A stretch of DNA of 64,000 nt from Phyllobacterium sp. YR531. Its GTDB lineage: Bacteria > Pseudomonadota > Alphaproteobacteria > Rhizobiales > Rhizobiaceae. Made by a program: the position numbers and the translations under genes. Below are positions 1 through 64,000 of the stretch, one piece after another. The stretch spans positions 682,001 through 746,000 of the forward strand of contig NZ_AKIZ01000016.1 in assembly GCF_000282595.1 (NCBI RefSeq). Direction: 5' to 3'. The notes beneath the pieces are model-generated. The model was given only the letters and a program-made list of their open reading frames with translations, did not search any database and was not told the DNA's origin. The stretch's first letter is position 1. Each line of letters starts with the position of its first letter.

Positions 1-307
1 AAGCCGCCATCGACGCGTCTTCCTTTTGGATCGTAAAACGCGAGACTGCTCCTGCTCCCAAAGCAACAATGACGCCGGCAACAAGACCACCAATTGTCAT
101 GGGCACGATCTGCAGGCCGTAAAGCAGGAAACCAACCGCAGCACCCGGCAGGATTGCGTGAGCCATGGCATCGCCGGTCAGGCTCATACGTCGCAACATC
201 AGGAACACACCAACCGGGCACGAACCAAGCGCCAGCGCCAGCGAGCCGACAAGCGCGCGTTGCATGAAGCTGTAATCCACGAAAGGAGCAATCAGGAAAT
301 CATACAT
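1..307 (-). CDS. Zinc/manganese-type ABC transporter permease (ABC-3 family), C-terminus beyond window
   Basis: Inner-membrane permease of a metal ABC importer; only the N-terminal ~102 residues are in the window. The minus-strand translation starts MYDFLIAPFVDYSFMQRALV and continues with hydrophobic segments, a conserved LRRMSLTGDAMAHAILPG stretch (the ABC-3 permease hallmark near residues 38-55) and a second membrane span. The start at 307 lies two bases after the stop of the ATPase gene, so the two are translationally linked. Its partner is the ATPase at 310-1131, and the Zur-type regulator upstream suggests zinc as the substrate. The binding protein is not visible here. The family (ZnuB/AztB-like) is clear; the exact metal is inferred from context. 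Confidence 0.9.
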   Translation of the reverse strand, partial: MYDFLIAPFVDYSFMQRALVGSLALALGSCPVGVFLMLRRMSLTGDAMAHAILPGAAVGFLLYGLQIVPMTIGGLVAGVIVALGAGAVSRFTIQKEDASMAA

Positions 308-309
308 GC

Positions 310-1131
310 CTACGCCGCCCCCTTCTTCAAATGATCGTGGGGTTCGTCATGATGGTGGTCATGATCATGGGAGTGCGAATGATTGTGACGATGTAGCTGA
401 TCTTCTTCGCACCAGGCTGCGCCTTCCTCCCAAGCCTCATGAAACTGGCGCGCGTGCAAAAGGTTTTCCGGCCGCAGCGTATCGCGCGACGAGCCCCATG
501 CGATTGGTTTTCGTGCCAAAAGCAACGTCTCCGGAAAATGCTCCTTCACCAGCTCGAGGTCATGGACGACAACCATGACAGTTCGGCTTTCTCCATGCCA
601 CCGCTTGATCAGCGCTATCAGATCGGCAACTGTTTTCGCATCAATGGCGTTGAAAGGCTCATCAAGCAGAATAATATCCGCATCCTGGACGAGGACGCGG
701 GCAAAAAGCGCCCGCTGCAATTGACCGCCTGACAGCGTATCAATCGAACGTTTTTCAAATCCGCCAAGACCAACAGCCATAAGCGCTTCGGAAACACGCG
801 TGCGATCTTCCCCGGTAAAGCGGCCGAGCAGCCCGCGCTTTGGCCAAAGACCCAGTGAAACGAGATCAACGACACGCGCGGGAAAGGACCTGTCCAGTTC
901 TGATTGCTGCGGCAGATAAGCGATCCGCATATCTTGTTCGACTGTGCAGGAGCCCGACATCGGCTTCAACACACCCACAATACCCTTCATGAGTGTAGAT
1001 TTGCCCGAGCCATTGGAGCCGACAACTGCGGTCAGGGACCCGCGTGCAACTGTCCCGCTGAGGTGATGCACAGCCGGATGGCTATGATAACCCAGTGTAA
1101 GATCGCGGAATGTGAGGCTTGCTTCGGTCAT
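310..1131 (-). CDS. Zinc ABC transporter ATP-binding protein (ZnuC/AztA type)
   Basis: Cytoplasmic ATPase that powers metal uptake through the adjacent permease. Walker A GSNGSGKST is at about residues 38-46, the signature LSGGQ at about 133-137, followed by Walker B ILLDEP. The C-terminus carries a histidine-rich tail (HRHNHSHSHDHDHHHDEPHD), typical of zinc-handling proteins and possibly a metal buffer or sensor. I chose ATG 1131 because family similarity begins with MTEASLTFRDLTLGY; an upstream in-frame ATG at 1182 would add 17 residues. The LTLGY...HPAVHHLSG beginning resembles AztA proteins more than E. coli ZnuC. It is transcribed divergently from the zur-type gene, with a candidate Zur site between. 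Confidence 0.92.
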   Translation of the reverse strand: MTEASLTFRDLTLGYHSHPAVHHLSGTVARGSLTAVVGSNGSGKSTLMKGIVGVLKPMSGSCTVEQDMRIAYLPQQSELDRSFPARVVDLVSLGLWPKRGLLGRFTGEDRTRVSEALMAVGLGGFEKRSIDTLSGGQLQRALFARVLVQDADIILLDEPFNAIDAKTVADLIALIKRWHGESRTVMVVVHDLELVKEHFPETLLLARKPIAWGSSRDTLRPENLLHARQFHEAWEEGAAWCEEDQLHRHNHSHSHDHDHHHDEPHDHLKKGAA

Positions 1132-1204
1132 AAACGCATAAAACTCATTGAAAAGCCGGATTGCTGAGAGCCTCCCGGGCATATTCTTGACGTGTTCGTA
1201 TGTG

Positions 1205-1216
1205 ATGTTATTACAT
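1205..1216. promoter_or_regulatory. Candidate Zur operator
   Basis: ATGTTATTACAT is a near-palindrome (10 of 12 positions symmetric) lying between the divergent ATPase and Zur-type genes. It resembles the ATGTTAT...ATAACAT core of bacterial Zur boxes. Zinc-replete Zur would bind here and shut off the transporter, and possibly its own gene. The assignment is by position and pattern only. Confidence 0.5.
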
Positions 1217-1319
1217 TAGTCAACAATGGCAAATTTGAGAACGGTGGAAAATAATAGATACACTGGCGGTTGTAGAAAAAATTTCCTATTTAATATCGAG
1301 CGATAAGGAACAATTGAAT

Positions 1320-1724
1320 ATGACGGCTACGCAGGAACTCACCAAGAACCAATCACTGGTTTTCGATGCGCTGACGCGCGCCGAAGGCCCGCTGAGTGCC
1401 TATACTATTCTTGACCAGCTGCGTAACAATGGCTTCCGGGCACCACTGCAGGTATATCGCGCGCTCGACAAGCTTCTTGATTATGGAATGATCCACCGCC
1501 TCGAAAGCATTAACGCATTCGTGGCCTGCTCCCACCCGCACGACCATGGTCACAGCCACGGAATGATAGCTTTCGCAATTTGCGAGAAATGCGGACAGGT
1601 TTCAGAGTTTTCTGACGATGTTATCACGGCACGCGTCCGTGAATGGACCAATGGCAATGGCTTCAAACCATCCAAAACAACGATTGAGATTCGCGGTGTT
1701 TGTGCCAACTGCGGCACGGCCTGA
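1320..1724 (+). CDS. zur: Fur-family zinc uptake regulator (Zur)
   Basis: Zinc-responsive repressor of 134 residues. The N-terminal half is a Fur-type winged helix (LTKNQSLVFDAL, then a recognition segment ending VYRALDKLLDYG). The C-terminal half holds a histidine-rich metal site (HPHDHGHSHG) and two CxxC pairs (CEKCG and CANCG) that form the structural zinc site of the family. An in-frame TTG lies at 1314, but AAGGAA at 1305-1310 is spaced better for ATG 1320. It sits divergently from a zinc ABC transporter, the classic arrangement. Fur or Mur function is less likely given the zinc-transport context. Confidence 0.9.
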   Translation: MTATQELTKNQSLVFDALTRAEGPLSAYTILDQLRNNGFRAPLQVYRALDKLLDYGMIHRLESINAFVACSHPHDHGHSHGMIAFAICEKCGQVSEFSDDVITARVREWTNGNGFKPSKTTIEIRGVCANCGTA

Positions 1725-1729
1725 CCAAT

Positions 1730-2428
1730 TCAGCGCTTGCCGTAGGCCCTGAGGAACACATCGACGCCTGCCGTCACTGTCCTGTTGACCTGCTCCGCTG
1801 TCGGCGGCTCATCCATGCATCCGAACAGGCGGCGCTTGAAAAGGCCCGTCACCATAAGGTCGGATAGCTGATAAGTGGCGAGCTCCGTATCTTCAATTTC
1901 CAGATTGCCGGCAGCGACGTGCTTTTCCAGAAATGCTCTCAACATTGCCTGCCCCTTCTTCGGGCCCTGCTCGTAAAAATTACGGCTCATGGAAGGCATG
2001 CGCTCTGCCACACCAATAACGACACGCTGCGCGCGGATAACCACATCGGAAGTCACCTTGAGAGAAAGCGCCTTGCCAAAGGCTATTAGCGCTTCGCGCA
2101 AATCATGATCGCCCTCAAGTGCCGAATAAATGCCGTTAAAGAGTTTCTCGCGGTAGACAATGCAAAGCTCCATGAAGAGCTCTTCCTTGCTGTCGAAATA
2201 GACATAGATTGTCCCCTTCGACACACCTGCCTCGCGCGTGATGTCATTCATGCTGGCAGCATCAAAGCCCATTGTGGAGAATACCCGATCGGCACCCTCC
2301 AATATCTGCTGACGCTTTGCCGGATCCTGTCCTGCAGCCAACCGGCCTTGCCGTTCATCGCCTGACAACGCTGCTTCAAGCGCGGTTGCAGCAGCCAATG
2401 GCGTCGAATAGGCCTTCGTAGATGACAT
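1730..2428 (-). CDS. TetR/AcrR-family repressor of the adjacent efflux pump
   Basis: DNA-binding repressor of 232 residues. About 35 variable residues precede a TetR helix-turn-helix (RQQILEGADRVFSTMGF, ITREAGVSKGTIYVYFDSKE, roughly residues 38-85). The C-terminal ligand domain resembles the AefR-like group and ends RTVTAGVDVFLRAYGKR. It is transcribed divergently from the EmrA/EmrB-like pair, and the 147-bp gap contains two copies of the palindrome TCGAACC-N4-GGTTCGA, so it most likely represses both itself and the pump until a toxic ligand binds. AGGAAAC upstream supports the start. The ligand cannot be read from the sequence. Confidence 0.92.
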   Translation of the reverse strand: MSSTKAYSTPLAAATALEAALSGDERQGRLAAGQDPAKRQQILEGADRVFSTMGFDAASMNDITREAGVSKGTIYVYFDSKEELFMELCIVYREKLFNGIYSALEGDHDLREALIAFGKALSLKVTSDVVIRAQRVVIGVAERMPSMSRNFYEQGPKKGQAMLRAFLEKHVAAGNLEIEDTELATYQLSDLMVTGLFKRRLFGCMDEPPTAEQVNRTVTAGVDVFLRAYGKR

Positions 2429-2460
2429 TCTGGTTCTGTTTCCTCATTTATGATTCTTTT

Positions 2461-2478
2461 TCGAACCAAGCGGTTCGA
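2461..2478. promoter_or_regulatory. TetR operator palindrome, copy 1
   Basis: TCGAACCAAGCGGTTCGA has perfect 7-bp arms around a 4-bp centre, 33 bp upstream of the tetR start. With copy 2 it brackets the divergent promoter region. The arm sequence and position are typical of TetR-family operators. Confidence 0.75.
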
Positions 2479-2517
2479 TGCACTTGATATGCGCTCTCAT
2501 TTGCGCTATGTCAATGA

Positions 2518-2535
2518 TCGAACCGACTGGTTCAA
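2518..2535. promoter_or_regulatory. TetR operator palindrome, copy 2
   Basis: TCGAACCGACTGGTTCAA repeats copy 1 with one arm mismatch. The centres are 57 bp apart. It lies 40 bp upstream of the membrane-fusion gene start, so occupancy would block efflux-operon transcription. Confidence 0.72.
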
Positions 2536-2575
2536 TCAGTTTTATGGCTGAACATCCGTAGAAAGAAGCCCCAAA

Positions 2576-3754
2576 ATGCCTGCGTCCAAAGCAACTAACG
2601 AAGCTGAAATCCGTCAGTTCCCTGCTCCAGCTTCAAAAACCGAAATGCCAGCGACTACGGAAGCGCCGCAACACGATGTTGCCGCTGAAGTAAAGACGCC
2701 CGAGCCTCCCAAGCGCTCCCGCAAACGGCTGGTGCTGACGACCCTTCTGGTCGCAGCGCTGGCCGGCGGTGCCTATTTTGGCTATGAATACTGGACGACA
2801 GGCCGTTTCATGATTTCAACGGATGATGCCTACATTCAGGGCGACATCACTGCCATCGCCCCGAAAGTGACCGGCTATATTGATACGATCAATGTTGTTG
2901 CCAATCAGCGCGTCAAAGCAGGCGATGCCCTCGTCACTCTCGACAATGGCGATTATACGCTTGCTGAAGAGCAGGCCGAAGCACAGATCGCCACGCAGAA
3001 ACTGTCCCTTGACCGTATCAAAGCACAAACTGAAGCTGCCAGAGCATCACTGACCGAAGCACAGGCAGGCAAGTTGAGCGCTCAGGCTGTATTGACCAAT
3101 GCGCAGGCTGGTTCCGTACGGGCCAATCAGTTGCATGCAACACGGTTTGCCTCACAATCTACTCTGGATGACGCAACCGCTGCGCTGGATCAAGCCAAGG
3201 CCAGCCTCGCATCTGCCGATGCCAAGATTGCCAGTGCCGTCGCCAATGTCGGCGTTCTCGAAGCACAATATAAAGAAGCTGAAAGCACTGTCGCCTCGCT
3301 CACATTGTCCAAGGACAAGGCCGCACGTGACCTCAGCTTCACAGTCATCCGCGCACCTGTTGATGGCGTGATTGGCAATCTTGCCGCCAAGAAAGGTGAT
3401 CTCGTTAGCCCGGGTCAGCGTCTGGCCGCACTCGTTCCTGTAAACGCGCTCTATATCGATGCGAACTACAAGGAAACACAGCTGCGTGACATCGCGGTGG
3501 GCGAAAAAGTTCACGTCCGCGTTGATGCGCTTGATGGTGATACATTCGAGGGCACAGTGGCATCGATTGCACCGGCTTCGGGTGCAGTGTTCTCCCTGCT
3601 TCCACCCGAAAATGCCACAGGCAACTTCACCAAGGTCGTCCAGCGTGTCCCCGTACGCATCGCCCTGCCGGAAGATGCTTTGGCGAGCGGCAAACTGCAG
3701 GCTGGCCTGAGCGTGGTCGTCGACATCGATACACGCACGGCTCCAACCAAGTAA
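2576..3754 (+). CDS. HlyD/EmrA-family membrane fusion protein of an efflux pump
   Basis: Periplasmic adaptor of 392 residues linking the inner-membrane exporter to an outer-membrane channel. A cytoplasmic N-terminus of about 45 residues is followed by one membrane anchor (LVLTTLLVAALAGGAYFGY, about residues 51-69), a biotinyl-lipoyl-like half (YIQGDITAIAPKVTGYIDTI), an alanine- and glutamine-rich coiled-coil hairpin (about residues 140-240) and the second lipoyl half and beta-barrel (VIRAPVDGVIGNLAAKKGD). It lies 33 bp upstream of the MFS gene in one operon. No outer-membrane TolC-type gene is next to it, so the channel is probably shared. Confidence 0.93.
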   Translation: MPASKATNEAEIRQFPAPASKTEMPATTEAPQHDVAAEVKTPEPPKRSRKRLVLTTLLVAALAGGAYFGYEYWTTGRFMISTDDAYIQGDITAIAPKVTGYIDTINVVANQRVKAGDALVTLDNGDYTLAEEQAEAQIATQKLSLDRIKAQTEAARASLTEAQAGKLSAQAVLTNAQAGSVRANQLHATRFASQSTLDDATAALDQAKASLASADAKIASAVANVGVLEAQYKEAESTVASLTLSKDKAARDLSFTVIRAPVDGVIGNLAAKKGDLVSPGQRLAALVPVNALYIDANYKETQLRDIAVGEKVHVRVDALDGDTFEGTVASIAPASGAVFSLLPPENATGNFTKVVQRVPVRIALPEDALASGKLQAGLSVVVDIDTRTAPTK

Positions 3755-3787
3755 AATCCGGTTTCAGGATCGGAAAGGGCCAAGATC

Positions 3788-5380
3788 ATGGCAAATGCAA
3801 CGACAGCAGCCGGCGGTCCGGGCGCTCCAGCCATTCCGGAAGATAAAATCGATCCGAAAAAAGCCATCGCCTTTCTGGCGATGGTCTTCGGCATGTTCAT
3901 GGCGATTCTGGACATTCAGATCGTCTCGGCATCACTCGCCGAAATTCAGGCGGGCCTTAGTGCCAGTTCTGACGAAATCTCCTGGGTACAAACCTCTTAC
4001 CTGATCGCTGAAGTCATCATGATCCCGCTATCCGGGTTTCTAGGAAGGCTGGTCTCAACGCGTATTCTGTTCTCCGTATCGGCTGCAGGCTTCACCGCAG
4101 CCAGCGTGCTTTGTGCGACGGCAACGAATATCGATCAGATGATCGTCTACCGCGCCATTCAGGGCTTTATTGGCGGCGGCATGATCCCCAGCGTGTTTGC
4201 AGCAGCATTCACGATCTTCCCACCATCCAAGCGTTCCATTGTCTCGCCCATGATCGGCTTGGTGGCTACGCTCGCCCCGACAATCGGACCAACAGTCGGC
4301 GGCTATCTGAGCCATGCGTTTTCATGGCACTGGTTGTTCCTCGTCAACGTCATCCCCGGCATTATCGTGGCAATTGCAGCATGGAACCTCATCGACTTCG
4401 ACAAGGGTGACCGCTCGTTGCTGAGCAAGTTCGACTGGTGGGGACTGGCAGGTATGGCTGCATTCCTCGGCTCGCTGGAATATGTTCTTGAAGAAGGCCC
4501 GCGCAATGACTGGTTGCAGGATCATGCTGTTTATTATTGCAGCATTGTCATGGTCGTCGGCGCCATCATTTTCTTCTATCGGGCGTTTACGGCGGAGCAG
4601 CCGATCGTTGACCTTTTCGCATTTAAAAACCTGAACTTCGCGTTCGGATCGGCATTCTCCTTCGTGCTCGGTATCGGACTTTACGGCCTGACCTATATCT
4701 ACCCCGTCTATCTTGGTCAGATTCGTGGCTATGATGCCCTGATGATCGGTGAAGCTTTGTTTGTGAGTGGCCTTGCCATGTTCTTCACAGCACCCATCGC
4801 CGGCTTTCTTTCCGGCCGCATGGACCCGCGCTTCATGATCATGATCGGCTTTCTGGGCTTCGGCGCAGGCACATGGACCATGACGCACCTGACTGCCGAC
4901 TGGGATTTCTATGAACTTCTGATACCTCAGATTCTGCGCGGCTGTTCGCTCATGCTGTGCATGGTACCTATCAACAACCTTGCGCTCGGCACCCTGCCTC
5001 TTGCTCGTCTGAAAAATGCTTCCGGTCTGTTCAACCTGATGCGTAATCTTGGTGGTGCGGTTGGTCTGGCTGTCATTAACCAAATACTTACGGATCGCGG
5101 TGCCCTGCATTATGCCCAGCTTTCCGAGAATGTCCGTTGGGGCAATCCGGAAGCAGAAGACCTCATGAATTCCATGTCGAAGAACTTTGCTTCGCATGGA
5201 CTTGATGGGCCTACGACTGCTTTGAGCAGAATTTCGGGAATGGTCCACCAGCAGGCATCGCTGCTGTCGTTCATGGATGTCTTCTACATCCTGACAATGC
5301 TTTTCGCACTTCTTGCAGTATTTGCGCTTCTCATGCGCAAGCCGGGAGCACCCGCACCAGGCGGTGGCGGCGGGCATTAA
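3788..5380 (+). CDS. DHA2-family MFS drug exporter (EmrB type)
   Basis: Inner-membrane proton antiporter of 530 residues with about 14 membrane spans. The first helix carries the DHA2 signature MAILDIQIVSASLAEIQ, followed by WVQTSYLIAEVIMIPLSGFL and RAIQGFIGGGMIPSVFAAAF (motif A/C regions). The C-terminus ends in a short Gly/Pro tail (GAPAPGGGGGH). GGAAAGGG precedes the start. With the upstream EmrA-like adaptor and the divergent TetR repressor it forms an inducible efflux module for hydrophobic or amphipathic toxicants. Substrate range is not readable from the sequence. Confidence 0.94.
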   Translation: MANATTAAGGPGAPAIPEDKIDPKKAIAFLAMVFGMFMAILDIQIVSASLAEIQAGLSASSDEISWVQTSYLIAEVIMIPLSGFLGRLVSTRILFSVSAAGFTAASVLCATATNIDQMIVYRAIQGFIGGGMIPSVFAAAFTIFPPSKRSIVSPMIGLVATLAPTIGPTVGGYLSHAFSWHWLFLVNVIPGIIVAIAAWNLIDFDKGDRSLLSKFDWWGLAGMAAFLGSLEYVLEEGPRNDWLQDHAVYYCSIVMVVGAIIFFYRAFTAEQPIVDLFAFKNLNFAFGSAFSFVLGIGLYGLTYIYPVYLGQIRGYDALMIGEALFVSGLAMFFTAPIAGFLSGRMDPRFMIMIGFLGFGAGTWTMTHLTADWDFYELLIPQILRGCSLMLCMVPINNLALGTLPLARLKNASGLFNLMRNLGGAVGLAVINQILTDRGALHYAQLSENVRWGNPEAEDLMNSMSKNFASHGLDGPTTALSRISGMVHQQASLLSFMDVFYILTMLFALLAVFALLMRKPGAPAPGGGGGH

Positions 5381-5770
5381 TTTGCCCGTCCTCCTCACTG
5401 TTCTTTGCCATTGATAGAAAAAATTAACTTAGCCCCCTAACTTAAATAAACTTGTTCAAGAGCATTTTTGTTAACAAGCGTGTCGCATTTTTCTAAAACC
5501 GACACTGCCTCAAGTTCAATTTGCCGCGTCGAACAATGTTTTTGTCGTTATTGAAGTAATTTTGAACCGTTCAGGAATACCCCTGAAATTTAGAGTTGCG
5601 CCGAATTGCTAAGCCGCCGAAAAAGTGGTTCACTTGTCGATACTGCTCAGGGAAAGTCTGTTCACCGGCACGTCACAGGTCTGTCATCCAACTGACATGA
5701 GAGACCTATATCGGGTGCTGGAACGTCGGACAAAGAGCCAATGACGTATCGCTCAAACAGGGGTCTAAAA
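5371..5770. other. Intergenic region between efflux operon and ABC importer
   Basis: A short hairpin, CGGGCA-TTAATT-TGCCCG (5371-5388), overlaps the emrB stop codon. It lacks a T-run, so it is at best a weak terminator. The following ~380 bases are AT-rich and presumably hold the promoter for the binding-protein gene. I see no gene or repeat in it. Confidence 0.4.
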
Positions 5771-6874
5771 ATGGTAGGTTACACAAAACGCTTGGTGGCG
5801 CTGTCGACTGCTGTGCTTTTCGCCAGCACGGCAATTTCCTTTGCTGAAGCACCGGCAGAGCTGGTTGCTGCAGCTAAGAAGGAAGGCACACTCACCACAA
5901 TCGCATTGCCGCATGACTGGTGCGCCTATGGCGATATGGTTGCCGGCTTCAAGGCCAAGTATGGCATCGAAGTCAACGAACTGAACCCGGATGCGGGCTC
6001 GGGCGACGAAATCGAAGCTATCAAGGCCAACAAGGACAATAAGGGCCCGCAGGCTCCTGACGTCATCGATGTCGGCTTTGCATTTGGCCCATCTGCCAAG
6101 AAAGACGGCCTGACACAGCCTTACAAAGTATCCACATGGGACTCGATACCTGACAATGTAAAGGACGCTGAAGGTCACTGGTACGGCGACTATTACGGCG
6201 TTCTCTCCTTCCAGGTGAACACTGATATCGTCAAGGAAGTACCAAAGGATTGGGCTGACCTGCTCAAGCCAGAATATGCCAACGCTGTTGCTCTTGCTGG
6301 CGATCCACGCGCTTCCAATCAGGCGATCCTGGCTGTTGGCGCTGCTGGCGTTTCGACCGGCGGCACATATGGCGCGGCAGCTGGTGAAGCTGGCCTCAAA
6401 TACTTTGCTGACCTCAACAAGGCAGGTAACTTCGTTCCTGTTATCGGCAAGTCCGGCACCTTGGCTCAGGGTGCCACACCGATCATCATCAACTGGGATT
6501 ATAACGCGCTTTCCGGCCGTGACACACTCAAGGGCAATCCGCCTGTAGAAGTTGTTGTTCCAGCTTCCGGCGTTGTTGCCGGTGTTTATGTTCAGGCGAT
6601 CAGCGCTTACGCGCCGCATCCAAATGCTGCAAAGCTCTGGATGGAATATCTCTATTCTGATGAAGGTCAGCTGACATGGCTCAAAGGCTATTGCCATCCG
6701 ATCCGTTTCAACGATCTTGCCAAGAACAACAAGATCCCCAAGGAACTGCTCGACAAGCTGCCTCCTGCTGCCGCCTATGAAAAGGCGATCTTCCCAACTC
6801 TCGATGAACAGGCTGCCGCCAAGGAAGTCATTACCAAGGGATGGGACAAGATCGTAGGCGCCAACGTCAAGTAA
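5771..6874 (+). CDS. ABC importer periplasmic binding protein (polyamine/ferric type)
   Basis: Secreted solute-binding protein. From ATG 5771 it has a clean signal peptide (MVGYTKRLVALSTAVLFAST, cleavage near AISFAEA). AGGGG upstream fits this start; an in-frame ATG at 5741 would add 10 residues ahead of the signal. The mature part is a type-2 periplasmic fold (PDVIDVGFAFGPSAKKDGL, KDWADLLKPEYANAVAL, KLWMEYLYSDEGQLTWL), like binding proteins for spermidine/putrescine, iron(III) or 2-aminoethylphosphonate. The following two permeases and ATPase complete the importer. A strong hairpin after its stop likely keeps its expression above that of the membrane parts. The substrate is undetermined; the neighbouring amine-catabolic operon makes an amine plausible, by inference. 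Confidence 0.85.
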   Translation: MVGYTKRLVALSTAVLFASTAISFAEAPAELVAAAKKEGTLTTIALPHDWCAYGDMVAGFKAKYGIEVNELNPDAGSGDEIEAIKANKDNKGPQAPDVIDVGFAFGPSAKKDGLTQPYKVSTWDSIPDNVKDAEGHWYGDYYGVLSFQVNTDIVKEVPKDWADLLKPEYANAVALAGDPRASNQAILAVGAAGVSTGGTYGAAAGEAGLKYFADLNKAGNFVPVIGKSGTLAQGATPIIINWDYNALSGRDTLKGNPPVEVVVPASGVVAGVYVQAISAYAPHPNAAKLWMEYLYSDEGQLTWLKGYCHPIRFNDLAKNNKIPKELLDKLPPAAAYEKAIFPTLDEQAAAKEVITKGWDKIVGANVK

Positions 6875-6886
6875 TACAGGATAGAA

Positions 6887-6913
6887 ATCCCCGCGGTCCG
6901 CCGCGGGGATTTT
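6887..6913 (+). terminator. Strong hairpin with short T-run after the binding-protein gene
   Basis: ATCCCCGCGG (6887-6896) pairs perfectly with CCGCGGGGAT (6901-6910) across a 4-base loop, followed by TTTT. Inside a binding protein-permease operon such hairpins usually act as partial terminators or mRNA stabilisers. Confidence 0.75.
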
Positions 6914-6921
6914 CCATCAAT

Positions 6922-7000
6922 GCTGAAGCCTCTTTGGGAGGCGTTGAATGCTATGATGACCCTGGCTGCATTGCCTTTGCAACTCTCAGGCAAAGGCTGA
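6922..7000 (+). promoter_or_regulatory. Structured leader with a glycine-riboswitch-like 3' segment (tentative)
   Basis: The stretch has GGGAG early and ACTCTCAGGCAAA later (about 6982-6994), the latter being the best-known conserved block of glycine riboswitch aptamers; AGCC and GGCT could close an outer helix. The conserved central GCCGAAGG-type block is not visible, and GCCTTTGC (6973-6980) forms a competing perfect 8-bp hairpin with GCAAAGGC (6990-6997). It could be a degenerate or variant aptamer, or chance. It lies just upstream of the permease gene. Confidence 0.22.
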
Positions 7001-7033
7001 ATATTACTTTATCTAGCGCGGTTCCAGACACCC

Positions 7034-7939
7034 ATGAGTGCAGTTACAGAACAAGACGTTTCACCACCGGTTCCGCCAACGGCGAATGAACGCAAACGCC
7101 TGTCGCTCGACTGGCTCGGCGTTATGCCATTCATCATCTTTGCCGTACTGTTTCTGATCTGGCCGACAATCTATCTGATTGCCGGAGCCTTTCAGGATAA
7201 TCAGGGCAACCTGACACTCGCGAATATTGTGAACCTGTTCCAGCCGTCCATCATGGATGCGTATTGGATTTCCATCAAAATCTCTTTCGCCTCCGCGGTA
7301 CTTGGCGCAGCCATAGGTTTCTGTGTTGCTGCTGCTGTCACACTCGGCGGGCTGCCGGGCTGGATACGCTCGCCGCTGATGACGTTTTCCGGCGTTGCCT
7401 CCAACTTTGCCGGCGTACCATTGGCTTTCGCCTTTCTCGCAACACTTGGCCGTACCGGTCTTGTTACGACATTTCTTTATAATGTCTTTGGCTTCAATCT
7501 TTATGGCCACGGCTTCAATCTGCTCAGCTTCTGGGGCCTGACAATCACCTATCTCTACTTCCAGATTCCACTGATGATCCTCATCATCACACCCGCTCTC
7601 GATGGTTTGAAAAAAGAATGGAAAGAAGCCGCGCTTATTCTCGGCGCAACCGGCCCGCAATATTGGCGGATGGTGGCATTTCCCATTCTCTGGCCTGCAT
7701 TGCTGGGTACAATGCTTCTGCTTTTCGCAAATTCGTTCGGCGCAATCGCAACCGCCTACGCACTCACAGGATCATCGCTCAGCATCGTCCCTATTGTGCT
7801 GTTCGCCCAGATACGTGGTGACGTTTTGCAGGATCCGCATCTTGGATATGCGCTTGCTTTCGGCATGATCGTAATAACCGGCGTTTCCAACGGCATTTAC
7901 ATCTGGATGCGCGCACGCAGCGAACGGTGGCTCAAATGA
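7034..7939 (+). CDS. ABC importer permease 1 (PotB/PotH-like)
   Basis: Inner-membrane permease of 301 residues. A short cytoplasmic N-terminus is followed by six predicted spans, starting LGVMPFIIFAVLFLIWPTIY. The coupling (EAA) loop that docks on the ATPase is WKEAALILGATGPQYWRMVAFPILWPA, near residues 195-221. It belongs to the binding-protein-dependent family that moves polyamines, iron(III) or phosphonates. Its stop overlaps the next permease start (ATGA), indicating coupled translation and a heterodimeric membrane domain. Confidence 0.9.
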   Translation: MSAVTEQDVSPPVPPTANERKRLSLDWLGVMPFIIFAVLFLIWPTIYLIAGAFQDNQGNLTLANIVNLFQPSIMDAYWISIKISFASAVLGAAIGFCVAAAVTLGGLPGWIRSPLMTFSGVASNFAGVPLAFAFLATLGRTGLVTTFLYNVFGFNLYGHGFNLLSFWGLTITYLYFQIPLMILIITPALDGLKKEWKEAALILGATGPQYWRMVAFPILWPALLGTMLLLFANSFGAIATAYALTGSSLSIVPIVLFAQIRGDVLQDPHLGYALAFGMIVITGVSNGIYIWMRARSERWLK

Positions 7940-8727
7940 AAACCAATCGTTTCTGGTCGTGGATCGCCCTTGCGTTTGGCATAATCTATTTCGTTGTGCC
8001 ACTTATCGGCACTCTGGAATTTTCGCTGCGCATGCGCCGCGGCGTCTATTCTCTTGATGCCTATTGGGTCATCCTCAGCGACCCGCGCTTTCAGGCAACA
8101 TTCGGTTATTCCATTGTCATGGCTCTGGTAACGATTGTCGTTGGTATCGTGCTTGTCGTCCCGACTGCCTACTGGGTCCGCCTACGGCTTCCGGGCTGGC
8201 GTCCATTTCTTGAATTCATCACACTTCTGCCGCTGGTCATTCCTGCGATTGTTGTCGTGTTCGGCTACATCCGCCTCTACAACACTTCATCATTTCTGCC
8301 TTTGACCGGCTCTGCCATGGGCACCAACATATTGCTGGTCTTCGGCTATACGATGTTGGCGCTACCTTATATGTATCGTGCGGTTGATACTGGTCTTGGC
8401 GCCATCGATATCCGCACCATGACCGAAGCAGCGGAGAGCCTTGGCGCAAGCCGCGTCAAGATCATGTGGAGTGTCATTCTGCCGAATGTACTCGTTGCCG
8501 TGCTTTCCGGTGCGTTCCTGACCTTTGCCATCGTCATCGGCGAGTTTACCATGGCTGCCCTGCTAAATCGTCCCGCGTTCGGACCATTCCTGCAGCTTAT
8601 AGGCGCAAACCGTGCTTATGAGCCGGCAGCCTTGGCGGTTATTTCCTTTGCAATCACCTGGATTTGCATGGGTCTCATTCAGATTGTCACCCGTCTCAAT
8701 AAATCCCTCGCCGCCACCAAGCGCTAA
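7936..8727 (+). CDS. ABC importer permease 2 (PotC/PotI-like)
   Basis: Second permease of the importer, 263 residues from ATG 7936. I prefer this start over an in-frame GTG at 7927 because it overlaps the upstream stop as ATGA. It has six spans and the EAA loop AESLGASRVKIMWSVILPNV (about residues 157-176). It pairs with permease 1 and precedes the ATPase by 15 bp. Confidence 0.9.
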   Translation: MKTNRFWSWIALAFGIIYFVVPLIGTLEFSLRMRRGVYSLDAYWVILSDPRFQATFGYSIVMALVTIVVGIVLVVPTAYWVRLRLPGWRPFLEFITLLPLVIPAIVVVFGYIRLYNTSSFLPLTGSAMGTNILLVFGYTMLALPYMYRAVDTGLGAIDIRTMTEAAESLGASRVKIMWSVILPNVLVAVLSGAFLTFAIVIGEFTMAALLNRPAFGPFLQLIGANRAYEPAALAVISFAITWICMGLIQIVTRLNKSLAATKR

Positions 8728-8742
8728 GACCGGATAGAAACA

Positions 8743-9807
8743 ATGTCATTTCTCACAATCAGCCATTTGAAAAAGAGCTTCGGAGCGACAACCGTCGTGC
8801 ACGATTTCAATCTCAATATCGAGAAGGGCGAGTTCGTTTCCTTCCTCGGGCCAAGCGGTTGCGGTAAAACAACAGTGCTGCGCATGGTAGCGGGTTTTGA
8901 GACGCCTACTTCCGGGAAGATCAGCATTGGCGGCAAGGATGTGGTGAACCTCAAGCCGAACCAGCGCAACATAGGCATGGTGTTCCAGGCCTATGCCTTG
9001 TTTCCGAATATGACTGTGGCGCAGAATGTCGCGTTCGGACTGAAGGTTGCCAAGAAACCGCAGGGCGAGATCAATGCCACTGTCCATGAAATGCTGTCGC
9101 TGATAAAGCTCGACCATCTGGCTGACCGCTATCCCTATCAGCTTTCGGGCGGACAACAACAACGCGTTGCTCTGGCTCGCGCGCTTGCCACCAAACCGCA
9201 GGTCCTCTTGCTGGATGAGCCGCTGTCTGCGCTTGATGCGAAGATCCGCGTTTCGCTACGTGAAGAAATTCGTGCCATCCAGCGCAAGCTTGGCATCACC
9301 ACTATTTTCGTGACGCATGATCAGGAAGAAGCGCTATCCATTTCCGACCGTATCGTCGTGATGTACGAGGGCAAGGCTGAACAGGTTGGTGCACCCTTTG
9401 AGATTTACAATCATCCGTCATCGCGTTTTGTCGCTTCCTTCGTCGGCACCTTGAACACGCTTGACGCCACCGTTCGCGATGCGGCAGCTGGTGTCATCGC
9501 CATTGATGGCAAGGACGTGACGATTGGCCAGAAGATCACTAATCACAAGGCGGGAGACAAGATTTCATTGGCGGTGCGACCTGAAGCTGTCAGCCTCGGT
9601 GAAGCAACCGACTCCCGCGAAACAACACTGGACGGCAAGATTAACAGCGTTCATTTCCTGGGGTCGGTTATCCGCATCCGCGCCTCGCTGGGAGAGAACA
9701 CAGTCTCTTTTGATACGTTCAACAATCCAAGCGCGCCCCCACCCTCACCCGGCGAAAATGTGAAGGTCAGCCTCGCCGCAAAGGACATGCTGCTGCTGGG
9801 TCAGTAG
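8743..9807 (+). CDS. ABC importer ATPase with TOBE domain (PotA-like)
   Basis: Cytoplasmic ATPase of 354 residues. Walker A GPSGCGKTT is near residues 38-46, the Q-loop at VFQAYALFPN, the signature LSGGQQQRVALARAL, Walker B VLLLDEPLSALD and the switch histidine FVTHDQ. About 110 C-terminal residues form a TOBE-type regulatory domain (AVRPEAVSL and following). The architecture is that of the CUT1/polyamine/iron importer class. It is the last gene of the importer operon, and a bidirectional terminator follows. Confidence 0.93.
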   Translation: MSFLTISHLKKSFGATTVVHDFNLNIEKGEFVSFLGPSGCGKTTVLRMVAGFETPTSGKISIGGKDVVNLKPNQRNIGMVFQAYALFPNMTVAQNVAFGLKVAKKPQGEINATVHEMLSLIKLDHLADRYPYQLSGGQQQRVALARALATKPQVLLLDEPLSALDAKIRVSLREEIRAIQRKLGITTIFVTHDQEEALSISDRIVVMYEGKAEQVGAPFEIYNHPSSRFVASFVGTLNTLDATVRDAAAGVIAIDGKDVTIGQKITNHKAGDKISLAVRPEAVSLGEATDSRETTLDGKINSVHFLGSVIRIRASLGENTVSFDTFNNPSAPPPSPGENVKVSLAAKDMLLLGQ

Positions 9808-9830
9808 TAGGAAACCGTATTCAGAATGCA

Positions 9831-9858
9831 AAAAGGGCGCCGTTTCCAGCGCCCTTTT
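9831..9858. terminator. Bidirectional rho-independent terminator
   Basis: AAAAGGGCGC (9831-9840) pairs with GCGCCCTTTT (9849-9858) over an 8-base loop. The A-run and T-run flanks let it end both the importer operon (plus strand) and the dehydrogenase operon (minus strand). Confidence 0.9.
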
Positions 9859-9886
9859 AATTTGACCATCAAGGCTCGCCTTTCGG

Positions 9887-11053
9887 CTATCCCTTGATTG
9901 CCTCGTCCAGCAGCTTGAGTGCTGCTTGTTTGGTCAGTTCGACAGGGTTTCCGCCTGCCGTTGGATCGACAATCGCCATATCAGCGATCAATTCTTTGCG
10001 TGCATCATCCATGTTCAGATCCTTGATCAAACCCGGTAATGCATGCGGCACCTTCAGCTCCGTGCGCAGATCAATGATCGCCTTGGCAAAACCATCGAAG
10101 CCGCCCTTGATGCCGATATAATTTGCAAGCCGTTCAATACGTTCTTCGATGGCATCGCGGTTGAAAGCCAGCACGTAGGGCATGAATACTGCGTTGGTCA
10201 TGCCATGATGTGTGTCATAAAGCGCGCCGATGGGATGCGACAGCGAATGGATCGCGCCCAGCCCCTTCTGGAACGCCGTCGCGCCCATCGCAGCAGCACT
10301 CATCATATGCGCCCGTGCTGTCAGGTCGCTGCCATTGGCATAGGCTTTCGGCAGGCTTTCGAACACAAGCCGGATGCCCTCCACGGCAATACCGTCTGCC
10401 ATCGGGTGATAGCCCGGCGCGCAATATGCCTCGAGGCAATGAGCCAGAGCGTCCATGCCGGTTCCGGCAGTAATGAATGCTGGCATGCCAACCGACAATT
10501 CCGGATCAGCAATGACAATTGCCGGTAGAAGCTTGGGGTGAAAGATCACTTTCTTGGTATGAGTCGCTTCATTGGTGATAACGCCTGCGCGGCCAACTTC
10601 AGAGCCGGTTCCAGCTGTGGTCGGCACGGCGATGATGGGTGCAATCACATCGCTGTTTGCCCGTGTCCACCAATCGCCAATATCCTCAAAATCCCAGATC
10701 GGACGCGTCTGTCCGGCTTGGAACGCGATCAGCTTGCCGAGATCAAGTGCCGAACCACCGCCAAACGCGATTACGCCATCATGTTTGCCCTGCTTGAATA
10801 CCGCGATACCGGCTGTGAGATTGGAATCCACAGGGTTTGGCTTCACGTCTGAAAACACACCATAGGGAACTTTGGCATCGTCAAGAATTTTCAACGTGCT
10901 TGCCACGACTGGCAGCTTGGCGAGGCCCGGATCAGTAACGAATAGCGGGTTTTTGATTCCGGTAGCCTCGAGAACTTCCGGCAGTTCCTTGATGCGTCCT
11001 GCACCAAACCGCACAGTCGTTGGGTAATTCCATTTGGAAATGAGCTGGCTCAT
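9887..11053 (-). CDS. Iron-containing (group III) alcohol dehydrogenase
   Basis: NAD(P)-dependent metal alcohol dehydrogenase of 388 residues. The N-terminal nucleotide-binding half has the GGGSALDLGK motif (about residues 97-106) and the pocket VPTTAGTGSEV. The metal ligands are in GTGMDALAHCLEAY (Asp, His) and IHSLSHPIGALYDTHHG (two His). It is the last gene of a five-gene minus-strand operon, 11 bp after the aldehyde dehydrogenase. Pairing with a glutamine-synthetase-like ligase suggests it oxidises the free hydroxyl of a gamma-glutamylated amino alcohol to the aldehyde; that is inference. The substrate cannot be read from the sequence. Confidence 0.9.
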   Translation of the reverse strand: MSQLISKWNYPTTVRFGAGRIKELPEVLEATGIKNPLFVTDPGLAKLPVVASTLKILDDAKVPYGVFSDVKPNPVDSNLTAGIAVFKQGKHDGVIAFGGGSALDLGKLIAFQAGQTRPIWDFEDIGDWWTRANSDVIAPIIAVPTTAGTGSEVGRAGVITNEATHTKKVIFHPKLLPAIVIADPELSVGMPAFITAGTGMDALAHCLEAYCAPGYHPMADGIAVEGIRLVFESLPKAYANGSDLTARAHMMSAAAMGATAFQKGLGAIHSLSHPIGALYDTHHGMTNAVFMPYVLAFNRDAIEERIERLANYIGIKGGFDGFAKAIIDLRTELKVPHALPGLIKDLNMDDARKELIADMAIVDPTAGGNPVELTKQAALKLLDEAIKG

Positions 11054-11064
11054 AATATTCTCTC

Positions 11065-12450
11065 TTAGATTTCTTCACGCAAATGATAGGACTTCGGCCG
11101 GGTAAGATTCCCGTATCCGATACCCGACATGGCAGCGCCCTTGCCGGTATCCTTGACACCCGTCCAGACAAGAGCCGGATCTATATAATCGCAGCGATTC
11201 ATGAACACTGTACCGGTCTCGATCCTGTCGCCGATCAAAGCCGCGTGATCCGTATCGGTCGTCCACAATGATGCCGTCAGGCCATAAGGGCTGTCATTCA
11301 TCAGGGCCACAGCTTCCTCGTCATTGCGTACCTTCATGATGCCAACGATTGGCCCGAAACTTTCTTCGCGCATGACGCTCATCTGGTGGTCAACATTGGT
11401 CAGCACTTCCGGGGCAAGATAGGGCGAACCAGCCTTGTCGTTTGCAACGCTCATATTGACATGAGCCTTGGCGCCCTTGCGTAGCGCCTCTGCCTTCTGC
11501 TCACGCACAAGCTCGGCAAAACGTGTCTGTGCCATCGGTCCCATCGTCGTTGCCTGATCCAGCGGATTGCCTACGACATATTGCTTGGTCAGATCGATGA
11601 ACCCATCAACGAAGCGGTCATAGACCTTCTCATGCACATAAATGCGCTCGATACCACAGCAGCACTGTCCGGAGTTGAAGAATGCGCCGTCTACGAGATT
11701 GGCAACCGCGTGATCGAGGTTGACATCAGGCAGCACATAGGCCGGATCTTTGCCACCAAGCTCCAGACCCAAGGTCATGAATGTGCCGGCCGCCGCCTTT
11801 TCGATAGCGCGACCGCCACCGACCGAACCGGTGAAGTTCACATGGTCGATACGGCCTGAAGCCAGCAGTTTTTCCGTCTGCGTGTGACCCAGAACGATGT
11901 TCTGAAACACGCCCTTTGGCAGACCGGCCTTTTCGAAAGCCTGTGCAAAACGCTCACCGACAAGCAAAGTCTGTGCGGCATGCTTCAGGATAACACTATT
12001 GCCAGCCATCAGAGCAGGAATGATCGTATTGACCGCTGTGAGATAGGGATAGTTCCAAGGCGCAATCACCATGACAACACCAAGTGGCACATGTTTGATA
12101 TAACGACGGAAACCCGGCCTGTCATTTTCGATGACAGGTGCAAGCGCCTGCTCGGCAATCTTGACCATATAGCGCGTGCGCTCTTCGACGCCGCCCTTTT
12201 CGCCGCCATAGCGAACGGGTCGTCCCATCTGCCAGGCAATCTCCGGCACAATTTCATCATTCATCGCCAGCAATGCATCAAGCGCTGCGAGGCAAAGGCG
12301 CCCACGCTCAGCAATGCTCGTCTGCGCCCACTCAGCTTGCGCCTGCTTTGCAGACTCAACTGCGACGTCAATCGCCTTGTCGCTGGCAATGGGACGCTCG
12401 GCATAGACCGTGCCATCGATGGGCGTAATCAGTTTGACCGTGTCGGCCAT
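11065..12450 (-). CDS. Aldehyde dehydrogenase (NAD(P)+)
   Basis: Oxidises an aldehyde to the acid; 461 residues, slightly short for the family because the N-terminal arm is brief. The catalytic cysteine lies in FFNSGQCCCGIERIYV (three Cys in a row, the middle or last being the family nucleophile), the general base glutamate in LGLELGGKDPAYV, the cofactor segment in VMVIAPWNYPYL, and the Rossmann GSVGGGRAI. GAGG precedes the ATG. In the operon it follows the ligase and precedes the alcohol dehydrogenase, so the logical reaction is gamma-glutamyl-aminoaldehyde to gamma-glutamyl-amino acid, as PuuC does in E. coli. Confidence 0.92.
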   Translation of the reverse strand: MADTVKLITPIDGTVYAERPIASDKAIDVAVESAKQAQAEWAQTSIAERGRLCLAALDALLAMNDEIVPEIAWQMGRPVRYGGEKGGVEERTRYMVKIAEQALAPVIENDRPGFRRYIKHVPLGVVMVIAPWNYPYLTAVNTIIPALMAGNSVILKHAAQTLLVGERFAQAFEKAGLPKGVFQNIVLGHTQTEKLLASGRIDHVNFTGSVGGGRAIEKAAAGTFMTLGLELGGKDPAYVLPDVNLDHAVANLVDGAFFNSGQCCCGIERIYVHEKVYDRFVDGFIDLTKQYVVGNPLDQATTMGPMAQTRFAELVREQKAEALRKGAKAHVNMSVANDKAGSPYLAPEVLTNVDHQMSVMREESFGPIVGIMKVRNDEEAVALMNDSPYGLTASLWTTDTDHAALIGDRIETGTVFMNRCDYIDPALVWTGVKDTGKGAAMSGIGYGNLTRPKSYHLREEI

Positions 12451-12488
12451 ATCAAAACCTCTAGTCTGCTTCTGTTATTTTCAGCTCT

Positions 12489-13859
12489 TCAATACCGTTC
12501 GAAGCCGCGATGCAACTCCCAATCGGTTACCCGGCGATCATATTCAAACTGTTCCCACTTTGCGGTGTGGACATAGTGCTCAACCACATCTTCGCCAAGC
12601 GCTTCCTTGAGCATTTTCGAGCGCGCAAGAGTGTCGGTTGCCTCGCGCAATGTCTTTGGAATCTCGCGTAGTTTTGCACCACCATAGGCGTCGCCCTGAA
12701 AAGGCTTGCCCAGTTCCAGCTTTTCATCGATACCGGCGAGGCCCGAGGCAATGAGCCCGGCAAATGCGAGATATGGATTGAGGTCGGCACCGCCAATACG
12801 GCATTCGATACGGATTGCCTTGGAACCCTCACCGCAAAGACGGAAACCAGCTGTGCGGTTATCGAGGCTCCAGACATTCTTTGTCGGCGCGAACGTTCCA
12901 GCCTGAAAGCGCTTGTAGGAGTTGATGTACGGAGCGAGGAAATATGTGAAGTCGTCCGCATATTTCAGCTGTCCTGCCACCCACTGCCGCATCAATGGCG
13001 ACATGGTGTATTCCGCATTCTTGTCATAGAAAAGCGGCGTCTTGCCGTCGGCACTCCATAGCGAATTGTGAACATGGCTTGAGCTTCCGGCCAGCGAATA
13101 ATCATACTTCGCCATGAACGTAATCGCCTTGCCCATCTGAGTGGCGATTTCCTTGCAGCCATTCTTCATGACCACATGGCGGTCGGCCATTTCCAGCGCT
13201 TCGGCATAGCGCACATTGATTTCTTCCTGACCTGGGCCCCATTCACCCTTGGAGTTTTCGACTGGAATACCCGCATCGAAAAGACCATTGCGGATGGCGC
13301 GCATCACTGCGTCTTCCTTCGTGGTCATCTGGATCACATAATCCTGAATATAGGGCGAAGCGGTCGTCATGCCCTTCCAGTGCTTGGCGCGGGCGGTCTC
13401 ATAGGTTTCGTCGAAGAGATAGAACTCCAGCTCCGAGGCAAAGTAGGCGAGATAACCGCGATCTTTCAAACGGGCGAGCTGGCGCTTGAGAATGGCGCGC
13501 GGCGAATGCGAAAGGTCTTCATGATGGTGGTGGTCAAGAATGTCACATAACACCAGCGCGCATTTCTCAAGCCATGGGATATGGCGGATGGTTGTCAGGT
13601 CAGGCTTGATGACGAAATCACCATAACCCTGTTTCCAGCTCGCTGCCTTATAACCCGGCACCGGCTCCATATCGATATCGTTGGCCAGCAGGTAGTTGCA
13701 GCCATGCGTCTCGTCATGCGCGGATTCAACGAAAAAACTTCCGTGAAACCGCTTGCCGATCAACCGGCCTTGCATATCGACGAAACAGGCCAGAATCGTA
13801 TCGATTTCACCGCTGCTTACGCGGCTTTTCAGTTCGTCGAAACTCCAATGTCCGGGCAT
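12489..13859 (-). CDS. Glutamine-synthetase-family gamma-glutamyl-amine ligase (PuuA/GlnT-like)
   Basis: ATP-dependent ligase of 456 residues that should join glutamate to an amine. The glutamine synthetase core is intact: metal-binding glutamates in ASELEFYLFD, GPGQEEINVRYAEALEMAD, the nucleotide/glutamate site GSSSHVHNSLW, SLDNRTAGFRL, and RIECRIGGADLNPYLAF. It lacks the features of the housekeeping GlnA (length, adenylylation-site tyrosine segment). Such proteins act on putrescine (E. coli PuuA), ethanolamine (Streptomyces GlnA4) or other amines. It sits between an APC permease and two dehydrogenases. No PuuB-type oxidase or PuuD hydrolase is present, so putrescine is a less likely substrate than an amine bearing an alcohol. 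Confidence 0.88.
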   Translation of the reverse strand: MPGHWSFDELKSRVSSGEIDTILACFVDMQGRLIGKRFHGSFFVESAHDETHGCNYLLANDIDMEPVPGYKAASWKQGYGDFVIKPDLTTIRHIPWLEKCALVLCDILDHHHHEDLSHSPRAILKRQLARLKDRGYLAYFASELEFYLFDETYETARAKHWKGMTTASPYIQDYVIQMTTKEDAVMRAIRNGLFDAGIPVENSKGEWGPGQEEINVRYAEALEMADRHVVMKNGCKEIATQMGKAITFMAKYDYSLAGSSSHVHNSLWSADGKTPLFYDKNAEYTMSPLMRQWVAGQLKYADDFTYFLAPYINSYKRFQAGTFAPTKNVWSLDNRTAGFRLCGEGSKAIRIECRIGGADLNPYLAFAGLIASGLAGIDEKLELGKPFQGDAYGGAKLREIPKTLREATDTLARSKMLKEALGEDVVEHYVHTAKWEQFEYDRRVTDWELHRGFERY

Positions 13860-13934
13860 AACATATCCTCAAAAGCGTCAAACTGGGTCAAGAGTAGGGG
13901 CGACCGGCAGGAACCGGCCGCCCCGTTGTTGAGA

Positions 13935-15488
13935 TCAGGCTTTCTCGCCGACTGCCAATTCAGCTGCAGCAATTTCTGCGGCACGGCGGGCTACTTCGTC
14001 GCCGATTGGAGGACCACGGAAGCGGCGCTTTTCAAACAGGAACCAGACCAGTGCCGTGATCACAAGAAATCCGACAGTGATATAGAGCGCCCATTCGTTT
14101 GGCGGCTGAATACCGAGGACGAAGATCAAAGCCATAGCGAGGATCGAGAGCACTGCAAACAGCTTGAACTTACCTTCGCCCATATCCCACGGCCCCATCT
14201 TGTTCCATTTCGGTGTGCCCCAGGCAAAAAGGCCAAGTGCAATCGGTATGGCGAAAGAGAAGAAGAGGAAGATAACCGTGCAGGAAACAACGATCGTATA
14301 AACCGGTGTTTCACCGATTGTCACAAGCGAAGAACCCCAGACAAACAGAACGGCAAGCGTTGAGCCTGTCCAGATCGCGGAGACCGGAGTGCGGTATTTC
14401 GGGCTTACTTTGGAAAGTGCCTTGGATGCCGGAAGTCCCTTGTCACGCGCAAAAGCGAAGATCATGCGCGACACTGATGTCACCGTGGCAAGTCCGCAAA
14501 GGAACTGGCAGATGAAAATCAGGAAGTAGAGAATGTCCTTTACAAGCGGATTAACCTGCTCATTCATGGCCCAGAAGAAAACATTCCAGCCTTGTGCCGC
14601 TGCTGCATCCATGTTTGGAATCATCAACACAAACGAGCAGAGCATGATGTAGCCGAATACAGCTGACCACAGAACTGACGATATCATGCCGCGTGGAACG
14701 GAATGGGCTGCGCGGACGGTTTCTTCCGATGTATGCGCTGAGGCGTCATAGCCGGTAATCGTATAGACCGGCAGCAACAGGCCAAGCAAAAAGACCCAGG
14801 TTCCGGAAGTCGTCGGCCAGACATTTCCGCCAGCTTCTCCGGAATAGTTGGAGAATGTGAAAAGGCGGGCAAAATCATATCCATCAGCCACAGCCAGACA
14901 CACCACGGATAGCGCAATGGCTGTCACAAAGATGAGATAGCCGGAGAAGTCCGTCAATTTGGCTGTCAGACCGATACCCATATGGTTGATGAGCGCCTGA
15001 GCGCCTGTCAAAATCACCAGAAACACCACACGGACAGCCGTTGAATCGGCAATACCGAGATATTCACCGAACGCACCGATGAAGAAGTAATAAGTGCCGA
15101 CATTGATTGCGCCGAGCACTGTAATCAACCCCAGCAGGTTGAACCATGCGGTCAGCCAGCCAGTACCGCGATTACCAAGGATCGACCCCCAGTGATAAAG
15201 TCCGCCTGCTGTCGGATAGGCCGAACTGATCTGCGCCATGGCGATGGCGAACACTGCCGAGACAAGACAGCCCAGCGGCCAGCCAATGCCGATTGCGGCA
15301 CCGCCAGCCCCAGAGGTTGCCTGCGCCAGCGAATTGATACCGCCAGATAGAATGCAGATGATTGAGAATGAGATTGCAAAGTTGGAAAATCGGCTCATTC
15401 GCCGTTCCAGCTCCTGGGCATAGCCCATGCCGTGGAGAACTTTCACGTCCTCCGATTTATCTGTGTCCGAGTAGTCCTGGTGTGTCAT
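13935..15488 (-). CDS. APC-superfamily amino acid/amine permease (ACT-like)
   Basis: Inner-membrane symporter of 517 residues with about 12 spans. The N-terminus (GYAQELERRMSRFSNFAISFSIICILSG) and YPTAGGLYHWGSILG are the hallmarks of the amino acid/choline transporter group, which includes GABA, choline and ethanolamine permeases. ATG 15488 is preferred to the adjacent GTG 15491 because of the AGGGGAAC spacing. Its place in the ligase operon suggests it imports the amine. The substrate is inferred, not shown. Confidence 0.88.
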   Translation of the reverse strand: MTHQDYSDTDKSEDVKVLHGMGYAQELERRMSRFSNFAISFSIICILSGGINSLAQATSGAGGAAIGIGWPLGCLVSAVFAIAMAQISSAYPTAGGLYHWGSILGNRGTGWLTAWFNLLGLITVLGAINVGTYYFFIGAFGEYLGIADSTAVRVVFLVILTGAQALINHMGIGLTAKLTDFSGYLIFVTAIALSVVCLAVADGYDFARLFTFSNYSGEAGGNVWPTTSGTWVFLLGLLLPVYTITGYDASAHTSEETVRAAHSVPRGMISSVLWSAVFGYIMLCSFVLMIPNMDAAAAQGWNVFFWAMNEQVNPLVKDILYFLIFICQFLCGLATVTSVSRMIFAFARDKGLPASKALSKVSPKYRTPVSAIWTGSTLAVLFVWGSSLVTIGETPVYTIVVSCTVIFLFFSFAIPIALGLFAWGTPKWNKMGPWDMGEGKFKLFAVLSILAMALIFVLGIQPPNEWALYITVGFLVITALVWFLFEKRRFRGPPIGDEVARRAAEIAAAELAVGEKA

Positions 15489-15542
15489 CACGTTCCCCTG
15501 TTATTCTTGAAAGAGTTACAACGTCGATAGCAGCGTCAGTAT

Positions 15543-16364
15543 CTAGATTCCCTTGTTTGCCGTCCCCGCAATGCCCATCGAAGGGCCTTTTGTTATATCG
15601 TTCAGAAGGCCCGAGAGCAGTTCGCCCCAACCCTTCTCCTCTTGAGCTGTCGCCACGAGATCATTGCGGATCTCGATCATCACAGCCGGTAGTCCATGGG
15701 CAGAAGCATGCCGCTCCAGCGTGTAATAAACACGATCTGCCGGTGAATAAGGTTCATTGATTCCAACTTCATAGCGGCCCGCAGCCTGCAGGCCGGCAAT
15801 CAGCGGTGCAGCAACGCGATCATCGGCATCATGGATAATCCCGATATGCCACGGACGCTCAACACCGCGATAAACTGGCGTGTAGGTATGAACTGCGACA
15901 AAGACTGGCTCTGGCAGTCCAGCGGCCCTGCGTTCCCGCACCAATTTTTCAATGGCTGCATGATAGGGCTTATGCGAAAGCTCAACGCGTTCGCGCCGTG
16001 CCGCGTCACCCAGATTCTCATTGGCCGGAATGACTGTGACTTCACTTAAAGAAGGCACCAGATCCGGCGCATCGAGCGGTCTGTTGCAGTCGATGATCAG
16101 GCGCGACACGCAAGATTCGACAAGTGGCGCGTCAAGCAGCCTGCTCATGACCGCGCTAACACCCAGCGCACCGGGGTCCCAGGCGATATGCTTTTGCAGG
16201 TCATTATCTCGCAAGCCCAGCGTACCGAAATCTACAGGCACATAATTGGACGCGTGATCGCAAAGAATAATGCATGGACCCGCACCATTCGGATTTGTTA
16301 CCCGAACTGGAGTCCAGTCTTTTGATAATGCCTGCGGCGCACCGCTCGCTATGGTCTGACCCAT
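15543..16364 (-). CDS. N-formylglutamate amidohydrolase-family hydrolase
   Basis: Zinc amidohydrolase-like protein of 273 residues (FGase family). Conserved segments include IILCDHASNYVP (His and Asp near the start), RLLDAPLVESCVSRLIIDCNRP, VAVHTYTPVYRGVERPWHIG and LPAVMIEIRNDL. N-formylglutamate deformylase cleaves an amide on a glutamate, so in this operon it could instead release glutamate from a gamma-glutamyl product; this role is inferred. ATG 16364 with AAAAAGGG upstream is preferred to the in-frame TTG at 16382. It is the first gene of the operon, divergent from rpiR. No hut (histidine degradation) gene is nearby. Confidence 0.85.
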   Translation of the reverse strand: MGQTIASGAPQALSKDWTPVRVTNPNGAGPCIILCDHASNYVPVDFGTLGLRDNDLQKHIAWDPGALGVSAVMSRLLDAPLVESCVSRLIIDCNRPLDAPDLVPSLSEVTVIPANENLGDAARRERVELSHKPYHAAIEKLVRERRAAGLPEPVFVAVHTYTPVYRGVERPWHIGIIHDADDRVAAPLIAGLQAAGRYEVGINEPYSPADRVYYTLERHASAHGLPAVMIEIRNDLVATAQEEKGWGELLSGLLNDITKGPSMGIAGTANKGI

Positions 16365-16501
16365 TTTTGCCCTTTTTGGCAAACTGTACTTTACGTTACA
16401 TTTTGTATTTTTATTTCCACTCTCGTATGATTTGATACATAACGATCAAAATTGTCAAATCCGAAATTAATGAATCACAATTCGGCCGGGGGGAAACATT
16501 C

Positions 16502-17335
16502 ATGAGCACCAGCATTTCTGAGCTGATCGCAGAAAAGATTGACGCGATGCCGGCCTCGGAACGCAGGGCAGCCCAGACATTGATCGCCAATTATCCATTG
16601 ATAGGCCTGCGCACGGTGGCGGAGTTTTCCGGTCAGGCTGGCGTTTCCTCGCCGACAATCCTGCGGTTTGTCGCGCGCCTCGGTTTTCAAAGTTATCCTG
16701 AGTTTCAAAACGCATTGCAGGAAGAACTGGCGGCACAGGTACAATCACCCTGGAATCGTGCAGCCAGCATTCAGAGCCCCAAAGGCGGCGCAGCATTTCC
16801 GCTTATGGAAGCGGCAATCGAAAACATCCGCGAGACGTTTCAGCACCTTTCAGCCCAGCAACTTGATGATGTGACAAATGCCATCAGCCGAAATCGCTCA
16901 CGGCTCTACCTGCTCGGCGGACGCTTCACCGATCCTATAGCCACCTATATGGCCGCCCATCTCAAGATTGTGCGCTCCGGTGTCACCCATCTTGCAGGTC
17001 AGGAAAGCCACTGGCGCGATCAGCTGATCGACATGGGCAAGAAGGATGTGCTGATTGTTTTTGATATTCGCCGCTATCAGGAAAGCCTGTTGCGTTTTGC
17101 CGAAAAAGCGCAGGCGCGCGGCGTCGAAATCGTGCTTGTCACCGATCAGTGGCTTTCACCGATTGCACGTTTCGCCCGCCATGTCATTGCAGGAAGAACC
17201 GCCGTACCCTCACCTTGGGATTCCTCGTCGGCCCTGTTCCTGATTGCGGAAACGCTGGTTGCAGAAGTTACCCGCAAGCTTGAACAGAGCGGCGCTGATC
17301 GTATCCGCGATCTCGAGCAATTGCGGGATAATTAG
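16502..17335 (+). CDS. MurR/RpiR-family transcriptional regulator
   Basis: Regulator of 277 residues. An N-terminal HTH_6 domain (ASERRAAQTLIANYPLIGL, SPTILRFVARLGFQSYPEFQ, residues 18-75) is followed by a SIS domain (NRSRLYLLGGRFTDPIATYMA, KKDVLIVFDIRRYQESLLRFAEKA) that in this family senses a phosphosugar or small ligand. GGGGGGA precedes the start. It is divergent from the five-gene ligase/dehydrogenase operon, separated by 137 bp of AT-rich promoter-like DNA, and is therefore its likely regulator. RpiR proteins beside amine-catabolism genes are less common than beside sugar genes. Confidence 0.9.
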   Translation: MSTSISELIAEKIDAMPASERRAAQTLIANYPLIGLRTVAEFSGQAGVSSPTILRFVARLGFQSYPEFQNALQEELAAQVQSPWNRAASIQSPKGGAAFPLMEAAIENIRETFQHLSAQQLDDVTNAISRNRSRLYLLGGRFTDPIATYMAAHLKIVRSGVTHLAGQESHWRDQLIDMGKKDVLIVFDIRRYQESLLRFAEKAQARGVEIVLVTDQWLSPIARFARHVIAGRTAVPSPWDSSSALFLIAETLVAEVTRKLEQSGADRIRDLEQLRDN

Positions 17336-17337
17336 CG

Positions 17338-18399
17338 CTACGACGGACCGTCAGCGATCTCCTGTGCCTCAACCTTGATTGGTTTATACTTGAAAGTCGC
17401 GCAGATTATGCCGTGATCATTCGTGCCGGATTCCTTGTGATCATCGAAATTAAGATGATCATTATTCACCGTCATCCCGTCGAACATCCAGACCCGCCGC
17501 TTTGAGTTGTCGTAAAACTCTTCGCTCACCAGAATATGGTCAAGCGACTCCATAATGTCCCGATGAATATGGGTATAATAAACATCGCGCGTACTGCGAT
17601 ATTCCTGAAGGGTCTGGGCGGTATAGAGACTGACATCGCCACCGCCAAGTGAATCTCCAACCAGATAGCGCGGCTGCTCCGTCAGAATGTTTGCAGTATT
17701 GCTGTGCTGACCATCATTGATATCGCCAAGAACAATGACAGGCGTCCGGCTGCCCTTCATCTGTTCCGTCAAAAGGAAACGCAGTGCTGCGGCTTCCGCC
17801 GTCCGGCGGATAGTGGAGATTGCTGCGCCGATATTTGTGGCATGCTTCTTGTAGGTGGTTTGATCCGCTTTGAACCATGCCTCCTTGAACACCTGTGTCG
17901 GCCCCTTGGATTTGAAATGGCAGACATAGACATGAACCGGCTCATGATCCTCACGTGGCCGCACTTGAAAATGCAGAACAGGGCGGGAAAAGCTGGGGAT
18001 GGAAACGCTGATTGCCGGAGTCTGCGGATCATCACCCGAGCTTTTCAGAACAAACTTTTCCGGAAAGTTTTCGATCCATTCCGGTTGTCCGGTCAATAAT
18101 CCTTTGCGGACCAGAGCGGCGCATACAATGCGAGTGCCATTGGCTGTCCCCGGTACCACCAGATCATACTCAGCCGCCAGGCCGGATGCTTCAAGTGCAC
18201 GCGTAATTGACGTTGGGTGCCATAGCTCTTGAAATCCAAAAATATCCGGCCTTAACAGCCGAATGGACCGGCTCGTCCATTCGATCTTCCGTTCGTATTC
18301 TTCCTGCGTCCAGCCATCCTTATCGGTGTAAATCGGCACGCCCGGTTCGTTCAGATTGTAGAGATTGAATGTACCTATGCTCAAATGTTTGAGTTTCAT
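17338..18399 (-). CDS. Endonuclease/exonuclease/phosphatase-family protein
   Basis: Protein of 353 residues with the EEP fold. Active-site landmarks are IGTFNLYNLN (Asn), DIFGFQELWHP (Glu metal ligand), VYVCHFKSKG (His), PVIVLGDINDGQHS (Asp/Asn) and the C-terminal NDHLNFDDHKESGTNDHGII (Asp-His pair). It has no signal peptide, so it is probably cytoplasmic. GAGGAATTATC upstream supports ATG 18399 over an ATG at 18414. It converges on rpiR with 2 bp between the stops. The substrate could be a nucleic acid, phospholipid or inositol phosphate; the sequence does not decide. Confidence 0.82.
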   Translation of the reverse strand: MKLKHLSIGTFNLYNLNEPGVPIYTDKDGWTQEEYERKIEWTSRSIRLLRPDIFGFQELWHPTSITRALEASGLAAEYDLVVPGTANGTRIVCAALVRKGLLTGQPEWIENFPEKFVLKSSGDDPQTPAISVSIPSFSRPVLHFQVRPREDHEPVHVYVCHFKSKGPTQVFKEAWFKADQTTYKKHATNIGAAISTIRRTAEAAALRFLLTEQMKGSRTPVIVLGDINDGQHSNTANILTEQPRYLVGDSLGGGDVSLYTAQTLQEYRSTRDVYYTHIHRDIMESLDHILVSEEFYDNSKRRVWMFDGMTVNNDHLNFDDHKESGTNDHGIICATFKYKPIKVEAQEIADGPS

Positions 18400-18628
18400 G
18401 ATAATTCCTCGCAACCAAATGGCTTAAAAATAATATCATATCAAAAGATGCATTACGCGCGGATGACATTCAAAGTTCGCGATTGGACCGTCGAAATTTC
18501 TTCATTTGCCATTGCCGCCAACGCACATTGATATACTAATGCTGTCCCGGGACCGGAAGACCGGCAAGGCCCTCCGCCCGCAGGAATATTTCGCTTTATG
18601 CCCCTATTGAATGTGTAAGGACAAAATC

Positions 18629-20044
18629 ATGCAGCAAGCTGACATCGGATTGATCGGCCTCGGCGTCATGGGTGCCAATCTGGCGCTCAATATCGCCGAG
18701 AATGGTTATCGCGTTGCGGTCTTCAACAGAACCGTTGCCAAGACAAATGAATTCTATGCCGAAGCAGGCAACCTGCAGGACAAGATCATCGCGTGTGAAA
18801 CGCTGGAAGATCTTGCAAAAAACATTCGTGCCCCGCGTCCGATCATTCTCATGGTCAAGGCTGGCGAAGCAGTGGACGAACAGATCGCCGCTCTGAAGCC
18901 TTTCCTCGCCAAGGAAGACATCATCATCGACGCAGGCAATGCAAATTTCCACGATACGGTTCGCCGTCTCGCTGAACTCGGCGCCAATGATCCGACCTTT
19001 GTCGGCATGGGCGTTTCCGGCGGCGAAGAAGGTGCACGCCACGGCCCTTCCATCATGGTCGGCGGCACACCTGAATCCTACGCCCGCATCGAGCCTGTGC
19101 TGACTGCAATTTCCGCCAAGTATGAAGGCGAATCCTGCTCTGCCCTGCTTGGCCCTGATGGCGCTGGTCACTTCGTCAAGACCATCCATAACGGCATTGA
19201 ATATGCTGACATGCAGATGATTGCTGAAGTCTATGGGGTGCTGCGTGACGGTCTTGGCCTGACATCAGAAGCCATCGGCAAAATATTCGAGAAGTGGAAT
19301 ACCGGCCCGCTCAATTCATACCTCGTCGAAATCACCGCGAAGGTTTTGCTCGCTACCGACAAGAAGACAGGCAAGCCCGCTGTAGACGTTATTCTAGACA
19401 GCGCCGGACAGAAAGGCACTGGCCGTTGGGCTGCGATCGAAGCCCAGATGCTGGGCATTCCGGCAACCGGTATTGAGGCAGCCGTTGCTGCTCGGTCCAT
19501 TTCTTCAATGGTAAAGCAGCGTGCGGAAGCGGAGAAAGCTTATGGCAATCTTGGTACCGCCAAGCTTTCCGATAGCAGTCAGGACTTTGTTGATGCGCTG
19601 GAACAGGGTCTGCTTGCGGGCAAGATTGCTGCCTACGCGCAAGGTTTCGATGTCATGGTCGGCGCTTCGAAAGAGCGTGGCTGGGACATTCCGCTCGCCA
19701 CCACTGCCCGCATCTGGCGCGCTGGCTGTATCATCCGTTCGCAGTTTCTCGACCAGATTGCAGCAGCGTTCGAAGGCAGCGAAGGCACCAATCTCCTGCT
19801 CGTACCGGCCTTCGTTGATCGGATGAAATCCGGCTCCAAATCGCTGCGCAAGGTCGTTGCGCAAGCCTCGCTTGCCGGTCTTCCAGTGCCAGCGCTCTCT
19901 GCCGCCCTAAACTATTTTGATGGTTTCCGTCAGGCACGCGGCACCGCAAACGTCATTCAGGCGCAGCGAGATTTCTTTGGCGCTCATGGCTTCAAACGCC
20001 TTGGCGAAGAGGGTGATTTCCATGGACCTTGGTCAGATGCTTAA
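18629..20044 (+). CDS. gnd: 6-phosphogluconate dehydrogenase, NADP+-dependent, decarboxylating
   Basis: Oxidises 6-phosphogluconate to ribulose 5-phosphate, CO2 and NADPH in the oxidative pentose-phosphate pathway. The 471 residues match the usual length. It has the Rossmann motif IGLIGLGVMGANLALNIAENG, the NADP-preferring FNRT turn, MGVSGGEEGARHGPSIMVGG, and the catalytic Lys and Asn in HFVKTIHNGIEYADMQMIAE. It ends with GPWSDA. AAGGAC favours ATG 18629 over ATG 18611. It stands alone, followed by the large palindromic repeat. Confidence 0.96.
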   Translation: MQQADIGLIGLGVMGANLALNIAENGYRVAVFNRTVAKTNEFYAEAGNLQDKIIACETLEDLAKNIRAPRPIILMVKAGEAVDEQIAALKPFLAKEDIIIDAGNANFHDTVRRLAELGANDPTFVGMGVSGGEEGARHGPSIMVGGTPESYARIEPVLTAISAKYEGESCSALLGPDGAGHFVKTIHNGIEYADMQMIAEVYGVLRDGLGLTSEAIGKIFEKWNTGPLNSYLVEITAKVLLATDKKTGKPAVDVILDSAGQKGTGRWAAIEAQMLGIPATGIEAAVAARSISSMVKQRAEAEKAYGNLGTAKLSDSSQDFVDALEQGLLAGKIAAYAQGFDVMVGASKERGWDIPLATTARIWRAGCIIRSQFLDQIAAAFEGSEGTNLLLVPAFVDRMKSGSKSLRKVVAQASLAGLPVPALSAALNYFDGFRQARGTANVIQAQRDFFGAHGFKRLGEEGDFHGPWSDA

Positions 20045-20072
20045 GTAACGCGCGACTTGTGGCAATTGCGTT

Positions 20073-20226
20073 GCGTGGTTCGCCCTTCGACAGGTTCAGG
20101 AGGGCTCACCATGAGGAAGATGGTGGGCTGCAATAACAATCGGAAAAGTGCAGAACTTGACTCCCTGCAATCAACCAATCTTCCTCATGGTGAGCCCTCC
20201 TGAACCTGTCGAAGGGCGAACCACGC
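20073..20226. repeat. 154-bp palindromic intergenic repeat, family 1, copy 1
   Basis: A 49-bp left arm (20073-20121, starting GCGTGGTTCGCCCTTCGACA) is repeated perfectly inverted at 20178-20226, with a 56-base loop. Copies with damaged arms occur at 22686-22828 and 35195-35242. It has no open frame and lies between two convergent genes, so transcripts could form a very stable hairpin. It resembles the intergenic palindromic elements of rhizobia and Brucella in style; exact family membership is not verified. Confidence 0.95.
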
Positions 20227-20252
20227 ATAACATTACTGCAAGCTAGAGATAA

Positions 20253-21248
20253 TTACGGCAATCTCGCACTGCTGGGTGGCGCAGGGTAAATGCGCCCCCA
20301 AGCCCGCCGTAGCTGCCTTGCAGAGGCGAAGCCCGTACGATCGGCCACGCCTTCCATATCCAACCTCGAATTGCTCAATATCTCACGGGCGAGCGCGATG
20401 CGCAGGCGGTTGAGATAATCGGGAATACTCATTCCCGTGTGCTCATTGAAGAGACGTGACAGGTGCCGCGGACTTGTGGCCGCGATGTCGGCCAATGACC
20501 CAAGCGTCCAGGCGTGTGCCGGGTCAGCCGCCAGCCTGTCCTGAACCCGGTGGATTGCCGGGTGAATATGATTGCGCCCGTCGAGCCATGGCGACCATTG
20601 TGGATCAGTCCCGCTGCGACGCAGATAAACCACGAGATATCTGGCAACTGCCACGGCGCAGGCGGGTCCGGCAATCTGCCCAACAAGATGCAACATCAGG
20701 TCGATGCCCGCCGTAATACCGGCGCTTGAATAGCGATTTCCATCCTCAACATAGAGCCGGTTATCGAAAACCCGCGCTGTTGGTACAAGTTCACGCAATT
20801 CATCGACGGAACTGAAATGAGTCGTGCAGGCGTGGCCATCAAGCAGGCCGGCACGACCAGCCAGTAAAGCACCAGAGCATATGGAGACCAATTTTTGCGT
20901 ATCTGCAAAATGGCTTCGCAACCATTCGACAATCTCGCTATCACCCTGCCCTTGCCTCTCTGCATCGACAGTAGCAGGCGTGTCCAGCAACGTTGTCGTA
21001 TCGCCAGCAAGCACAATCATGGCGCCCGCCGAAACCCGGTTTGGCAATGGCTCAATGCCGCTGATCGTCAGGCCGATAGACGTAGTAACATTTGCCAGCG
21101 GCCCGACGTAACGCACTTTGAACCGCACAGAATCCTGCTCGAAATTCGCCTTGCGCAGCACCTCCACCGGCCCCGCAATATCGAGCAGCAGCGCCCTTGC
21201 GGGCACCACCACCAAAACATCGATATTTTTTGGTTCGGCTATGCTCAT
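20253..21248 (-). CDS. GATase1-like AraC-family transcriptional regulator
   Basis: Two-domain regulator of 331 residues. The N-terminal DJ-1/PfpI-like domain (DVLVVVPARALLLDIAGPVEVL) has the elbow cysteine in VSICSGALLAGRAGLLDG. The C-terminal AraC HTH has SLADIAATSPRHLSRLFNEHTG and RLDMEGVADRTGFASARQLRRAW. Its start overlaps the isochorismatase-family stop (ATGA), so the two genes are coupled, and the regulator probably controls that unit. Members of this class regulate carnitine or amine and amino acid catabolism in other bacteria. The ligand here is unknown. Confidence 0.88.
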   Translation of the reverse strand: MSIAEPKNIDVLVVVPARALLLDIAGPVEVLRKANFEQDSVRFKVRYVGPLANVTTSIGLTISGIEPLPNRVSAGAMIVLAGDTTTLLDTPATVDAERQGQGDSEIVEWLRSHFADTQKLVSICSGALLAGRAGLLDGHACTTHFSSVDELRELVPTARVFDNRLYVEDGNRYSSAGITAGIDLMLHLVGQIAGPACAVAVARYLVVYLRRSGTDPQWSPWLDGRNHIHPAIHRVQDRLAADPAHAWTLGSLADIAATSPRHLSRLFNEHTGMSIPDYLNRLRIALAREILSNSRLDMEGVADRTGFASARQLRRAWGRIYPAPPSSARLP

Positions 21249-21808
21249 GCGGCCATCGCGCGTTCAACTCCACTCAAAGCTTCGTCAACTGTCACGATCT
21301 TCGCAAAGCGACCGGCCAGAACCAGCTCTGTGCGGGCTTTGATTTCTTCTGCGCTGAAAGTGCGTCCTTCGGCATTTGTCATGGCAAAGGTCAGTGTCGC
21401 TTCGGAGACATAATCCACATCATAACCCAAATCCGATGCATGACGGGTCGTCGTCTCGCAGCACTGTTCAGTACGAATGCCCGCTATCAGCACTTTGCGG
21501 ATATTGTTCTGGTTCAGCCAGACCTCAAGCCCGCTACCCACCAGCGCACTGTGACGCGCTTTGTGAAAAACCACATCAGCGCTCAGCGAAACTGGCGCGA
21601 GTGGTTTGACAAAGCCGGAATCCAGAGCAAACGGACCATCGCCATCAACATGGAAGATTTGAACGACGGGCAAGCCTTTGGCCTTTGCACCATCGATCAG
21701 CCGCTGGACATTGGCAATGAAGGGCTGAGCCTCCGCTTCGTTCCAGTAACTACGCTGGCGAAATGATTCCTGCACGTCAATGACAATAAGGGCGGTATCT
21801 GCGGACAT
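21245..21808 (-). CDS. Cysteine hydrolase of the isochorismatase family
   Basis: Small hydrolase of 187 residues. The family triad is visible: Asp in ALIVIDVQESF, Lys in DVVFHKARHSAL and Cys in IAGIRTEQCCETTTRHA. These enzymes cleave amides such as nicotinamide or N-carbamoyl compounds, or isochorismate. AGGAGAA supports the start. It is the first gene of a two-gene unit with the AraC-type regulator. The actual substrate is not readable. Confidence 0.87.
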   Translation of the reverse strand: MSADTALIVIDVQESFRQRSYWNEAEAQPFIANVQRLIDGAKAKGLPVVQIFHVDGDGPFALDSGFVKPLAPVSLSADVVFHKARHSALVGSGLEVWLNQNNIRKVLIAGIRTEQCCETTTRHASDLGYDVDYVSEATLTFAMTNAEGRTFSAEEIKARTELVLAGRFAKIVTVDEALSGVERAMAA

Positions 21809-22050
21809 TTTTAGCTTCTCCTGTCTGTTGATCCTATAAGATTAGCTCCAGTTTTGACAGGCTGATACGCATGGAACAGACGAAAAGCGGACAAAAAAAG
21901 CCAATAGCTAAATGGAACGGTATCGTCTCCATATGGTAGACAGTTCATCAAACGGTCGGGGCTTCTTTTCATTGGATCAGCCCCCATATGTCGGGCAGTA
22001 ACATTACCAGTGAGGTCCGGACGAAACATGCCCGGGCGGAAAGGCCATCC

Positions 22051-22659
22051 ATGCCAGCCGACAGCTATCAGAATCGCACTCATCTTGCCGCACAGCCGGG
22101 ACAAGCCTTGCTGTTCGTCTTTCACGGCACAGGCGGTGATGAAAACCAGTTTTTTGATTTCGGACGGCAATTGCTGCCAGAGACGGGTATTGTCTCGCCC
22201 CGGGGTGACGTGTCCGAACATGGCGCATCCCGCTTCTTCCGCCGTACCGGCGAAGGCGTCTATGACATGGAAGACCTTGCCACCCGCACCGATGCCATGG
22301 CCGATTTCATTCGTGCCCGCAAGATTGAGGCACGGCCATCCAAGGTCATTGGCCTTGGCTATTCCAATGGCGCAAACATATTGGCGTCAGTCATGTTGAA
22401 GCATCCGGGATTGTTCAATGAGGCTGTGCTGATGCACCCGCTCATTCCCTGGCAGCCAGCACCCCAGCCCGGGCTTGCCGGTAAACACGTGCTGATCACT
22501 GCCGGGCAGCACGATCCGATCTGCCCGCCATCATTGACACAGGATTTCGCTGACTACCTGATATCGCAGGGTGTCCAGACCGAACTTGTCTGGCACCCGG
22601 GCGGCCACGAAATTCAACAGAATGAAATCGCCGCGATTCAGCGGTTTGTTCGACCCTAA
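22051..22659 (+). CDS. Alpha/beta hydrolase, carboxylesterase/phospholipase (MhqD-like)
   Basis: Cytoplasmic serine esterase of 202 residues from ATG 22051 (GGAAAGG spaced 7 bases); an in-frame ATG at 21988 would add 21 residues but has no good ribosome site. The oxyanion region is VFHGTGGDE, the nucleophile Ser is in GLGYSNGANI, the acid Asp in ITAGQHDPICP and the His in WHPGGHEI. Relatives hydrolyse short-chain or aromatic esters and respond to quinone stress in Firmicutes. It is a lone gene divergent from the isochorismatase gene. Confidence 0.85.
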   Translation: MPADSYQNRTHLAAQPGQALLFVFHGTGGDENQFFDFGRQLLPETGIVSPRGDVSEHGASRFFRRTGEGVYDMEDLATRTDAMADFIRARKIEARPSKVIGLGYSNGANILASVMLKHPGLFNEAVLMHPLIPWQPAPQPGLAGKHVLITAGQHDPICPPSLTQDFADYLISQGVQTELVWHPGGHEIQQNEIAAIQRFVRP

Positions 22660-22685
22660 AGAAGGAAGATCGTAGCATGACACTC

Positions 22686-22828
22686 GTGCGTGGTTCGCCC
22701 TTCGACTAGCTCAGGACGGCTCACCATGAGGAACGTTAATTGACTGCAGGGAGCTCGGTTTTCCACGCTGGTGACCGTCATTGCAGCGCACCAACTTTCC
22801 TCATGGTGAGCCCCGTCGAACCACGCAC
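22686..22828. repeat. Palindromic intergenic repeat, family 1, copy 2 (one arm shortened)
   Basis: The left arm (22686-22733) matches the 20073 element closely; the right arm (ending 22828) lacks an internal segment of about 18 bp, so the palindrome is asymmetric. The outer ends GTGCGTGGTTCG and CGAACCACGCAC are exact inverse matches. It lies between convergent esterase and acetyltransferase genes. Confidence 0.88.
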
Positions 22829-22884
22829 AAGTTTATTGCAAATGACGGAACCTGGATTATCCCCACAAAGGGGAGATAGAGCCC

Positions 22885-23496
22885 CTACCGCGAAAACCGC
22901 AGTGAAACCGGCAATATCCGGATAGCTGAGGCGCGTTTGCCCTTGGCTGTAAGCACGCCGTGTGCACCGTCGAGATGTCCGGCCTTCAATTCCAGCGCCA
23001 GAAAACGATGCCGTTCGACAGGACCCGGCATGGCAAGGTTTCTGGTCTTTGAACCATCGAACCCAAACCGCTCGTAATATTCAGGATCGCCAACAAGGAT
23101 TATGGCTCCGTGGCCCAGACGTGCGGCTTCTGCAGTCGCATGCTGCATCAATGCAGCGCCAATGCCACGGCCCTTGAGCGTTGGTTCAACCGCCAGCGGT
23201 CCGAGCAACAAGGCGCGCACGGGCATGCCCGATGAATCATGCCCGGCCTGAATATCCCAAAGGCGGACAGTACCCAGCACGGTACCATCAGGACCGCGAG
23301 CAACAAAGGCAAGCCCTTCGGATGGCAAGCGGCCGCGACGAAGCTTTTCCGAAGATTTGCGGCGGCGGCCCTCGCCCATCGAACGATCAAGCAGCGCTTC
23401 GCGAGCCTGCTCGTCCTGCGCGGTTTCGTTGCGGATAGTGAAAGCCTGCAGTCCGTCTGGATGCAGATTTTGTTCGATATATTCTACTGCGCTCAT
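22885..23496 (-). CDS. GNAT-family N-acetyltransferase
   Basis: Acetyl-CoA-dependent acetyltransferase of 203 residues. The acetyl-CoA loop is VEPTLKGRGIGAALMQHA (Q/RxxGxG/A variant RGIGAA), followed by GAIILVGDPEYYERFGF, the YhbS-like motif. A positively charged segment (GRRRKSSEKLRRGRL) precedes the core. It lies upstream of the ornithine decarboxylase leader region on the same strand but beyond a repeat element, so co-transcription is doubtful. Substrate unknown. A TTG at 23508 is an alternative start. Confidence 0.82.
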   Translation of the reverse strand: MSAVEYIEQNLHPDGLQAFTIRNETAQDEQAREALLDRSMGEGRRRKSSEKLRRGRLPSEGLAFVARGPDGTVLGTVRLWDIQAGHDSSGMPVRALLLGPLAVEPTLKGRGIGAALMQHATAEAARLGHGAIILVGDPEYYERFGFDGSKTRNLAMPGPVERHRFLALELKAGHLDGAHGVLTAKGKRASAIRILPVSLRFSR

Positions 23497-23546
23497 TGTC
23501 TTGACCAATCAATCATAAGGGTGTGTCGACACGCCATGCGTGGATG

Positions 23547-23690
23547 AGAGACCTTTTGAGAATTCAGCCTGATGAGGTAGCTGGTGCGGTTTTCGAGAAC
23601 CGGAGCGCAGTGGACTTTTGTGTCCATGAGCACCGGAAGCGGAGAAAATCACATCAGATGCCCATCAGGGTGAACTTATCAGAGGTCTCT
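23547..23690. repeat. Intergenic repeat-like element with inverted ends (family 3)
   Basis: Ends AGAGACCT (23547) and AGGTCTCT (to 23690) are exact inverse matches, and the inside holds paired blocks such as CCGGAGCGCAGTGGAC and GTCCATGAGCACCGG. This layout is that of the mosaic palindromic elements found between genes in rhizobia (RIME-like). There is only one copy in the window. It abuts the stop codon of the ornithine decarboxylase gene and could act as its terminator. Confidence 0.55.
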
Positions 23691-24823
23691 TAAATTACGT
23701 ATGATCGGAGTGGTTCAAACCCATTGAAAGCAACGGCAGAGTAGGTCGTGGTGTAGGCACCGGTCCCCTCAATCAGCACCTCGTCGCCGATGGTCAGCGA
23801 TACGGGCAGTGGATAGGGGTTCTTTTCGTACATCACATCGGCGCTGTCGCAGGTAGGACCGGCAAGAACGCAAGGCTCTGACGCATCGCCATCACGCGGT
23901 GTGGTGATCTGATAACGGATAGCTTCGTCCATTGTTTCAGCGAGACCACCGAACTTACCAATGTCGAGATAGACCCAGCGCACATTGTCGTTGTCCGCCT
24001 TCTTGGACACGAGAACGACCTCGGCCTTGATGACACCGGCATTGCCAACCATGCCGCGGCCTGGCTCGATAATTGTCTCTGGCAGGCGATTGCCGAAATG
24101 CTTGCTCAACGCCTGGAAAATAGCCTGACCATAGGCCTGTGCGGTTGGCACATCCTTGAGATAACGGGTCGGGAAACCACCGCCCATATTGACCATCTTC
24201 AGCGTGATGCCTTCTTTGGCAAGCGCTTCAAAAACCTGCTTTGCGTCGCCCAGTGCGCGATCCCATGCAGCAAGGTCTGTCTGCTGTGAACCTACGTGGA
24301 AAGAAACACCATAGCTGTCGAGGCCGAGTTGCTGGGCAGCGCGCAGCACATCAACCGCCATGGCAGGCACACAACCGAACTTGCGTGAAAGCGGCCATTC
24401 GGCGCCAGCGCCATCGGTAAGGACACGGCAGAACACGCGGGAGCCGGGAGCAGCGCGCGCTACCTTTTCAACTTCCTCGACGCAATCGACAGCAAACAGG
24501 CGAATGCCAAGCTCGAAGGCGCGTGCGATATCGCGCTCTTTCTTGATGGTGTTGCCAAAGGAGATGCGATCGGCAGTCGCGCCGGCATCAAGCGCCATTT
24601 CGACTTCGGCAACCGATGCCGTGTCAAAATTGGAGCCGAGCGAAGCGAGCAGGCGCAGGATTTCCGGCGCCGGGTTTGCCTTTACCGCATAAAAAATCTT
24701 CGACTCTGGCAATGCCATTTCGAAATTGTGGAAATTTTCGCGCACGACATCGAGATCGAGCACCATGCAGGGGCCGTTCGGGCGTCGGGTATTGATGAAG
24801 TCGATAATGCGCTGCGTAGCCAT
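23690..24823 (-). CDS. odc: Ornithine (lysine/ornithine) decarboxylase, PLP fold type III
   Basis: Makes putrescine from ornithine (some relatives also take lysine). From ATG 24823 it has 377 residues. The PLP lysine is in KIFYAVKANPAPE, the barrel segments include SFHVGSQQTDLAAWDRA, the phosphate site is MVNMGGGFPTRYL and EPGRGMVG, and the catalytic cysteine is in AGPTCDSADVMYEK. The short length without a wing domain is that of alphaproteobacterial eukaryote-like ODCs. Homospermidine synthase at 42.5 kb uses the product. A ~540-base leader with conserved-looking structure precedes it, so RNA-level control is likely. A further in-frame ATG lies at 24841. Confidence 0.93.
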   Translation of the reverse strand: MATQRIIDFINTRRPNGPCMVLDLDVVRENFHNFEMALPESKIFYAVKANPAPEILRLLASLGSNFDTASVAEVEMALDAGATADRISFGNTIKKERDIARAFELGIRLFAVDCVEEVEKVARAAPGSRVFCRVLTDGAGAEWPLSRKFGCVPAMAVDVLRAAQQLGLDSYGVSFHVGSQQTDLAAWDRALGDAKQVFEALAKEGITLKMVNMGGGFPTRYLKDVPTAQAYGQAIFQALSKHFGNRLPETIIEPGRGMVGNAGVIKAEVVLVSKKADNDNVRWVYLDIGKFGGLAETMDEAIRYQITTPRDGDASEPCVLAGPTCDSADVMYEKNPYPLPVSLTIGDEVLIEGTGAYTTTYSAVAFNGFEPLRSYVI

Positions 24824-24841
24824 GTTATGCTCCAATTCCAT

Positions 24842-25200
24842 AGCGGCTGGTATGGCCGCTCAGCAAATGGCAATTTCCCGGGACGCGCCCGTCGAAATTG
24901 CTGAGGACAAAGTGCATGAATCCATCCCCCGCGAAGCCAGCCTTTGGAGATGCTGAAAACACGGACAAGTTCATGCGGCGGTGGACCTGCGCCAATCGGG
25001 GCGTTGATCCGCTTTGTCTGCCTTGGTTTGGATGTTCCCATCCGCACTACCGGCAATGAAGGTGTGCCTCTTCAGTAATTCTCAGCTTTTGGACAGCCGA
25101 AAGAGACCGACTAGGCCCGCACCGTCGTTGCTTCAGATGTCCTCAGCTTTGGCAGTTGGCTGCTAAGCTGACTGGAGGGGTTAGTTCCAGGTACCATACC
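24842..25200 (-). ncRNA. Structured ODC leader, candidate speF RNA motif
   Basis: The non-coding leader of the decarboxylase gene on the minus strand holds an imperfect direct repeat (CTGCCAAAGCTGAG at 25142-25155 and CTGTCCAAAAGCTGAG at 25081-25096), a hairpin CAATTTC...GAAATTG (24873-24902 region) and GCGGC...GCCGC just before the start. A long RNA motif named speF is established upstream of ornithine decarboxylase genes in alphaproteobacteria. Position and length fit; the consensus was not aligned. Confidence 0.5.
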
Positions 25201-25365
25201 GTTTCCTCACCATAATGAAGATCGGCGGACACCCATGGGCACGTGCGACTTTGGGCAAGGGCGATATAAGGTGAAATATGTGTCCAATCAATGACAAATA
25301 TCGATTGTGACAAAGTTTTTTATTCATTGAACAAACATAGAAAAATCACGTAGAATCCTTGAACG

Positions 25366-26556
25366 ATGAGCACAATTAATCCTCTAAACGCCCTTTTGGA
25401 TTTACCTTCCGTTAACCTTTTATCCGGCGATGGCCCGTTGAAGGGCGAGACTTTGGCGGTCAAGGACATATTCGATGTCGCCGGATTGCCCACAGGGTGC
25501 GGAAATCGGCAAAAACAAGGCGAATCACCTGTAGCGAACGAGACTGCCTCTGCCGTCCAACACTTGCTTGATGCTGGTGCAAAATTCATCGGCAAGACAC
25601 AGACTGATGAACTTGCCTTCTCACTCATAGGCCAGAATGCGCATTATCCTTATCCGGTAAATCCGGCATCACCGGATCGCGTAACCGGCGGTTCCTCCTC
25701 CGGCTCCGCCTCTGCGGTTGCGGGCGGAATTGCCAGCATTGCTACGGGAACCGATACGGGTGGTTCGATTCGTGCGCCAGCCAGCTTCTGCGGACTGATC
25801 GGCCTGCGCACCAGCCATGGCCGTATTCCGCTTGACGGTACGATGCCGCTCGCTCCATCGTTGGACACATTTGGCTGGTTTGCCCGCGACATCGACCTTT
25901 ATGAAAAGGTCGGCAACATACTGCTTGGTGCGGATGCCAGCGAGTTCAAATTGAAGCGCCCGCTTTTCATCCCCCTACTGGAACATCTTCTGGTTGGCGA
26001 GGCTGAGGACGCCGCATACAGGCAGATGTACAAACTCGTCTCCAACAATCTTGGCCATGCCCGCTCTGCACGCCAATCGACTGCATCAATGGACGATCTC
26101 TATCTTTGCTTCCGGCAAATTCAGGGTTTCGAGGCTTGGGCAACGCATGGCGCATGGCTATCGGAAAAAGATCGCGGACTTGGGCCGGGTGTCAAAGAGC
26201 GTTTCGAGTATGCAGCGGCCATTGATCTAGAAACCTATCAGGTTCAGACGAAGCGCCGCACCCTCTTCACCAGTGAGATTGCCGATCTCTTGCAGGACGA
26301 TGGCGTTCTGGTCATGCCGACAGTACCCGGCGCAGCACCGCTTGCAGCAACGCCCTTTGACGAAATCCAGACCTATCGCGAACAGGCGCTGCATTTGCTG
26401 ATGCTTTCCGGCCTCTCCGGCGTCCCCCAGATCACCCTGCCGCTGGGGCAGGTTCATGGTGCGCCCTTTGGCATTTCACTGCTGGGGCCAAAGGGAAGCG
26501 ATATGGCATTGATACGTCTGGGTAGAACTATTCTCCAATCGGGCAAGACACCTTGA
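25366..26556 (+). CDS. Amidase-signature-family amidase
   Basis: Amide hydrolase of 396 residues, shorter than GatA (about 490). The Ser-cisSer-Lys triad is visible: Lys in ETLAVKDIFDVAGL, the glycine/serine loop RVTGGSSSGSASAVA with the cis-Ser, and the nucleophile Ser in IATGTDTGGSIRAPASFCG. There is no signal peptide. The stop TGA overlaps the start of the LysR gene, so the two are coupled, unusual for a LysR regulator, which is usually divergent. GatA function is unlikely because no gatB or gatC is nearby. Substrate unknown. Confidence 0.88.
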   Translation: MSTINPLNALLDLPSVNLLSGDGPLKGETLAVKDIFDVAGLPTGCGNRQKQGESPVANETASAVQHLLDAGAKFIGKTQTDELAFSLIGQNAHYPYPVNPASPDRVTGGSSSGSASAVAGGIASIATGTDTGGSIRAPASFCGLIGLRTSHGRIPLDGTMPLAPSLDTFGWFARDIDLYEKVGNILLGADASEFKLKRPLFIPLLEHLLVGEAEDAAYRQMYKLVSNNLGHARSARQSTASMDDLYLCFRQIQGFEAWATHGAWLSEKDRGLGPGVKERFEYAAAIDLETYQVQTKRRTLFTSEIADLLQDDGVLVMPTVPGAAPLAATPFDEIQTYREQALHLLMLSGLSGVPQITLPLGQVHGAPFGISLLGPKGSDMALIRLGRTILQSGKTP

Positions 26557-27455
26557 TGGATACACTCACCCGCATGCGCGCCTATATAGATGTCGTGGAG
26601 GCGGAAGGGTTTTCGGCCGCCGCCCGCAAGATCGGACGTTCCAAGGCACTGCTTTCCAAATATGTTCGTGAGCTGGAAGACGAGTTGGGTGCCCTGCTGC
26701 TCAATCGCACTACCCGGCAGTTTTCGCTGACTGAAGCGGGTCACACCTATTACCAGCGGGCCAGTGAAATTCTTCGAGATGTCGAAAACCTCAAGGAAAC
26801 AGTTCGCGACTCGAGCAGCGACATCAAGGGACGGATCAAGATTTCCGCGCCGCGCACATTTGCCGACGCTGAAATTGGCCAATGTCTCATCGATTTTTGC
26901 GCAGACCAACCGGATATTACGCTGGATGTGCGGCTGGATGACCGCTTTGTCGATCTTGTCGAAGAGGGCTTCGATCTGGCCATCCGCATTACCCGCATGC
27001 AGGATTCTTCATTGATCGCCAAACGGATTGCCCCTTTCCGGGTTGCAGTCTGCGCTTCGCCCGATCTGATCAGGCAGACCGGTGCCCCCAAACGGCCTGA
27101 GCAGCTGGGCACTTTGCCCTGCATCGTTGATACCAATAACCGCTCGCGCAACTCGTGGCAGTTTCACAACCAAAGCGGCCCGGCAATATCCGTGCAGGTG
27201 TCAGGTCCGATGGAAATAAACAGCCCCCTCGCCGCGCGTCGCGCCGCCCTTTCGGGTTTGGGATTTGTCATGCTGCCGGATTTCATCGCCGCACCGGATA
27301 TTGAAAGCGGCAGGCTGGTTTCAGTCCTGGAAGAGTTTGCCATGCGCGATGCCGGTATTTATGCGGTTTACCCGCACCGGCGTTACCTGCCAGCCAAGGT
27401 TCGCGTGCTTGTCGATTACCTCGCCAAATGGTTCAAGGATAATCGCAAGGCCTGA
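26556..27455 (+). CDS. LysR-family transcriptional regulator
   Basis: Regulator of 299 residues from ATG 26556, overlapping the amidase stop by one base. The winged HTH is TRMRAYIDVVEAEGFSAAARKIGRSKALLSKYVRELE (written in two parts: residues 6-25 and 26-42), and the effector domain includes GRIKISAPRTFADAEIGQCL and LDVRLDDRFVDLVEEGFDLA, the CrgA/DsdC-like subgroup pattern. It probably controls the amidase gene and itself. The ligand is not known. Confidence 0.9.
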   Translation: MDTLTRMRAYIDVVEAEGFSAAARKIGRSKALLSKYVRELEDELGALLLNRTTRQFSLTEAGHTYYQRASEILRDVENLKETVRDSSSDIKGRIKISAPRTFADAEIGQCLIDFCADQPDITLDVRLDDRFVDLVEEGFDLAIRITRMQDSSLIAKRIAPFRVAVCASPDLIRQTGAPKRPEQLGTLPCIVDTNNRSRNSWQFHNQSGPAISVQVSGPMEINSPLAARRAALSGLGFVMLPDFIAAPDIESGRLVSVLEEFAMRDAGIYAVYPHRRYLPAKVRVLVDYLAKWFKDNRKA

Positions 27456-27467
27456 GCAGGCACGTTA

Positions 27468-27479
27468 ATGTTATATCGT
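27468..27479. promoter_or_regulatory. Possible Zur-like site before the DUF1007/NicO pair
   Basis: ATGTTATATCGT shares the seven-base left half ATGTTAT with the candidate Zur site at 1205-1216 but is less symmetric (8 of 12). It lies 54 bp upstream of the DUF1007 gene. Weak evidence that this pair belongs to the zinc response. Confidence 0.3.
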
Positions 27480-27532
27480 CCCAATTTCGCCAAGTTCGGG
27501 ATGTCCTGTGCACCAACTACAAAGGTCGATTC

Positions 27533-28192
27533 ATGCAAAAGAAATTCGCGGTCTTCATGGCAATACTGGCTTTGGGCACGACCCTTGCCACGCCTGCCTA
27601 TGTCCATCCGCATGTTTTCGCTGAAGCACGGCTCGACATAACAATCAAACCCGATGGAACCGTGGAAAAACTCGGCCATGTCTGGCGGTTCGACGATATT
27701 TTTTCGAGCACTGTTCTGGTCGAGTTCGACAAGAATGGTGATCTGAAGCTCAACGAGGCAGAATTGGCGGCGCTTGCTGAAACCATCAACGCCTCAATTT
27801 CCGAGTTCGATTATTTTCAGTCGGTCCAGCTCAATGACAAGAAGATTGTCATGGCAGCACCCAAACACCTGATCGCGGATTTTCAGAACAATCAGTTGCT
27901 GATCATTTTCGAGAGTTCACCCAAGCACCCGCTCAAGCTCGGCACCAAAACCAGCTTCGGTGTCTATGATCCAACCTTTTACACCGCCATTGATTACGTC
28001 AATGATTCGGATGTGCATGTGATGGGGTTGCCACCTGCCTGCAAACAGAAGGTTGTGCGACCGAATCCGGATGAGGCCATTGCGCAAAATCAGGGCACGC
28101 TGACCGACGCTTTTTTCAATGATCCCACCGGCACCGATATGACCAAGATTTTTGCCACTCGGCTCGAAATAGAATGCCCCTCCCAAGGGTAA
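27533..28192 (+). CDS. DUF1007-family periplasmic protein (metal-transport partner)
   Basis: Exported protein of 219 residues. The signal peptide is MQKKFAVFMAILALGTTLAT (cleavage around TPAYVHPH). The mature N-terminus VHPHVFAEARLDI supplies histidines that could bind metal, and the family block VWRFDDIFSSTVL follows. DUF1007 proteins are almost always coded beside NicO/RcnA-type metal transporters, as here (7-bp gap). Its exact role, perhaps handing metal to the partner, is unproven. Confidence 0.85.
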   Translation: MQKKFAVFMAILALGTTLATPAYVHPHVFAEARLDITIKPDGTVEKLGHVWRFDDIFSSTVLVEFDKNGDLKLNEAELAALAETINASISEFDYFQSVQLNDKKIVMAAPKHLIADFQNNQLLIIFESSPKHPLKLGTKTSFGVYDPTFYTAIDYVNDSDVHVMGLPPACKQKVVRPNPDEAIAQNQGTLTDAFFNDPTGTDMTKIFATRLEIECPSQG

Positions 28193-28199
28193 AGGATAA

Positions 28200-29228
28200 A
28201 TGATGCGGAAATTGATCTGGCCTTGGGCGCTCATTGCGCTCGCGCTTCTCAGCGGACATGCACTGGCGCAAACTTCATCGCTAGGCATCGGCATGAATGA
28301 AGTGTCGATGAAGCCGGTCGGTCCCTTTGCCGACATCATTCTCTGGATCAATACCCAGCAGCGCAGCTTTTATCTGGCGATGACCGGCGCCCTGCGAGCC
28401 ATGCGCGAAGACCCTTGGCAAGCCTCGATCCTCATAGGCCTCTCTTTTCTCTACGGCATAATCCACGCTGCCGGTCCCGGCCATGGCAAGGCCGTCATTT
28501 CATCCTACATGCTCGCCAATGAAACCACACTCCGGCGCGGTGTCCTGCTTTCCTTTGCTTCGTCAATGCTTCAGGCCATCTCCGCTATTTTCATCATCGG
28601 CCTGACCTTTCTTGTTTTGCGCGGCACCGCGGTCTCCATGGACGATGCGACGCACGTCATGGAAGTGGCAAGTTTCGCGCTGATTGTCGTTTTTGGCCTG
28701 TCGCTGCTCTGGCGCAAAGTCCCGCGCCTGTTTGCTGCAAAAGTAGCGCATGCCCATGCGGGACATGAACATCATCACCATGATCATGGGCATCACGGTC
28801 ACGACCATCACCATCATTCGCATGATCACGGCCATTCGCACGCGGCCGGGCAAGTCTGCGAGACATGCGGCCATAGCCATGCTCCCGATCCAGCCATGAT
28901 CTCCGGCGATTTCAATTGGAAGACAGCTTGGGCGGCTATCATCGCCGTTGGCTTGCGGCCATGTTCCGGGGCGCTCGCTGTCCTTACATTCTCATTGTTG
29001 AACGGACTGGTGCTTGGCGGCGTTTTTTCAGTTTTCGCCATGGCCTTCGGCACGTTCATTACCGTCACGATTCTCGCAACGCTGGCTGTCACAGCCAAGA
29101 ACGCCGCCTTGCGCATTTCCGGTGGTACTGCGCTGTCGGCCCGGGTTCAGAATATCATCGAAATCGGTGGCGCACTGTTCATTGTATTCATCGGCGGAGT
29201 ACTTTTATACGGCGCGCTGATTTACTGA
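28200..29228 (+). CDS. NicO/RcnA-family nickel/cobalt (or zinc) membrane transporter
   Basis: Inner-membrane metal transporter of 342 residues. The signal-like first span is followed by the metal motif IIHAAGPGHGKAVISSYMLA and a long histidine-rich cytoplasmic or periplasmic loop (HAHAGHEHHHHDHGHHGHDH and more, about residues 182-225, about 20 His), then the second motif GLRPCSGALAVLTFSL and three more spans. AAGGA precedes the start. With DUF1007 it forms a two-gene metal transport unit. Family members export Ni/Co or take part in zinc homeostasis; a possible Zur site upstream points to zinc. Confidence 0.88.
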   Translation: MMRKLIWPWALIALALLSGHALAQTSSLGIGMNEVSMKPVGPFADIILWINTQQRSFYLAMTGALRAMREDPWQASILIGLSFLYGIIHAAGPGHGKAVISSYMLANETTLRRGVLLSFASSMLQAISAIFIIGLTFLVLRGTAVSMDDATHVMEVASFALIVVFGLSLLWRKVPRLFAAKVAHAHAGHEHHHHDHGHHGHDHHHHSHDHGHSHAAGQVCETCGHSHAPDPAMISGDFNWKTAWAAIIAVGLRPCSGALAVLTFSLLNGLVLGGVFSVFAMAFGTFITVTILATLAVTAKNAALRISGGTALSARVQNIIEIGGALFIVFIGGVLLYGALIY

Positions 29229-29431
29229 TTTTTGTTGCGGCGCTGGCTCCGGGCCCGCAACCAGAACACGATGAAAAAGCCGATCACGAAGATGACCGCG
29301 AATATACCGGCGGCCAGCGGAGACTTGTCCCCTATCGCCAGCATCATATTGGGCATGAGATAGGCGGTAAATCCAAAGCCAAGCATGATACAGGCGGCTG
29401 CTATCGCCGCATTACGGGTTTTTGGATCCAT
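29222..29431 (-). CDS. Small two-span membrane protein, unknown function
   Basis: Hypothetical 69-residue protein from ATG 29431 (MDPKTRNAAIAAACIMLGFG), with two predicted spans (about residues 8-27 and 40-59) and a basic tail (RARSQRRNKNQ), giving an N-out/C-in layout. It converges with the NicO gene and overlaps its end by 7 bp. The composition is that of a real membrane protein rather than a frame shadow. An ORF extends upstream to 29488. No family recognised. Confidence 0.6.
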   Translation of the reverse strand: MDPKTRNAAIAAACIMLGFGFTAYLMPNMMLAIGDKSPLAAGIFAVIFVIGFFIVFWLRARSQRRNKNQ

Positions 29432-29861
29432 AAGATTTCCGCCTGTGTTCAACGCAATTGCTGGCGTTGTAGCCGTATCTGCTTGCAAAGCAAGTATTCA
29501 GGCGAACAGCAATCCGTGATGCAAGGCAAATACCTGCTAATTGACAATGCCGACGGACCGGATTATTCCGCAAACTATAGCTGCCATATGGGTTAGCTGT
29601 CGTAGGCGTTACCGTCATCCAACGCGTCCTTTTCGAGAGGATCCCAGCAGGGAGGTCTCGATGTAAGAGGCGCTATGGTATGACACTGTTCTTTCCGTTT
29701 TCAATCATTGGGAACCTTGCCGGTTTTAACAATGCTTCCAGCAATGGGTGTGTTGTCGGCAAGTCGCGAAATATTGATTCGGAAAACAGCGTTGCCCCAT
29801 CGGCGTTTGCGCAATCTGCGCTGCCATCGGCCCGAGGCCGAACACAAAGGAGCAACAAATC
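29432..29861. other. Non-coding gap before the SDR gene
   Basis: I see no convincing gene in these 430 bases; the short frames (for example 29680-29871 plus and 29673-29954 minus) show no family features. Presumably promoter DNA for the SDR gene, which has AAGGAG at the end of the gap. Confidence 0.4.
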
Positions 29862-30617
29862 ATGCAAATGACTGGCAATACAATTCTCATTACGGGCGGA
29901 ACCAGCGGTATCGGACGGGCATTCGCCGAAGCGTTTCACGACCGGGGCAACCAAGTTATCATCACGGGAAGGCGCTTGTCCCTGCTCAATGAGATTACTG
30001 CGGAGCGTCCCGGTTTGGTAGCAATGCCGCTCGACCTCGACGATCCGGACTCTTTGACCAAAGTTGCAAACAATGTTCGCGCACTTTTCCCCGAACTCAA
30101 CATGCTTTTCGCCAATGCCGGTATCTCGCGACCAGAGGATTTGACTGCTGAAAGCTGGGATATGTCCGCCGCACGATCTATCATGGAAACCAACATCATG
30201 GGTGTATTGCGCACAACAGCGGCCTTTCTGCCACTGCTGAAAAATCGGCCTAATGCAACGATAATGGCCACCAGCTCAAATCTTGCTTTCATTCCCCGGG
30301 CGGATTTTCCGTCCTATTGCGCCAGCAAGGCATTCCTGCATTCGTGGCTTCAGTCCCTGCGCCATCAGTTGCGCAATATCCCGGTTGAAGTGCTGGAGTT
30401 GTCCCCTCCCTATGTGCAGACGGAACTTACCGGCGCTCATCAGGCCTCCGACCCTCGCGCCATACCTGTCAGTGCATATGTGGCGGAAGTCATGCATCTG
30501 CTGGAAACGGGAAATCATCCTCGGGGGGAAGTCCTTGTCGAACGTGACCGGACGAGACGCTCCGCAGAACGGGAGGGCCGCTATGAAGAGGTCTTCGCTG
30601 CAATAAACCCATCCTGA
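29862..30617 (+). CDS. Short-chain dehydrogenase/reductase (DltE-like)
   Basis: NAD(P)-dependent oxidoreductase of 251 residues. The cofactor motif is TGGTSGIGRAFAEAF (residues 10-24), NAG in LFANAGISRP, the catalytic Ser in IMATSSNLAFIP and YxxxK in YCASKAFLHSWL. This DltE-like subgroup has no settled substrate. AAGGAG supports the start, with a second ATG two codons in. It is a single gene ending in a hairpin shared with the convergent acetyltransferase. Confidence 0.88.
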   Translation: MQMTGNTILITGGTSGIGRAFAEAFHDRGNQVIITGRRLSLLNEITAERPGLVAMPLDLDDPDSLTKVANNVRALFPELNMLFANAGISRPEDLTAESWDMSAARSIMETNIMGVLRTTAAFLPLLKNRPNATIMATSSNLAFIPRADFPSYCASKAFLHSWLQSLRHQLRNIPVEVLELSPPYVQTELTGAHQASDPRAIPVSAYVAEVMHLLETGNHPRGEVLVERDRTRRSAEREGRYEEVFAAINPS

Positions 30618-30625
30618 AACTGATC

Positions 30626-30655
30626 GTCCACGGCTTCCTGATTGAGGCCGTGGAC
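30626..30655. terminator. Hairpin between convergent SDR and GNAT genes
   Basis: GTCCACGGC (30626-30634) pairs with GCCGTGGAC (30647-30655). It has no long T-run, so it is a moderate terminator serving either strand. Confidence 0.5.
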
Positions 30656-30671
30656 TACATTTCGAAGCGGA

Positions 30672-31352
30672 TCAAGCAGTTGCTTCTCTGAACTCTTCCA
30701 GCCGCTTGATCTGTTGTCCGTTGGCGTCAAAATTTTCCGGGGAAAGCCATGCCTGATAGGCGGCCTTCAATGCAGGCCATTCCGCATCCGTCACAGAATA
30801 CCATGCAGTGTCGCGGTTTTGGCCCTTCTGCACCATATGCTGGCGGAAAATGCCCTCAAATGTAAAACCGAAACGTTCCGCAGCGCGTTTGGAAGGCTCA
30901 TTGCTATTGTTGCACTTCCACTCATAGCGCCGGTAGCCAAGCACGTCGAAAGCATATTCCATGAACAGGTACTGCGCTTCGGTGGCTGCTGCCTTGCGTG
31001 CAATCAATGGACCCCAATAGATATTCCCTATTTCGATACTGCCGTGCGCAGGGTCTATCCGCATCAGTGCCTGCCGACCGGCAATCTTGCCGCTGGCCTT
31101 ATCGATAACCGTATAAAACAAAGGGTCCTTGCTGGCCTCGACCTTTTCCAGCCAAGGCGTCATGGCCTCGCGGGTCGCGGGAGAATCCTCGAAAAGATAG
31201 CGGAAACGGCTGTCCGCATCGGCCACGGTCGAGGCTTCATACAGTCCATCGCCATGCTTTGCGGCATTGATGGGCTCAAGACGAACATAGCGTCCTTCAA
31301 GCGGCTCGATGGCGGGAAGTGGTCGTGGTGTCCAGTCTTTCAGATCAGTCAT
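30672..31352 (-). CDS. GNAT-family acetyltransferase (RimJ/RimL type)
   Basis: N-acetyltransferase of 226 residues. The core is GRYVRLEPINAAKHGDGLYEA at the start, GSIEIGNIYWGPLIARKAAATEAQYLFMEYAFDVLGYRRYEWK (in two blocks, residues ~105-147) and NEPSKRAAERFGFTFEGIFRQHMVQKG. This is the RimL-like pattern for acetylating protein N-termini or small amines. A lone gene divergent from the aminotransferase. Substrate unknown. Confidence 0.85.
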   Translation of the reverse strand: MTDLKDWTPRPLPAIEPLEGRYVRLEPINAAKHGDGLYEASTVADADSRFRYLFEDSPATREAMTPWLEKVEASKDPLFYTVIDKASGKIAGRQALMRIDPAHGSIEIGNIYWGPLIARKAAATEAQYLFMEYAFDVLGYRRYEWKCNNSNEPSKRAAERFGFTFEGIFRQHMVQKGQNRDTAWYSVTDAEWPALKAAYQAWLSPENFDANGQQIKRLEEFREATA

Positions 31353-31445
31353 CTAAATCAGGCCCATTTTTAGCAATGCACGTTTGACTTGTTACGATAG
31401 TCCCCGCACAAAGCAGAAGTTGAAAATTGTATGTGAGACAAGAAA

Positions 31446-32615
31446 ATGCTGCGTACTATTTCGGGCTTCGACCGTATTGGCGAAGAAAATGCCTTTGCCG
31501 TTCTTGCCCGCGCCACCGCCCTCAGCGCTCAGGGTAAGGATATCATCAATCTTGGTATCGGCCAGCCGGACTTCAAAACGCCGGCCCATATTGTCGAAGC
31601 AGCCATCAAGGCGCTGAAAGACGGGCATCACGGCTATACGCCTGCCAATGGCTTGCTGGCGGCCCGCGAGGCGGTAGCTCGGCGAACGCTGACCACAACC
31701 GGTGTCGAAGTATCGCCTGAAAACATCATGATTGTCCCGGGTGGCAAGGTGACGATGTTTGCCGCAATCATGATTTTCGGCGAGCCCGGCGCGGAGATCC
31801 TCTACCCTGATCCCGGGTTCCCGATCTATCGTTCAATGATCGAGTTTACCGGCGCAACACCCATTCCGGTTCCGATCCGTGAGGAAAACGGTTTTGCTTT
31901 TTCTGCTGAGGAAACCCTTTCCCTGATCACGCCAAATACGCGGCTGCTGATCCTTAACTCCCCAGCCAACCCAACCGGCGGTGTGACACCAAAGCAGGAA
32001 ATCGAAAAACTGGTAAAGGGTCTGGAAGCCCATCCTCATGTCGCCATCATGTCTGACGAGATTTACGATGTCATGACCTATGATGGCGAAGAGCATTGCT
32101 CACTGCTTTCATTCCCGGAAATCCGCGACCGCTTGATTGTCCTGAACGGCTGGTCGAAGACTTGGGCGATGACAGGCTGGCGCATGGGCTGGTCCATCTG
32201 GCCTGATCAACTCTATGACAAGGTACGCAAGCTTGCGGTCAATTGCTGGTCATGCGTGAATGCACCAAGCCAATTTGCCGGTATAGCCGCAATTGATGGC
32301 CCGCAAGATGACGTCGAGAAGATGTGTAAGGCATTCGACAATCGCCGCAAGATTGTCGTCGATGGCCTCAACAGTCTGCCGGGGATCAGCTGTGCCACGC
32401 CCAAAGGCGCTTTTTATGCTTTCCCCAACATCAAGAAGACCGGCTGGCCTGCCAAAAAGCTGGCAGCCGCCTTGTTGGATGATGCAGGCGTAGCTTTGAT
32501 TGGCGGTCCGGATTTCGGCATTCTCGGAGAGGGCTACATCCGCCTCTCCTATGCCAATTCGGAAGAGAACATTATTCGGGCCATTGAGCGGATCGAGAAA
32601 TTCCTGGCAAAATGA
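31446..32615 (+). CDS. Class I/II PLP-dependent aminotransferase
   Basis: Cytoplasmic aminotransferase of 389 residues, fold type I, AspC/AAT subgroup. Seen are INLGIGQPDFKTP, YTPANGLLAAREAVA, LNSPANPTGGV, the PLP Asp in MSDEIYDVM, the Schiff-base lysine in NGWSKTWAMTGWRMGW and the substrate arginine in YIRLSYANSEENI. The amino donor and acceptor cannot be told from the sequence; aspartate and aromatic acids are usual. It is a single gene. Its own leader is short. Confidence 0.9.
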   Translation: MLRTISGFDRIGEENAFAVLARATALSAQGKDIINLGIGQPDFKTPAHIVEAAIKALKDGHHGYTPANGLLAAREAVARRTLTTTGVEVSPENIMIVPGGKVTMFAAIMIFGEPGAEILYPDPGFPIYRSMIEFTGATPIPVPIREENGFAFSAEETLSLITPNTRLLILNSPANPTGGVTPKQEIEKLVKGLEAHPHVAIMSDEIYDVMTYDGEEHCSLLSFPEIRDRLIVLNGWSKTWAMTGWRMGWSIWPDQLYDKVRKLAVNCWSCVNAPSQFAGIAAIDGPQDDVEKMCKAFDNRRKIVVDGLNSLPGISCATPKGAFYAFPNIKKTGWPAKKLAAALLDDAGVALIGGPDFGILGEGYIRLSYANSEENIIRAIERIEKFLAK

Positions 32616-32657
32616 TCATGGTGGAATGGCCGCAGTATTGCCGCGGCCTCCCTTCCC

Positions 32658-33074
32658 TCACATGGGCGGCATCTTCTCGAATTTCTGCAACGATGAACCC
32701 ATTTTGTCCCAGTCATGGCCACGCATCGTGTAGGTAACCACCTGGGGATTGAATTGGTCCGGATCATCCAGACTCCCTGCGGCAATGGCAATCAGTTCCG
32801 GCATTGCAGCGAATGTCAGATAGACCGGCGTGCCACAAGTCGGGCAAAAGGCGTGGATTTTTTCATTGCCGCTGTCACCCGCTACCCGCCATGTACTAGC
32901 CTCGCCTGTTATTTTTACATTGGCCCGCTCGGGAAAGGTCAGATAGGAACCGTGCCCGGTGCCGCTGCGTCTCTGGCAATCCCGGCATTGGCAGTGGTTT
33001 TCGAAAATAGGGGCACTGCCTGTTTCATAACGGATCGCACCACAGGCACATCCACCGATAAAATGTTTGCTCAT
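32658..33074 (-). CDS. GFA-family protein (glutathione-dependent formaldehyde-activating fold)
   Basis: Small zinc protein of 138 residues (CENP-V/GFA domain). Zinc ligands are in GGCACGAIRYE, HCQCRDCQRRSGTGHGS and FCPTCGTPVYL. Despite the family name, formaldehyde activity is not established for most members. It is the third gene of arsR-SRPBCC-GFA on the minus strand. Confidence 0.85.
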   Translation of the reverse strand: MSKHFIGGCACGAIRYETGSAPIFENHCQCRDCQRRSGTGHGSYLTFPERANVKITGEASTWRVAGDSGNEKIHAFCPTCGTPVYLTFAAMPELIAIAAGSLDDPDQFNPQVVTYTMRGHDWDKMGSSLQKFEKMPPM

Positions 33075-33097
33075 CTCTCTCTCCCGGATAAAGCGGT

Positions 33098-33562
33098 TCA
33101 GTCTTTTTCTTCAGCAATATCGGCAATGTTCTGCACGACCTCCGTCCAACCTTTGCTCATGCTATTGAAGGCACTGTCGTTCTTCGGCAGGATAAAGCCG
33201 GAGTGGATAAGGCGCAGGCGGGTGCCGTTTTCCGTCTTCGAGACCAGAAAGGTGACAACGGTATCCAGCCGCGATCCATATCCTGCATTGCTCTCATGAC
33301 CGCCTTTCCAGGAATAGGCGAAACGTTCATACGGCTTCACCTCAAGCACCTGACAATGAATGGTGCCATCCCACTCGCCAGCGGGTTTGGTTTTATAGGT
33401 GAACCGGTTGCCCACGACAGGTTCGAAACCAGTTGGAACCATTAACCAGCGGCCCATCAAATTAGCGTTGGTAAGGGTTTGCCAGATTATCTCCGGTGAG
33501 TGCGGGTAAACCCTGTCGACAATGATATTTTGTGTATCGGGCTTCAATCCGTCGCTGTTCAT
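33098..33562 (-). CDS. SRPBCC (AHSA1-like) domain protein
   Basis: Small 154-residue protein with the AHSA1/START-like lipid- or ligand-binding fold: VDRVYPHSPEIIWQTLTNANLMGRWLMV at the start, VLEVKPYERFAYSWKGGHES in the middle and VTFLVSKTENGTRLRLIHSGF at the end. Start overlaps the ArsR stop (ATGA), so the regulator and this protein are co-translated, the standard arsR-SRPBCC arrangement. Ligand unknown. Confidence 0.88.
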   Translation of the reverse strand: MNSDGLKPDTQNIIVDRVYPHSPEIIWQTLTNANLMGRWLMVPTGFEPVVGNRFTYKTKPAGEWDGTIHCQVLEVKPYERFAYSWKGGHESNAGYGSRLDTVVTFLVSKTENGTRLRLIHSGFILPKNDSAFNSMSKGWTEVVQNIADIAEEKD

Positions 33563-33888
33563 GGGTCAATTTCCTCCAGCAATGTACCGAGATTAGCAAA
33601 GCGCTCCTGCCAAAACACACCATAATGGCTCATCCAGTCGAACAGGGGCTCAAGCCCCCCGGGTTGGGCGCGGTAATAAACCTTTCGCCCTTCGGGACGT
33701 TCAATAACGAGACCCGCCTGCTTAAGCGCCTTCAGGTGTTGGGAAACGGCACCTTGTGTCACGCTGCTGCCTCGCGTCAATTCGACAACGGTAATCTCCT
33801 CGGACATGACGACCCGCTCGAACATGGCTCGACGTGTGGGATCCGCAAGGGCGCGCATAACGGCGTTTATAGGTGCTGCTTCAATCAT
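33559..33888 (-). CDS. ArsR-family transcriptional repressor
   Basis: Winged-helix repressor of 109 residues. The HTH is MRALADPTRRAMFERVV, VVELTRGSSVTQGAVSQHLKALKQAGLV, and the wing PEGRKVYYRAQPGG. It lacks the ELCVCDL cysteine metal site, so it is probably not an arsenic sensor and belongs to the group next to SRPBCC genes. A palindrome ACTAATTGATTAGT sits 19 bases upstream. ATG 33888 is used; an in-frame TTG lies at 33897, and neither has a clear ribosome site. Confidence 0.88.
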   Translation of the reverse strand: MIEAAPINAVMRALADPTRRAMFERVVMSEEITVVELTRGSSVTQGAVSQHLKALKQAGLVIERPEGRKVYYRAQPGGLEPLFDWMSHYGVFWQERFANLGTLLEEIDP

Positions 33889-33906
33889 GAAGAACAATTA
33901 GCATCC

Positions 33907-33920
33907 ACTAATTGATTAGT
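33907..33920. promoter_or_regulatory. Candidate ArsR operator
   Basis: ACTAATTGATTAGT has perfect ACTAAT/ATTAGT arms around TG and lies just before the arsR start, with another ACTAAT at 33925. This AT-rich short palindrome is typical for auto-regulated ArsR genes. Confidence 0.6.
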
Positions 33921-33971
33921 CAATACTAATGATTTTAGACAGCATTAAACAAGCGCCGCCCAACGGAAAGG

Positions 33972-34307
33972 TTAGACTGACGCGTCCTCTTCAACGATGA
34001 GTTTTACTGAGTTGATGTCGAAGTCCAGCATTCGCACGTTCACGCCGCACTCGGGGTATTCACCTCGCGGCAGCCAAGCCATCACGCAGCCGCAATTGCT
34101 ACAGCGGTGATATTCTAGGTACTTGCGGCCCCAGATATAAACTTCTGTCGGCCCGGTAAGGGAAACATCTTTTACGGGATAATAGGCCCAAAGACCGGCA
34201 TAGCGGCGGCAAATCGTGCAGTGGCATTCGGTTACGTCTGCTGGAGGACGCGTTACCGTGATCTTGACTGCGCCGCAGTGGCAACTTCCGTGAACTTCCC
34301 GCACCAT
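33972..34307 (-). CDS. GFA-family zinc protein (second copy)
   Basis: Small protein of 111 residues with the GFA fold: GSCHCGAVKITVTR, ECHCTICRRYAGLWAYYP and YHRCSNCGCVMAWLP give the expected Cys set. AAGGAGCAGCAGT supports ATG 34307 over an ATG at 34340. It is separate from the arsR unit and of unknown substrate. Confidence 0.82.
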   Translation of the reverse strand: MVREVHGSCHCGAVKITVTRPPADVTECHCTICRRYAGLWAYYPVKDVSLTGPTEVYIWGRKYLEYHRCSNCGCVMAWLPRGEYPECGVNVRMLDFDINSVKLIVEEDASV

Positions 34308-34374
34308 ACTGCTGCTCCTTGTCAGCAAGCGGACCGGCACTGAAGGCCGGCACGCTCACTGCAAATTGACAGGC

Positions 34375-35091
34375 TTAGGCGGGCGTACCGGTCTTTGCCT
34401 GACTGACAGTGGCCTCGATATGATCGATAAGGCTATCAGGCAGCTTAAGGCGTCCTGCCAAGAGGTCAAGATAGCCACGTTCGCCGCGAGTCTTCGGGTC
34501 AATGGCGAGGCGGGAAGCTGTATAAAGCTCGACCTTCTGCTCATCGGTAACAGCAGCGGCGACCAGCGCATCCACATCAACAGGCGCGCTCAGTTCGGCA
34601 TTCAGGAATTCCTGGGTGTCGCTGTTCATGCCGGAAAGCGAAAGCTTTTCAAGGATACGGGCGCGCTCTGCATCATCCACCATTCCATCGGAACGGGCAG
34701 CGGCAATCATTGCACGCACCAGTACGAGGGCAAACTCATGCTCGCCCTGCGGCGCGGTCTGCGGATCGAAACCGGAATCGCTTGGCGGCGGCAGCAATTC
34801 GCCGTTTGCCGGAGCTTGCGCTGTTTCCGCAGGAGCTTTGCCCGATTGGTAATTCTGGTAAGCCTTGTAGGCCAGCCCTGCAACCGCAGCCAGACCACCA
34901 AGTTTCAGCGCGCCACCGGCAACTTCACGGCCAGTCCCGGTGCCCAGCAGAATGGCTGCCAATGCGCCTGCTGCAAGAGGATTGTCCTTGGCCATTTGCG
35001 TCGCCTTTCCGGCTGTATCGCGGACCGAGGTTCCTACGCCGGGAATATTACTTCCCAGGAAATCGTTCAAAATCTTCTTCGGATCGAGCAT
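34375..35091 (-). CDS. DUF533 (TerB-like) family membrane-associated protein
   Basis: Protein of 238 residues. The N-terminus (MLDPKKILNDFLGSNIPG) is followed by a Gly/Ala-rich hydrophobic region (about residues 40-70), a Pro/Ala linker (residues 80-110), and a TerB-like helical domain (EFALVLVRAMIAAARSDGMVDDAERARIL). AGGGAGATATG supports ATG 35091. DUF533 proteins are widespread in proteobacteria with no agreed role; the TerB relation suggests an envelope-stress function, unproven. Confidence 0.82.
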   Translation of the reverse strand: MLDPKKILNDFLGSNIPGVGTSVRDTAGKATQMAKDNPLAAGALAAILLGTGTGREVAGGALKLGGLAAVAGLAYKAYQNYQSGKAPAETAQAPANGELLPPPSDSGFDPQTAPQGEHEFALVLVRAMIAAARSDGMVDDAERARILEKLSLSGMNSDTQEFLNAELSAPVDVDALVAAAVTDEQKVELYTASRLAIDPKTRGERGYLDLLAGRLKLPDSLIDHIEATVSQAKTGTPA

Positions 35092-35194
35092 GCATATCTC
35101 CCTGTTGGTCGCATGAATTCGCTGGTCCTTAGTTAGGAACAGCTTCATGGCATTGCAATGACAAGAGAGATTTTGAGGGTTCCAATCGGGCTTT

Positions 35195-35242
35195 GCGCGG
35201 TTCGCCCTTCGACAAGCTCTGGAGCTCACCACGAGGACGATA
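35195..35242. repeat. Family 1 palindromic repeat, left half (copy 3)
   Basis: Matches the left arm of the 20073 element (GCGCGGTTCGCCCTTCGACA...CTCACCACGAGGA) with a few changes. The matching right arm is missing at the expected distance; instead a family 2 element follows at 35275. A weak tail match after 35473 hints at insertion (see findings). Confidence 0.8.
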
Positions 35243-35274
35243 GCGACTGCCGGGAGTCAATATCTGCAACGGAT

Positions 35275-35473
35275 GATGTCGATTATCTCCCCCCTTGTGG
35301 GGGAGAAAGTGATTTCAGCATCTTAGCCCTTGCTAAGTGCTAGAAATCACCAGAGAGGGGAAGGTGGATAGATGTTACAAGTAATCCCCTCTCTTGGATT
35401 TTCTAGGATTTAGCGAAGAGGCTAAATCCAAGAAAACCCTTTCTCTCCCACAAGGGGAGAGATAATCGGCATC
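35275..35473. repeat. 199-bp family 2 intergenic element, copy A
   Basis: The outer 35-bp ends (GATGTCGATTATCTCCCCCC... and its inverse at the right) differ at 3 positions. Inside are two hairpins: GTGATTTC...GAAATCAC and GGATTTAGC...GCTAAATCC. Copies B (48636) and C (56934, inverted) are close matches. It has no open frame, which fits a non-autonomous palindromic element. Confidence 0.93.
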
Positions 35474-35512
35474 ACCTGTTGCAACCAACCAACTTCTGTA
35501 ATGGATGGCAGC

Positions 35513-36442
35513 TTAAGAACCGATATGTTCTTTCAAACCCCGCTCTCGCGCCAGGCGCACCTGCTTTTGCCTCTCGGCAAAGCGCGCGCGGTCTTCCTCG
35601 GTACGTTCATGATAACAGTTCGGACAGGAAATCCCTTCGGCAAACAGCGGTGACAGCTTGTCTTCCGGCGCAATGGGGTTGCGACAAGCGTGGCAGAGTT
35701 CCGCCTCGCCTTCGATCAATCCATGACCGACGGAAACACGCTCGTCAAAGACAAAGCACTCGCCTTCCCAGCGGCTTTCCTCGGCTGGCACATCTTCCAG
35801 ATATTTAAGGATGCCGCCCTTTAGATGAAAAACATCATCAAAGCCGAGCCCCTTGACGAAAGCCGTCGCTTTTTCACAACGAATGCCGCCGGTGCAGAAC
35901 ATGGCAATTTTCTTGCCTTCAAGTTCCTCGCGGTGATTTTCTACCCACTGCGGAAACTCGCGGAATGTCTTCGTTTGCGGGTCGAGCGCGCCGGTAAACG
36001 TCCCTATCGCGGTCTCGTAATCATTGCGCGTATCGATGATCACCGTATCCGGGTCGGAAATCAGCGCGTTCCAGTCCTGTGCGGGCACATAGGTTCCAAC
36101 GCTTTGCAGCGGGTCGATGTCCTCGACCCCCATCGTCACGATTTCCTTTTTCAAACGCACTTTCATGCGCTTGAACGGCATTTCGCTGGCGTGGGAATAT
36201 TTCAGTTCCATCCCGGCGATTGCAGGCTCAGCTTCGAGAAAATCAACAAGCTGCTTTATGGCCGCAGCTGTTCCCGCAACAGTGCCATTGATGCCTTCCG
36301 CCGCCAGAAGCAGAGTGCCCTTGATGCCTTGACTACAGCAAAGCTTCGCCAGTGGCTCCTGCAGCGACCGGTAATGTTCCAGCCGGGCAAAGCGGTAAAG
36401 CGCAGCCACCGTAAAGGGCAGATTGGATGAATGATCTGTCAT
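35513..36442 (-). CDS. trhO: tRNA uridine-34 hydroxylase TrhO (rhodanese domain)
   Basis: Hydroxylates U34 of certain tRNAs (5-hydroxyuridine) in an oxygen-dependent reaction, wobble modification. The 309 residues comprise an N-terminal acylphosphatase-like domain ([18 protein letters not shown]), a rhodanese domain with the catalytic Cys in [14 protein letters not shown] and a C-terminal zinc-like CxxC pair ([16 protein letters not shown]). The N-terminal ATG 36442 is used, an in-frame TTG lies at 36454. Relatives are YceA/TrhO proteins of usual length 310-350. A lone gene. Confidence 0.92.
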
Positions 36443-36587
36443 GATGGCATTCAACTACTGTGCCACAACGTCAATTTCAAGATATTTGCGAAGTCTCGCA
36501 TTTCTTGCATCCTTCCGGGTTGAATCATTGGACAAAACGCGTCAGCGGCACTAAATCGATTAGACCCCAAGCCAGACGGAGAATGTC

Positions 36588-37226
36588 ATGACCCAGAAGA
36601 CCGATTTATTGCTACCTGTCCTCAAGGGCCAGCCGGTTATTCCGGTCCTTCTCATACAGAATGCTGCCGATGCAGTGCCACTGGCGCGTGCACTGGCAAA
36701 AGGCGGTCTTCCAGCCATCGAGATCACATTACGTACCGCTGCCGCGCTTGATGCCATCCGCGCCGTTGCCAATGAAGTGCCCGAAGCAATTGTCGGCGCA
36801 GGCACAATTCTCAATGCACGCCAATATGAAGAGGCGGCCAATGCCGGATCGCGCTTCATCGTTAGCCCCGGCGCGACGCCGCAACTGCTTGACGCTGCCC
36901 GCTCCAGCAAGGTGCCACTGCTACCCGGCGCGATTACGCCTGCCGAAATCATGGCTTTGCGCGAAGAGGGCTATACAATGCTGAAATTCTTCCCCGCAGA
37001 ACAGGCTGGCGGCGCAGCATTCCTGAAGTCGCTTTCATCGCCTCTCGCCGGAACGCTATTCTGCCCAACCGGCGGTGTCAGCGTTGCCAATGCCAAGACC
37101 TATTTATCGTTGCCAAATGTTGTCTGCGTCGGCGGATCATGGGTCGCACCGGAAAATCTGGTGAAAGAAGGCAAGTGGGACGAAATCACCCAGTTGGCCG
37201 CCGAAGCGGTCAAACTAGCTGCCTGA
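36588..37226 (+). CDS. eda: KDPG aldolase (2-dehydro-3-deoxy-6-phosphogluconate aldolase)
   Basis: Cleaves KDPG to pyruvate and glyceraldehyde 3-phosphate, last step of the Entner-Doudoroff route. 212 residues, family length. The catalytic Lys is in MLKFFPAEQAGG, the glutamate in AIEITLRTAAA and the phosphate-binding region in CPTGGVSVANA and CVGGSW. Together with gnd at 18.6 kb it covers 6-phosphogluconate catabolism by two routes. edd and zwf are not in the window. A strong terminator follows. Confidence 0.95.
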   Translation: MTQKTDLLLPVLKGQPVIPVLLIQNAADAVPLARALAKGGLPAIEITLRTAAALDAIRAVANEVPEAIVGAGTILNARQYEEAANAGSRFIVSPGATPQLLDAARSSKVPLLPGAITPAEIMALREEGYTMLKFFPAEQAGGAAFLKSLSSPLAGTLFCPTGGVSVANAKTYLSLPNVVCVGGSWVAPENLVKEGKWDEITQLAAEAVKLAA

Positions 37227-37246
37227 AAATATCCGGCCTCTTAACA

Positions 37247-37279
37247 AAAACGGCGGCTCTTCATCAGAGCCGCCGTTTT
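37247..37279. terminator. Bidirectional terminator after eda
   Basis: AAAACGGCGGCTCT (37247-37260) pairs perfectly with AGAGCCGCCGTTTT (37266-37279), a 14-bp stem and 5-base loop with A/T flanks. It ends eda and, from the other side, the DUF882 gene. Confidence 0.92.
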
Positions 37280-37299
37280 CATATTGAAGTTATTCGTCT

Positions 37300-39174
37300 T
37301 TACGAACCGTGGCTTGGATTGAACTTTGCAATCTGCATGAAGGTCACAGCCTTGCCAGTAAACTTGTTGGCGTTTGCAACCGGCATGTTCTGCTGGAACC
37401 CGGCAACATAAACCGTGGTCGGAGCCATGCGCATGGTCTCGTTGCGCAGAACAGCTGGCGTAACGGCCGGAGCTGTTTCAGCAACCTGTTCGTTCGAGAG
37501 CGCACGTTCCGGCACATCGGACGATACCTGCGTTGCCTTCGGCGCTTCATGTGCCTGACGGCGTGGCTTGGATGCCTTGGCCGTGGTCACCACACCGCTG
37601 TCGAGCATGGCAACAGGATCGCCGCCCTTGGCTTCAAGCATGGTCTTGCGCAATGAGGGCTGCGGAGCGGCAGAAGCGACCTGCGCAACGCCATTTCCGG
37701 CAGTCTTCTTCACGCGGCCGCCTGTTGTCGCAGGAACGGTCGGCAATTCAGGAGATGGATCGGATGCCGATACAACAGTGCTGTGCTCAGGATCAGACTG
37801 TTTGATGATTGCTTCCAGATCATCATCAGGAACAGGAATCACATCCTGCTCAGCTGCAGCCTGAACCGAAGCTGGAATATTTGCCGGACGCTGTGTCGGA
37901 ACAATCGACGCAACCATCATGTCATTCTGCTTGGGTGCCGTGCGCGGCTTTTCAAACGGCACGGGCACGAGTGCATTGACCATCTGCGGCTGGCCCGCAT
38001 CGGTCTGCTCCGGCTCCGGTGCCGGATTGGCAGCAATCATCTGTGCGATCGCCGCAGCGCTGTCCTGTGGACGCGTTGCAGGCAAGGCTGCCACTACGGT
38101 TGAATTGTCTGCGGCAAGCGCATTGAGCGTTGAAGGCTCAGGCGTTGCTGCGGCAGGCGCATAATCCGGACGGCGCAATGGTACGGGGACCGCAAAAGCC
38201 AGTGCCTGATTGTCTTCCGGTGTCAGTTCAACTGGCGCTTCAGGACGTGGCGCAGCCACCGGTGCAGGTGCATTGCTTGTTGGCAATGCTACGCCTGGCA
38301 AATTACCGGCGGTTGCTGCTGGTGCTGGTCCGGAATCCTCATCGGATTCAGCTGCAGCAGGTTGCTGACGCGTGGTCCCGCGAGCTGGGGCGGGAGCCGA
38401 AGCAACCGCCACTGAGCTTTCGCCGGAATCCTCTTCCTCGTCTGCACCACCGCCAAACAGCACGCCAAACAAGGTCTTGCCACCGCGGCGCGAAGAACTG
38501 GAACTTGCAACCTGAATGGAACCGCCGCTGCGCTTGCGGGATTCGTAAGCCGCTACGGCCTGCTCATAACCTGGCAATGGCTTGCCGTCGGTTGGAATAT
38601 GCATGGTCTTGCCATCGGGGAACACGGCCAGCAGCTCGCTGCGGCTCATGCGGGGCCAATGACGGACATTGCCAACGTCGGTATGGATGAAAGGCGAACC
38701 CGAGCGCGGATAATAGCCAACACCGCCAGCTTCAAACTTGAGCGCTGCATTGCGCAGGGTCGCAAGCTTCACGCCCGGCAGGTACCAGTCCATTGCCTTG
38801 CCAAGCATGTGCTGACTGGTCTTGGCCACACCGCGGGTACGCGAACGCAGCATTGAATTGGTTGTAGGAGAACGATAGGCGGAAACTACATTGATATAAT
38901 CCCGGCCGCCGACTTTCTGATAAGTTGACCAGACCAGATCGAAGAGACGCGGGTCCATCTTCGTTGGTTCATTGCGGCGCCAGTCGCGCAGAAACTTGTT
39001 CAGCTTGTTCAGGCCATCCTGCTGATAACGTCCATTCTTCTTGAACGTGATTTCCGCACGTTCTTTCGTATGGATGAAATAAAGCTTGAGAGTTCTTGTC
39101 TCGGCTTGAGCCTGAGCGGATACAAAAAGCATCGACGCGAAGACCATGAGGAACGCCAACCAACCGGCACGCAT
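37300..39174 (-). CDS. DUF882 / peptidase M15-like periplasmic protein with long disordered tail
   Basis: Exported 624-residue protein. ATG 39174 has AGGA spaced 6 bases and gives a clean signal peptide (MRAGWLAFLMVFASMLFVSA, cleavage near QAQA); ATG 39216 or TTG 39279 are alternatives. Residues ~40-185 form the YcbK-like domain with metal ligands in SQHMLGKAMDWYLPG and FIHTDVGNVRHW, the fold of D-Ala-D-Ala peptidases. The remaining ~430 residues are rich in Pro, Ala, Ser and Gln, low in order, with repeated RRP/RKP-like blocks. It probably acts in the periplasm on peptidoglycan. Function in the cell unknown. Confidence 0.87.
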   Translation of the reverse strand: MRAGWLAFLMVFASMLFVSAQAQAETRTLKLYFIHTKERAEITFKKNGRYQQDGLNKLNKFLRDWRRNEPTKMDPRLFDLVWSTYQKVGGRDYINVVSAYRSPTTNSMLRSRTRGVAKTSQHMLGKAMDWYLPGVKLATLRNAALKFEAGGVGYYPRSGSPFIHTDVGNVRHWPRMSRSELLAVFPDGKTMHIPTDGKPLPGYEQAVAAYESRKRSGGSIQVASSSSSRRGGKTLFGVLFGGGADEEEDSGESSVAVASAPAPARGTTRQQPAAAESDEDSGPAPAATAGNLPGVALPTSNAPAPVAAPRPEAPVELTPEDNQALAFAVPVPLRRPDYAPAAATPEPSTLNALAADNSTVVAALPATRPQDSAAAIAQMIAANPAPEPEQTDAGQPQMVNALVPVPFEKPRTAPKQNDMMVASIVPTQRPANIPASVQAAAEQDVIPVPDDDLEAIIKQSDPEHSTVVSASDPSPELPTVPATTGGRVKKTAGNGVAQVASAAPQPSLRKTMLEAKGGDPVAMLDSGVVTTAKASKPRRQAHEAPKATQVSSDVPERALSNEQVAETAPAVTPAVLRNETMRMAPTTVYVAGFQQNMPVANANKFTGKAVTFMQIAKFNPSHGS

Positions 39175-39609
39175 GCTAAATCCTGCCGTCAATTTACCGC
39201 CCTGTGCATGAATCATGTTTGACAATGTCGTCCCAACCTTGATCGTTTCCTCAAGTCCCCGAATAGCTGGATTATCCAATTTAATGGTTAATGGTCACTT
39301 ATTGAACAACAAATACGTTGAGAGCATGGCAAAAACCTGAATGAAATCCACTGTTATCTGGCATGGTCAACAGGTGGTTAACGACATGAATAAGGCGTTT
39401 TGACGAAGGAATCCACCCCAGACACGTCTAAATATCGCCTCCAAGCGGCCAAAATGTCTTTTAACTATTTAATTGGCCTTTGTCAGCAGATCTGCTTCGC
39501 TAACGTCAAATCGTTGCACAGCTGCTTCTTTGCTCTAAGTTTATTGTTCCGATTTCGACCGGTCTGATTCGACCGCAAACCCCTTCGCCAGCCAATTTGT
39601 GGTGCAAAA
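39175..39609. other. Intergenic region between DUF882 and pepF
   Basis: Divergent promoter region. A TTAACCAT word on the minus strand (39284-39291, inside direct repeats TTAATGG TTAATGG) matches the CtrA half-site known in Caulobacter. No gene-like frame is seen in it. Confidence 0.35.
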
Positions 39610-41484
39610 ATGAGTTTTGAAATGAACAGATATGTAATCTGGCAAGCCGCTGCTTTTGCAGCAAAATCCGGCAGTAACAATGCGAAGGATGATAATGCGG
39701 CGCTCGGCGTTCTGCCGGAATGGAATCTGGCAGATCTTTATCCATCCACTGACAGCAGTGAGTTGAAGGCAGACCTGGCGAAAGCAGGCGAGCGTGCAAT
39801 TGCATTTGAGGAACGCTGGAAAGGTACTCTTTCTGTCGAGGTGGCAAAGCCGAAAGGCGGCCACTTTGCCGATTCCATCAAGGAATATGAGGGCCTTGAC
39901 GATCTGATGGGTAAAATCGGCTCCTATGCCGGGCTCGTTTACGCCAGTGATACGTCCAATCCGAAACATGCCAAGCTCTATGGTGACATCCAGCAAAAGC
40001 TGACAGATGCCAGCACGCATCTCATTTTCTATGGCCTCGAACTCAACCGCATTGATGATGCGCTTATCGAGAAGGCAATGAATGACAATCCAGCTATCGG
40101 TCACTATCGGCCATGGCTGGTTGATCTGCGCAAGGACAAGCCATTTCAGCTCGATGACAAGCTTGAACAACTCTTCCACGAAAAATCCATCACAGGCCGT
40201 GGTGCCTGGAACAGACTTTTCGACGAAACCATGACTTCCTTGCGGTTTGAGGTGAATGGCGAAGAATTGGCCATAGAACCGACACTCAATCTTCTGCAGG
40301 ATTCAAATGGGGAAGTGCGCAAGGCTGCTTCCGATGCGCTGGCCAAGACTTTCAAGGAAAACCTGCGAACCTTCACCCTCATCACCAATACTTTGGCCAA
40401 GGACAAGGAAATTTCCGACCGCTGGCGCGGCTTCGAAGATATTGCCGACAGCCGTCATTTGGCCAATCGTGTTGAACGTGAAGTCGTTGATGCTTTGGCC
40501 GAAGCTGTGCAGGCCGCCTATCCGCGCCTGTCGCATCGCTATTACAAGTTGAAAGCCAAATGGCTTGGCCTCGACTATCTCAATAGCTGGGACCGCAATG
40601 CGCCCTTGCCGGAAACACCGCAAGCCGTCATCCCGTGGACAGAAGCGCGCGAAACTGTGCTTTCTGCCTATGATGGGTTTGCGCCCGAGATGGCAGAGAT
40701 TGCCAAGCGCTTTTTTGATCGCAACTGGATTGATGCACCGACTCGTCCCGGCAAGTCGCCCGGTGCTTTCGCTCATCCTACAGTGCCTTCGGCGCACCCC
40801 TATGTGCTACTCAATTACATGGGCAAACCGCGCGATGTGATGACCCTCGCCCACGAACTTGGCCATGGCGTGCATCAGGTACTGGCCGCAGATCAGGGCG
40901 CGCTTATGGCGTCTACGCCCCTCACCCTTGCAGAAACCGCCTCGGTTTTTGGCGAAATGCTTACATTCCGCTCGCTACTGGAAAAGACTAAAGACAAGCG
41001 GGAACGCAAGGCAATGCTCGCGCAAAAAGCGGAAGACATGATCAACACTGTTGTGCGGCAGATTGCATTCTATCAGTTTGAGCGCCGCGTCCACACCGAA
41101 CGCGCCAATGGCGAGCTGACATCAGACCGTATCGGCGAAATCTGGCTGGACATTCAGAAGGAAAGTCTCGGTGATGCGGTGCGTTTCGGCGCAGGCTACG
41201 AAACCTTCTGGACCTATATACCGCATTTCATCCACTCGCCATTCTATGTCTACGCCTATGCTTTTGGTGATTGTCTGGTGAACTCGCTCTACGCTGTCTA
41301 TCAGAATGCGGAGTCCGGTTTTCAGCAGAAATATTTTGACATGCTGAAGGCAGGTGGCACGAAGCATCATTCTGAGCTGCTTGCTCCATTTGGCCTCGAC
41401 GCAACCGACCCTGCTTTCTGGCAGAAGGGCCTGTCTGTCATTGAGGGTATTATCGATGAGCTGGAGGCAATGGATCAGGTATAA
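39610..41484 (+). CDS. pepF: M3-family oligoendopeptidase F
   Basis: Cytoplasmic zinc oligopeptidase of 624 residues, usual for the family. The zinc site is DVMTLAHELGHGVHQVL (HExxH; about residues 413-429) with a downstream Glu in LAETASVFGEML. The C-terminal domain YETFWTYIPHFIHSPFYVYAYAFGDCLV is characteristic of PepF. It degrades short peptides. Its TAA stop is followed immediately by the ATG of the DUF3445 gene, so they are probably one transcript. The ribosome site (GGTG) is weak. Confidence 0.93.
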   Translation: MSFEMNRYVIWQAAAFAAKSGSNNAKDDNAALGVLPEWNLADLYPSTDSSELKADLAKAGERAIAFEERWKGTLSVEVAKPKGGHFADSIKEYEGLDDLMGKIGSYAGLVYASDTSNPKHAKLYGDIQQKLTDASTHLIFYGLELNRIDDALIEKAMNDNPAIGHYRPWLVDLRKDKPFQLDDKLEQLFHEKSITGRGAWNRLFDETMTSLRFEVNGEELAIEPTLNLLQDSNGEVRKAASDALAKTFKENLRTFTLITNTLAKDKEISDRWRGFEDIADSRHLANRVEREVVDALAEAVQAAYPRLSHRYYKLKAKWLGLDYLNSWDRNAPLPETPQAVIPWTEARETVLSAYDGFAPEMAEIAKRFFDRNWIDAPTRPGKSPGAFAHPTVPSAHPYVLLNYMGKPRDVMTLAHELGHGVHQVLAADQGALMASTPLTLAETASVFGEMLTFRSLLEKTKDKRERKAMLAQKAEDMINTVVRQIAFYQFERRVHTERANGELTSDRIGEIWLDIQKESLGDAVRFGAGYETFWTYIPHFIHSPFYVYAYAFGDCLVNSLYAVYQNAESGFQQKYFDMLKAGGTKHHSELLAPFGLDATDPAFWQKGLSVIEGIIDELEAMDQV

Positions 41485-42384
41485 ATGGCCACAATGCCTG
41501 CCTATACGCCCTATGATGGATCAGCGCAGCCCTTTACGATTGGGCTGCATCAGCTCGATCTGAAAGACTGGATCGAGATAGACGAGAATCTCCTCGCCTA
41601 TCTCGACGAGAAAAAGCGCCTCTTTGGCCTGCATGCGGATCGAATTTTCGTCGAGGAAAAGGATACACGAGAAGCGCAAGCTGAAGTGCTTGGTCTGCTC
41701 TGCGCTCATCTGGTCGAGCATTATCCGGATATTTATGCACGATCCGGCAACTCCATTGCCATTACCGGTTGGCCCGAGCCGGTGGAGCTGAATTTCGGGC
41801 AAACAGCGCCTCTTCTGCGTGCGGCACAGCTGGTGCAGGAAGATTTGATCCTGATGCGGAAAGATGGAAAACGCGGCTGGCATCTTGCCGCCGCGTCCCT
41901 GTCCTTCCCCTCATCCTGGACGCTGCTGGAAAAGTTCGGCCGCTCTATGGATGATATTCATGCACCGGTGCCAGATTTTAATGCAGGCACACGTAATGCA
42001 GGTCTGATAACCCGCATGTTCGATAATCTGCGTCCGGATCGATCCGTTTACCGCATGAACTGGTCATTGCAGCCGGATGGGGAATTCTATCATCCGCTCG
42101 CCAGTCACCACAAAGGCGCGCTTTATTCCGATGATGATCTGGCGAGCCAATGCTACATGCGCGTTGAGCGTCAGACATTGCGAAAGCTTCCCGTTTCAGG
42201 AGATATTCTTTTCACGATCCGTATTTATCTCGATCCGGTAAATGCACTCAAGAAACATCCTGATTGCCGCGCCGTTGCAAAAGCTTTTTGCCGCCAGCTC
42301 GAAGCGCTTAGTCCTGCACAATTAAATTATAAAGGTATTATGACAATCCGTGAACGCCTGATTGACACGCTCGGCAGCCTCTAA
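41485..42384 (+). CDS. DUF3445 family protein (heme-dependent oxidative N-demethylase-like)
   Basis: Cytoplasmic protein of 299 residues. Family blocks are PFTIGLHQLDLKDWIEID at the start, VQEDLILMRKDGKRGWHLAAASLSFPSSW, VYRMNWSLQPDGEFYHP and YMRVERQTLRKLPVSGDILFTIRIY. Some DUF3445 relatives have been described as heme-dependent oxidative N-demethylases of methylamines, so a related redox role is possible. Its start follows the pepF stop with no gap. No heme-biosynthetic gene lies beside it (hemH is 8 kb away). Function inferred by family only. Confidence 0.82.
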   Translation: MATMPAYTPYDGSAQPFTIGLHQLDLKDWIEIDENLLAYLDEKKRLFGLHADRIFVEEKDTREAQAEVLGLLCAHLVEHYPDIYARSGNSIAITGWPEPVELNFGQTAPLLRAAQLVQEDLILMRKDGKRGWHLAAASLSFPSSWTLLEKFGRSMDDIHAPVPDFNAGTRNAGLITRMFDNLRPDRSVYRMNWSLQPDGEFYHPLASHHKGALYSDDDLASQCYMRVERQTLRKLPVSGDILFTIRIYLDPVNALKKHPDCRAVAKAFCRQLEALSPAQLNYKGIMTIRERLIDTLGSL

Positions 42385-42537
42385 GCCTGTTTTAATTAAC
42401 ATTAGATCGAAAATTCATCTGAAAGCAGCCAAGGGTTGTTTGCTCTTCCCCATCACTATGCTCTATGGTTGCTTTTGAAGCGGTACATCAACCCGCTGCC
42501 CTCAATGATGGAGATCAAAATTAGGAGCAACAAAAAA

Positions 42538-43983
42538 ATGGCGAAGGCTACATGGCCTATACATGGAGAAATTACTGGTCCGATCGTGATGATCGGTTTC
42601 GGGTCCATCGGACGGGGTACCCTGCCCCTCATCGAACGCCACTTCAAATTTGACAAGTCCCGCCTGGTTGTCATCGACCCGAGCGATGCAAACAAGAAAT
42701 TACTGGACGAGCGCGGTATCCGCTACATTCAGGAAGCTGTCACCAAGGAAAATTACAAGACACTGCTCAAGCCACTTCTAACTGAAGGCGGCGGACAGGG
42801 CTTTTGTGTCAATCTTTCCGTAGACACGTCTTCTGTCGATATCATGCATCTGTGCCGGAAGGTCGGCGCGCTCTATATCGATACGGTTATCGAGCCATGG
42901 GCTGGCTTCTACTATGCAAGCGGCATCGACAATGCCGAGCGCACTAATTATGCGCTGCGCCAGACGCTGCTTGCCGAGAAGAAGAAAAATCCCGGCGGGC
43001 CAACTGCTGTTTCGTGCTGCGGTGCCAACCCGGGCATGGTCTCATGGTTCGTCAAGCGCGCAGTTCTTGATCTCGCCAAAGACCTCAAGATCGAACATAC
43101 CGAACCCGAACGCGCAGATCGTCATGGCTGGGCCAAGCTGATGAAGCAGGTCGGTGTCAAAGGCATCCACATTGCCGAGCGCGACACGCAGCGCGCCAAT
43201 GACCCGAAGCCTTTCGGCGTCTTCTGGAATACATGGTCGGTTGAAGGCTTCATTTCCGAAGGGCTGCAGCCTGCCGAACTTGGCTGGGGCACCCATGAAA
43301 AGTGGATGCCGAAGAATGCTCGCAAGCAGAAGAAGGGCAACAAGGCTGCCGTCTTCCTCGAACAGCCCGGCGCAGATACCCGCATCCGCACATGGTGCCC
43401 CACTGAGGGACCGCAGTTCGGCCTGCTGGTAACGCATAATGAATCCATTTCGATAGCCGATTTCTTCACGGTGTTTGATAAGAAGGGCAAGGCGAGCTAC
43501 CGGCCGACATGCCATTACGCCTATCATCCATCGAATGTTGCGACCTTGTCGCTCGATGAAATGTTTGGCGCGGCAGGCCAGCCACAGACAACGCTCCATG
43601 TTCTCGATGAATCCGAAATTGTGGATGGTGCGGATGAATTGGGCGTGCTGCTCTATGGCCACGACAAGAATGCCTATTGGTATGGTTCGCAACTGACCAT
43701 CGAGGAAGCCCGCAAGCTAGCTCCCTATCAGAATGCGACCGGCTTGCAGGTTTCTTCTGCTGTTTTGGCCGGCATGGTCTGGGCGCTGGAGAATCCTGAA
43801 GCAGGCATCGTCGAAACTGACGAAGTTGACTTCCGCCGTTGCCTTGAAGTGCAGACGCCTTACCTCGGACCGCTCAAAGGTCACTATACCGACTGGACAC
43901 CGCTGGAAAACCGGCCGGGCCTGTTCAAGGAAGACATCGACACGAGTGATCCCTGGCAGTTCCGCAATATTCTGGTTCATTGA
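42538..43983 (+). CDS. hss: Homospermidine synthase
   Basis: NAD-dependent synthesis of sym-homospermidine from two putrescines (or putrescine plus spermidine). From ATG 42538 it has 481 residues, as usual; TTAGGAGCAAC is the ribosome site. Seen are the Rossmann motif IVMIGFGSIGRGTLPL (residues 14-29), IDTVIEPWAGFYY, AVSCCGANPGMVSWFV, and the saccharopine-dehydrogenase-like C-terminal domain. ORF readings that start upstream at 42436 are not needed. Its substrate putrescine comes from the decarboxylase at 23.7 kb. A strong hairpin terminator follows. Confidence 0.95.
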   Translation: MAKATWPIHGEITGPIVMIGFGSIGRGTLPLIERHFKFDKSRLVVIDPSDANKKLLDERGIRYIQEAVTKENYKTLLKPLLTEGGGQGFCVNLSVDTSSVDIMHLCRKVGALYIDTVIEPWAGFYYASGIDNAERTNYALRQTLLAEKKKNPGGPTAVSCCGANPGMVSWFVKRAVLDLAKDLKIEHTEPERADRHGWAKLMKQVGVKGIHIAERDTQRANDPKPFGVFWNTWSVEGFISEGLQPAELGWGTHEKWMPKNARKQKKGNKAAVFLEQPGADTRIRTWCPTEGPQFGLLVTHNESISIADFFTVFDKKGKASYRPTCHYAYHPSNVATLSLDEMFGAAGQPQTTLHVLDESEIVDGADELGVLLYGHDKNAYWYGSQLTIEEARKLAPYQNATGLQVSSAVLAGMVWALENPEAGIVETDEVDFRRCLEVQTPYLGPLKGHYTDWTPLENRPGLFKEDIDTSDPWQFRNILVH

Positions 43984-44000
43984 TACCAGGACAAATAAAA

Positions 44001-44036
44001 ATGAAAACGGCACCCCTTCGCGGGTGCCGTTTTCAT
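44001..44036 (+). terminator. Terminator after hss
   Basis: ATGAAAACGGCACCC (44001-44015) pairs perfectly with GGGTGCCGTTTTCAT (44022-44036) over a 6-base CTTCGC loop, followed by TTTGATG. The A/T flanks allow function in both directions. Confidence 0.9.
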
Positions 44037-44126
44037 TTGATGACCACTCCAGTCTACCACTAGATTGACAACATCAATATTTGTGCATATTTATATATAA
44101 CAAAGTCTTTATATGATGGTGCACTC

Positions 44127-44741
44127 ATGTCTTATTACGGCATCAATATCCTCAATGCAGGTTTGTTCGTTCTGGCAGCGATAGCGTTGCTCGGTTCTCC
44201 CGGTCCGGGCATTGCCGCACTGGTTGCGGTTGGACGTGAAAAGGGCTTTGCTCAAGGCATGAAGTTCTACACCGGGTTGCAAATAGGATTGGCGTTGGCA
44301 GCGGGGATAAGCGCGGTCGGCCTTTTGTTCATGGTGCAGCCGCTTGAGGGACTCATGACGGCGATGATGGTTTTGGCAACTGCCTACCTCGTCTATCTCG
44401 CCTATGCGATTGCCACCGCGCCTGTGGGTGAAAACGGTAAAGCCGCATCTCGGCTTGGAACGGGCGCAACCAGCGGTCTAATGCTCGGCATTACAAATCC
44501 AAAAGCCTACATCGCTTTCGTTTCACTGATGGCCGCCTATCCTATTGTCCGGTCGAATTCCTATGCGGACCTTACATTCAAGCTTCTGGCCTGCATTATA
44601 GTAATGATCGTCGTCGATATTCTTTGGCTTGGGCTGGGCGCCGCTCTGCACCGTGCAAGGCTTCAACCCAAAAGCGAGCGTGCGCTCAATATCGTCATGG
44701 GCGCAACAATCCTGATAACCGCTGCACTATCGTTCCTTTAA
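44127..44741 (+). CDS. LysE-family amino acid exporter
   Basis: Inner-membrane translocator of 204 residues with six spans. The LysE signature is GSPGPGIAALVAVGREKGFAQGMKFYTGLQ (in two parts, residues 24-53), ending LNIVMGATILITAALSFL. Such exporters release lysine, threonine or homoserine-type solutes. The leader is AT-rich. Substrate is not readable. Confidence 0.9.
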   Translation: MSYYGINILNAGLFVLAAIALLGSPGPGIAALVAVGREKGFAQGMKFYTGLQIGLALAAGISAVGLLFMVQPLEGLMTAMMVLATAYLVYLAYAIATAPVGENGKAASRLGTGATSGLMLGITNPKAYIAFVSLMAAYPIVRSNSYADLTFKLLACIIVMIVVDILWLGLGAALHRARLQPKSERALNIVMGATILITAALSFL

Positions 44742-44750
44742 GATGCTCGA

Positions 44751-45137
44751 CTACGCATCGTAACAAACAAAGGCGATCTTGTTACCGTCCGGGTCACGGA
44801 TATAGGCGGCGTAGAAACCCGGTCCGTATTGAGGGCGGAGCCCCGGCTTGCCTTCGCTGCTGCCGCCATTCTGCACGGACAATGCATGCAGCCTGTCGAT
44901 AGTCTCGGCATCATCGACACGAAAGGCAGTCATATTGCCATTGCCGACGCTTGCCGCTTTACCATCAAAAGGAAGTCCTACGAAAAAGCGGGCAACAGAC
45001 TCATCCGCCTTGCTTCCCCATGAAATCACCACATCATCACTGTAGCAGCGTTCAAATCCTATCCCGGCCATGAGCGGATCGTAAAACTCCCCTGCCTGCA
45101 GGAGGTCCCTCGTTCCCACCATCGTATATCCGATCAT
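44751..45137 (-). CDS. VOC-family (glyoxalase/bleomycin resistance fold) protein
   Basis: Small 128-residue protein with the VOC fold: IGYTMVGTRDLLQAGEFYDPLMAGIGF at the start, VARFFVGLPFDGKAASVGNGNMTAFRVDD, then YGPGFYAAYIRDPDGNKIAFV with the metal-site DPDGN. AGAGGTCGCGC precedes ATG 45137. It converges on the LysE gene with 9 bp between. The substrate is unknown. Confidence 0.85.
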   Translation of the reverse strand: MIGYTMVGTRDLLQAGEFYDPLMAGIGFERCYSDDVVISWGSKADESVARFFVGLPFDGKAASVGNGNMTAFRVDDAETIDRLHALSVQNGGSSEGKPGLRPQYGPGFYAAYIRDPDGNKIAFVCYDA

Positions 45138-45400
45138 TGCGCGACCTCTTGGCTGCTGGCGATTCTTGACAGATCATATTATTCAACTGCGATGGCTTCA
45201 TAGCCGATTGTGAAATAAAATCGTCCGCTATTCAGGAACATGCAGCGCGCTTCACCATTTCATATGCAACGGACTGGTTAGGCGAAGCGGTTGCAACACC
45301 GGGAAATACACCGCCGTCATGCCTATCCATAAAACTTAAGTCTTGTTTTTGCTTGATTTTAGCGGCATCAATGACAGCAACTCATCGGGAGATCGTTTGG

Positions 45401-45781
45401 ATGAAACGTTTATCACTTGGCCTCGGTTCAGCCGCATTGATCCTAACCCTTGCAGGTTGCATGAGCGGCCCGCCATCAGACGGTGGACCTATCCAGACGG
45501 TGCGCCCGACCGATGCGGTTCAGGGCCAATGGTTCGATACATCCGGCGTGGCGTTTTCGAATTTTAATGGCGGCGTATTCGAGACCCGCGCCAACGACAC
45601 AAAGGAAAAGCTTGCCGAAGGCAATTACCGTTTTGTTTCAGCCAATCTGGTTGAAATTGATCTGCGTTCGCTTGCTCGCGGCACACAGTCCAAGGTCAAT
45701 TGCGCACTCGTCAGCGGCGGCCAATTGAACTGCACATCCTCATCAGGACAACAATTCTCCCTGACACGCCGCTCTGCTTAA
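45401..45781 (+). CDS. omp10: Omp10-like outer-membrane lipoprotein
   Basis: Lipoprotein of 126 residues. The signal peptide ends in a lipobox (LAGC; TLAGCMSGPPSDGG) so Cys19 is lipidated. The mature part (QGQWFDTSGVAFSNFNGGVF, EKLAEGNYRFVSANLVEIDL, SKVNCALVSGGQLNCTSSSG, FSLTRRSA) matches from memory the Brucella Omp10 sequence pattern closely in C-terminal half and diverges before it. Two cysteines in CALVSGGQLNC may bond. Located in the outer membrane; role in envelope integrity. GGGAG supports ATG 45401. Confidence 0.88.
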   Translation: MKRLSLGLGSAALILTLAGCMSGPPSDGGPIQTVRPTDAVQGQWFDTSGVAFSNFNGGVFETRANDTKEKLAEGNYRFVSANLVEIDLRSLARGTQSKVNCALVSGGQLNCTSSSGQQFSLTRRSA

Positions 45782-45791
45782 GACAATTGTA

Positions 45792-45822
45792 TTGTGAGCG
45801 CTGGTGCAACCCGCGCTCACAA
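45792..45822. terminator. Hairpin between omp10 and the alpha/beta hydrolase
   Basis: TTGTGAGCGC (45792-45801) pairs perfectly with GCGCTCACAA (45813-45822), an 11-base loop. The T-run lies only on the minus-strand side (TTTTGTGAGC), so it may better terminate the hydrolase gene than omp10. Confidence 0.6.
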
Positions 45823-45837
45823 AATTCAATTGAGCAT

Positions 45838-46536
45838 CTAAACCTTCGCCAATTCCCCTGCTGCCTCGTCAATCAGCCCCGCAACCTCCTTTGGCAGCGA
45901 TGCCAACGAGGCATGGCTGGCATCAAGGGTAATAACCTTGCGCGCATTCAGGCGTGCCGACATGCGCTTCTGGTTTTCCGGCGCAATCATCCTGTCATTG
46001 CTGGAAATCTGATACCATGACGGCTTGTTCTTCCACGCGGGCACGGTGATCGCATCACCGAATGTGCTCGCCAAAGGCGCTTTCTGCGTAACGCCCATGA
46101 CCAGACCTTCATCCTCATTCAAATCCTGACAGAAGCTCTCATGGAAAAGATCCGGCTTGACCCATAGATAGCCATCGCTGTCGGGAGCAAGATTTGCAGC
46201 GGCAAGTGGCGGATGCTCCTGCGTAATGCCGCCGGGGCTTTCCCCCGCATCCGGCGCAAAGGCGGCGATATAAACCAGACCTGCAACATTTGGCTGATTG
46301 CCCGCCTCAGTTATGACCGCACCGCCATAGGAATGCCCTACAAGCAGTACGGGCCCGCTTTGCTGCGCCACCATTTTACGCGTGCGCTCTGCATCATCCG
46401 CCAATGATGTCAGCGGCAGTTCGACAGCATGGATATTCGTATGCCCCTTGCGTGTAAGCTCAACAATAACCTTGTTCCAATGGGCAGCGCCGCCCCAGAA
46501 CCCATGAACCAGAACAATTGTGGGTTTTTCACTCAT
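45838..46536 (-). CDS. Alpha/beta-fold hydrolase
   Basis: Cytoplasmic esterase-like protein of 232 residues. Motifs are VLVHGFWGGAAHW (oxyanion loop), VLLVGHSYGGAVI (nucleophile Ser in GHSYGG), and the C-terminal acid and His in ISSNDRMIAPENQ and LDASHASLAS. GGGAGATTGGTC supports ATG 46536 over TTG 46542. No partner gene. Substrate unknown. Confidence 0.85.
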   Translation of the reverse strand: MSEKPTIVLVHGFWGGAAHWNKVIVELTRKGHTNIHAVELPLTSLADDAERTRKMVAQQSGPVLLVGHSYGGAVITEAGNQPNVAGLVYIAAFAPDAGESPGGITQEHPPLAAANLAPDSDGYLWVKPDLFHESFCQDLNEDEGLVMGVTQKAPLASTFGDAITVPAWKNKPSWYQISSNDRMIAPENQKRMSARLNARKVITLDASHASLASLPKEVAGLIDEAAGELAKV

Positions 46537-46725
46537 GACCAATCTCCCTTTGTGTAATGAACACGTAATCTTTTAAACGAACACTGCCTCGCTCTAACGT
46601 TGATGAGCATATTTTCCCCTCTTGCATCGCTTGCAAAGTGATGAAACCATGCTTTGTCACAGGCATGTAAAAGTGCTCTGCCAACCCTATTGCCAGTACC
46701 ACATTTAATTAAAACGGAGCAGGTC

Positions 46726-48615
46726 ATGTCCAGAACTTTCGGCAAGCTTTTCCTAGCTGCCTCCGCCCTTAGCATCAGTGCAGGCACAGCGATGGCCGAC
46801 TATACACTCAATATTCTGCACATTAATGACCAGCACTCGCGCATTGAAGCGATCAACAAATTTGATTCCACCTGCACCCCGGAAGAAACCACCAAGAACG
46901 AGTGTTTTGGCGGCATTGCACGTGTAAAAGCCAAGATCGACGAGCGCCGCGCCGCGCTGTCCAAGGATGGCGGCAATGTCATCGTGCTTGATGCGGGCGA
47001 TGAATTTCAAGGTTCCCTGTTTTACACAACCTACAAGGGCGACGACACCGCGGAGTTCGTGAACGCCATCGGTTTCGATGCAATGGCGCTCGGCAATCAT
47101 GAGTTCGACGGCGGCCCGGAAGTGCTGGGTAAATTCCTCGACAAGGTCAAAATCCCGGTCATTTCCAGCAACACGCAGGCAGACGCCGAACCTCTTATCG
47201 CCGGCAAGTTCAAACCTTACCTGATCAAGGAAATCGGCGGCCAGAAAATCGGCATTATCTCGGCGTTGACGACTGATACCGCCGAAATCTCCACCCCCGG
47301 ACCGACGGTCAAATTTGCCGATGAAATTGAGACGCTGACAAAGCTTGTCGCGACGTTGAAAGCCGAGGGCGTCAACAAAATCATTGCACTCAACCACACC
47401 GGCTACTTCGAAGATGAAGAAATCGCCGCCAAGGTCGATGGTATCGACGTGATCGTGGGTGGTCACAGTCACACACTGCTGTCCAGCACCGATCCTGATG
47501 CCGGCGGTCCTTACCCGACCTTGATCAAGAATCCTTCCGGCCGCGAAGTGCCGATCGTTCAGGCCAAAGCCTATTCAAAATATCTTGGCGAGTTGAAGGT
47601 CACCTTCGACGATGAAGGCAATGTTACTGCAAGTTCCGGTGCGCCGATCCTGCTTGATTCTTCTGTCACGCCCGACGCAGCCATTGCTGCCCGCGTCGCA
47701 GAGCTGGCCAAGCCGATCGAAGAGCTGAAAGCCCGCAAGGTTGCCGATACGGCAGGCGAGATCGATGGTTCGCGGGAAGTGTGCCGCATTGGCGAGTGCA
47801 GTATGGGCAATCTCGTAGCCGATGCGATGCTCGACCGCGTCAAGGCACAGGGCGTCACCATCGCGATCATCAATGGCGGCGGGTTGCGTGCCTCCATTGA
47901 TGCCGGTGAAGTAACAATGGGCGAAGTTCTAACGGTTTTGCCGTTCCAGAATACGCTTGCAACATTCCAGTTGCGTGGTTCCGATGTTGTCGCTGCACTG
48001 GAAAATGGTGCAAGCCAGATCGAAAAGATTGCAGGCCGTTTTTCGCAGGTCGCAGGACTGAAATATACTTTCGATATTTCCAAACCTGTTGGCAGCCGCG
48101 TTTCCAATGTTGAGGTCATGCAAGGCGATAGCTGGAAGCCAATTGATACTGGGGCAACCTATGGTGTTGTTTCCAACAACTACATGCGCGCGGGTGGTGA
48201 CGGCTATAAGGTCTTCGCAACCAACGGTGTCAATGCCTATGACTACGGCCCCGGTCTGGAAGAAGTTCTTGCCGACTACCTGCAAAAGAACAATCCCTAT
48301 AAGCCTGTCATGGACGGACGCATCACTTCGGCAAGCCCGATCGCTGTTCCCGTTCCTTCAGAAACAACCACGCCCGCGCCTCCTGCTCCACCTGCAACGG
48401 CCGCACCTGCTGCCGATGCCGCCAAGCCTGCCGATGCGGCAGCGCCCGCTACAACACCGAGTTCTTATACGATCAAGGCCGGCGACAATTTCTGGGATAT
48501 TTCCGAACAGGTCTATGGCGATGGCTTTTCATGGAAGAAGCTTTCCGAGGCCAATCCGGAAATGCGGATCATGAAGCTGCCAATCGGTGCTGAAATGAAG
48601 GTTCCTGCGAAGTAG
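46726..48615 (+). CDS. Periplasmic 5'-nucleotidase/metallophosphatase with C-terminal LysM domain
   Basis: Exported 629-residue enzyme. The signal peptide is MSRTFGKLFLAASALSISAG (cleavage near TAMAD). The calcineurin-like metallophosphatase domain (residues ~25-310) has LHINDQHSRIEA, VLDAGDEFQGSLFYT, ALGNHEFDGGPEVL and VDGIDVIVGGHSHTLL; the 5'-nucleotidase domain (about 340-520) has GECSMGNLVADAMLD and NGGGLRASIDAGEVTMGEVLTVLPFQN (in two parts). A Pro/Ala linker (about 545-575) leads to a LysM domain (SYTIKAGDNFWDISEQVYGD) that binds peptidoglycan. It likely recycles extracellular nucleotides while held at the wall. CGGAGCAGG supports the start. Confidence 0.92.
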   Translation: MSRTFGKLFLAASALSISAGTAMADYTLNILHINDQHSRIEAINKFDSTCTPEETTKNECFGGIARVKAKIDERRAALSKDGGNVIVLDAGDEFQGSLFYTTYKGDDTAEFVNAIGFDAMALGNHEFDGGPEVLGKFLDKVKIPVISSNTQADAEPLIAGKFKPYLIKEIGGQKIGIISALTTDTAEISTPGPTVKFADEIETLTKLVATLKAEGVNKIIALNHTGYFEDEEIAAKVDGIDVIVGGHSHTLLSSTDPDAGGPYPTLIKNPSGREVPIVQAKAYSKYLGELKVTFDDEGNVTASSGAPILLDSSVTPDAAIAARVAELAKPIEELKARKVADTAGEIDGSREVCRIGECSMGNLVADAMLDRVKAQGVTIAIINGGGLRASIDAGEVTMGEVLTVLPFQNTLATFQLRGSDVVAALENGASQIEKIAGRFSQVAGLKYTFDISKPVGSRVSNVEVMQGDSWKPIDTGATYGVVSNNYMRAGGDGYKVFATNGVNAYDYGPGLEEVLADYLQKNNPYKPVMDGRITSASPIAVPVPSETTTPAPPAPPATAAPAADAAKPADAAAPATTPSSYTIKAGDNFWDISEQVYGDGFSWKKLSEANPEMRIMKLPIGAEMKVPAK

Positions 48616-48635
48616 TTTTTGCAGTCTAAAGCACT

Positions 48636-48822
48636 GCCTTATCTCCCCCCTTGTGGGGGAGAAAGTGATTTCAGCATCTTAGCTCTTGCTAAGTGCTAGA
48701 AATCACAAGAGAGGGGATGAGCTTTAATGAACGCCCCCTCACTTGGATTTTCCAAGGATTTAGCAAAGAGGCTAAACCCAGGAAAACCCTTTCTCTCCCA
48801 CAAGGGGAGAGATAATCGGCAT
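48636..48822. repeat. Family 2 intergenic element, copy B
   Basis: 187 bp nearly identical to copy A (35275) except that its left end lacks the GATGTCGA start (it reads GCCTTATCTCC). It has the same two inner hairpins. It sits between convergent genes (nucleotidase and NCS1 permease). Confidence 0.9.
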
Positions 48823-48837
48823 GAACCGATTGGTACT

Positions 48838-50316
48838 CTACGCTTTCGCACTTAGAACTGCAGCGGAAACCCGCACATTGCGCATCAGCAGATAATGAAC
48901 AGCACCACCCGCTACAGCACCCAGCAACCAGCCCCAGTCACCGCCATTTGGGAAATATTGCAGAGCACCCAGCACCGATAGTCCAATCGACAGCACGCTT
49001 GCAAAAGCCAGCGCCAGAAGAGCGCGGCTATTCCAGCCCCGCTCGAAGTAGAGCGATCCCTCCGGTGACATCGTGTAGAGATCTTCCAGCACCACATTCT
49101 GCTTCTTCACCAGATAATAATCGGCAATCATAATGCCGAATATCGGCCCGAGAACAGCGCCGAATATGCTGACAAAGATGGTGATAGCTTGCGGGCTCGA
49201 CACGAAAAGCCAAGGGCAGACAAGCACCGAAAGGATGGATGTGATCAGCCCGCCCATGCGGAAGTTGATCTTTTCAGGAAACAGATTGGCAATATCATAG
49301 GCTGGCGAGACGAAGTTTGCGACAATGTTTATGCCCATGGTCGCCACGATAAACGTAATTGATCCAAGCACCACCACCCATGGATTATTGATGCGCTCGA
49401 CAATGGCCACGGGATCAAGAATGGCCTCGCCGAATACCTGCACCGTCCCTGCGGTCACAATAACCACTATGATTGCGAAAACGATGAAATTGACCGGAAG
49501 CCCCAGGAAGTTGCCGATCTTCATGGCTTTCTCATCGCGGGAGAAGCGCGAGAAATCGCCGAAATTCAGCAGTAATGCCGCAAAATAAGCAACAATCAGC
49601 ATGGAAGCATTCGCCATATGCGACAGCGAAGAACCTTCCGCCGGAGGAGCAAGTTGCAGCGACAGGCTGGAAAAGCCGGTCTGTGACAAAATCCAGATGG
49701 CCAGCGCAAACATGACCACATAGACCACGGGTCCGCAGAAATCGATGAATTTGCGGATTGATTCCATGCCGCGCAGGAAGATCAGCAGCTGGAATACCCA
49801 CATGAAAAGGAAACTCAGCCAGCCAAGCGTCGACAGCCCGAATATGTCATTGCGCGTCAGTTCAACAGTGCTTGGCACAAGCGTGATTGCCAGTGCCTGC
49901 ACCGCCTTGGAGGCAAAATAGGTTTGTACGCCGTACCAGACGATACCGACAATGCCGCGCAGAACTGCAGCAAGATTTGCGCCCATTACGCCGAACGACA
50001 TGCGCGCAACCACCGGAAACGGCACACCATATTTCAGCGAAGGTCTGCCAATCAGGTTCATCAGAAAATAGACCACCGTGATACCGACAATCATGGAGAT
50101 CAGAACTTCCCAACCCGTCAAACCCAAAAAGAACAAGCTAGCAGCGAATGTGTAACCACCGACCGAGTGAACGTCAGACATCCACATGGCAAAAAGGCTG
50201 AACGCACCCCATGTCCTGCCCTCCGGAGCCGTTGGAGCAAGATCGGCGCTGTAAAGCTGGGGATGAGCGCCCGTAACAACGAGTACGGGCGGCGTTGCAT
50301 GCTGGTGGCTGGACAT
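48838..50316 (-). CDS. NCS1-family nucleobase:cation symporter
   Basis: Inner-membrane permease of 492 residues with about 12 spans. The NCS1 start is WGAFSLFAMWMSDVHSVGGYTFAASLFFLGLTG, followed by VPFPVVARMSFGVMGANLAAVLRGIVGIVWYGVQTYF and LLNFGDFSRFSRDE. Such proteins take up cytosine, uracil, allantoin or hydantoins with Na+ or H+. AAGGAA spacing picks ATG 50316 over ATG 50325. It is a single gene; no catabolic genes beside it reveal the base. Confidence 0.9.
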   Translation of the reverse strand: MSSHQHATPPVLVVTGAHPQLYSADLAPTAPEGRTWGAFSLFAMWMSDVHSVGGYTFAASLFFLGLTGWEVLISMIVGITVVYFLMNLIGRPSLKYGVPFPVVARMSFGVMGANLAAVLRGIVGIVWYGVQTYFASKAVQALAITLVPSTVELTRNDIFGLSTLGWLSFLFMWVFQLLIFLRGMESIRKFIDFCGPVVYVVMFALAIWILSQTGFSSLSLQLAPPAEGSSLSHMANASMLIVAYFAALLLNFGDFSRFSRDEKAMKIGNFLGLPVNFIVFAIIVVIVTAGTVQVFGEAILDPVAIVERINNPWVVVLGSITFIVATMGINIVANFVSPAYDIANLFPEKINFRMGGLITSILSVLVCPWLFVSSPQAITIFVSIFGAVLGPIFGIMIADYYLVKKQNVVLEDLYTMSPEGSLYFERGWNSRALLALAFASVLSIGLSVLGALQYFPNGGDWGWLLGAVAGGAVHYLLMRNVRVSAAVLSAKA

Positions 50317-50368
50317 GACGATCATTTCCTTTGAATGATGAATGCAGACAACTGATTAAACGCAAATT

Positions 50369-50389
50369 CCATGCCAAATGATAGCATGG
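50369..50389. promoter_or_regulatory. Inverted repeat in the NCS1/hemH divergent gap
   Basis: CCATGC and GCATGG flank a 9-base centre, 53 bp upstream of the NCS1 start. It could be an operator. The rest of the ~325-base gap between NCS1 and hemH has no gene and no other clear motif. Confidence 0.35.
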
Positions 50390-50641
50390 TCATTCGCTGG
50401 CAAATTGAGTTTTTCCGCAGTCCAATTGCTCTAAAACGGCATTCGAACTGCACGTGAAAGCGGCTTGTTGCCCGAAAATGAAACAGGGCCCACACAGCCC
50501 ATATCGAGGTCCCTTGGACAATTCGACCATGCCCCATTGAACCATTTTATCTTGATCTTCGTACTCAACATGCGGCCTTTAGCACCCTTGCAATAATGCC
50601 GATGGTCACTAATTTCCGGCGGCAGAAGCGGAGTATGAATT

Positions 50642-51691
50642 ATGGCAATGTCTGGCGAGGCGATGGTGGCGGTTAAAAAACCACAGGACCATCCGCACAT
50701 TGAAACGTCGAAAATCGGCGTTCTGCTCGTCAATCTCGGTACACCGGACGGGACAGACAAAACTTCCATGCGACGCTACCTCAGGGAATTCCTATCAGAC
50801 AAGCGTGTCATCGAATGGCCCCGCGCCATATGGCTTCCCGTGCTTTACGGTATCGTGCTCAATACACGGCCAAAAAAATCCGGTGCCCTTTACGACAAGA
50901 TCTGGAATCGGGAACGTAACGAGTCGCCATTGCGCACTTACACCCGCGCTCAGGGCGAAAAGCTCGGTGCGGCGCTGGCCGGGCATCCGGAAATCGTCGT
51001 CGATTGGGGCATGCGCTATGGTCAGCCATCCATCGAACAGGCGCTGGAGAGACTGGACAAGGCAGGCTGCAAACGGATTGTGATGTTCCCGCTCTATCCG
51101 CAATATTCGGCAACGACGACCGCCACGGTCAACGACAAATTTTTCGAAGCGCTGATAAAGATGCGCTATATGCCCGCGACCCGCACGGTACCCTCTTATC
51201 AGGATGAGGCCGTCTATATCGACGCCTTGGCGACCTCCATCGAGAAGCATTATGCAACGCTGGATTTCGAGCCAGAGCTACTTGTTGCTTCCTATCACGG
51301 GATTCCGCAAAGCTATTTCAAACGTGGCGATCCTTATCCCTGCCACTGCTGGAAAACCACCCGCCTGCTCCGCGAGCGTCTTGGCTGGGCGGAAGACAAG
51401 CTGATTACCTGCTTCCAGTCGCGTTTCGGCCCGGAAGAATGGATGCAGCCTTATACGGACAAGACGCTGGAAAAACTGGCCAAAGAAGGCGTGAAATCCG
51501 TAGCGGTTTTCAATCCCGGGTTTGTTTCCGACTGCCTTGAAACGCTTGAGGAAATTGCCGGTGAAGGCGAGGAAATCTTCCACGAGCACGGCGGTGTGAA
51601 CTTCACCCATGTCCCTTGCCTCAACGATAGCGCCGAAGGCATGCAGGTCATCGAACAGCTCGTCCGCCGCGAATTGCAGGGCTGGGTCTGA
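50642..51691 (+). CDS. hemH: Ferrochelatase
   Basis: Inserts Fe2+ into protoporphyrin IX to finish protoheme, peripheral inner membrane. 349 residues; a short N-terminal extension (to about residue 24) precedes GVLLVNLGTPDGTDKTSMRRYL. The family signatures are GGMRYG-like DWGMRYGQPSIEQAL, LYPQYSATTTATV, the active-site His in LLVASYHGIPQSYFKRGDPYPC and the Glu segment in CLETLEEIAGEGEEIF. GGAG precedes the start. It stands alone with the small TA pair after it. Confidence 0.95.
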   Translation: MAMSGEAMVAVKKPQDHPHIETSKIGVLLVNLGTPDGTDKTSMRRYLREFLSDKRVIEWPRAIWLPVLYGIVLNTRPKKSGALYDKIWNRERNESPLRTYTRAQGEKLGAALAGHPEIVVDWGMRYGQPSIEQALERLDKAGCKRIVMFPLYPQYSATTTATVNDKFFEALIKMRYMPATRTVPSYQDEAVYIDALATSIEKHYATLDFEPELLVASYHGIPQSYFKRGDPYPCHCWKTTRLLRERLGWAEDKLITCFQSRFGPEEWMQPYTDKTLEKLAKEGVKSVAVFNPGFVSDCLETLEEIAGEGEEIFHEHGGVNFTHVPCLNDSAEGMQVIEQLVRRELQGWV

Positions 51692-51761
51692 TACTAAAGT
51701 TTCGATTGGAGTGTCGGCGATTTTATCCTACCATCATTACCGATGAGATTGGACTCGAGAC

Positions 51762-52031
51762 ATGGCTGAAAAGTTAAGCATTACTTTGCCATCAGATATG
51801 GTGGACGCTCTTAAAAGCCGCGTGAGAGATGGTTTTTATACCTCGACCAGCGATGCCTTACGGCAGGCAGTGGTGCTCCTGTTGAAACATGAAGACGAGC
51901 AGCCCGACAATCTTGCCGAGATACGCGCAAGAATCCAGCGATCGATCAACGATCCCAGACCAGCGTTAAATGGTAAGCAGATGCGGCAACATCTTGATAC
52001 GCTCTACGCAAAACATGGGACAACCAAATAA
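51762..52031 (+). CDS. Type II antitoxin, ParD/CopG ribbon-helix-helix
   Basis: Antitoxin of 89 residues. The N-terminal ribbon-helix-helix (EKLSITLPSDMVDALKSRVRDGFYTSTSDALRQAV, in two parts) binds DNA and autoregulates; the flexible C-terminus binds the toxin. It precedes the toxin by 3 bp, the usual antitoxin-first order. It lies in its own small cassette between hemH and the SPFH gene. Confidence 0.85.
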   Translation: MAEKLSITLPSDMVDALKSRVRDGFYTSTSDALRQAVVLLLKHEDEQPDNLAEIRARIQRSINDPRPALNGKQMRQHLDTLYAKHGTTK

Positions 52032-52034
52032 TCC

Positions 52035-52364
52035 ATGCAGCAACTCCCCGTCTATTATTTGCGGGAAGCCTTGTCAGATATCGAGAACATTTTCGCATAC
52101 GTTCTGAAACAGAGCCAAAGCGCAGTCGTTGCAATCCGTTTCGTCGAACGCATTTACAATCGCTGTGAAAAAATTGGCAATGCACCATCCGGAGGCGTTA
52201 AGCGGGATGATCTTGCACAAGGCATTCGTCTGGTACCCTTTGAAAAGACCGCGGTAATTCTTTATCGGATTGAAAATCAAACCGTGCAGATAACCAATAT
52301 TTTTGCCGGTGGCAGAGACTATGCCGCAATTCTCAGGCATAAGGAAAATGACGATCCGGTCTGA
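52035..52364 (+). CDS. ParE/RelE-family toxin
   Basis: Small basic toxin of 109 residues with the ParE/RelE fold: [75 protein letters not shown]. ParE relatives poison DNA gyrase, RelE relatives cut mRNA; the ParD-type partner favours ParE. The pair is co-transcribed with tight spacing. Confidence 0.85.
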
Positions 52365-52387
52365 CAGACCATTACGGGGGAAATATT

Positions 52388-53383
52388 ATGAGCGGTTTTG
52401 ATTTCACGATACCAGTGCTGGTCATTCTGGTACTGGCGATTCTGTTTGCGGGCGTGAAAACCGTGCCTCAAGGTTATAATTATACCATTGAGCGCTTTGG
52501 CAAATACACCCGCACATTGTCGCCGGGCCTGAGCCTCATTGTTCCCTTCTTTGACCGTATCGGCGCAAAGCTCAACATGATGGAGCAGGTTCTTGCTGTT
52601 CCGACACAGGAAGTCATCACCAAGGACAATGCCAACATTGCCGTGGATGGCATCGCCTTCTATCAGATTCTCAATGCCCCGCAGGCCGCCTATCAGGTCA
52701 GCGGGTTGCAAAACGCTATTTTGAACCTCACCATGACCAATATCCGTACCGTCATGGGTTCCATGGTTCTCGACGAACTTCTGTCCAACCGCGATACGAT
52801 CAATGACCGCCTGTTGCGGGTTGTCGATGAAGCGGCGCATTCATGGGGCATCAAGATGACCCGCGTCGAAATCAAGGACATCAACCCGCCAAAGGACCTG
52901 CTCGACTCCATGGGTCGCCAGATGAAGGCCGAACGTGACAAGCGCGCCGTGGTTCTTGAAGCGGAAGGCACCCGCGCTGCACAGATCTTGCGTGCGGAAG
53001 GTTTGAAGCAGGCACAGATTCTGGAAGCGGAAGGCAAGCGCGAAGCCTCCTATCGCGAAGCCGAGGGTCGCGAGCGTCTGGCCGAAGCAGAAGCCAAGGC
53101 AACTGAAATGGTCTCCGCCGCCATCACCAGCGGCAATGTTCAGGCCCTGAATTACTTTGTGGCGCAGAAATATACCGAAGCCTTTGGTAAATTCGCGTCG
53201 AGCCCTAACCAAAAGATCATCATGATGCCGATGGAAGCGTCAGCTCTCGTCGGCTCGCTCGGCGGTATCGGTGCCATTGCCAAGGAGGTCTTCGGCGATA
53301 ATGCGCCAGCGGCACCGGCAAGTCCCACTACAACGGCTGCACGCGGACGTACTGTTCCGGGCACGGGTGGGACGAACTCCTAA
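52388..53383 (+). CDS. SPFH/Band 7 family membrane protein (QmcA/stomatin-like)
   Basis: Membrane-anchored 331-residue protein. One N-terminal span ([16 protein letters not shown]) is followed by the Band 7 domain ([61 protein letters not shown]), a long coiled-coil ([20 protein letters not shown] and on) and a C-terminal oligomerisation region. It scaffolds large membrane complexes. It lies 14 bp upstream of its usual partner NfeD. RIME-like GGGGGAA precedes ATG. Confidence 0.9.
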
Positions 53384-53397
53384 AGGAAGGGTTCAGT

Positions 53398-53856
53398 ATG
53401 TTGGAGCGACTTGTTACAGAACTCGGTGCGTGGAACTGGATGGTGCTCGGCCTTATCCTCATGATACTTGAGGTGGCAGCGCCCGGCATTTTTTTCCTCT
53501 GGTTTGGCATTGCCGCACTGATCGTTGGTGGTCTGGTTATTCTTTTTGGTGAGGCTTTCGCTATCAGCTGGCAGGTTCAGGTCATCCTGTTTCTGGTCCT
53601 GTCATTGATCGCGGTTTTCATTGGCCGCAAGCTTGTCGGCGCTACCGATGCGGAGTCCGACGAGCCTTTGCTCAACAGACGCGGCGAGCAACTCATCGGC
53701 CAGATCGTGACGCTGGAAGAAGCGACAGTGAATGGCCGTGGCCGTGCCAGAATTGGTGACAGCCTCTGGCGCGTGACGGGGCCTGACCTTGCAGCCGGAA
53801 CACCCGTGAAAATCACCGGCATCGATCAGGGAACGCTGCAGGTGGAGGCAGTTTAG
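53398..53856 (+). CDS. NfeD-family membrane protein
   Basis: Small 152-residue protein with 3-4 spans (WMVLGLILMILEVAAPGIFFLWFGIAALIVGG and on) and a C-terminal OB-fold NfeD domain (EEATVNGRGRARIGDSLWRVTG). It is the standard partner of stomatin-like SPFH proteins, probably for membrane-domain organisation. It ends about 90 bp before the kdsD gene on the other strand. Confidence 0.9.
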   Translation: MLERLVTELGAWNWMVLGLILMILEVAAPGIFFLWFGIAALIVGGLVILFGEAFAISWQVQVILFLVLSLIAVFIGRKLVGATDAESDEPLLNRRGEQLIGQIVTLEEATVNGRGRARIGDSLWRVTGPDLAAGTPVKITGIDQGTLQVEAV

Positions 53857-53945
53857 AGGTACTTCCGAGGAGGAACCAGCTTTAATCTCCACTCTCTCCG
53901 TCATCAGCTCTGTTGAAGATGGAGAGGGTGAATGCATTAAGATTG

Positions 53946-54941
53946 TTAGGCAGCACCGATGCGCAGGAGATCGTGGAAGTGCACAATACCGACCGGATAA
54001 TTATCCTCGGTCACGATGAGCGCGCCGATATTATGATCGTTGAGCAGTGCCAGCGCCGCGCTGGCGAGCATTGTCGGCGGCACGGTTTTCGGATTGCGCG
54101 TCATGATCTCTTCGACAGTCATTGTCACGAGACTGCGGTGCAGGTTACGCGAAAGATCGCCATCGGTGATGATGCCGGCCAGCGTTCCATCGGCGTTGCC
54201 AACTGCAATACAACCGAAGCGCTTATCAGACAAAACCTTCATCGCGTCCGGGATCAGGGTGCCAAGCGGCACGAGCGGAATCTGATCGTCGCGGTGCATG
54301 ATTTCGCGCACATGTGTTAGGGCCGCACCCAGCGAGCCACCGGGGTGGTACGTCTTGAAATCAACGGCAGTAAAGCCGCGTGCTTCCAGCAGCGCCACGG
54401 CAATGGCATCGCCCATCGCCAGCTGCATCAGTGTTGATGTAGTCGGCGCTAGACCGTGCGGACATGCCTCCGTGACGCGTGGCATGAGGATCACGACATC
54501 CGCAGCCGTTGCGAGTGCTGATTTTTCGCCCGCCGTCACCGCGATGAGTGGAATGCGGAAACGCCGCGAATAGCTGACAATGCCTTTAAGTTCAGCAGTG
54601 TCGCCAGACCAGGACAGTGCCAGAATGGCATCGTCGACGGCAATCATGCCGAGGTCACCATGATTGGCTTCTGATGGATGCACGAAGAATGCCGGCGTAC
54701 CCGTGGAAGCAAATGTTGCCGCGATCTTGGCGCCGACATGGCCGCTCTTACCGACGCCGGTTACGATGATGCGGCCTTTGATTGCCGCGATCTTTTCAAT
54801 CGCCCGGCAGAACGCATCAGCCATCGGCCCTTCAAGCGCCGCGCTTAGCGCAACCAGCCCGTCTTGTTCGGTTGCAATTGTCCGTTTTGCGGATTCAACC
54901 GCTGCGGACCTGTCCAGTTTTGTGTCATTTATCGCCTGCAT
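53946..54941 (-). CDS. kdsD: D-arabinose-5-phosphate isomerase (KpsF/GutQ family)
   Basis: Converts ribulose 5-phosphate to arabinose 5-phosphate, the first step to Kdo for lipopolysaccharide. The 331 residues comprise a SIS domain (GRIIVTGVGKSGHVGAKIAATFASTGTPAFFVHPSEANHGDLGMI in parts, residues 45-90) with the isomerase His in CPHGLAPTTSTL, and two CBS domains (from about residue 200: REIMHRDDQIPLVPL and VEEIMTRNPKTVPPT). ATG 54941 is used over TTG 54947. It converges on nfeD and feeds the pathway that also supplies the envelope genes downstream. Confidence 0.92.
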   Translation of the reverse strand: MQAINDTKLDRSAAVESAKRTIATEQDGLVALSAALEGPMADAFCRAIEKIAAIKGRIIVTGVGKSGHVGAKIAATFASTGTPAFFVHPSEANHGDLGMIAVDDAILALSWSGDTAELKGIVSYSRRFRIPLIAVTAGEKSALATAADVVILMPRVTEACPHGLAPTTSTLMQLAMGDAIAVALLEARGFTAVDFKTYHPGGSLGAALTHVREIMHRDDQIPLVPLGTLIPDAMKVLSDKRFGCIAVGNADGTLAGIITDGDLSRNLHRSLVTMTVEEIMTRNPKTVPPTMLASAALALLNDHNIGALIVTEDNYPVGIVHFHDLLRIGAA

Positions 54942-55046
54942 GGGCAAACCGTTAGCGCTTCCGCTGGCCTCTGTCCAATTTTTGTTGATCCGGCTTGTTC
55001 AAATCTGCGTCGGTTATGTGCAAAAGCTACGGGTCTTATCAAGTCA

Positions 55047-55087
55047 TTAACCATGCTTCTTTACCATCGCTCAAGGTTCGAACCTTG
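55047..55087. promoter_or_regulatory. Possible CtrA word and perfect palindrome before the OMP gene
   Basis: TTAACCAT at 55047-55054 matches the CtrA half-site of Caulobacter. A perfect palindrome CAAGGTTCGAACCTTG (55072-55087) overlaps the GTG start by one base, so it could mask translation or bind a regulator. Confidence 0.4.
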
Positions 55088-56898
55088 TGGCAAATCTATT
55101 GACTCAACCGCCAAAACAACGCGTAGAAGCGCGCCGAAATGGCCGTAGCTTCCGATCTGCAATCAACGCCTGCATGATGTCAGCGTTGCTCGGCAGTACC
55201 GTATTGGCGTTTTGCAGCCCCGCATCCGCGCAGCAAACAGTCCTTCCTGACAACTCTCAGTTGCGCGGCCCCATTCAGGAAAACGCCCCACCACCGGCGC
55301 AAAACAACCGCAATACGCGGCCCACTGATTCGCAGACAACCCAAGACCAGACATCATCGCCGACCAATAATTTCGGTATCCCATCACGCCCTTATGAACC
55401 AGTCAGCCCGGGTGCACTGCCTGCGGACGATGACAGTTCAAATCTGGGCAGGCTTGGTGTACCCGCCAATGATGGCAGCCCGCCGAGCGGCCCGTCAGAT
55501 AATAGTGGCGGGCTTAATCCACCTCCGTCCGTAGAAGAAACTGTCGTTCCAGTCCCTGTGGAGCGGGTTCCGACGCCTGCGCCACGCCCGGGCGTAACCG
55601 ACGCGGCCACAGCGGATGCGGACACCAATGCCGATCGCGATCCCGCCACGCTTTACGAGACCGGCGCAATCGAACAAAGCCAGGAAGGCAATCCGCCGGA
55701 GAGGCGCACCGACAAGGATAACATGCCGGTTTCGGCGATTGAGCGGCGCACGCCGCGTCTTGATCCGGAACCCTTTGCGCCACTTGGTATCCGCGCTGGC
55801 ACGGTCACATTGCGCCCCTCGATCAGTCAGGGTCTGCGCGCAACGACCAATGCCGACAACAGCTCGGACGGCAAATCTGCCGTCCTGTCGGAAACCCGTC
55901 TGCGTGCCCGCGCCACGACGGATTGGTCCCGGCACTCCGCCTGGATGGATTTTGACGGCACCTATGACAAGACCATTTCCGGCGAGGAATATTCCGCGCC
56001 CAATATCGGCCTCCGTGCTGGTTTTCAGTTGGATTTGGGCGCACGCACAACCGTGACCGGTGAAGCTGGTTATCGTTACCGGCAGGAAGACCCGAGCGCC
56101 CCGACCACCATTCAAGGCACCTCAAACCGCCCAGGCGTGCAGGAGCTTGATGGAAGCCTCGGCGTCCGGCATGAGTTCGGCAAATTCTTCGGCGATCTCA
56201 AAGGAAAGGTGAACCGCACGACCTATGGTAACGCCGAAATAGGCAACACCACCATCAGCCAGAAAGACCGCGACAACACTTTTGCCAGCATTGCCTTGCG
56301 AGGCGGTTTTGAAATGTCTCCGGCAATAAAACCCTTCGCCGAGGTCGAAATCGGCAAACTGATCTATGACGAGAAAACTGATTTCAGCGGCTATCGCCGT
56401 TCCGGCCTTCGCACTGCCTTGCGCGGTGGCGTCGAGATTGATTTCGGGGAAAAAATGTCCGGTGAGTTTGCCCTTGGCTATTTGCGGCAGGGCATTGACG
56501 ATGACCGGCTGCAGGCAGTTGAAGGTCTAAGCGCCGATGCGGCAATCAAATGGTCGCCGCAGCGTGGAACCGATGTTGATATCGGTCTGCTGACCCGTGT
56601 TGAGGGCGCCACCACGCCGGGGGAAAGCGGCTCCGTCTACTATGAAGGCACAGTTGGCATCAAGCGTCAGGTCCGGGCCAATCTCGACCTTAACGCAAAG
56701 CTGATCGCATCTTTGCGTGATAACAAGGACGATACCGGGCTGGACAAGGGCTTTGGTGCGGAAATCGGCGCGACATACTGGTTCAACCGTTTTGTCGGGC
56801 TGGATGTCAGCGCCCGCCACCAGCTGGTCCGCAGCGATGTGGACTCACGCAATACTGATGAAACCAGCATCTATGTCGGTGTGACATTGCAACGTTGA
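55087..56898 (+). CDS. Outer-membrane beta-barrel protein
   Basis: Surface or outer-membrane protein of 603 residues (GTG start 55087). An N-terminal signal region (SAINACMMSALLGSTVLAFCSPASAQ, cleavage after residues ~50) is followed by a disordered Pro/Ser/Thr/Asn-rich span of about 190 residues (PPPAQNNRNTRPTDSQTTQD and on), and a C-terminal barrel of ~370 residues of alternating strands (VTLRPSISQGLRATTNADNS, WSRHSAWMDFDGTYDKTISG, ASIALRGGFEMSPAIKPFAE) ending in an aromatic-poor VGVTLQR. The barrel resembles BBP2-type outer-membrane proteins. Ligand unknown. Confidence 0.83.
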   Translation: MANLLTQPPKQRVEARRNGRSFRSAINACMMSALLGSTVLAFCSPASAQQTVLPDNSQLRGPIQENAPPPAQNNRNTRPTDSQTTQDQTSSPTNNFGIPSRPYEPVSPGALPADDDSSNLGRLGVPANDGSPPSGPSDNSGGLNPPPSVEETVVPVPVERVPTPAPRPGVTDAATADADTNADRDPATLYETGAIEQSQEGNPPERRTDKDNMPVSAIERRTPRLDPEPFAPLGIRAGTVTLRPSISQGLRATTNADNSSDGKSAVLSETRLRARATTDWSRHSAWMDFDGTYDKTISGEEYSAPNIGLRAGFQLDLGARTTVTGEAGYRYRQEDPSAPTTIQGTSNRPGVQELDGSLGVRHEFGKFFGDLKGKVNRTTYGNAEIGNTTISQKDRDNTFASIALRGGFEMSPAIKPFAEVEIGKLIYDEKTDFSGYRRSGLRTALRGGVEIDFGEKMSGEFALGYLRQGIDDDRLQAVEGLSADAAIKWSPQRGTDVDIGLLTRVEGATTPGESGSVYYEGTVGIKRQVRANLDLNAKLIASLRDNKDDTGLDKGFGAEIGATYWFNRFVGLDVSARHQLVRSDVDSRNTDETSIYVGVTLQR

Positions 56899-56933
56899 GC
56901 CAAGTTTTTTGAGTTGAGGGAGCAAAAAAGGTC

Positions 56934-57131
56934 GATGCCGATTATCTCTCCCCTTGTGGGAGAGAAAGGATTTTCTTGGTTTTAGCCTCTTTGCTAAAAC
57001 CTTAGAAAATCCAAGTGAGGGGATTCATTTGCCTGACTGCGCATTACCCCCTCTCTTGCGATTTCTAGCACTTAGCAAGAGCTAAGATGCTGAAATCACG
57101 TTCTCCCCCACAAGGGGGGAGATAGGGTGGC
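56934..57131. repeat. Family 2 intergenic element, copy C (inverted)
   Basis: 198 bp that is the inverse complement of copies A and B: the GGATTT/AAATCC hairpin comes first, the GATTTCTAGC...GCTGAAATC one last. Left end GATGCCGATTATC is intact; right end reads GATAGGGTGG. It is between convergent OMP and galU genes. Confidence 0.92.
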
Positions 57132-57151
57132 ACCGAAATCCGTAAAACAGA

Positions 57152-58054
57152 TCACTGGCCCTTTGGCTTGATCGTCTTCAGCATGTTGCCGATATTGTCG
57201 AACACACCATTGCGGATATCTTCGCGCCACAGTGCAAAGGCCACATTGGCTTCGACAAAACCTTCTTTGGAGCCGGTGTCATAGGTGCGGCCCTTGAAGT
57301 GGTAACCGAAGAAATCCTGTTCCTTGGTCAGTTTCAGCATGGCATCGGTGAGCTGGATTTCATTGCCCGCGCCGCGTTCCTGATTTTCCAGAATACCGAA
57401 TATCTCCGGCTGCAAAATATAGCGGCCATTGATGTAAAGATTTGAAGGTGCCGTGCCTTTGGCAGGCTTCTCTACCATTTCCGTTAGCTCAAAACCCTTG
57501 CCGACAGGTTTGCCCTGTCCGACAATGCCGTATTTGTGCGTCTCGGCAGGATCACATTCCTGCACGGCCACGACATTGCCGCCGGACTGATTGTAAAGTT
57601 CCACCATATCGGCAAGGCAGCCATTTTTCTCCGGCTGCATGATCATGTCCGGCAGTAGCAGCGCAAACGGCTCATCGCCGACGATATCGCGCGCGCACCA
57701 GACGGCGTGGCCAAGCCCCATAGGCACCTGCTGGCGGGTAAAGCTTGTGGTACCCGGGCGGGGCTGAATGCTCTGCAACTCTTCCAGCAACGCGGTTTTG
57801 CCGCGCTCTGTCAGCGAGGAATAAAGCTCATACTGCGCATCGAAATAATCTTCGATGACCGCCTTGTTGCGTCCCGTTACGAAAATGAAGTGTTCGATGC
57901 CGGCTTCGCGCGCTTCGTCAACCACATATTGGATGACCGGCTTGTCGACAACGGTCAGCATTTCCTTGGGAATGGATTTCGTGGCAGGAAGAACGCGGGT
58001 TCCAAAACCCGCAACTGGAAAGACGGCCTTGCGAATTTTCTTCAGTGTCGTCAT
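57152..58054 (-). CDS. galU: UTP-glucose-1-phosphate uridylyltransferase
   Basis: Makes UDP-glucose from UTP and glucose 1-phosphate, for glycans, LPS and osmoregulated glucans. 300 residues from ATG 58054 (GAGG upstream); an upstream in-frame reading to 58195 has no family match. The UTP site is [25 protein letters not shown] (in two parts), with ALLLPDMIM and [21 protein letters not shown]. It converges on the OMP gene. Confidence 0.94.
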
Positions 58055-58350
58055 CAGTACCTCGTTTAGTGTTGTATGCGATAACTTAGTTAAACCGGTA
58101 ATTGTCGCCGTGAACTCACAAAAGCCGCAGTAACAATTCAAATTTTGATATAATTTCCAAATACCGATTCCGGTTTTTGGTTGCGTGGTAGACAATCTGG
58201 CCTCAAAGAACGAAAATGCACAGGCCTGTAAAATAAATATTCTTTGCTGATGTTAATGTGGGCATTGGAATAGGCATGGTAAACTAATTCCTAACTTTGG
58301 CATGCAAATATTATCGTCTGAACCTGTGGAAACACATTCGAGGGCATAAC

Positions 58351-59577
58351 ATGATTGAAGTTTCGTCGGCATTATCCAAACGTCTATATATGATTGCGGC
58401 AGCGGCAGGCCTTGCGCTGTCACTGAACGTCAACAATGCCTCCGCCGATGCAAAGTTCCAGAACTGGATCGCTGAATTCCGGGCTACTGCGATGGCTAGC
58501 GGCATTTCCGCAGCAACCTACAAGCGCGCTTTTGCTGGTGTCACCGAAATCGATCCTGAAGTGCTGGAAAAAGCCAAGTTCCAGCCGGAATTCACTGCAC
58601 CTGTCTGGGACTATATCGACAATCGCGTCAATGAAAACTCGGTCGCGACCGGCCGCGAAATGGCAAAGAAATATAGCCGCTGGCTCGGCGCCATCGAAAA
58701 ATCCTTTGGTGTTGACCGCAATATTCTTCTGGCCATCTGGTCGATGGAAACCAACTACGGCGAGATCATGAAACGCGATGACGTGATGCGCGATGCTGTC
58801 CGATCGCTCGCTACCCTCGCCTATGCCGATCCACGCCGCGGAAAGTTTGGCCGCACCCAGCTGATTGCCGCCATGAAAATCCTGCAGACGGGCGATATAG
58901 ACCGCAGCCATTTGACAGGTTCATGGGCGGGTGCACTCGGCCATACCCAGTTTATTCCCACCAGCTATCTTGCCTATGCCGTCGATATGGATGGCAATGG
59001 CAAGCGCGACATCTGGAATTCCATACCTGACGCCTTGGCAACAGCTGCCAATCTTCTGCGCAAGAATGGCTGGCAATCCGGGCAGACATGGGGATACGAG
59101 GTTGTTCTGCCCGCCGGGCGCAAGTTCCCTGCCGGTTCAAAGTCAATCGCAGAATGGCAGAGCCTCGGCGTGGTTCGCGCCAATGGCAAGGCGTTCCCGA
59201 ACGGCAGCATAAAGGCAACGCTCAAGGTGCCGGATGGACGTCAGGGACCTTCATTCCTGATGACCAAAAATTTCTTCGTTCTGAAGAACTACAACAATGC
59301 CGATAAATATGCGCTTGGTGTGGGCCTGTTGGCCGACCAGATTGCCGGTTCAACCGGGCTGCGTCAGGATTGGAACCGCCCCTTCACGCCAATCACAATG
59401 AAGGAGCGTGAAGAACTTCAACATCATTTGACCGAACTCGGCTATTATGACGGCAAGGTCGATGGCAAGATCGGCAGCGGCTCGCGCAATGCGATTCAGG
59501 CTTTCCAGACCCGCATGGGCATGGACCCTGATGGGCATCCGAGCAAGGAAGTGCTGACGATCCTTCGCAAGAAGTAG
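58351..59577 (+). CDS. Lytic murein transglycosylase (MltB-type) with peptidoglycan-binding domain
   Basis: Periplasmic peptidoglycan-cleaving enzyme of 408 residues. Signal peptide ends after IAAAAGLALSLNVNNASADA. The catalytic glutamate is in IWSMETNYGEIM, followed by SWAGALGHTQFIPTSYLAYAVDMDGNGKRDIWNS (in parts), the MltB signature. The C-terminal PGB domain (LQHHLTELGYYDGKVDGKIG) anchors it to the wall. GAGGGC supports ATG 58351. The DUF459 gene follows by 13 bp, in one unit. Confidence 0.93.
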   Translation: MIEVSSALSKRLYMIAAAAGLALSLNVNNASADAKFQNWIAEFRATAMASGISAATYKRAFAGVTEIDPEVLEKAKFQPEFTAPVWDYIDNRVNENSVATGREMAKKYSRWLGAIEKSFGVDRNILLAIWSMETNYGEIMKRDDVMRDAVRSLATLAYADPRRGKFGRTQLIAAMKILQTGDIDRSHLTGSWAGALGHTQFIPTSYLAYAVDMDGNGKRDIWNSIPDALATAANLLRKNGWQSGQTWGYEVVLPAGRKFPAGSKSIAEWQSLGVVRANGKAFPNGSIKATLKVPDGRQGPSFLMTKNFFVLKNYNNADKYALGVGLLADQIAGSTGLRQDWNRPFTPITMKEREELQHHLTELGYYDGKVDGKIGSGSRNAIQAFQTRMGMDPDGHPSKEVLTILRKK

Positions 59578-59590
59578 AGCTAGGAGTAGA

Positions 59591-60802
59591 ATGGACAAAC
59601 GAAAGACGCCGGTCGCTTCCATGCGTTTCCTTGTCGTGTCCATTGTCCTCACAGCGGGCGGCAGCATGGTTTTCACCGAAACCGCGGCTGCCCGAACTTT
59701 GCTCGACATGCTTATGGGACGGCGCGAGATTTATCGCGAAGATACGGATCGCCTGATTGACGATGGCAGGCGACCGCGGCCACAACCCCGAAACCGCGCC
59801 ACCAAACCTGCACGCCCGAAAACTGCTCCGGCCGGAACACCTGCGACCGGACCTGCGGCAGCAGTTTCAACGGAGGCCGCAATACCCGCCAAACTTGCCG
59901 ACGCAAAAACTGTGCTGGTGGTTGGTGATTTCATGGCCAGTGGTTTGGCAGAGGGACTTGATGCGGCGTTTATCGATAGCCCCGGTGTTCGCGTTATCGA
60001 TAAAGCCGATGGCTCTTCCGGATTTGTTCGTGACGACCATCTGAATTGGCCAGCGACTATCGGCAGCATGATCGAAACGGAAAAGCCTTCGGTCGTTGTT
60101 ATCATGGCAGGGGCGAATGATCGTCAGCCATTCAGCGGCGTTCAGTCTGAGGCCAAGGGCAAGCCGTTGCTGGGCGATGAATGGTCTAAAGAATATCAGG
60201 CACGGCTTGGCGCATTTCTTGATGCTGTCAAGAAAACCGGCCAGCCTGTGGTTTGGGTCGGGCAACCGGCATTCAAAACCAAAAGCATGACCAATGATGT
60301 GCTGGCATTCAACGAGCTTTACCGCAATGCTGCTGAAAAAGCCGATGGTACTTTTGTCGATGTGTGGGATGGCTTTGTTGACCAAAGCGGCACCTTCACC
60401 CTGACGGGTTTTGACATGTCCGGGCAAACCGCGCGCTTGCGCAATAATGATGGTATCGGGCTGACCAGCGCTGGCAAACGCAAGCTTGCCTTTTATGTCG
60501 AAAAGCCGCTGCGTCAATTGCTTGGTACGGCAACAGCACCCAATATCGCCGCTATCAAGCCGGGTGCCCCGGTGCAGGCTTTGCCGGAAATTCCTTCAGG
60601 GCCGATCAAGGTCGACCGTCTTGCGCCAATCAGCCTTAGCGATCCGGAACTGGATGGCGGGACCGATCTGCTCGGCGCGCCTACCCGTCCCATAGCGGCG
60701 TCGGAAAAATCTGCGCGGGACCTGCTTGTCAATCAGGGCGTTGCACCCGCAAGCCAGCCCGGTAGGACAAATGATTTTACATGGCCGAAGCCTGCAAAGT
60801 AA
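59591..60802 (+). CDS. DUF459 SGNH-fold protein with altered catalytic motifs
   Basis: Exported protein of 403 residues. A signal peptide (MRFLVVSIVLTAGGSMVFTE after a short basic start) precedes a Pro/Ala linker (60-95) and an SGNH-hydrolase fold (TVLVVGDFMASGLAEGLDAAF, VVVIMAGANDRQPF, KTGQPVVWVGQPAF, DGIGLTSAGKRKLAFYVEKPL). Active family members have GDS and DGxH; here GDF and DGIG stand, so Ser and His are missing from the expected spots. It follows the lytic transglycosylase, suggesting an envelope role, possibly non-catalytic. Confidence 0.85.
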   Translation: MDKRKTPVASMRFLVVSIVLTAGGSMVFTETAAARTLLDMLMGRREIYREDTDRLIDDGRRPRPQPRNRATKPARPKTAPAGTPATGPAAAVSTEAAIPAKLADAKTVLVVGDFMASGLAEGLDAAFIDSPGVRVIDKADGSSGFVRDDHLNWPATIGSMIETEKPSVVVIMAGANDRQPFSGVQSEAKGKPLLGDEWSKEYQARLGAFLDAVKKTGQPVVWVGQPAFKTKSMTNDVLAFNELYRNAAEKADGTFVDVWDGFVDQSGTFTLTGFDMSGQTARLRNNDGIGLTSAGKRKLAFYVEKPLRQLLGTATAPNIAAIKPGAPVQALPEIPSGPIKVDRLAPISLSDPELDGGTDLLGAPTRPIAASEKSARDLLVNQGVAPASQPGRTNDFTWPKPAK

Positions 60803-61161
60803 ACGCGCCAGATTACGAACTGCTACGTGACTGCAGATTATACGCGTTTTCCAACGCGAAAAGAGGGCGGCTGATTCTGGTAACAACCCGGTTGCGAGTA
60901 TACCGTAATAAATCCTGCGCTTTCTCAATCTTTGATTGCTGATCTGATATTTACAATCAGTAGACGCATTTCTGTGTCCACTGACGAGTATGCAACCATA
61001 GCAAGCGCATCAACCAAAAAAATTGCGCCTGAAAAGCGTGGGCTTCGTGAAGCCCGTAAAAGAACACCAATCTCGACAGCATTGAATGGGATTATGCCCG
61101 TTCCAGAGCAAAATCCCTTTACTTGAGAGCAAAATGGTCGAATTGGGGAGCAAATTAGCAA
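60803..61161. other. Intergenic region after DUF459
   Basis: About 360 bases without a convincing gene. A small hairpin GGGCTTCGTGAAGCCC lies near 61040-61056. A 78-residue minus-strand frame (60925-61161) has no family features. Confidence 0.4.
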
Positions 61162-61193
61162 CTACCGCGCGCAATTTGGTTGTGCGCGGTAGA
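61162..61193 (-). terminator. Terminator after gltD
   Basis: On the minus strand CTACCGCGC...AA and TTGCGCGCGGTAG form a 13-bp stem with one G-U pair, followed by TTGCTAATTTG. It lies six bases past the gltD stop. Confidence 0.75.
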
Positions 61194-61198
61194 GATTG

Positions 61199-62653
61199 TT
61201 ATCGCGGTAGGACAGTCGTGCCCATCAGGGCCGCATCAATTGCCGCTGCCGCCTGACGTCCTTCACGGATGGCCCAGACGACCAGTGATTGGCCGCGCCT
61301 TACGTCGCCAGCGGTGAAAAGCTTGTCGACACTTGTGCGATATTCCACTTCATCGGCTACAACCGAACGGTTGCCGCGGCGATCGGCCTTCATTTCAAGA
61401 GAGCCGGAAAGCTCTTTCACAATTCCGTCTTCAAAGGGACCGGAAAAGCCGATTGCGATGAAGGCGAGATCGGCCTTGATGAAGAATTCTGTTCCGGCGA
61501 TAGGCTTGCGTGCCTCGTCCACTTCGCAACATTTCACGTGGGTAAGCTCGCCATTTTCTCCAATGAATTCAAGGGTTGCCACCTGAAATTCCCGCGAAGC
61601 GCCTTCGGCTTGCGATGACGATGTGCGCATTTTTGTCGCCCAGTAAGGCCAGACGCTAAGCTTGTCTTCCTTCTCGGGCGGCTGCGGGCGGATGTCCAGC
61701 TGGGTCACTTTTACCGCGCCCTGACGGAACGCGGTGCCCACACAGTCGGAGGCCGTATCACCACCACCAACAACCACAACGTGCTTCCCGGACGCGACAA
61801 TTGAGTCGCTCTTCCAGGCAACGGATTCAATGTTTTCGCGGCCAACGCGGCGGTTCTGCTGGACCAGATAATGCATGGCGTCATGGACACCCTCAAACTC
61901 CGCACCCGGTATACCAGCCGGGCGGGGTGTCTCTGCGCCACCGCAATACAACACAGCATCATAGCTATCGATAAGCTCTTGAATTGGCTTATCAATTCCG
62001 ACATTTACACCACAGAAAAACGTAACACCTTCGCCTTCCATCTGGCTGATGCGACGGTCGATGAAGTGCTTTTCCATCTTGAAATCCGGAATGCCATAAC
62101 GCAACAATCCACCCGGCTTACTCTCGCGTTCGTATATGTGAACCTCGTGTCCGGCGCGTCCAAGTTGCTGCGCGGCCGCCATTCCTGCCGGTCCTGAACC
62201 GATGACCGCAACATTCTTTCCAGTCTTCGAAGCTGCTGGCTGCGGAATGATAAATCCGGTTTCATAGGCCTTGTCGGCAATAGCCTGCTCGACGGTCTTG
62301 ATTGAAACCGGCACGTCTTCAAGGTTCAGCGTACAGGCTTCTTCGCAAGGCGCAGGACAGATTCTCCCTGTAAATTCAGGGAAATTATTGGTGGAGTGCA
62401 GGTTCCGGATCGCCTCATCCCAATTGTCATTATAGACGAGATCGTTCCAGTCCGGGATCTGATTGTGCACCGGGCAACCTGTTGGTCCATGGCAAAACGG
62501 AATACCGCAATCCATGCAGCGAGCCGCCTGCTTTTTGACCTCACCATCGGTCATGGGAATAGTGAATTCCCTGAAGTGGCGAATACGATCCGATGCCGGC
62601 TGATACTTGCCAACCTGCCGGTCTATCTCAAGAAAACCTGTAACCTTACCCAT
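61199..62653 (-). CDS. gltD: Glutamate synthase small subunit
   Basis: FAD/NADPH subunit of NADPH-glutamate synthase that passes electrons to the large subunit. 484 residues from ATG 62653 (GAGC upstream), the family length; upstream ATGs up to 62779 are unneeded. Two 4Fe-4S cysteine clusters lie near the start (AARCMDCGIPFCHGPTGCPVHNQIPDW and CPAPCEEACTL), then FAD (NVAVIGSGPAGMAAAQQLGR) and NADP (HVVVVGGGDTASDCVGTA) sites and the C-terminal TAGDVRRGQSLVVWAI. It is transcribed after gltB. Confidence 0.96.
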   Translation of the reverse strand: MGKVTGFLEIDRQVGKYQPASDRIRHFREFTIPMTDGEVKKQAARCMDCGIPFCHGPTGCPVHNQIPDWNDLVYNDNWDEAIRNLHSTNNFPEFTGRICPAPCEEACTLNLEDVPVSIKTVEQAIADKAYETGFIIPQPAASKTGKNVAVIGSGPAGMAAAQQLGRAGHEVHIYERESKPGGLLRYGIPDFKMEKHFIDRRISQMEGEGVTFFCGVNVGIDKPIQELIDSYDAVLYCGGAETPRPAGIPGAEFEGVHDAMHYLVQQNRRVGRENIESVAWKSDSIVASGKHVVVVGGGDTASDCVGTAFRQGAVKVTQLDIRPQPPEKEDKLSVWPYWATKMRTSSSQAEGASREFQVATLEFIGENGELTHVKCCEVDEARKPIAGTEFFIKADLAFIAIGFSGPFEDGIVKELSGSLEMKADRRGNRSVVADEVEYRTSVDKLFTAGDVRRGQSLVVWAIREGRQAAAAIDAALMGTTVLPR

Positions 62654-62688
62654 AAACTGCTCCCCTCGCCTCTCGGAGGGCCACCCAT

Positions 62689-62704
62689 ATCGATTTAAAT
62701 CGAT
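62689..62704. promoter_or_regulatory. Perfect 16-bp palindrome in the gltB-gltD gap
   Basis: ATCGATTTAAATCGAT in the 109-bp spacer between gltB and gltD, flanked by CCC and GGG that extend it as a hairpin (CCCAT...ATGGG with a bulge). It could be an mRNA processing or stability signal that sets the subunit ratio. Confidence 0.45.
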
Positions 62705-62762
62705 GGGCAGCATTGGACCTTGGCCGAGCATCGTAACGACGCTCGAAGCCAAGGCATTGAAA

Positions 62763-64000
62763 TTATTCGGCTGCGACACCCATACGCATACGCTCCATGT
62801 CTTCGAGCGCGCGTCGGTATTCCACCGGCATGACTTTCACGAATTTCGGCCTGAAGGTTTCCCAATTATCGAGAATTTCCTTCGCCCGGCCAGAACCCGT
62901 ATAATGCATATGGTTTGAAATCAGTTGAACCAGACGCTCTTCATCATGCCGTGTCATGTTCGCTGAGACATCGACCCGGCCCTTGTGTGCAAGATCACCA
63001 CCGTGGTGATGCAGCTTTTCAAGGATGTCGTCCTCTTCAGGGACCGGCTCGAGCTCCACCATTGCCATGTTGCATCGCTGGGCAAAATCACCAGCTTCAT
63101 CAAGCACATAGGCAACACCGCCGGACATACCCGCCGCGAAGTTGCGACCGGTTTGGCCGATGACCACCACGACGCCGCCGGTCATGTACTCGCAACCGTG
63201 ATCGCCCGTACCTTCGACAACGGCAATCGCACCCGAGTTACGCACAGCGAAACGTTCGCCTGCAACACCGCGGAAATAGGCCTCGCCTTCGATAGCTCCA
63301 TAAAGCACCGTGTTACCGACAATAATCGAGTCTTCCGGCACAATTTTCGTGTTTTCCGGCGGTCGAATGACGATACGCCCGCCGCAAAGACCCTTGCCAA
63401 CATAGTCGTTGCCATCACCGATCAGCTCAAAGGAAATTCCCCTCGCCAAAAATGCAGCGAAGGACTGCCCGGCCGTTCCGGTGAACTTTACCGAAATCGT
63501 ATCTTCCTTCAGGCCCTTGTGCCGGAAACGCTTGGCAACTTCGCCCGAAAGCATGGCACCTGCAGAACGATCAACATTCTTGATGTCCATTTCGATCTTC
63601 ACAGGAATCCGGTTTTCCAGTGCGGGAAGAGCCTGTTCAATCAGCTTACGATCGAGAACATCGAAGATCGGATGGTTTTGACGCTCCGTCCAACGGGTCT
63701 TTTCCTCAGACGCTTCCGGCTTGTGGAATATACGGCTGAAATCAAGGCCCTTAGCTTTCCAGTGGTCAATCATCTCACGCTTTTCAAGAAGTTCGGCTTT
63801 GCCAACTATCTCTTCAAATCGCGTATAGCCCATTTCCGCAAGGAACTGCCGAACCTCTTCCGCCATATAGAAGAAGAAGTTGATCACATGCTCAGGGGTG
63901 CCTTTGAAACGCTTGCGCAGAACAGGATCCTGCGTAGCGACACCAACAGGACAGGTGTTCAGGTGACACTTGCGCATCATGATGCAGCCAGCCGCAATCA
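62763..64000 (-). CDS. gltB: Glutamate synthase large subunit, C-terminal part
   Basis: Large (FMN, 3Fe-4S) subunit of glutamate synthase; about 412 C-terminal residues are in the window and the reading frame stays open across the edge. The 3Fe-4S ligands are in [20 protein letters not shown], followed by [20 protein letters not shown]. The GXGXG beta-helix domain comes after ([52 protein letters not shown]). It makes two glutamates from glutamine and 2-oxoglutarate with gltD, 109 bp downstream. Confidence 0.96.

What the first reader, a model, noticed from the sequence alone, without database searches (positions are those of the whole stretch)
9887..17335. Five-gene operon for a gamma-glutamylation route of an amino alcohol or similar amine, with RpiR control
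Seen: FGase-family hydrolase, ACT-type permease, glutamine-synthetase-like ligase, aldehyde dehydrogenase and iron-type alcohol dehydrogenase lie head to tail on one strand, opposite a divergent RpiR gene. Known: E. coli uses PuuA (ligase), PuuB (oxidase), PuuC (dehydrogenase) and PuuD (hydrolase) for putrescine, and Streptomyces GlnA4 makes gamma-glutamylethanolamide. Inferred: PuuB is replaced by an alcohol dehydrogenase, so the oxidised group should be an alcohol, and PuuD is replaced by a formylglutamate-amidohydrolase-type enzyme. Ethanolamine, propanolamine or 3-aminopropanol would fit, giving glycine or beta-alanine plus glutamate at the end. This combination is not a textbook pathway.
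Basis: partly seen in the sequence, partly recalled or inferred. Interest (0 to 1): 0.75.

Follow-up and report, generated by a model that had tools for sequence, protein, structure and literature searches.

The report
Ethanolamine breakdown operon in Phyllobacterium
This is a plant-associated soil bacterium's copy of a gene set, already described in a few other bacteria, that tags the membrane building block ethanolamine with glutamate and turns it into glycine; it looks like a sound new example with a swapped transporter rather than a new pathway.

Summary
In detail: five genes head to tail (FGase, APC permease, glutamine-synthetase-like ligase, aldehyde dehydrogenase, iron alcohol dehydrogenase) opposite a divergent RpiR gene. 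The genus is Phyllobacterium; 20 of 20 genomes examined hold the whole arrangement. The inferred mechanism is very probably right, with ethanolamine as substrate: gamma-glutamylethanolamide, then aldehyde, then gamma-glutamylglycine, then glutamate + glycine. But it is not new. A 2022 review lists the same four enzyme families for Chromohalobacter salexigens, and a 2023 paper describes the RpiR-flanked operon in Phaeobacter (proteins more abundant on phosphorylethanolamine; binding protein with measured ethanolamine affinity), calling the C. salexigens and Agrobacterium tumefaciens genes demonstrated. The ligase groups with 5dm3 (taken to be the C. salexigens enzyme), apart from GlnA, PuuA and IpuC. 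Of the 11 nearest named loci outside the genus, 6 carry the ethanolamine-type TRAP transporter where Phyllobacterium has a permease; 5 carry the permease. Glycine-using genes beside related clusters (three plasmids; Nonomuraea) favour glycine as product. Not shown: enzyme activity, induction or transcription in Phyllobacterium. Side leads: the neighbouring ABC importer, and relatives of the ligase in rhizobitoxine-type clusters.

The parts
16502..17335 (+). RpiR-family regulator (HTH_6 + SIS), divergent from the operon
   Evidence: Pfam PF01418, PF01380; divergent in 20 of 20 genus loci (the window, and 19 others)
16425..16438 (-). candidate RpiR operator GTATCAAATCATAC between RpiR and FGase
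   Evidence: exact in 19 of 20 Phyllobacterium intergenic regions, one mismatch in the other; only match in the window at up to 1 mismatch, where 27 of 100 shuffles also had at least one; 2 matches of GTATCAAATNATNC in the whole genome, 0 for the reversed control. Binding untested
15543..16364 (-). FGase-family hydrolase, proposed gamma-glutamylglycine amidohydrolase (TTG start at 16382 also possible)
   Evidence: PF05013 147.8 bits; only solved relative found is 2odf, Atu2144; no NCBIfam family at E <= 0.001
13935..15491 (-). APC-superfamily permease, proposed ethanolamine uptake
   Evidence: PF13520; TIGR00907 subfamily, below its cut-off; sits where relatives have TRAP genes or a TIGR00908-like ethanolamine permease
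12489..13859 (-). glutamine-synthetase-like ligase, proposed ethanolamine gamma-glutamylase
   Evidence: PF00120; 56.5% identical to 5dm3 and 75.8% to 11zs; trees and flap residue
11065..12450 (-). aldehyde dehydrogenase, proposed dehydrogenase of the gamma-glutamyl aldehyde
   Evidence: PF00171 404.5 bits; none of the 25 NCBIfam families shown, of 44 matched, reaches its cut-off
9887..11053 (-). iron-type alcohol dehydrogenase, proposed gamma-glutamylethanolamide dehydrogenase
   Evidence: PF00465 + PF25137; no NCBIfam family above cut-off, 15 matched; near the ligase in 66 of 66 named loci with flank
9831..9858 (.). probable bidirectional terminator between the operon and the convergent ABC cassette
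   Evidence: 10-12 bp stem with A/T ends, z -3.7 (+) and -4.1 (-), 0 of 200 shuffles as stable on either strand; not listed by the consensus terminator scan
5741..9807 (+). ABC importer cassette (SBP_bac_6 binding protein, two permeases, ATPase), convergent neighbour; link to the pathway unproven
   Evidence: PF13343 for the binding protein; beside the operon in 20 of 20 genus loci and in 12 of 12 genomes of the window's family that have it, but 0 of 51 outside the family (compared by hand)

Best explanation
An RpiR-linked operon for use of ethanolamine as nitrogen and carbon source. The APC permease brings ethanolamine in; the ligase joins it to the gamma-carboxyl of glutamate with ATP (gamma-glutamylethanolamide); the iron alcohol dehydrogenase oxidises the hydroxyl to the aldehyde; the aldehyde dehydrogenase makes gamma-glutamylglycine; the FGase-family enzyme releases glutamate and glycine. 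Masking the amine avoids a free amino-aldehyde. RpiR probably acts at GTATCAAATCATAC in the divergent promoter region. Shown here: gene content, order, conservation, homology and shared gene order with published ethanolamine operons, non-housekeeping nature of the ligase. Inferred: every reaction in this species, the permease substrate, the RpiR ligand and its site.
For: (1) Same four families in a published ethanolamine pathway: PF00120, PF00465, PF00171, PF05013 for C. salexigens (PMC9397018 Table 2; the review's text says 'proposed'). Phaeobacter gene order RpiR, GGAH, EtoV, EtoW, EtoX, ETAGA, GAADDH, GETADH, with five of these proteins raised on phosphorylethanolamine and EtoX ethanolamine Kd 7.9 uM; the same paper calls the C. 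salexigens and A. tumefaciens C58 genes 'demonstrated to function' (PMC10132767, passages). (2) Ligase in a supported group (SH-aLRT 99) with 5dm3 and with Agrobacterium, Sinorhizobium, Paracoccus and Ruegeria operon ligases, outside PuuA, IpuC and an own-genome paralogue (57 rows) and outside own and E. coli GlnA (43 rows). (3) Of the 11 nearest named loci outside the genus (L063-L073, ligase 75-79%), 6 (L064-L068, L072) have TRAP genes in the permease position and 5 (L063, L069, L070, L071, L073) have the permease; the Ochrobactrum TRAP protein matches 4uab at 512 bits. (4) Other loci have a TIGR00908 ethanolamine permease: L057 above cut-off (436 against 382), L088 just below (359). (5) Glycine-using genes beside related clusters: bhcABCD on L047 and L053, bhcBCD on L052, GcvT and L-serine ammonia-lyase on L142. 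(6) No EutB in this genome; present in 2 of 19 genus genomes searched.
Against: No experiment in Phyllobacterium. The permease is not the TRAP system whose ligand is known, and no TRAP homologue was found in 19 genus genomes (the tool notes that without a positive genome an empty answer shows little). Ligase position 175, near the amine pocket, is His in 5dm3 and 63 of 103 aligned ligases but Val here, though Val also occurs in three loci with TRAP genes. No NCBIfam family fits the ligase, dehydrogenases or hydrolase above its cut-off. 14 of 66 named loci lack a nearby FGase and 10 of 66 any of the three transporter types. The promoter scan found no more sites than shuffles (5 against 5.7).
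Confidence: 0.88

Rival explanations
1. The same chemistry on a different amino alcohol (1-amino-2-propanol, 3-amino-1-propanol, serinol, alaninol) in Phyllobacterium, the permease and ligase pocket having shifted.
For: Val instead of His at ligase position 175 and an APC permease in place of the ethanolamine-type TRAP system; relatives of the ligase (62-65%) sit in clusters that look like rhizobitoxine biosynthesis, whose chemistry involves the amino alcohol serinol (PMC3222319, title and start of abstract in the listing; the rest recalled).
Against: Val175 also occurs in L064, L066 and L067, which keep the ethanolamine-type TRAP genes. Neighbours of related clusters point to glycine, though only in relatives. 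Genes for other products were not searched for systematically.
Confidence: 0.08
2. Putrescine or polyamine route of the Puu type.
For: A GS-like ligase, ALDH and permease also occur in the E. coli puu genes.
Against: No PuuB-type oxidase or PuuD-type hydrolase in the five genes; ligase 31% identical to E. coli PuuA and far below the gamma-glutamylputrescine synthetase cut-off (208 against 650 bits).
Confidence: 0.02
3. Housekeeping glutamine synthetase with unrelated dehydrogenases nearby by chance.
For: Member of PF00120; in one of three trees the own GlnA fell inside the family on a branch of length 10.
Against: Flap glutamate replaced by Phe; own GlnA is a separate gene, 29% identical over the aligned part, and pairs with E. 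coli GlnA once that is added; Fe-ADH is near the ligase in 66 of 66 and ALDH in 64 of 66 named loci.
Confidence: 0.01

Closest known systems
Ethanolamine gamma-glutamylation operon of Phaeobacter sp. MED193 (RpiR, GGAH, EtoVWX, ETAGA, GAADDH, GETADH; PMC10132767, passages read)
   Same: RpiR gene, then gamma-glutamylglycine amidohydrolase, transporter, ligase, aldehyde dehydrogenase, alcohol dehydrogenase, in the same order
   Different: APC permease instead of the TRAP transporter; convergent ABC importer cassette beside it. The MED193 proteins themselves were not compared here
Chromohalobacter salexigens / Agrobacterium tumefaciens C58 ethanolamine pathway (Vetting et al. 2015, not held; known here through PMC10132767 and PMC9397018)
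   Same: PF00120, PF00465, PF00171, PF05013; ligase 56.5% identical to 5dm3; hydrolase related to Atu2144 (2odf)
   Different: transporter type; the Agrobacterium loci seen here (L088, L094) carry a TIGR00908-like permease
GlnA4 cluster of Streptomyces coelicolor SCO1610-1615 (PMC6529630, sections read)
   Same: gamma-glutamylethanolamide synthetase as first step, aldehyde dehydrogenase, same predicted end products
   Different: short-chain dehydrogenase instead of Fe-ADH and a glutamine-amidotransferase-type hydrolase instead of FGase; different regulator
E. coli puu genes
   Same: gamma-glutamylation logic, ALDH, permease
   Different: PuuB oxidase and PuuD hydrolase; ligase only 31% identical

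Membership tests
Ethanolamine gamma-glutamylation operon (Fe-ADH/FGase type) | ligase, Fe-ADH, ALDH and FGase in one cluster | tested here: met
   20 of 20 genus loci (plus the window)
Ethanolamine gamma-glutamylation operon (Fe-ADH/FGase type) | ligase groups with known ethanolamine-operon ligases, not with GlnA, PuuA or IpuC | tested here: met
   quick trees, SH-aLRT 99 for the group with 5dm3. Deep branches are long; the first tree misplaced the lone GlnA. That 5dm3 is the C. salexigens enzyme is recalled
Ethanolamine gamma-glutamylation operon (Fe-ADH/FGase type) | RpiR regulator beside it | tested here: met
   RpiR near in 50 of 66 named loci
Ethanolamine gamma-glutamylation operon (Fe-ADH/FGase type) | EtoVWX TRAP transporter | tested here: not met
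   APC permease instead; no TRAP match in 19 genus genomes. Apparently not obligatory: 32 of 66 named loci have TRAP, 19 the APC permease, 5 an eat-like permease, 10 none of these
Ethanolamine gamma-glutamylation operon (Fe-ADH/FGase type) | ligase acts on ethanolamine; operon induced by it | not testable with these tools
   needs assay or expression data
Streptomyces GlnA4 cluster | short-chain dehydrogenase and amidotransferase-type hydrolase | tested here: not met
   neither among the five genes; seen in L058, L141 and L142 instead
Puu pathway | PuuB oxidase and PuuD hydrolase | tested here: not met
   neither among the five genes
Housekeeping GlnA | flap glutamate (E327 of the Salmonella enzyme, as described in PMC6529630) | tested here: not met
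   Phe323 here, Glu328 in the own GlnA

The most novel reading that the evidence does not exclude
In the family that holds Phyllobacterium, Mesorhizobium and the rhizobia, the ethanolamine operon is paired with an ABC importer for an ethanolamine-containing compound such as phosphoethanolamine or glycerophosphoethanolamine, so that the locus handles a whole phospholipid head group rather than only free ethanolamine. The binding protein's weak solved relatives include ones named for 2-aminoethylphosphonate, pyridoxal phosphate and iron, and the cassette keeps beside the operon in three different arrangements. Against it: no operator motif before the cassette, and the cassette stands alone outside the family.
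Probability: 0.15. Interest if true: 0.45.

Novelty: new member of a known kind. Interest (0 to 1): 0.22.

Why it matters
It places a eut-independent ethanolamine route throughout a plant-associated genus in which 17 of 19 genomes searched lack the ethanolamine ammonia-lyase large subunit, and lets proteins now labelled 'glutamine synthetase', 'N-formylglutamate amidohydrolase' and 'alcohol dehydrogenase' be named properly in related bacteria. The swapping of transporter, dehydrogenase and hydrolase around one ligase family is a useful annotation lesson. The beta-hydroxyaspartate-cycle plasmids and the rhizobitoxine-type clusters are leads beyond the known pathway.

Tried and rejected
Phosphoesterase-family gene at 17338-18414 (PF03372) as a head-group esterase: no homologue covering half its length at E <= 1e-15 in the 19 other genus loci or the other loci held then. 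This says nothing about the rest of those genomes.

ABC cassette in the same RpiR regulon: the operator motif was not found in 300 bases upstream of the binding-protein gene in 20 of 20 genus loci (best 3 to 6 mismatches; 100 shuffles per locus reach 2 to 4). Ten loci outside the family showed no obvious shared metabolic neighbour, judged by eye from open-frame starts without a family scan. 21 of the 51 non-family genomes that have the cassette lack the ligase at E <= 1e-120 (compared by hand).

Operator in other genera: the 32-base Phyllobacterium motif beat all 100 shuffles in 6 of 58 other intergenic regions (L044, L064, L065, L068, L117, L135), so it is a genus and near-relative feature at most.

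Trees: the first (59 rows, careful search unfinished, quick tree shown) put the own GlnA inside the family on a branch of length 10. The second dropped own GlnA and a second Rhodococcus ligase (57 rows). The third added E. coli GlnA, kept own GlnA and dropped that Rhodococcus row and 16 relatives for speed (43 rows). own_L004 was left out of all three, and 46 of the 80 named loci were left out of the first two.

Paper searches with nothing to the point: no paper; one, unrelated; three, listing only. One search listed 15 of 30 papers; one of them, PMC11021832, a review of plastic recycling that was not opened, holds both 'hydroxyaspartate' and 'ethanolamine'; none listed appears from title or abstract to link the two pathways. 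The library holds open-licence papers only.
Full report
What is there. Window 9887-17335 holds, on the minus strand and in transcription order, an FGase-family hydrolase, an APC-superfamily permease, a glutamine-synthetase-like ligase, an aldehyde dehydrogenase and an iron-type alcohol dehydrogenase, with an RpiR gene divergent from them. Gaps of 51, 75, 38 and 11 bases suit one transcript. A hairpin at 9831-9858, between the operon and the convergent ABC cassette at 5741-9807, folds on both strands better than all 200 shuffles, though the consensus scan did not list it, and that scan found no more promoter-like sites than shuffles. The hydrolase more likely starts at ATG 16364 than at TTG 16382 (by eye).

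Where it comes from. The nearest named ligases are from Phyllobacterium (95%, L061 and L062). One unnamed congener, G013, has the same match place and contig length as Phyllobacterium sp. 628. All 20 genus genomes searched, own included, hold the ligase at 93-100% identity. The window and the 19 fetched loci, 20 of 20, show RpiR, FGase, permease, ligase, ALDH, Fe-ADH and the convergent ABC cassette in the same order.

It is a known pathway. A review (PMC9397018, passages read) tabulates ethanolamine use in Chromohalobacter salexigens by PF00120, PF00465, PF00171 and PF05013, the four enzyme families here, with glycine and glutamate as end products; [quoted passage not shown] A 2023 paper (PMC10132767, passages read) describes the Phaeobacter sp. 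MED193 genes in order: RpiR, gamma-glutamylglycine amidohydrolase, EtoV, EtoW, EtoX, ethanolamine gamma-glutamylase, gamma-glutamyl aldehyde dehydrogenase, gamma-glutamylethanolamide dehydrogenase. Five of these proteins rise on phosphorylethanolamine, and EtoX binds ethanolamine with a Kd of 7.9 uM; its figure calls the pathway predicted. It states that related genes were 'demonstrated to function' in C. salexigens and Agrobacterium tumefaciens C58, citing Vetting et al., which is not held. Streptomyces coelicolor GlnA4 performs the first step (PMC6529630, sections read).

Is the window a member? The ligase is 56.5% identical to 5dm3, which I take to be the C. salexigens enzyme (recalled; the PDB table says only 'L-glutamine synthetase'), and 75.8% to 11zs, an entry closest to an Ochrobactrum ligase. 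In a quick tree of 57 ligases it falls in a 47-row group (SH-aLRT 99) with 5dm3 and the operon ligases of Agrobacterium, Sinorhizobium, Paracoccus and Ruegeria; E. coli PuuA, IpuC and an own-genome paralogue lie outside on long branches. A first tree with the own GlnA as its only housekeeping member put it inside the family on a branch of length 10; with E. coli GlnA added, the two GlnAs pair (99) outside. Where the own GlnA has the flap glutamate (E328), the window ligase has Phe323, as the 2019 paper reports for GlnA4 (F331). The Agrobacterium leguminum hydrolase matches Atu2144 (2odf) along all 257 residues, and the window hydrolase finds the same entry as its only solved relative.

The transporter varies. 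Of 80 named loci chosen by the ligase alone, 66 have at least 7 kb upstream and 4.5 kb downstream. Among these Fe-ADH is near in 66, ALDH in 64, FGase in 52, RpiR in 50, the TRAP transporter in 32, the APC permease in 19, an eat-like permease in 5, and none of the three in 10. Of the 11 nearest loci outside the genus (L063-L073), the Brucella-group ones (L064, L066, L067, L072), Aminobacter ciceronei (L065) and Aquibium (L068) have TRAP genes, and the five Mesorhizobium ones have the permease. The Ochrobactrum TRAP protein matches 4uab at 512 bits; that 4uab is the ethanolamine-binding Csal_0678 protein is recalled. No TRAP homologue was found in 19 Phyllobacterium genomes. The simplest reading is that the permease stands in for the TRAP system.

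Neighbours point to glycine. On three plasmids (Aminobacter NyZ550 pMET3, A. aminovorans pAA03, Paracoccus pantotrophus) the operon, there without the permease, sits beside genes of the beta-hydroxyaspartate cycle, which handles glyoxylate and glycine (BhcA, BhcB and BhcC of pMET3 exceed their NCBIfam cut-offs; the P. pantotrophus stretch lacks bhcA). The three ligases form one tight group (100), so this may be one event spread by transfer. In Nonomuraea the related ligase-ALDH-SDR-GATase cluster is followed by GcvT and L-serine ammonia-lyase. None of the 66 named loci has a bhcB homologue of at least 50% identity in the flank held; L129 has distant ones at 32%.

Alternatives within the family. 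Arthrobacter, Embleya, Nonomuraea, Thermomicrobium and Allomeiothermus clusters have a short-chain dehydrogenase and no Fe-ADH hit, and the first three a GATase-type hydrolase, as in the published Streptomyces cluster. Thermomicrobium has an ethanolamine permease above the NCBIfam cut-off. Interchange of unrelated enzymes around one ligase family supports the order of reactions.

Regulation. GTATCAAATCATAC lies at 16425-16438 in the divergent promoter region, exact in 19 of 20 Phyllobacterium loci and one mismatch off in the other, in a region whose ends drift. It is the only match in the window, but 27 of 100 shuffles also hold one when a mismatch is allowed; the weight is on conservation. 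GTATCAAATNATNC occurs twice in the genome, against none for the reversed control. Binding is untested.

The ABC cassette. It adjoins the operon in 12 of 12 genomes of the window's family that have it and in 0 of 51 outside the family (compared by hand; draft contigs limit the second count). It is near in 24 of 80 named loci, in three arrangements: convergent downstream (2), co-directional downstream (7), divergent upstream (15). Its binding protein belongs to SBP_bac_6 and weakly resembles 2-aminoethylphosphonate binding proteins, far below their cut-offs. The operator motif is absent from its upstream region. The link is suggestive, not established.

Verdict. Observation confirmed; mechanism supported with ethanolamine as substrate at about 0.88; novelty low. 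No EutB was found in this genome and in 17 of 19 genus genomes searched, own included, so this may well be the main ethanolamine route in the genus.

Noticed in passing
L047 10148-23567; L052; L053: Plasmid-borne ethanolamine operon directly beside beta-hydroxyaspartate-cycle genes, with an FAD oxidoreductase distantly like D-amino acid dehydrogenase and glycine oxidase on L047 and L053: an ethanolamine-to-oxaloacetate module is possible. No paper linking the two was evident among the 15 of 30 listed.
   Followed up: partly
L046 7989-9347; L048 7998-9350: Ligases 62-65% identical to the window's lie in clusters of Paraburkholderia and Robbsia with a desaturase and a PuuD-like hydrolase; in the related B. 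phymatum a paper calls such an operon putative rhizobitoxine biosynthesis (PMC5789663, passages). They nest inside the ethanolamine-ligase group, suggesting recruitment to glutamylate an amino alcohol such as serinol.
   Followed up: partly
window 5741-9807: ABC importer cassette kept beside the operon in the window's family in three arrangements, but a stand-alone cassette in the ten outside loci read.
   Followed up: partly
window 17338-18414: Exo_endo_phos-family gene next to RpiR that is absent from the same place in the 19 other genus loci.
   Followed up: partly
L076, L077, L079, L083, L084: Pseudomonas ligase-ALDH-Fe-ADH clusters, ligase about 70% identical to the window's, without a nearby FGase or RpiR; the hydrolase there is unidentified.
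   Followed up: partly
L056 5005-14334: Rhizobium sp. CB3171 ligase (52%) beside an ALDH and a gene annotated as N,N-dimethylformamidase beta subunit, with FGase, APC permease and aminotransferase on the other strand: a different substrate is likely.
   Followed up: no
PDB 11zs: Solved structure 91% identical to an Ochrobactrum operon ligase, named only 'Glutamine synthetase, catalytic domain'; probably an ethanolamine gamma-glutamylase.
   Followed up: partly
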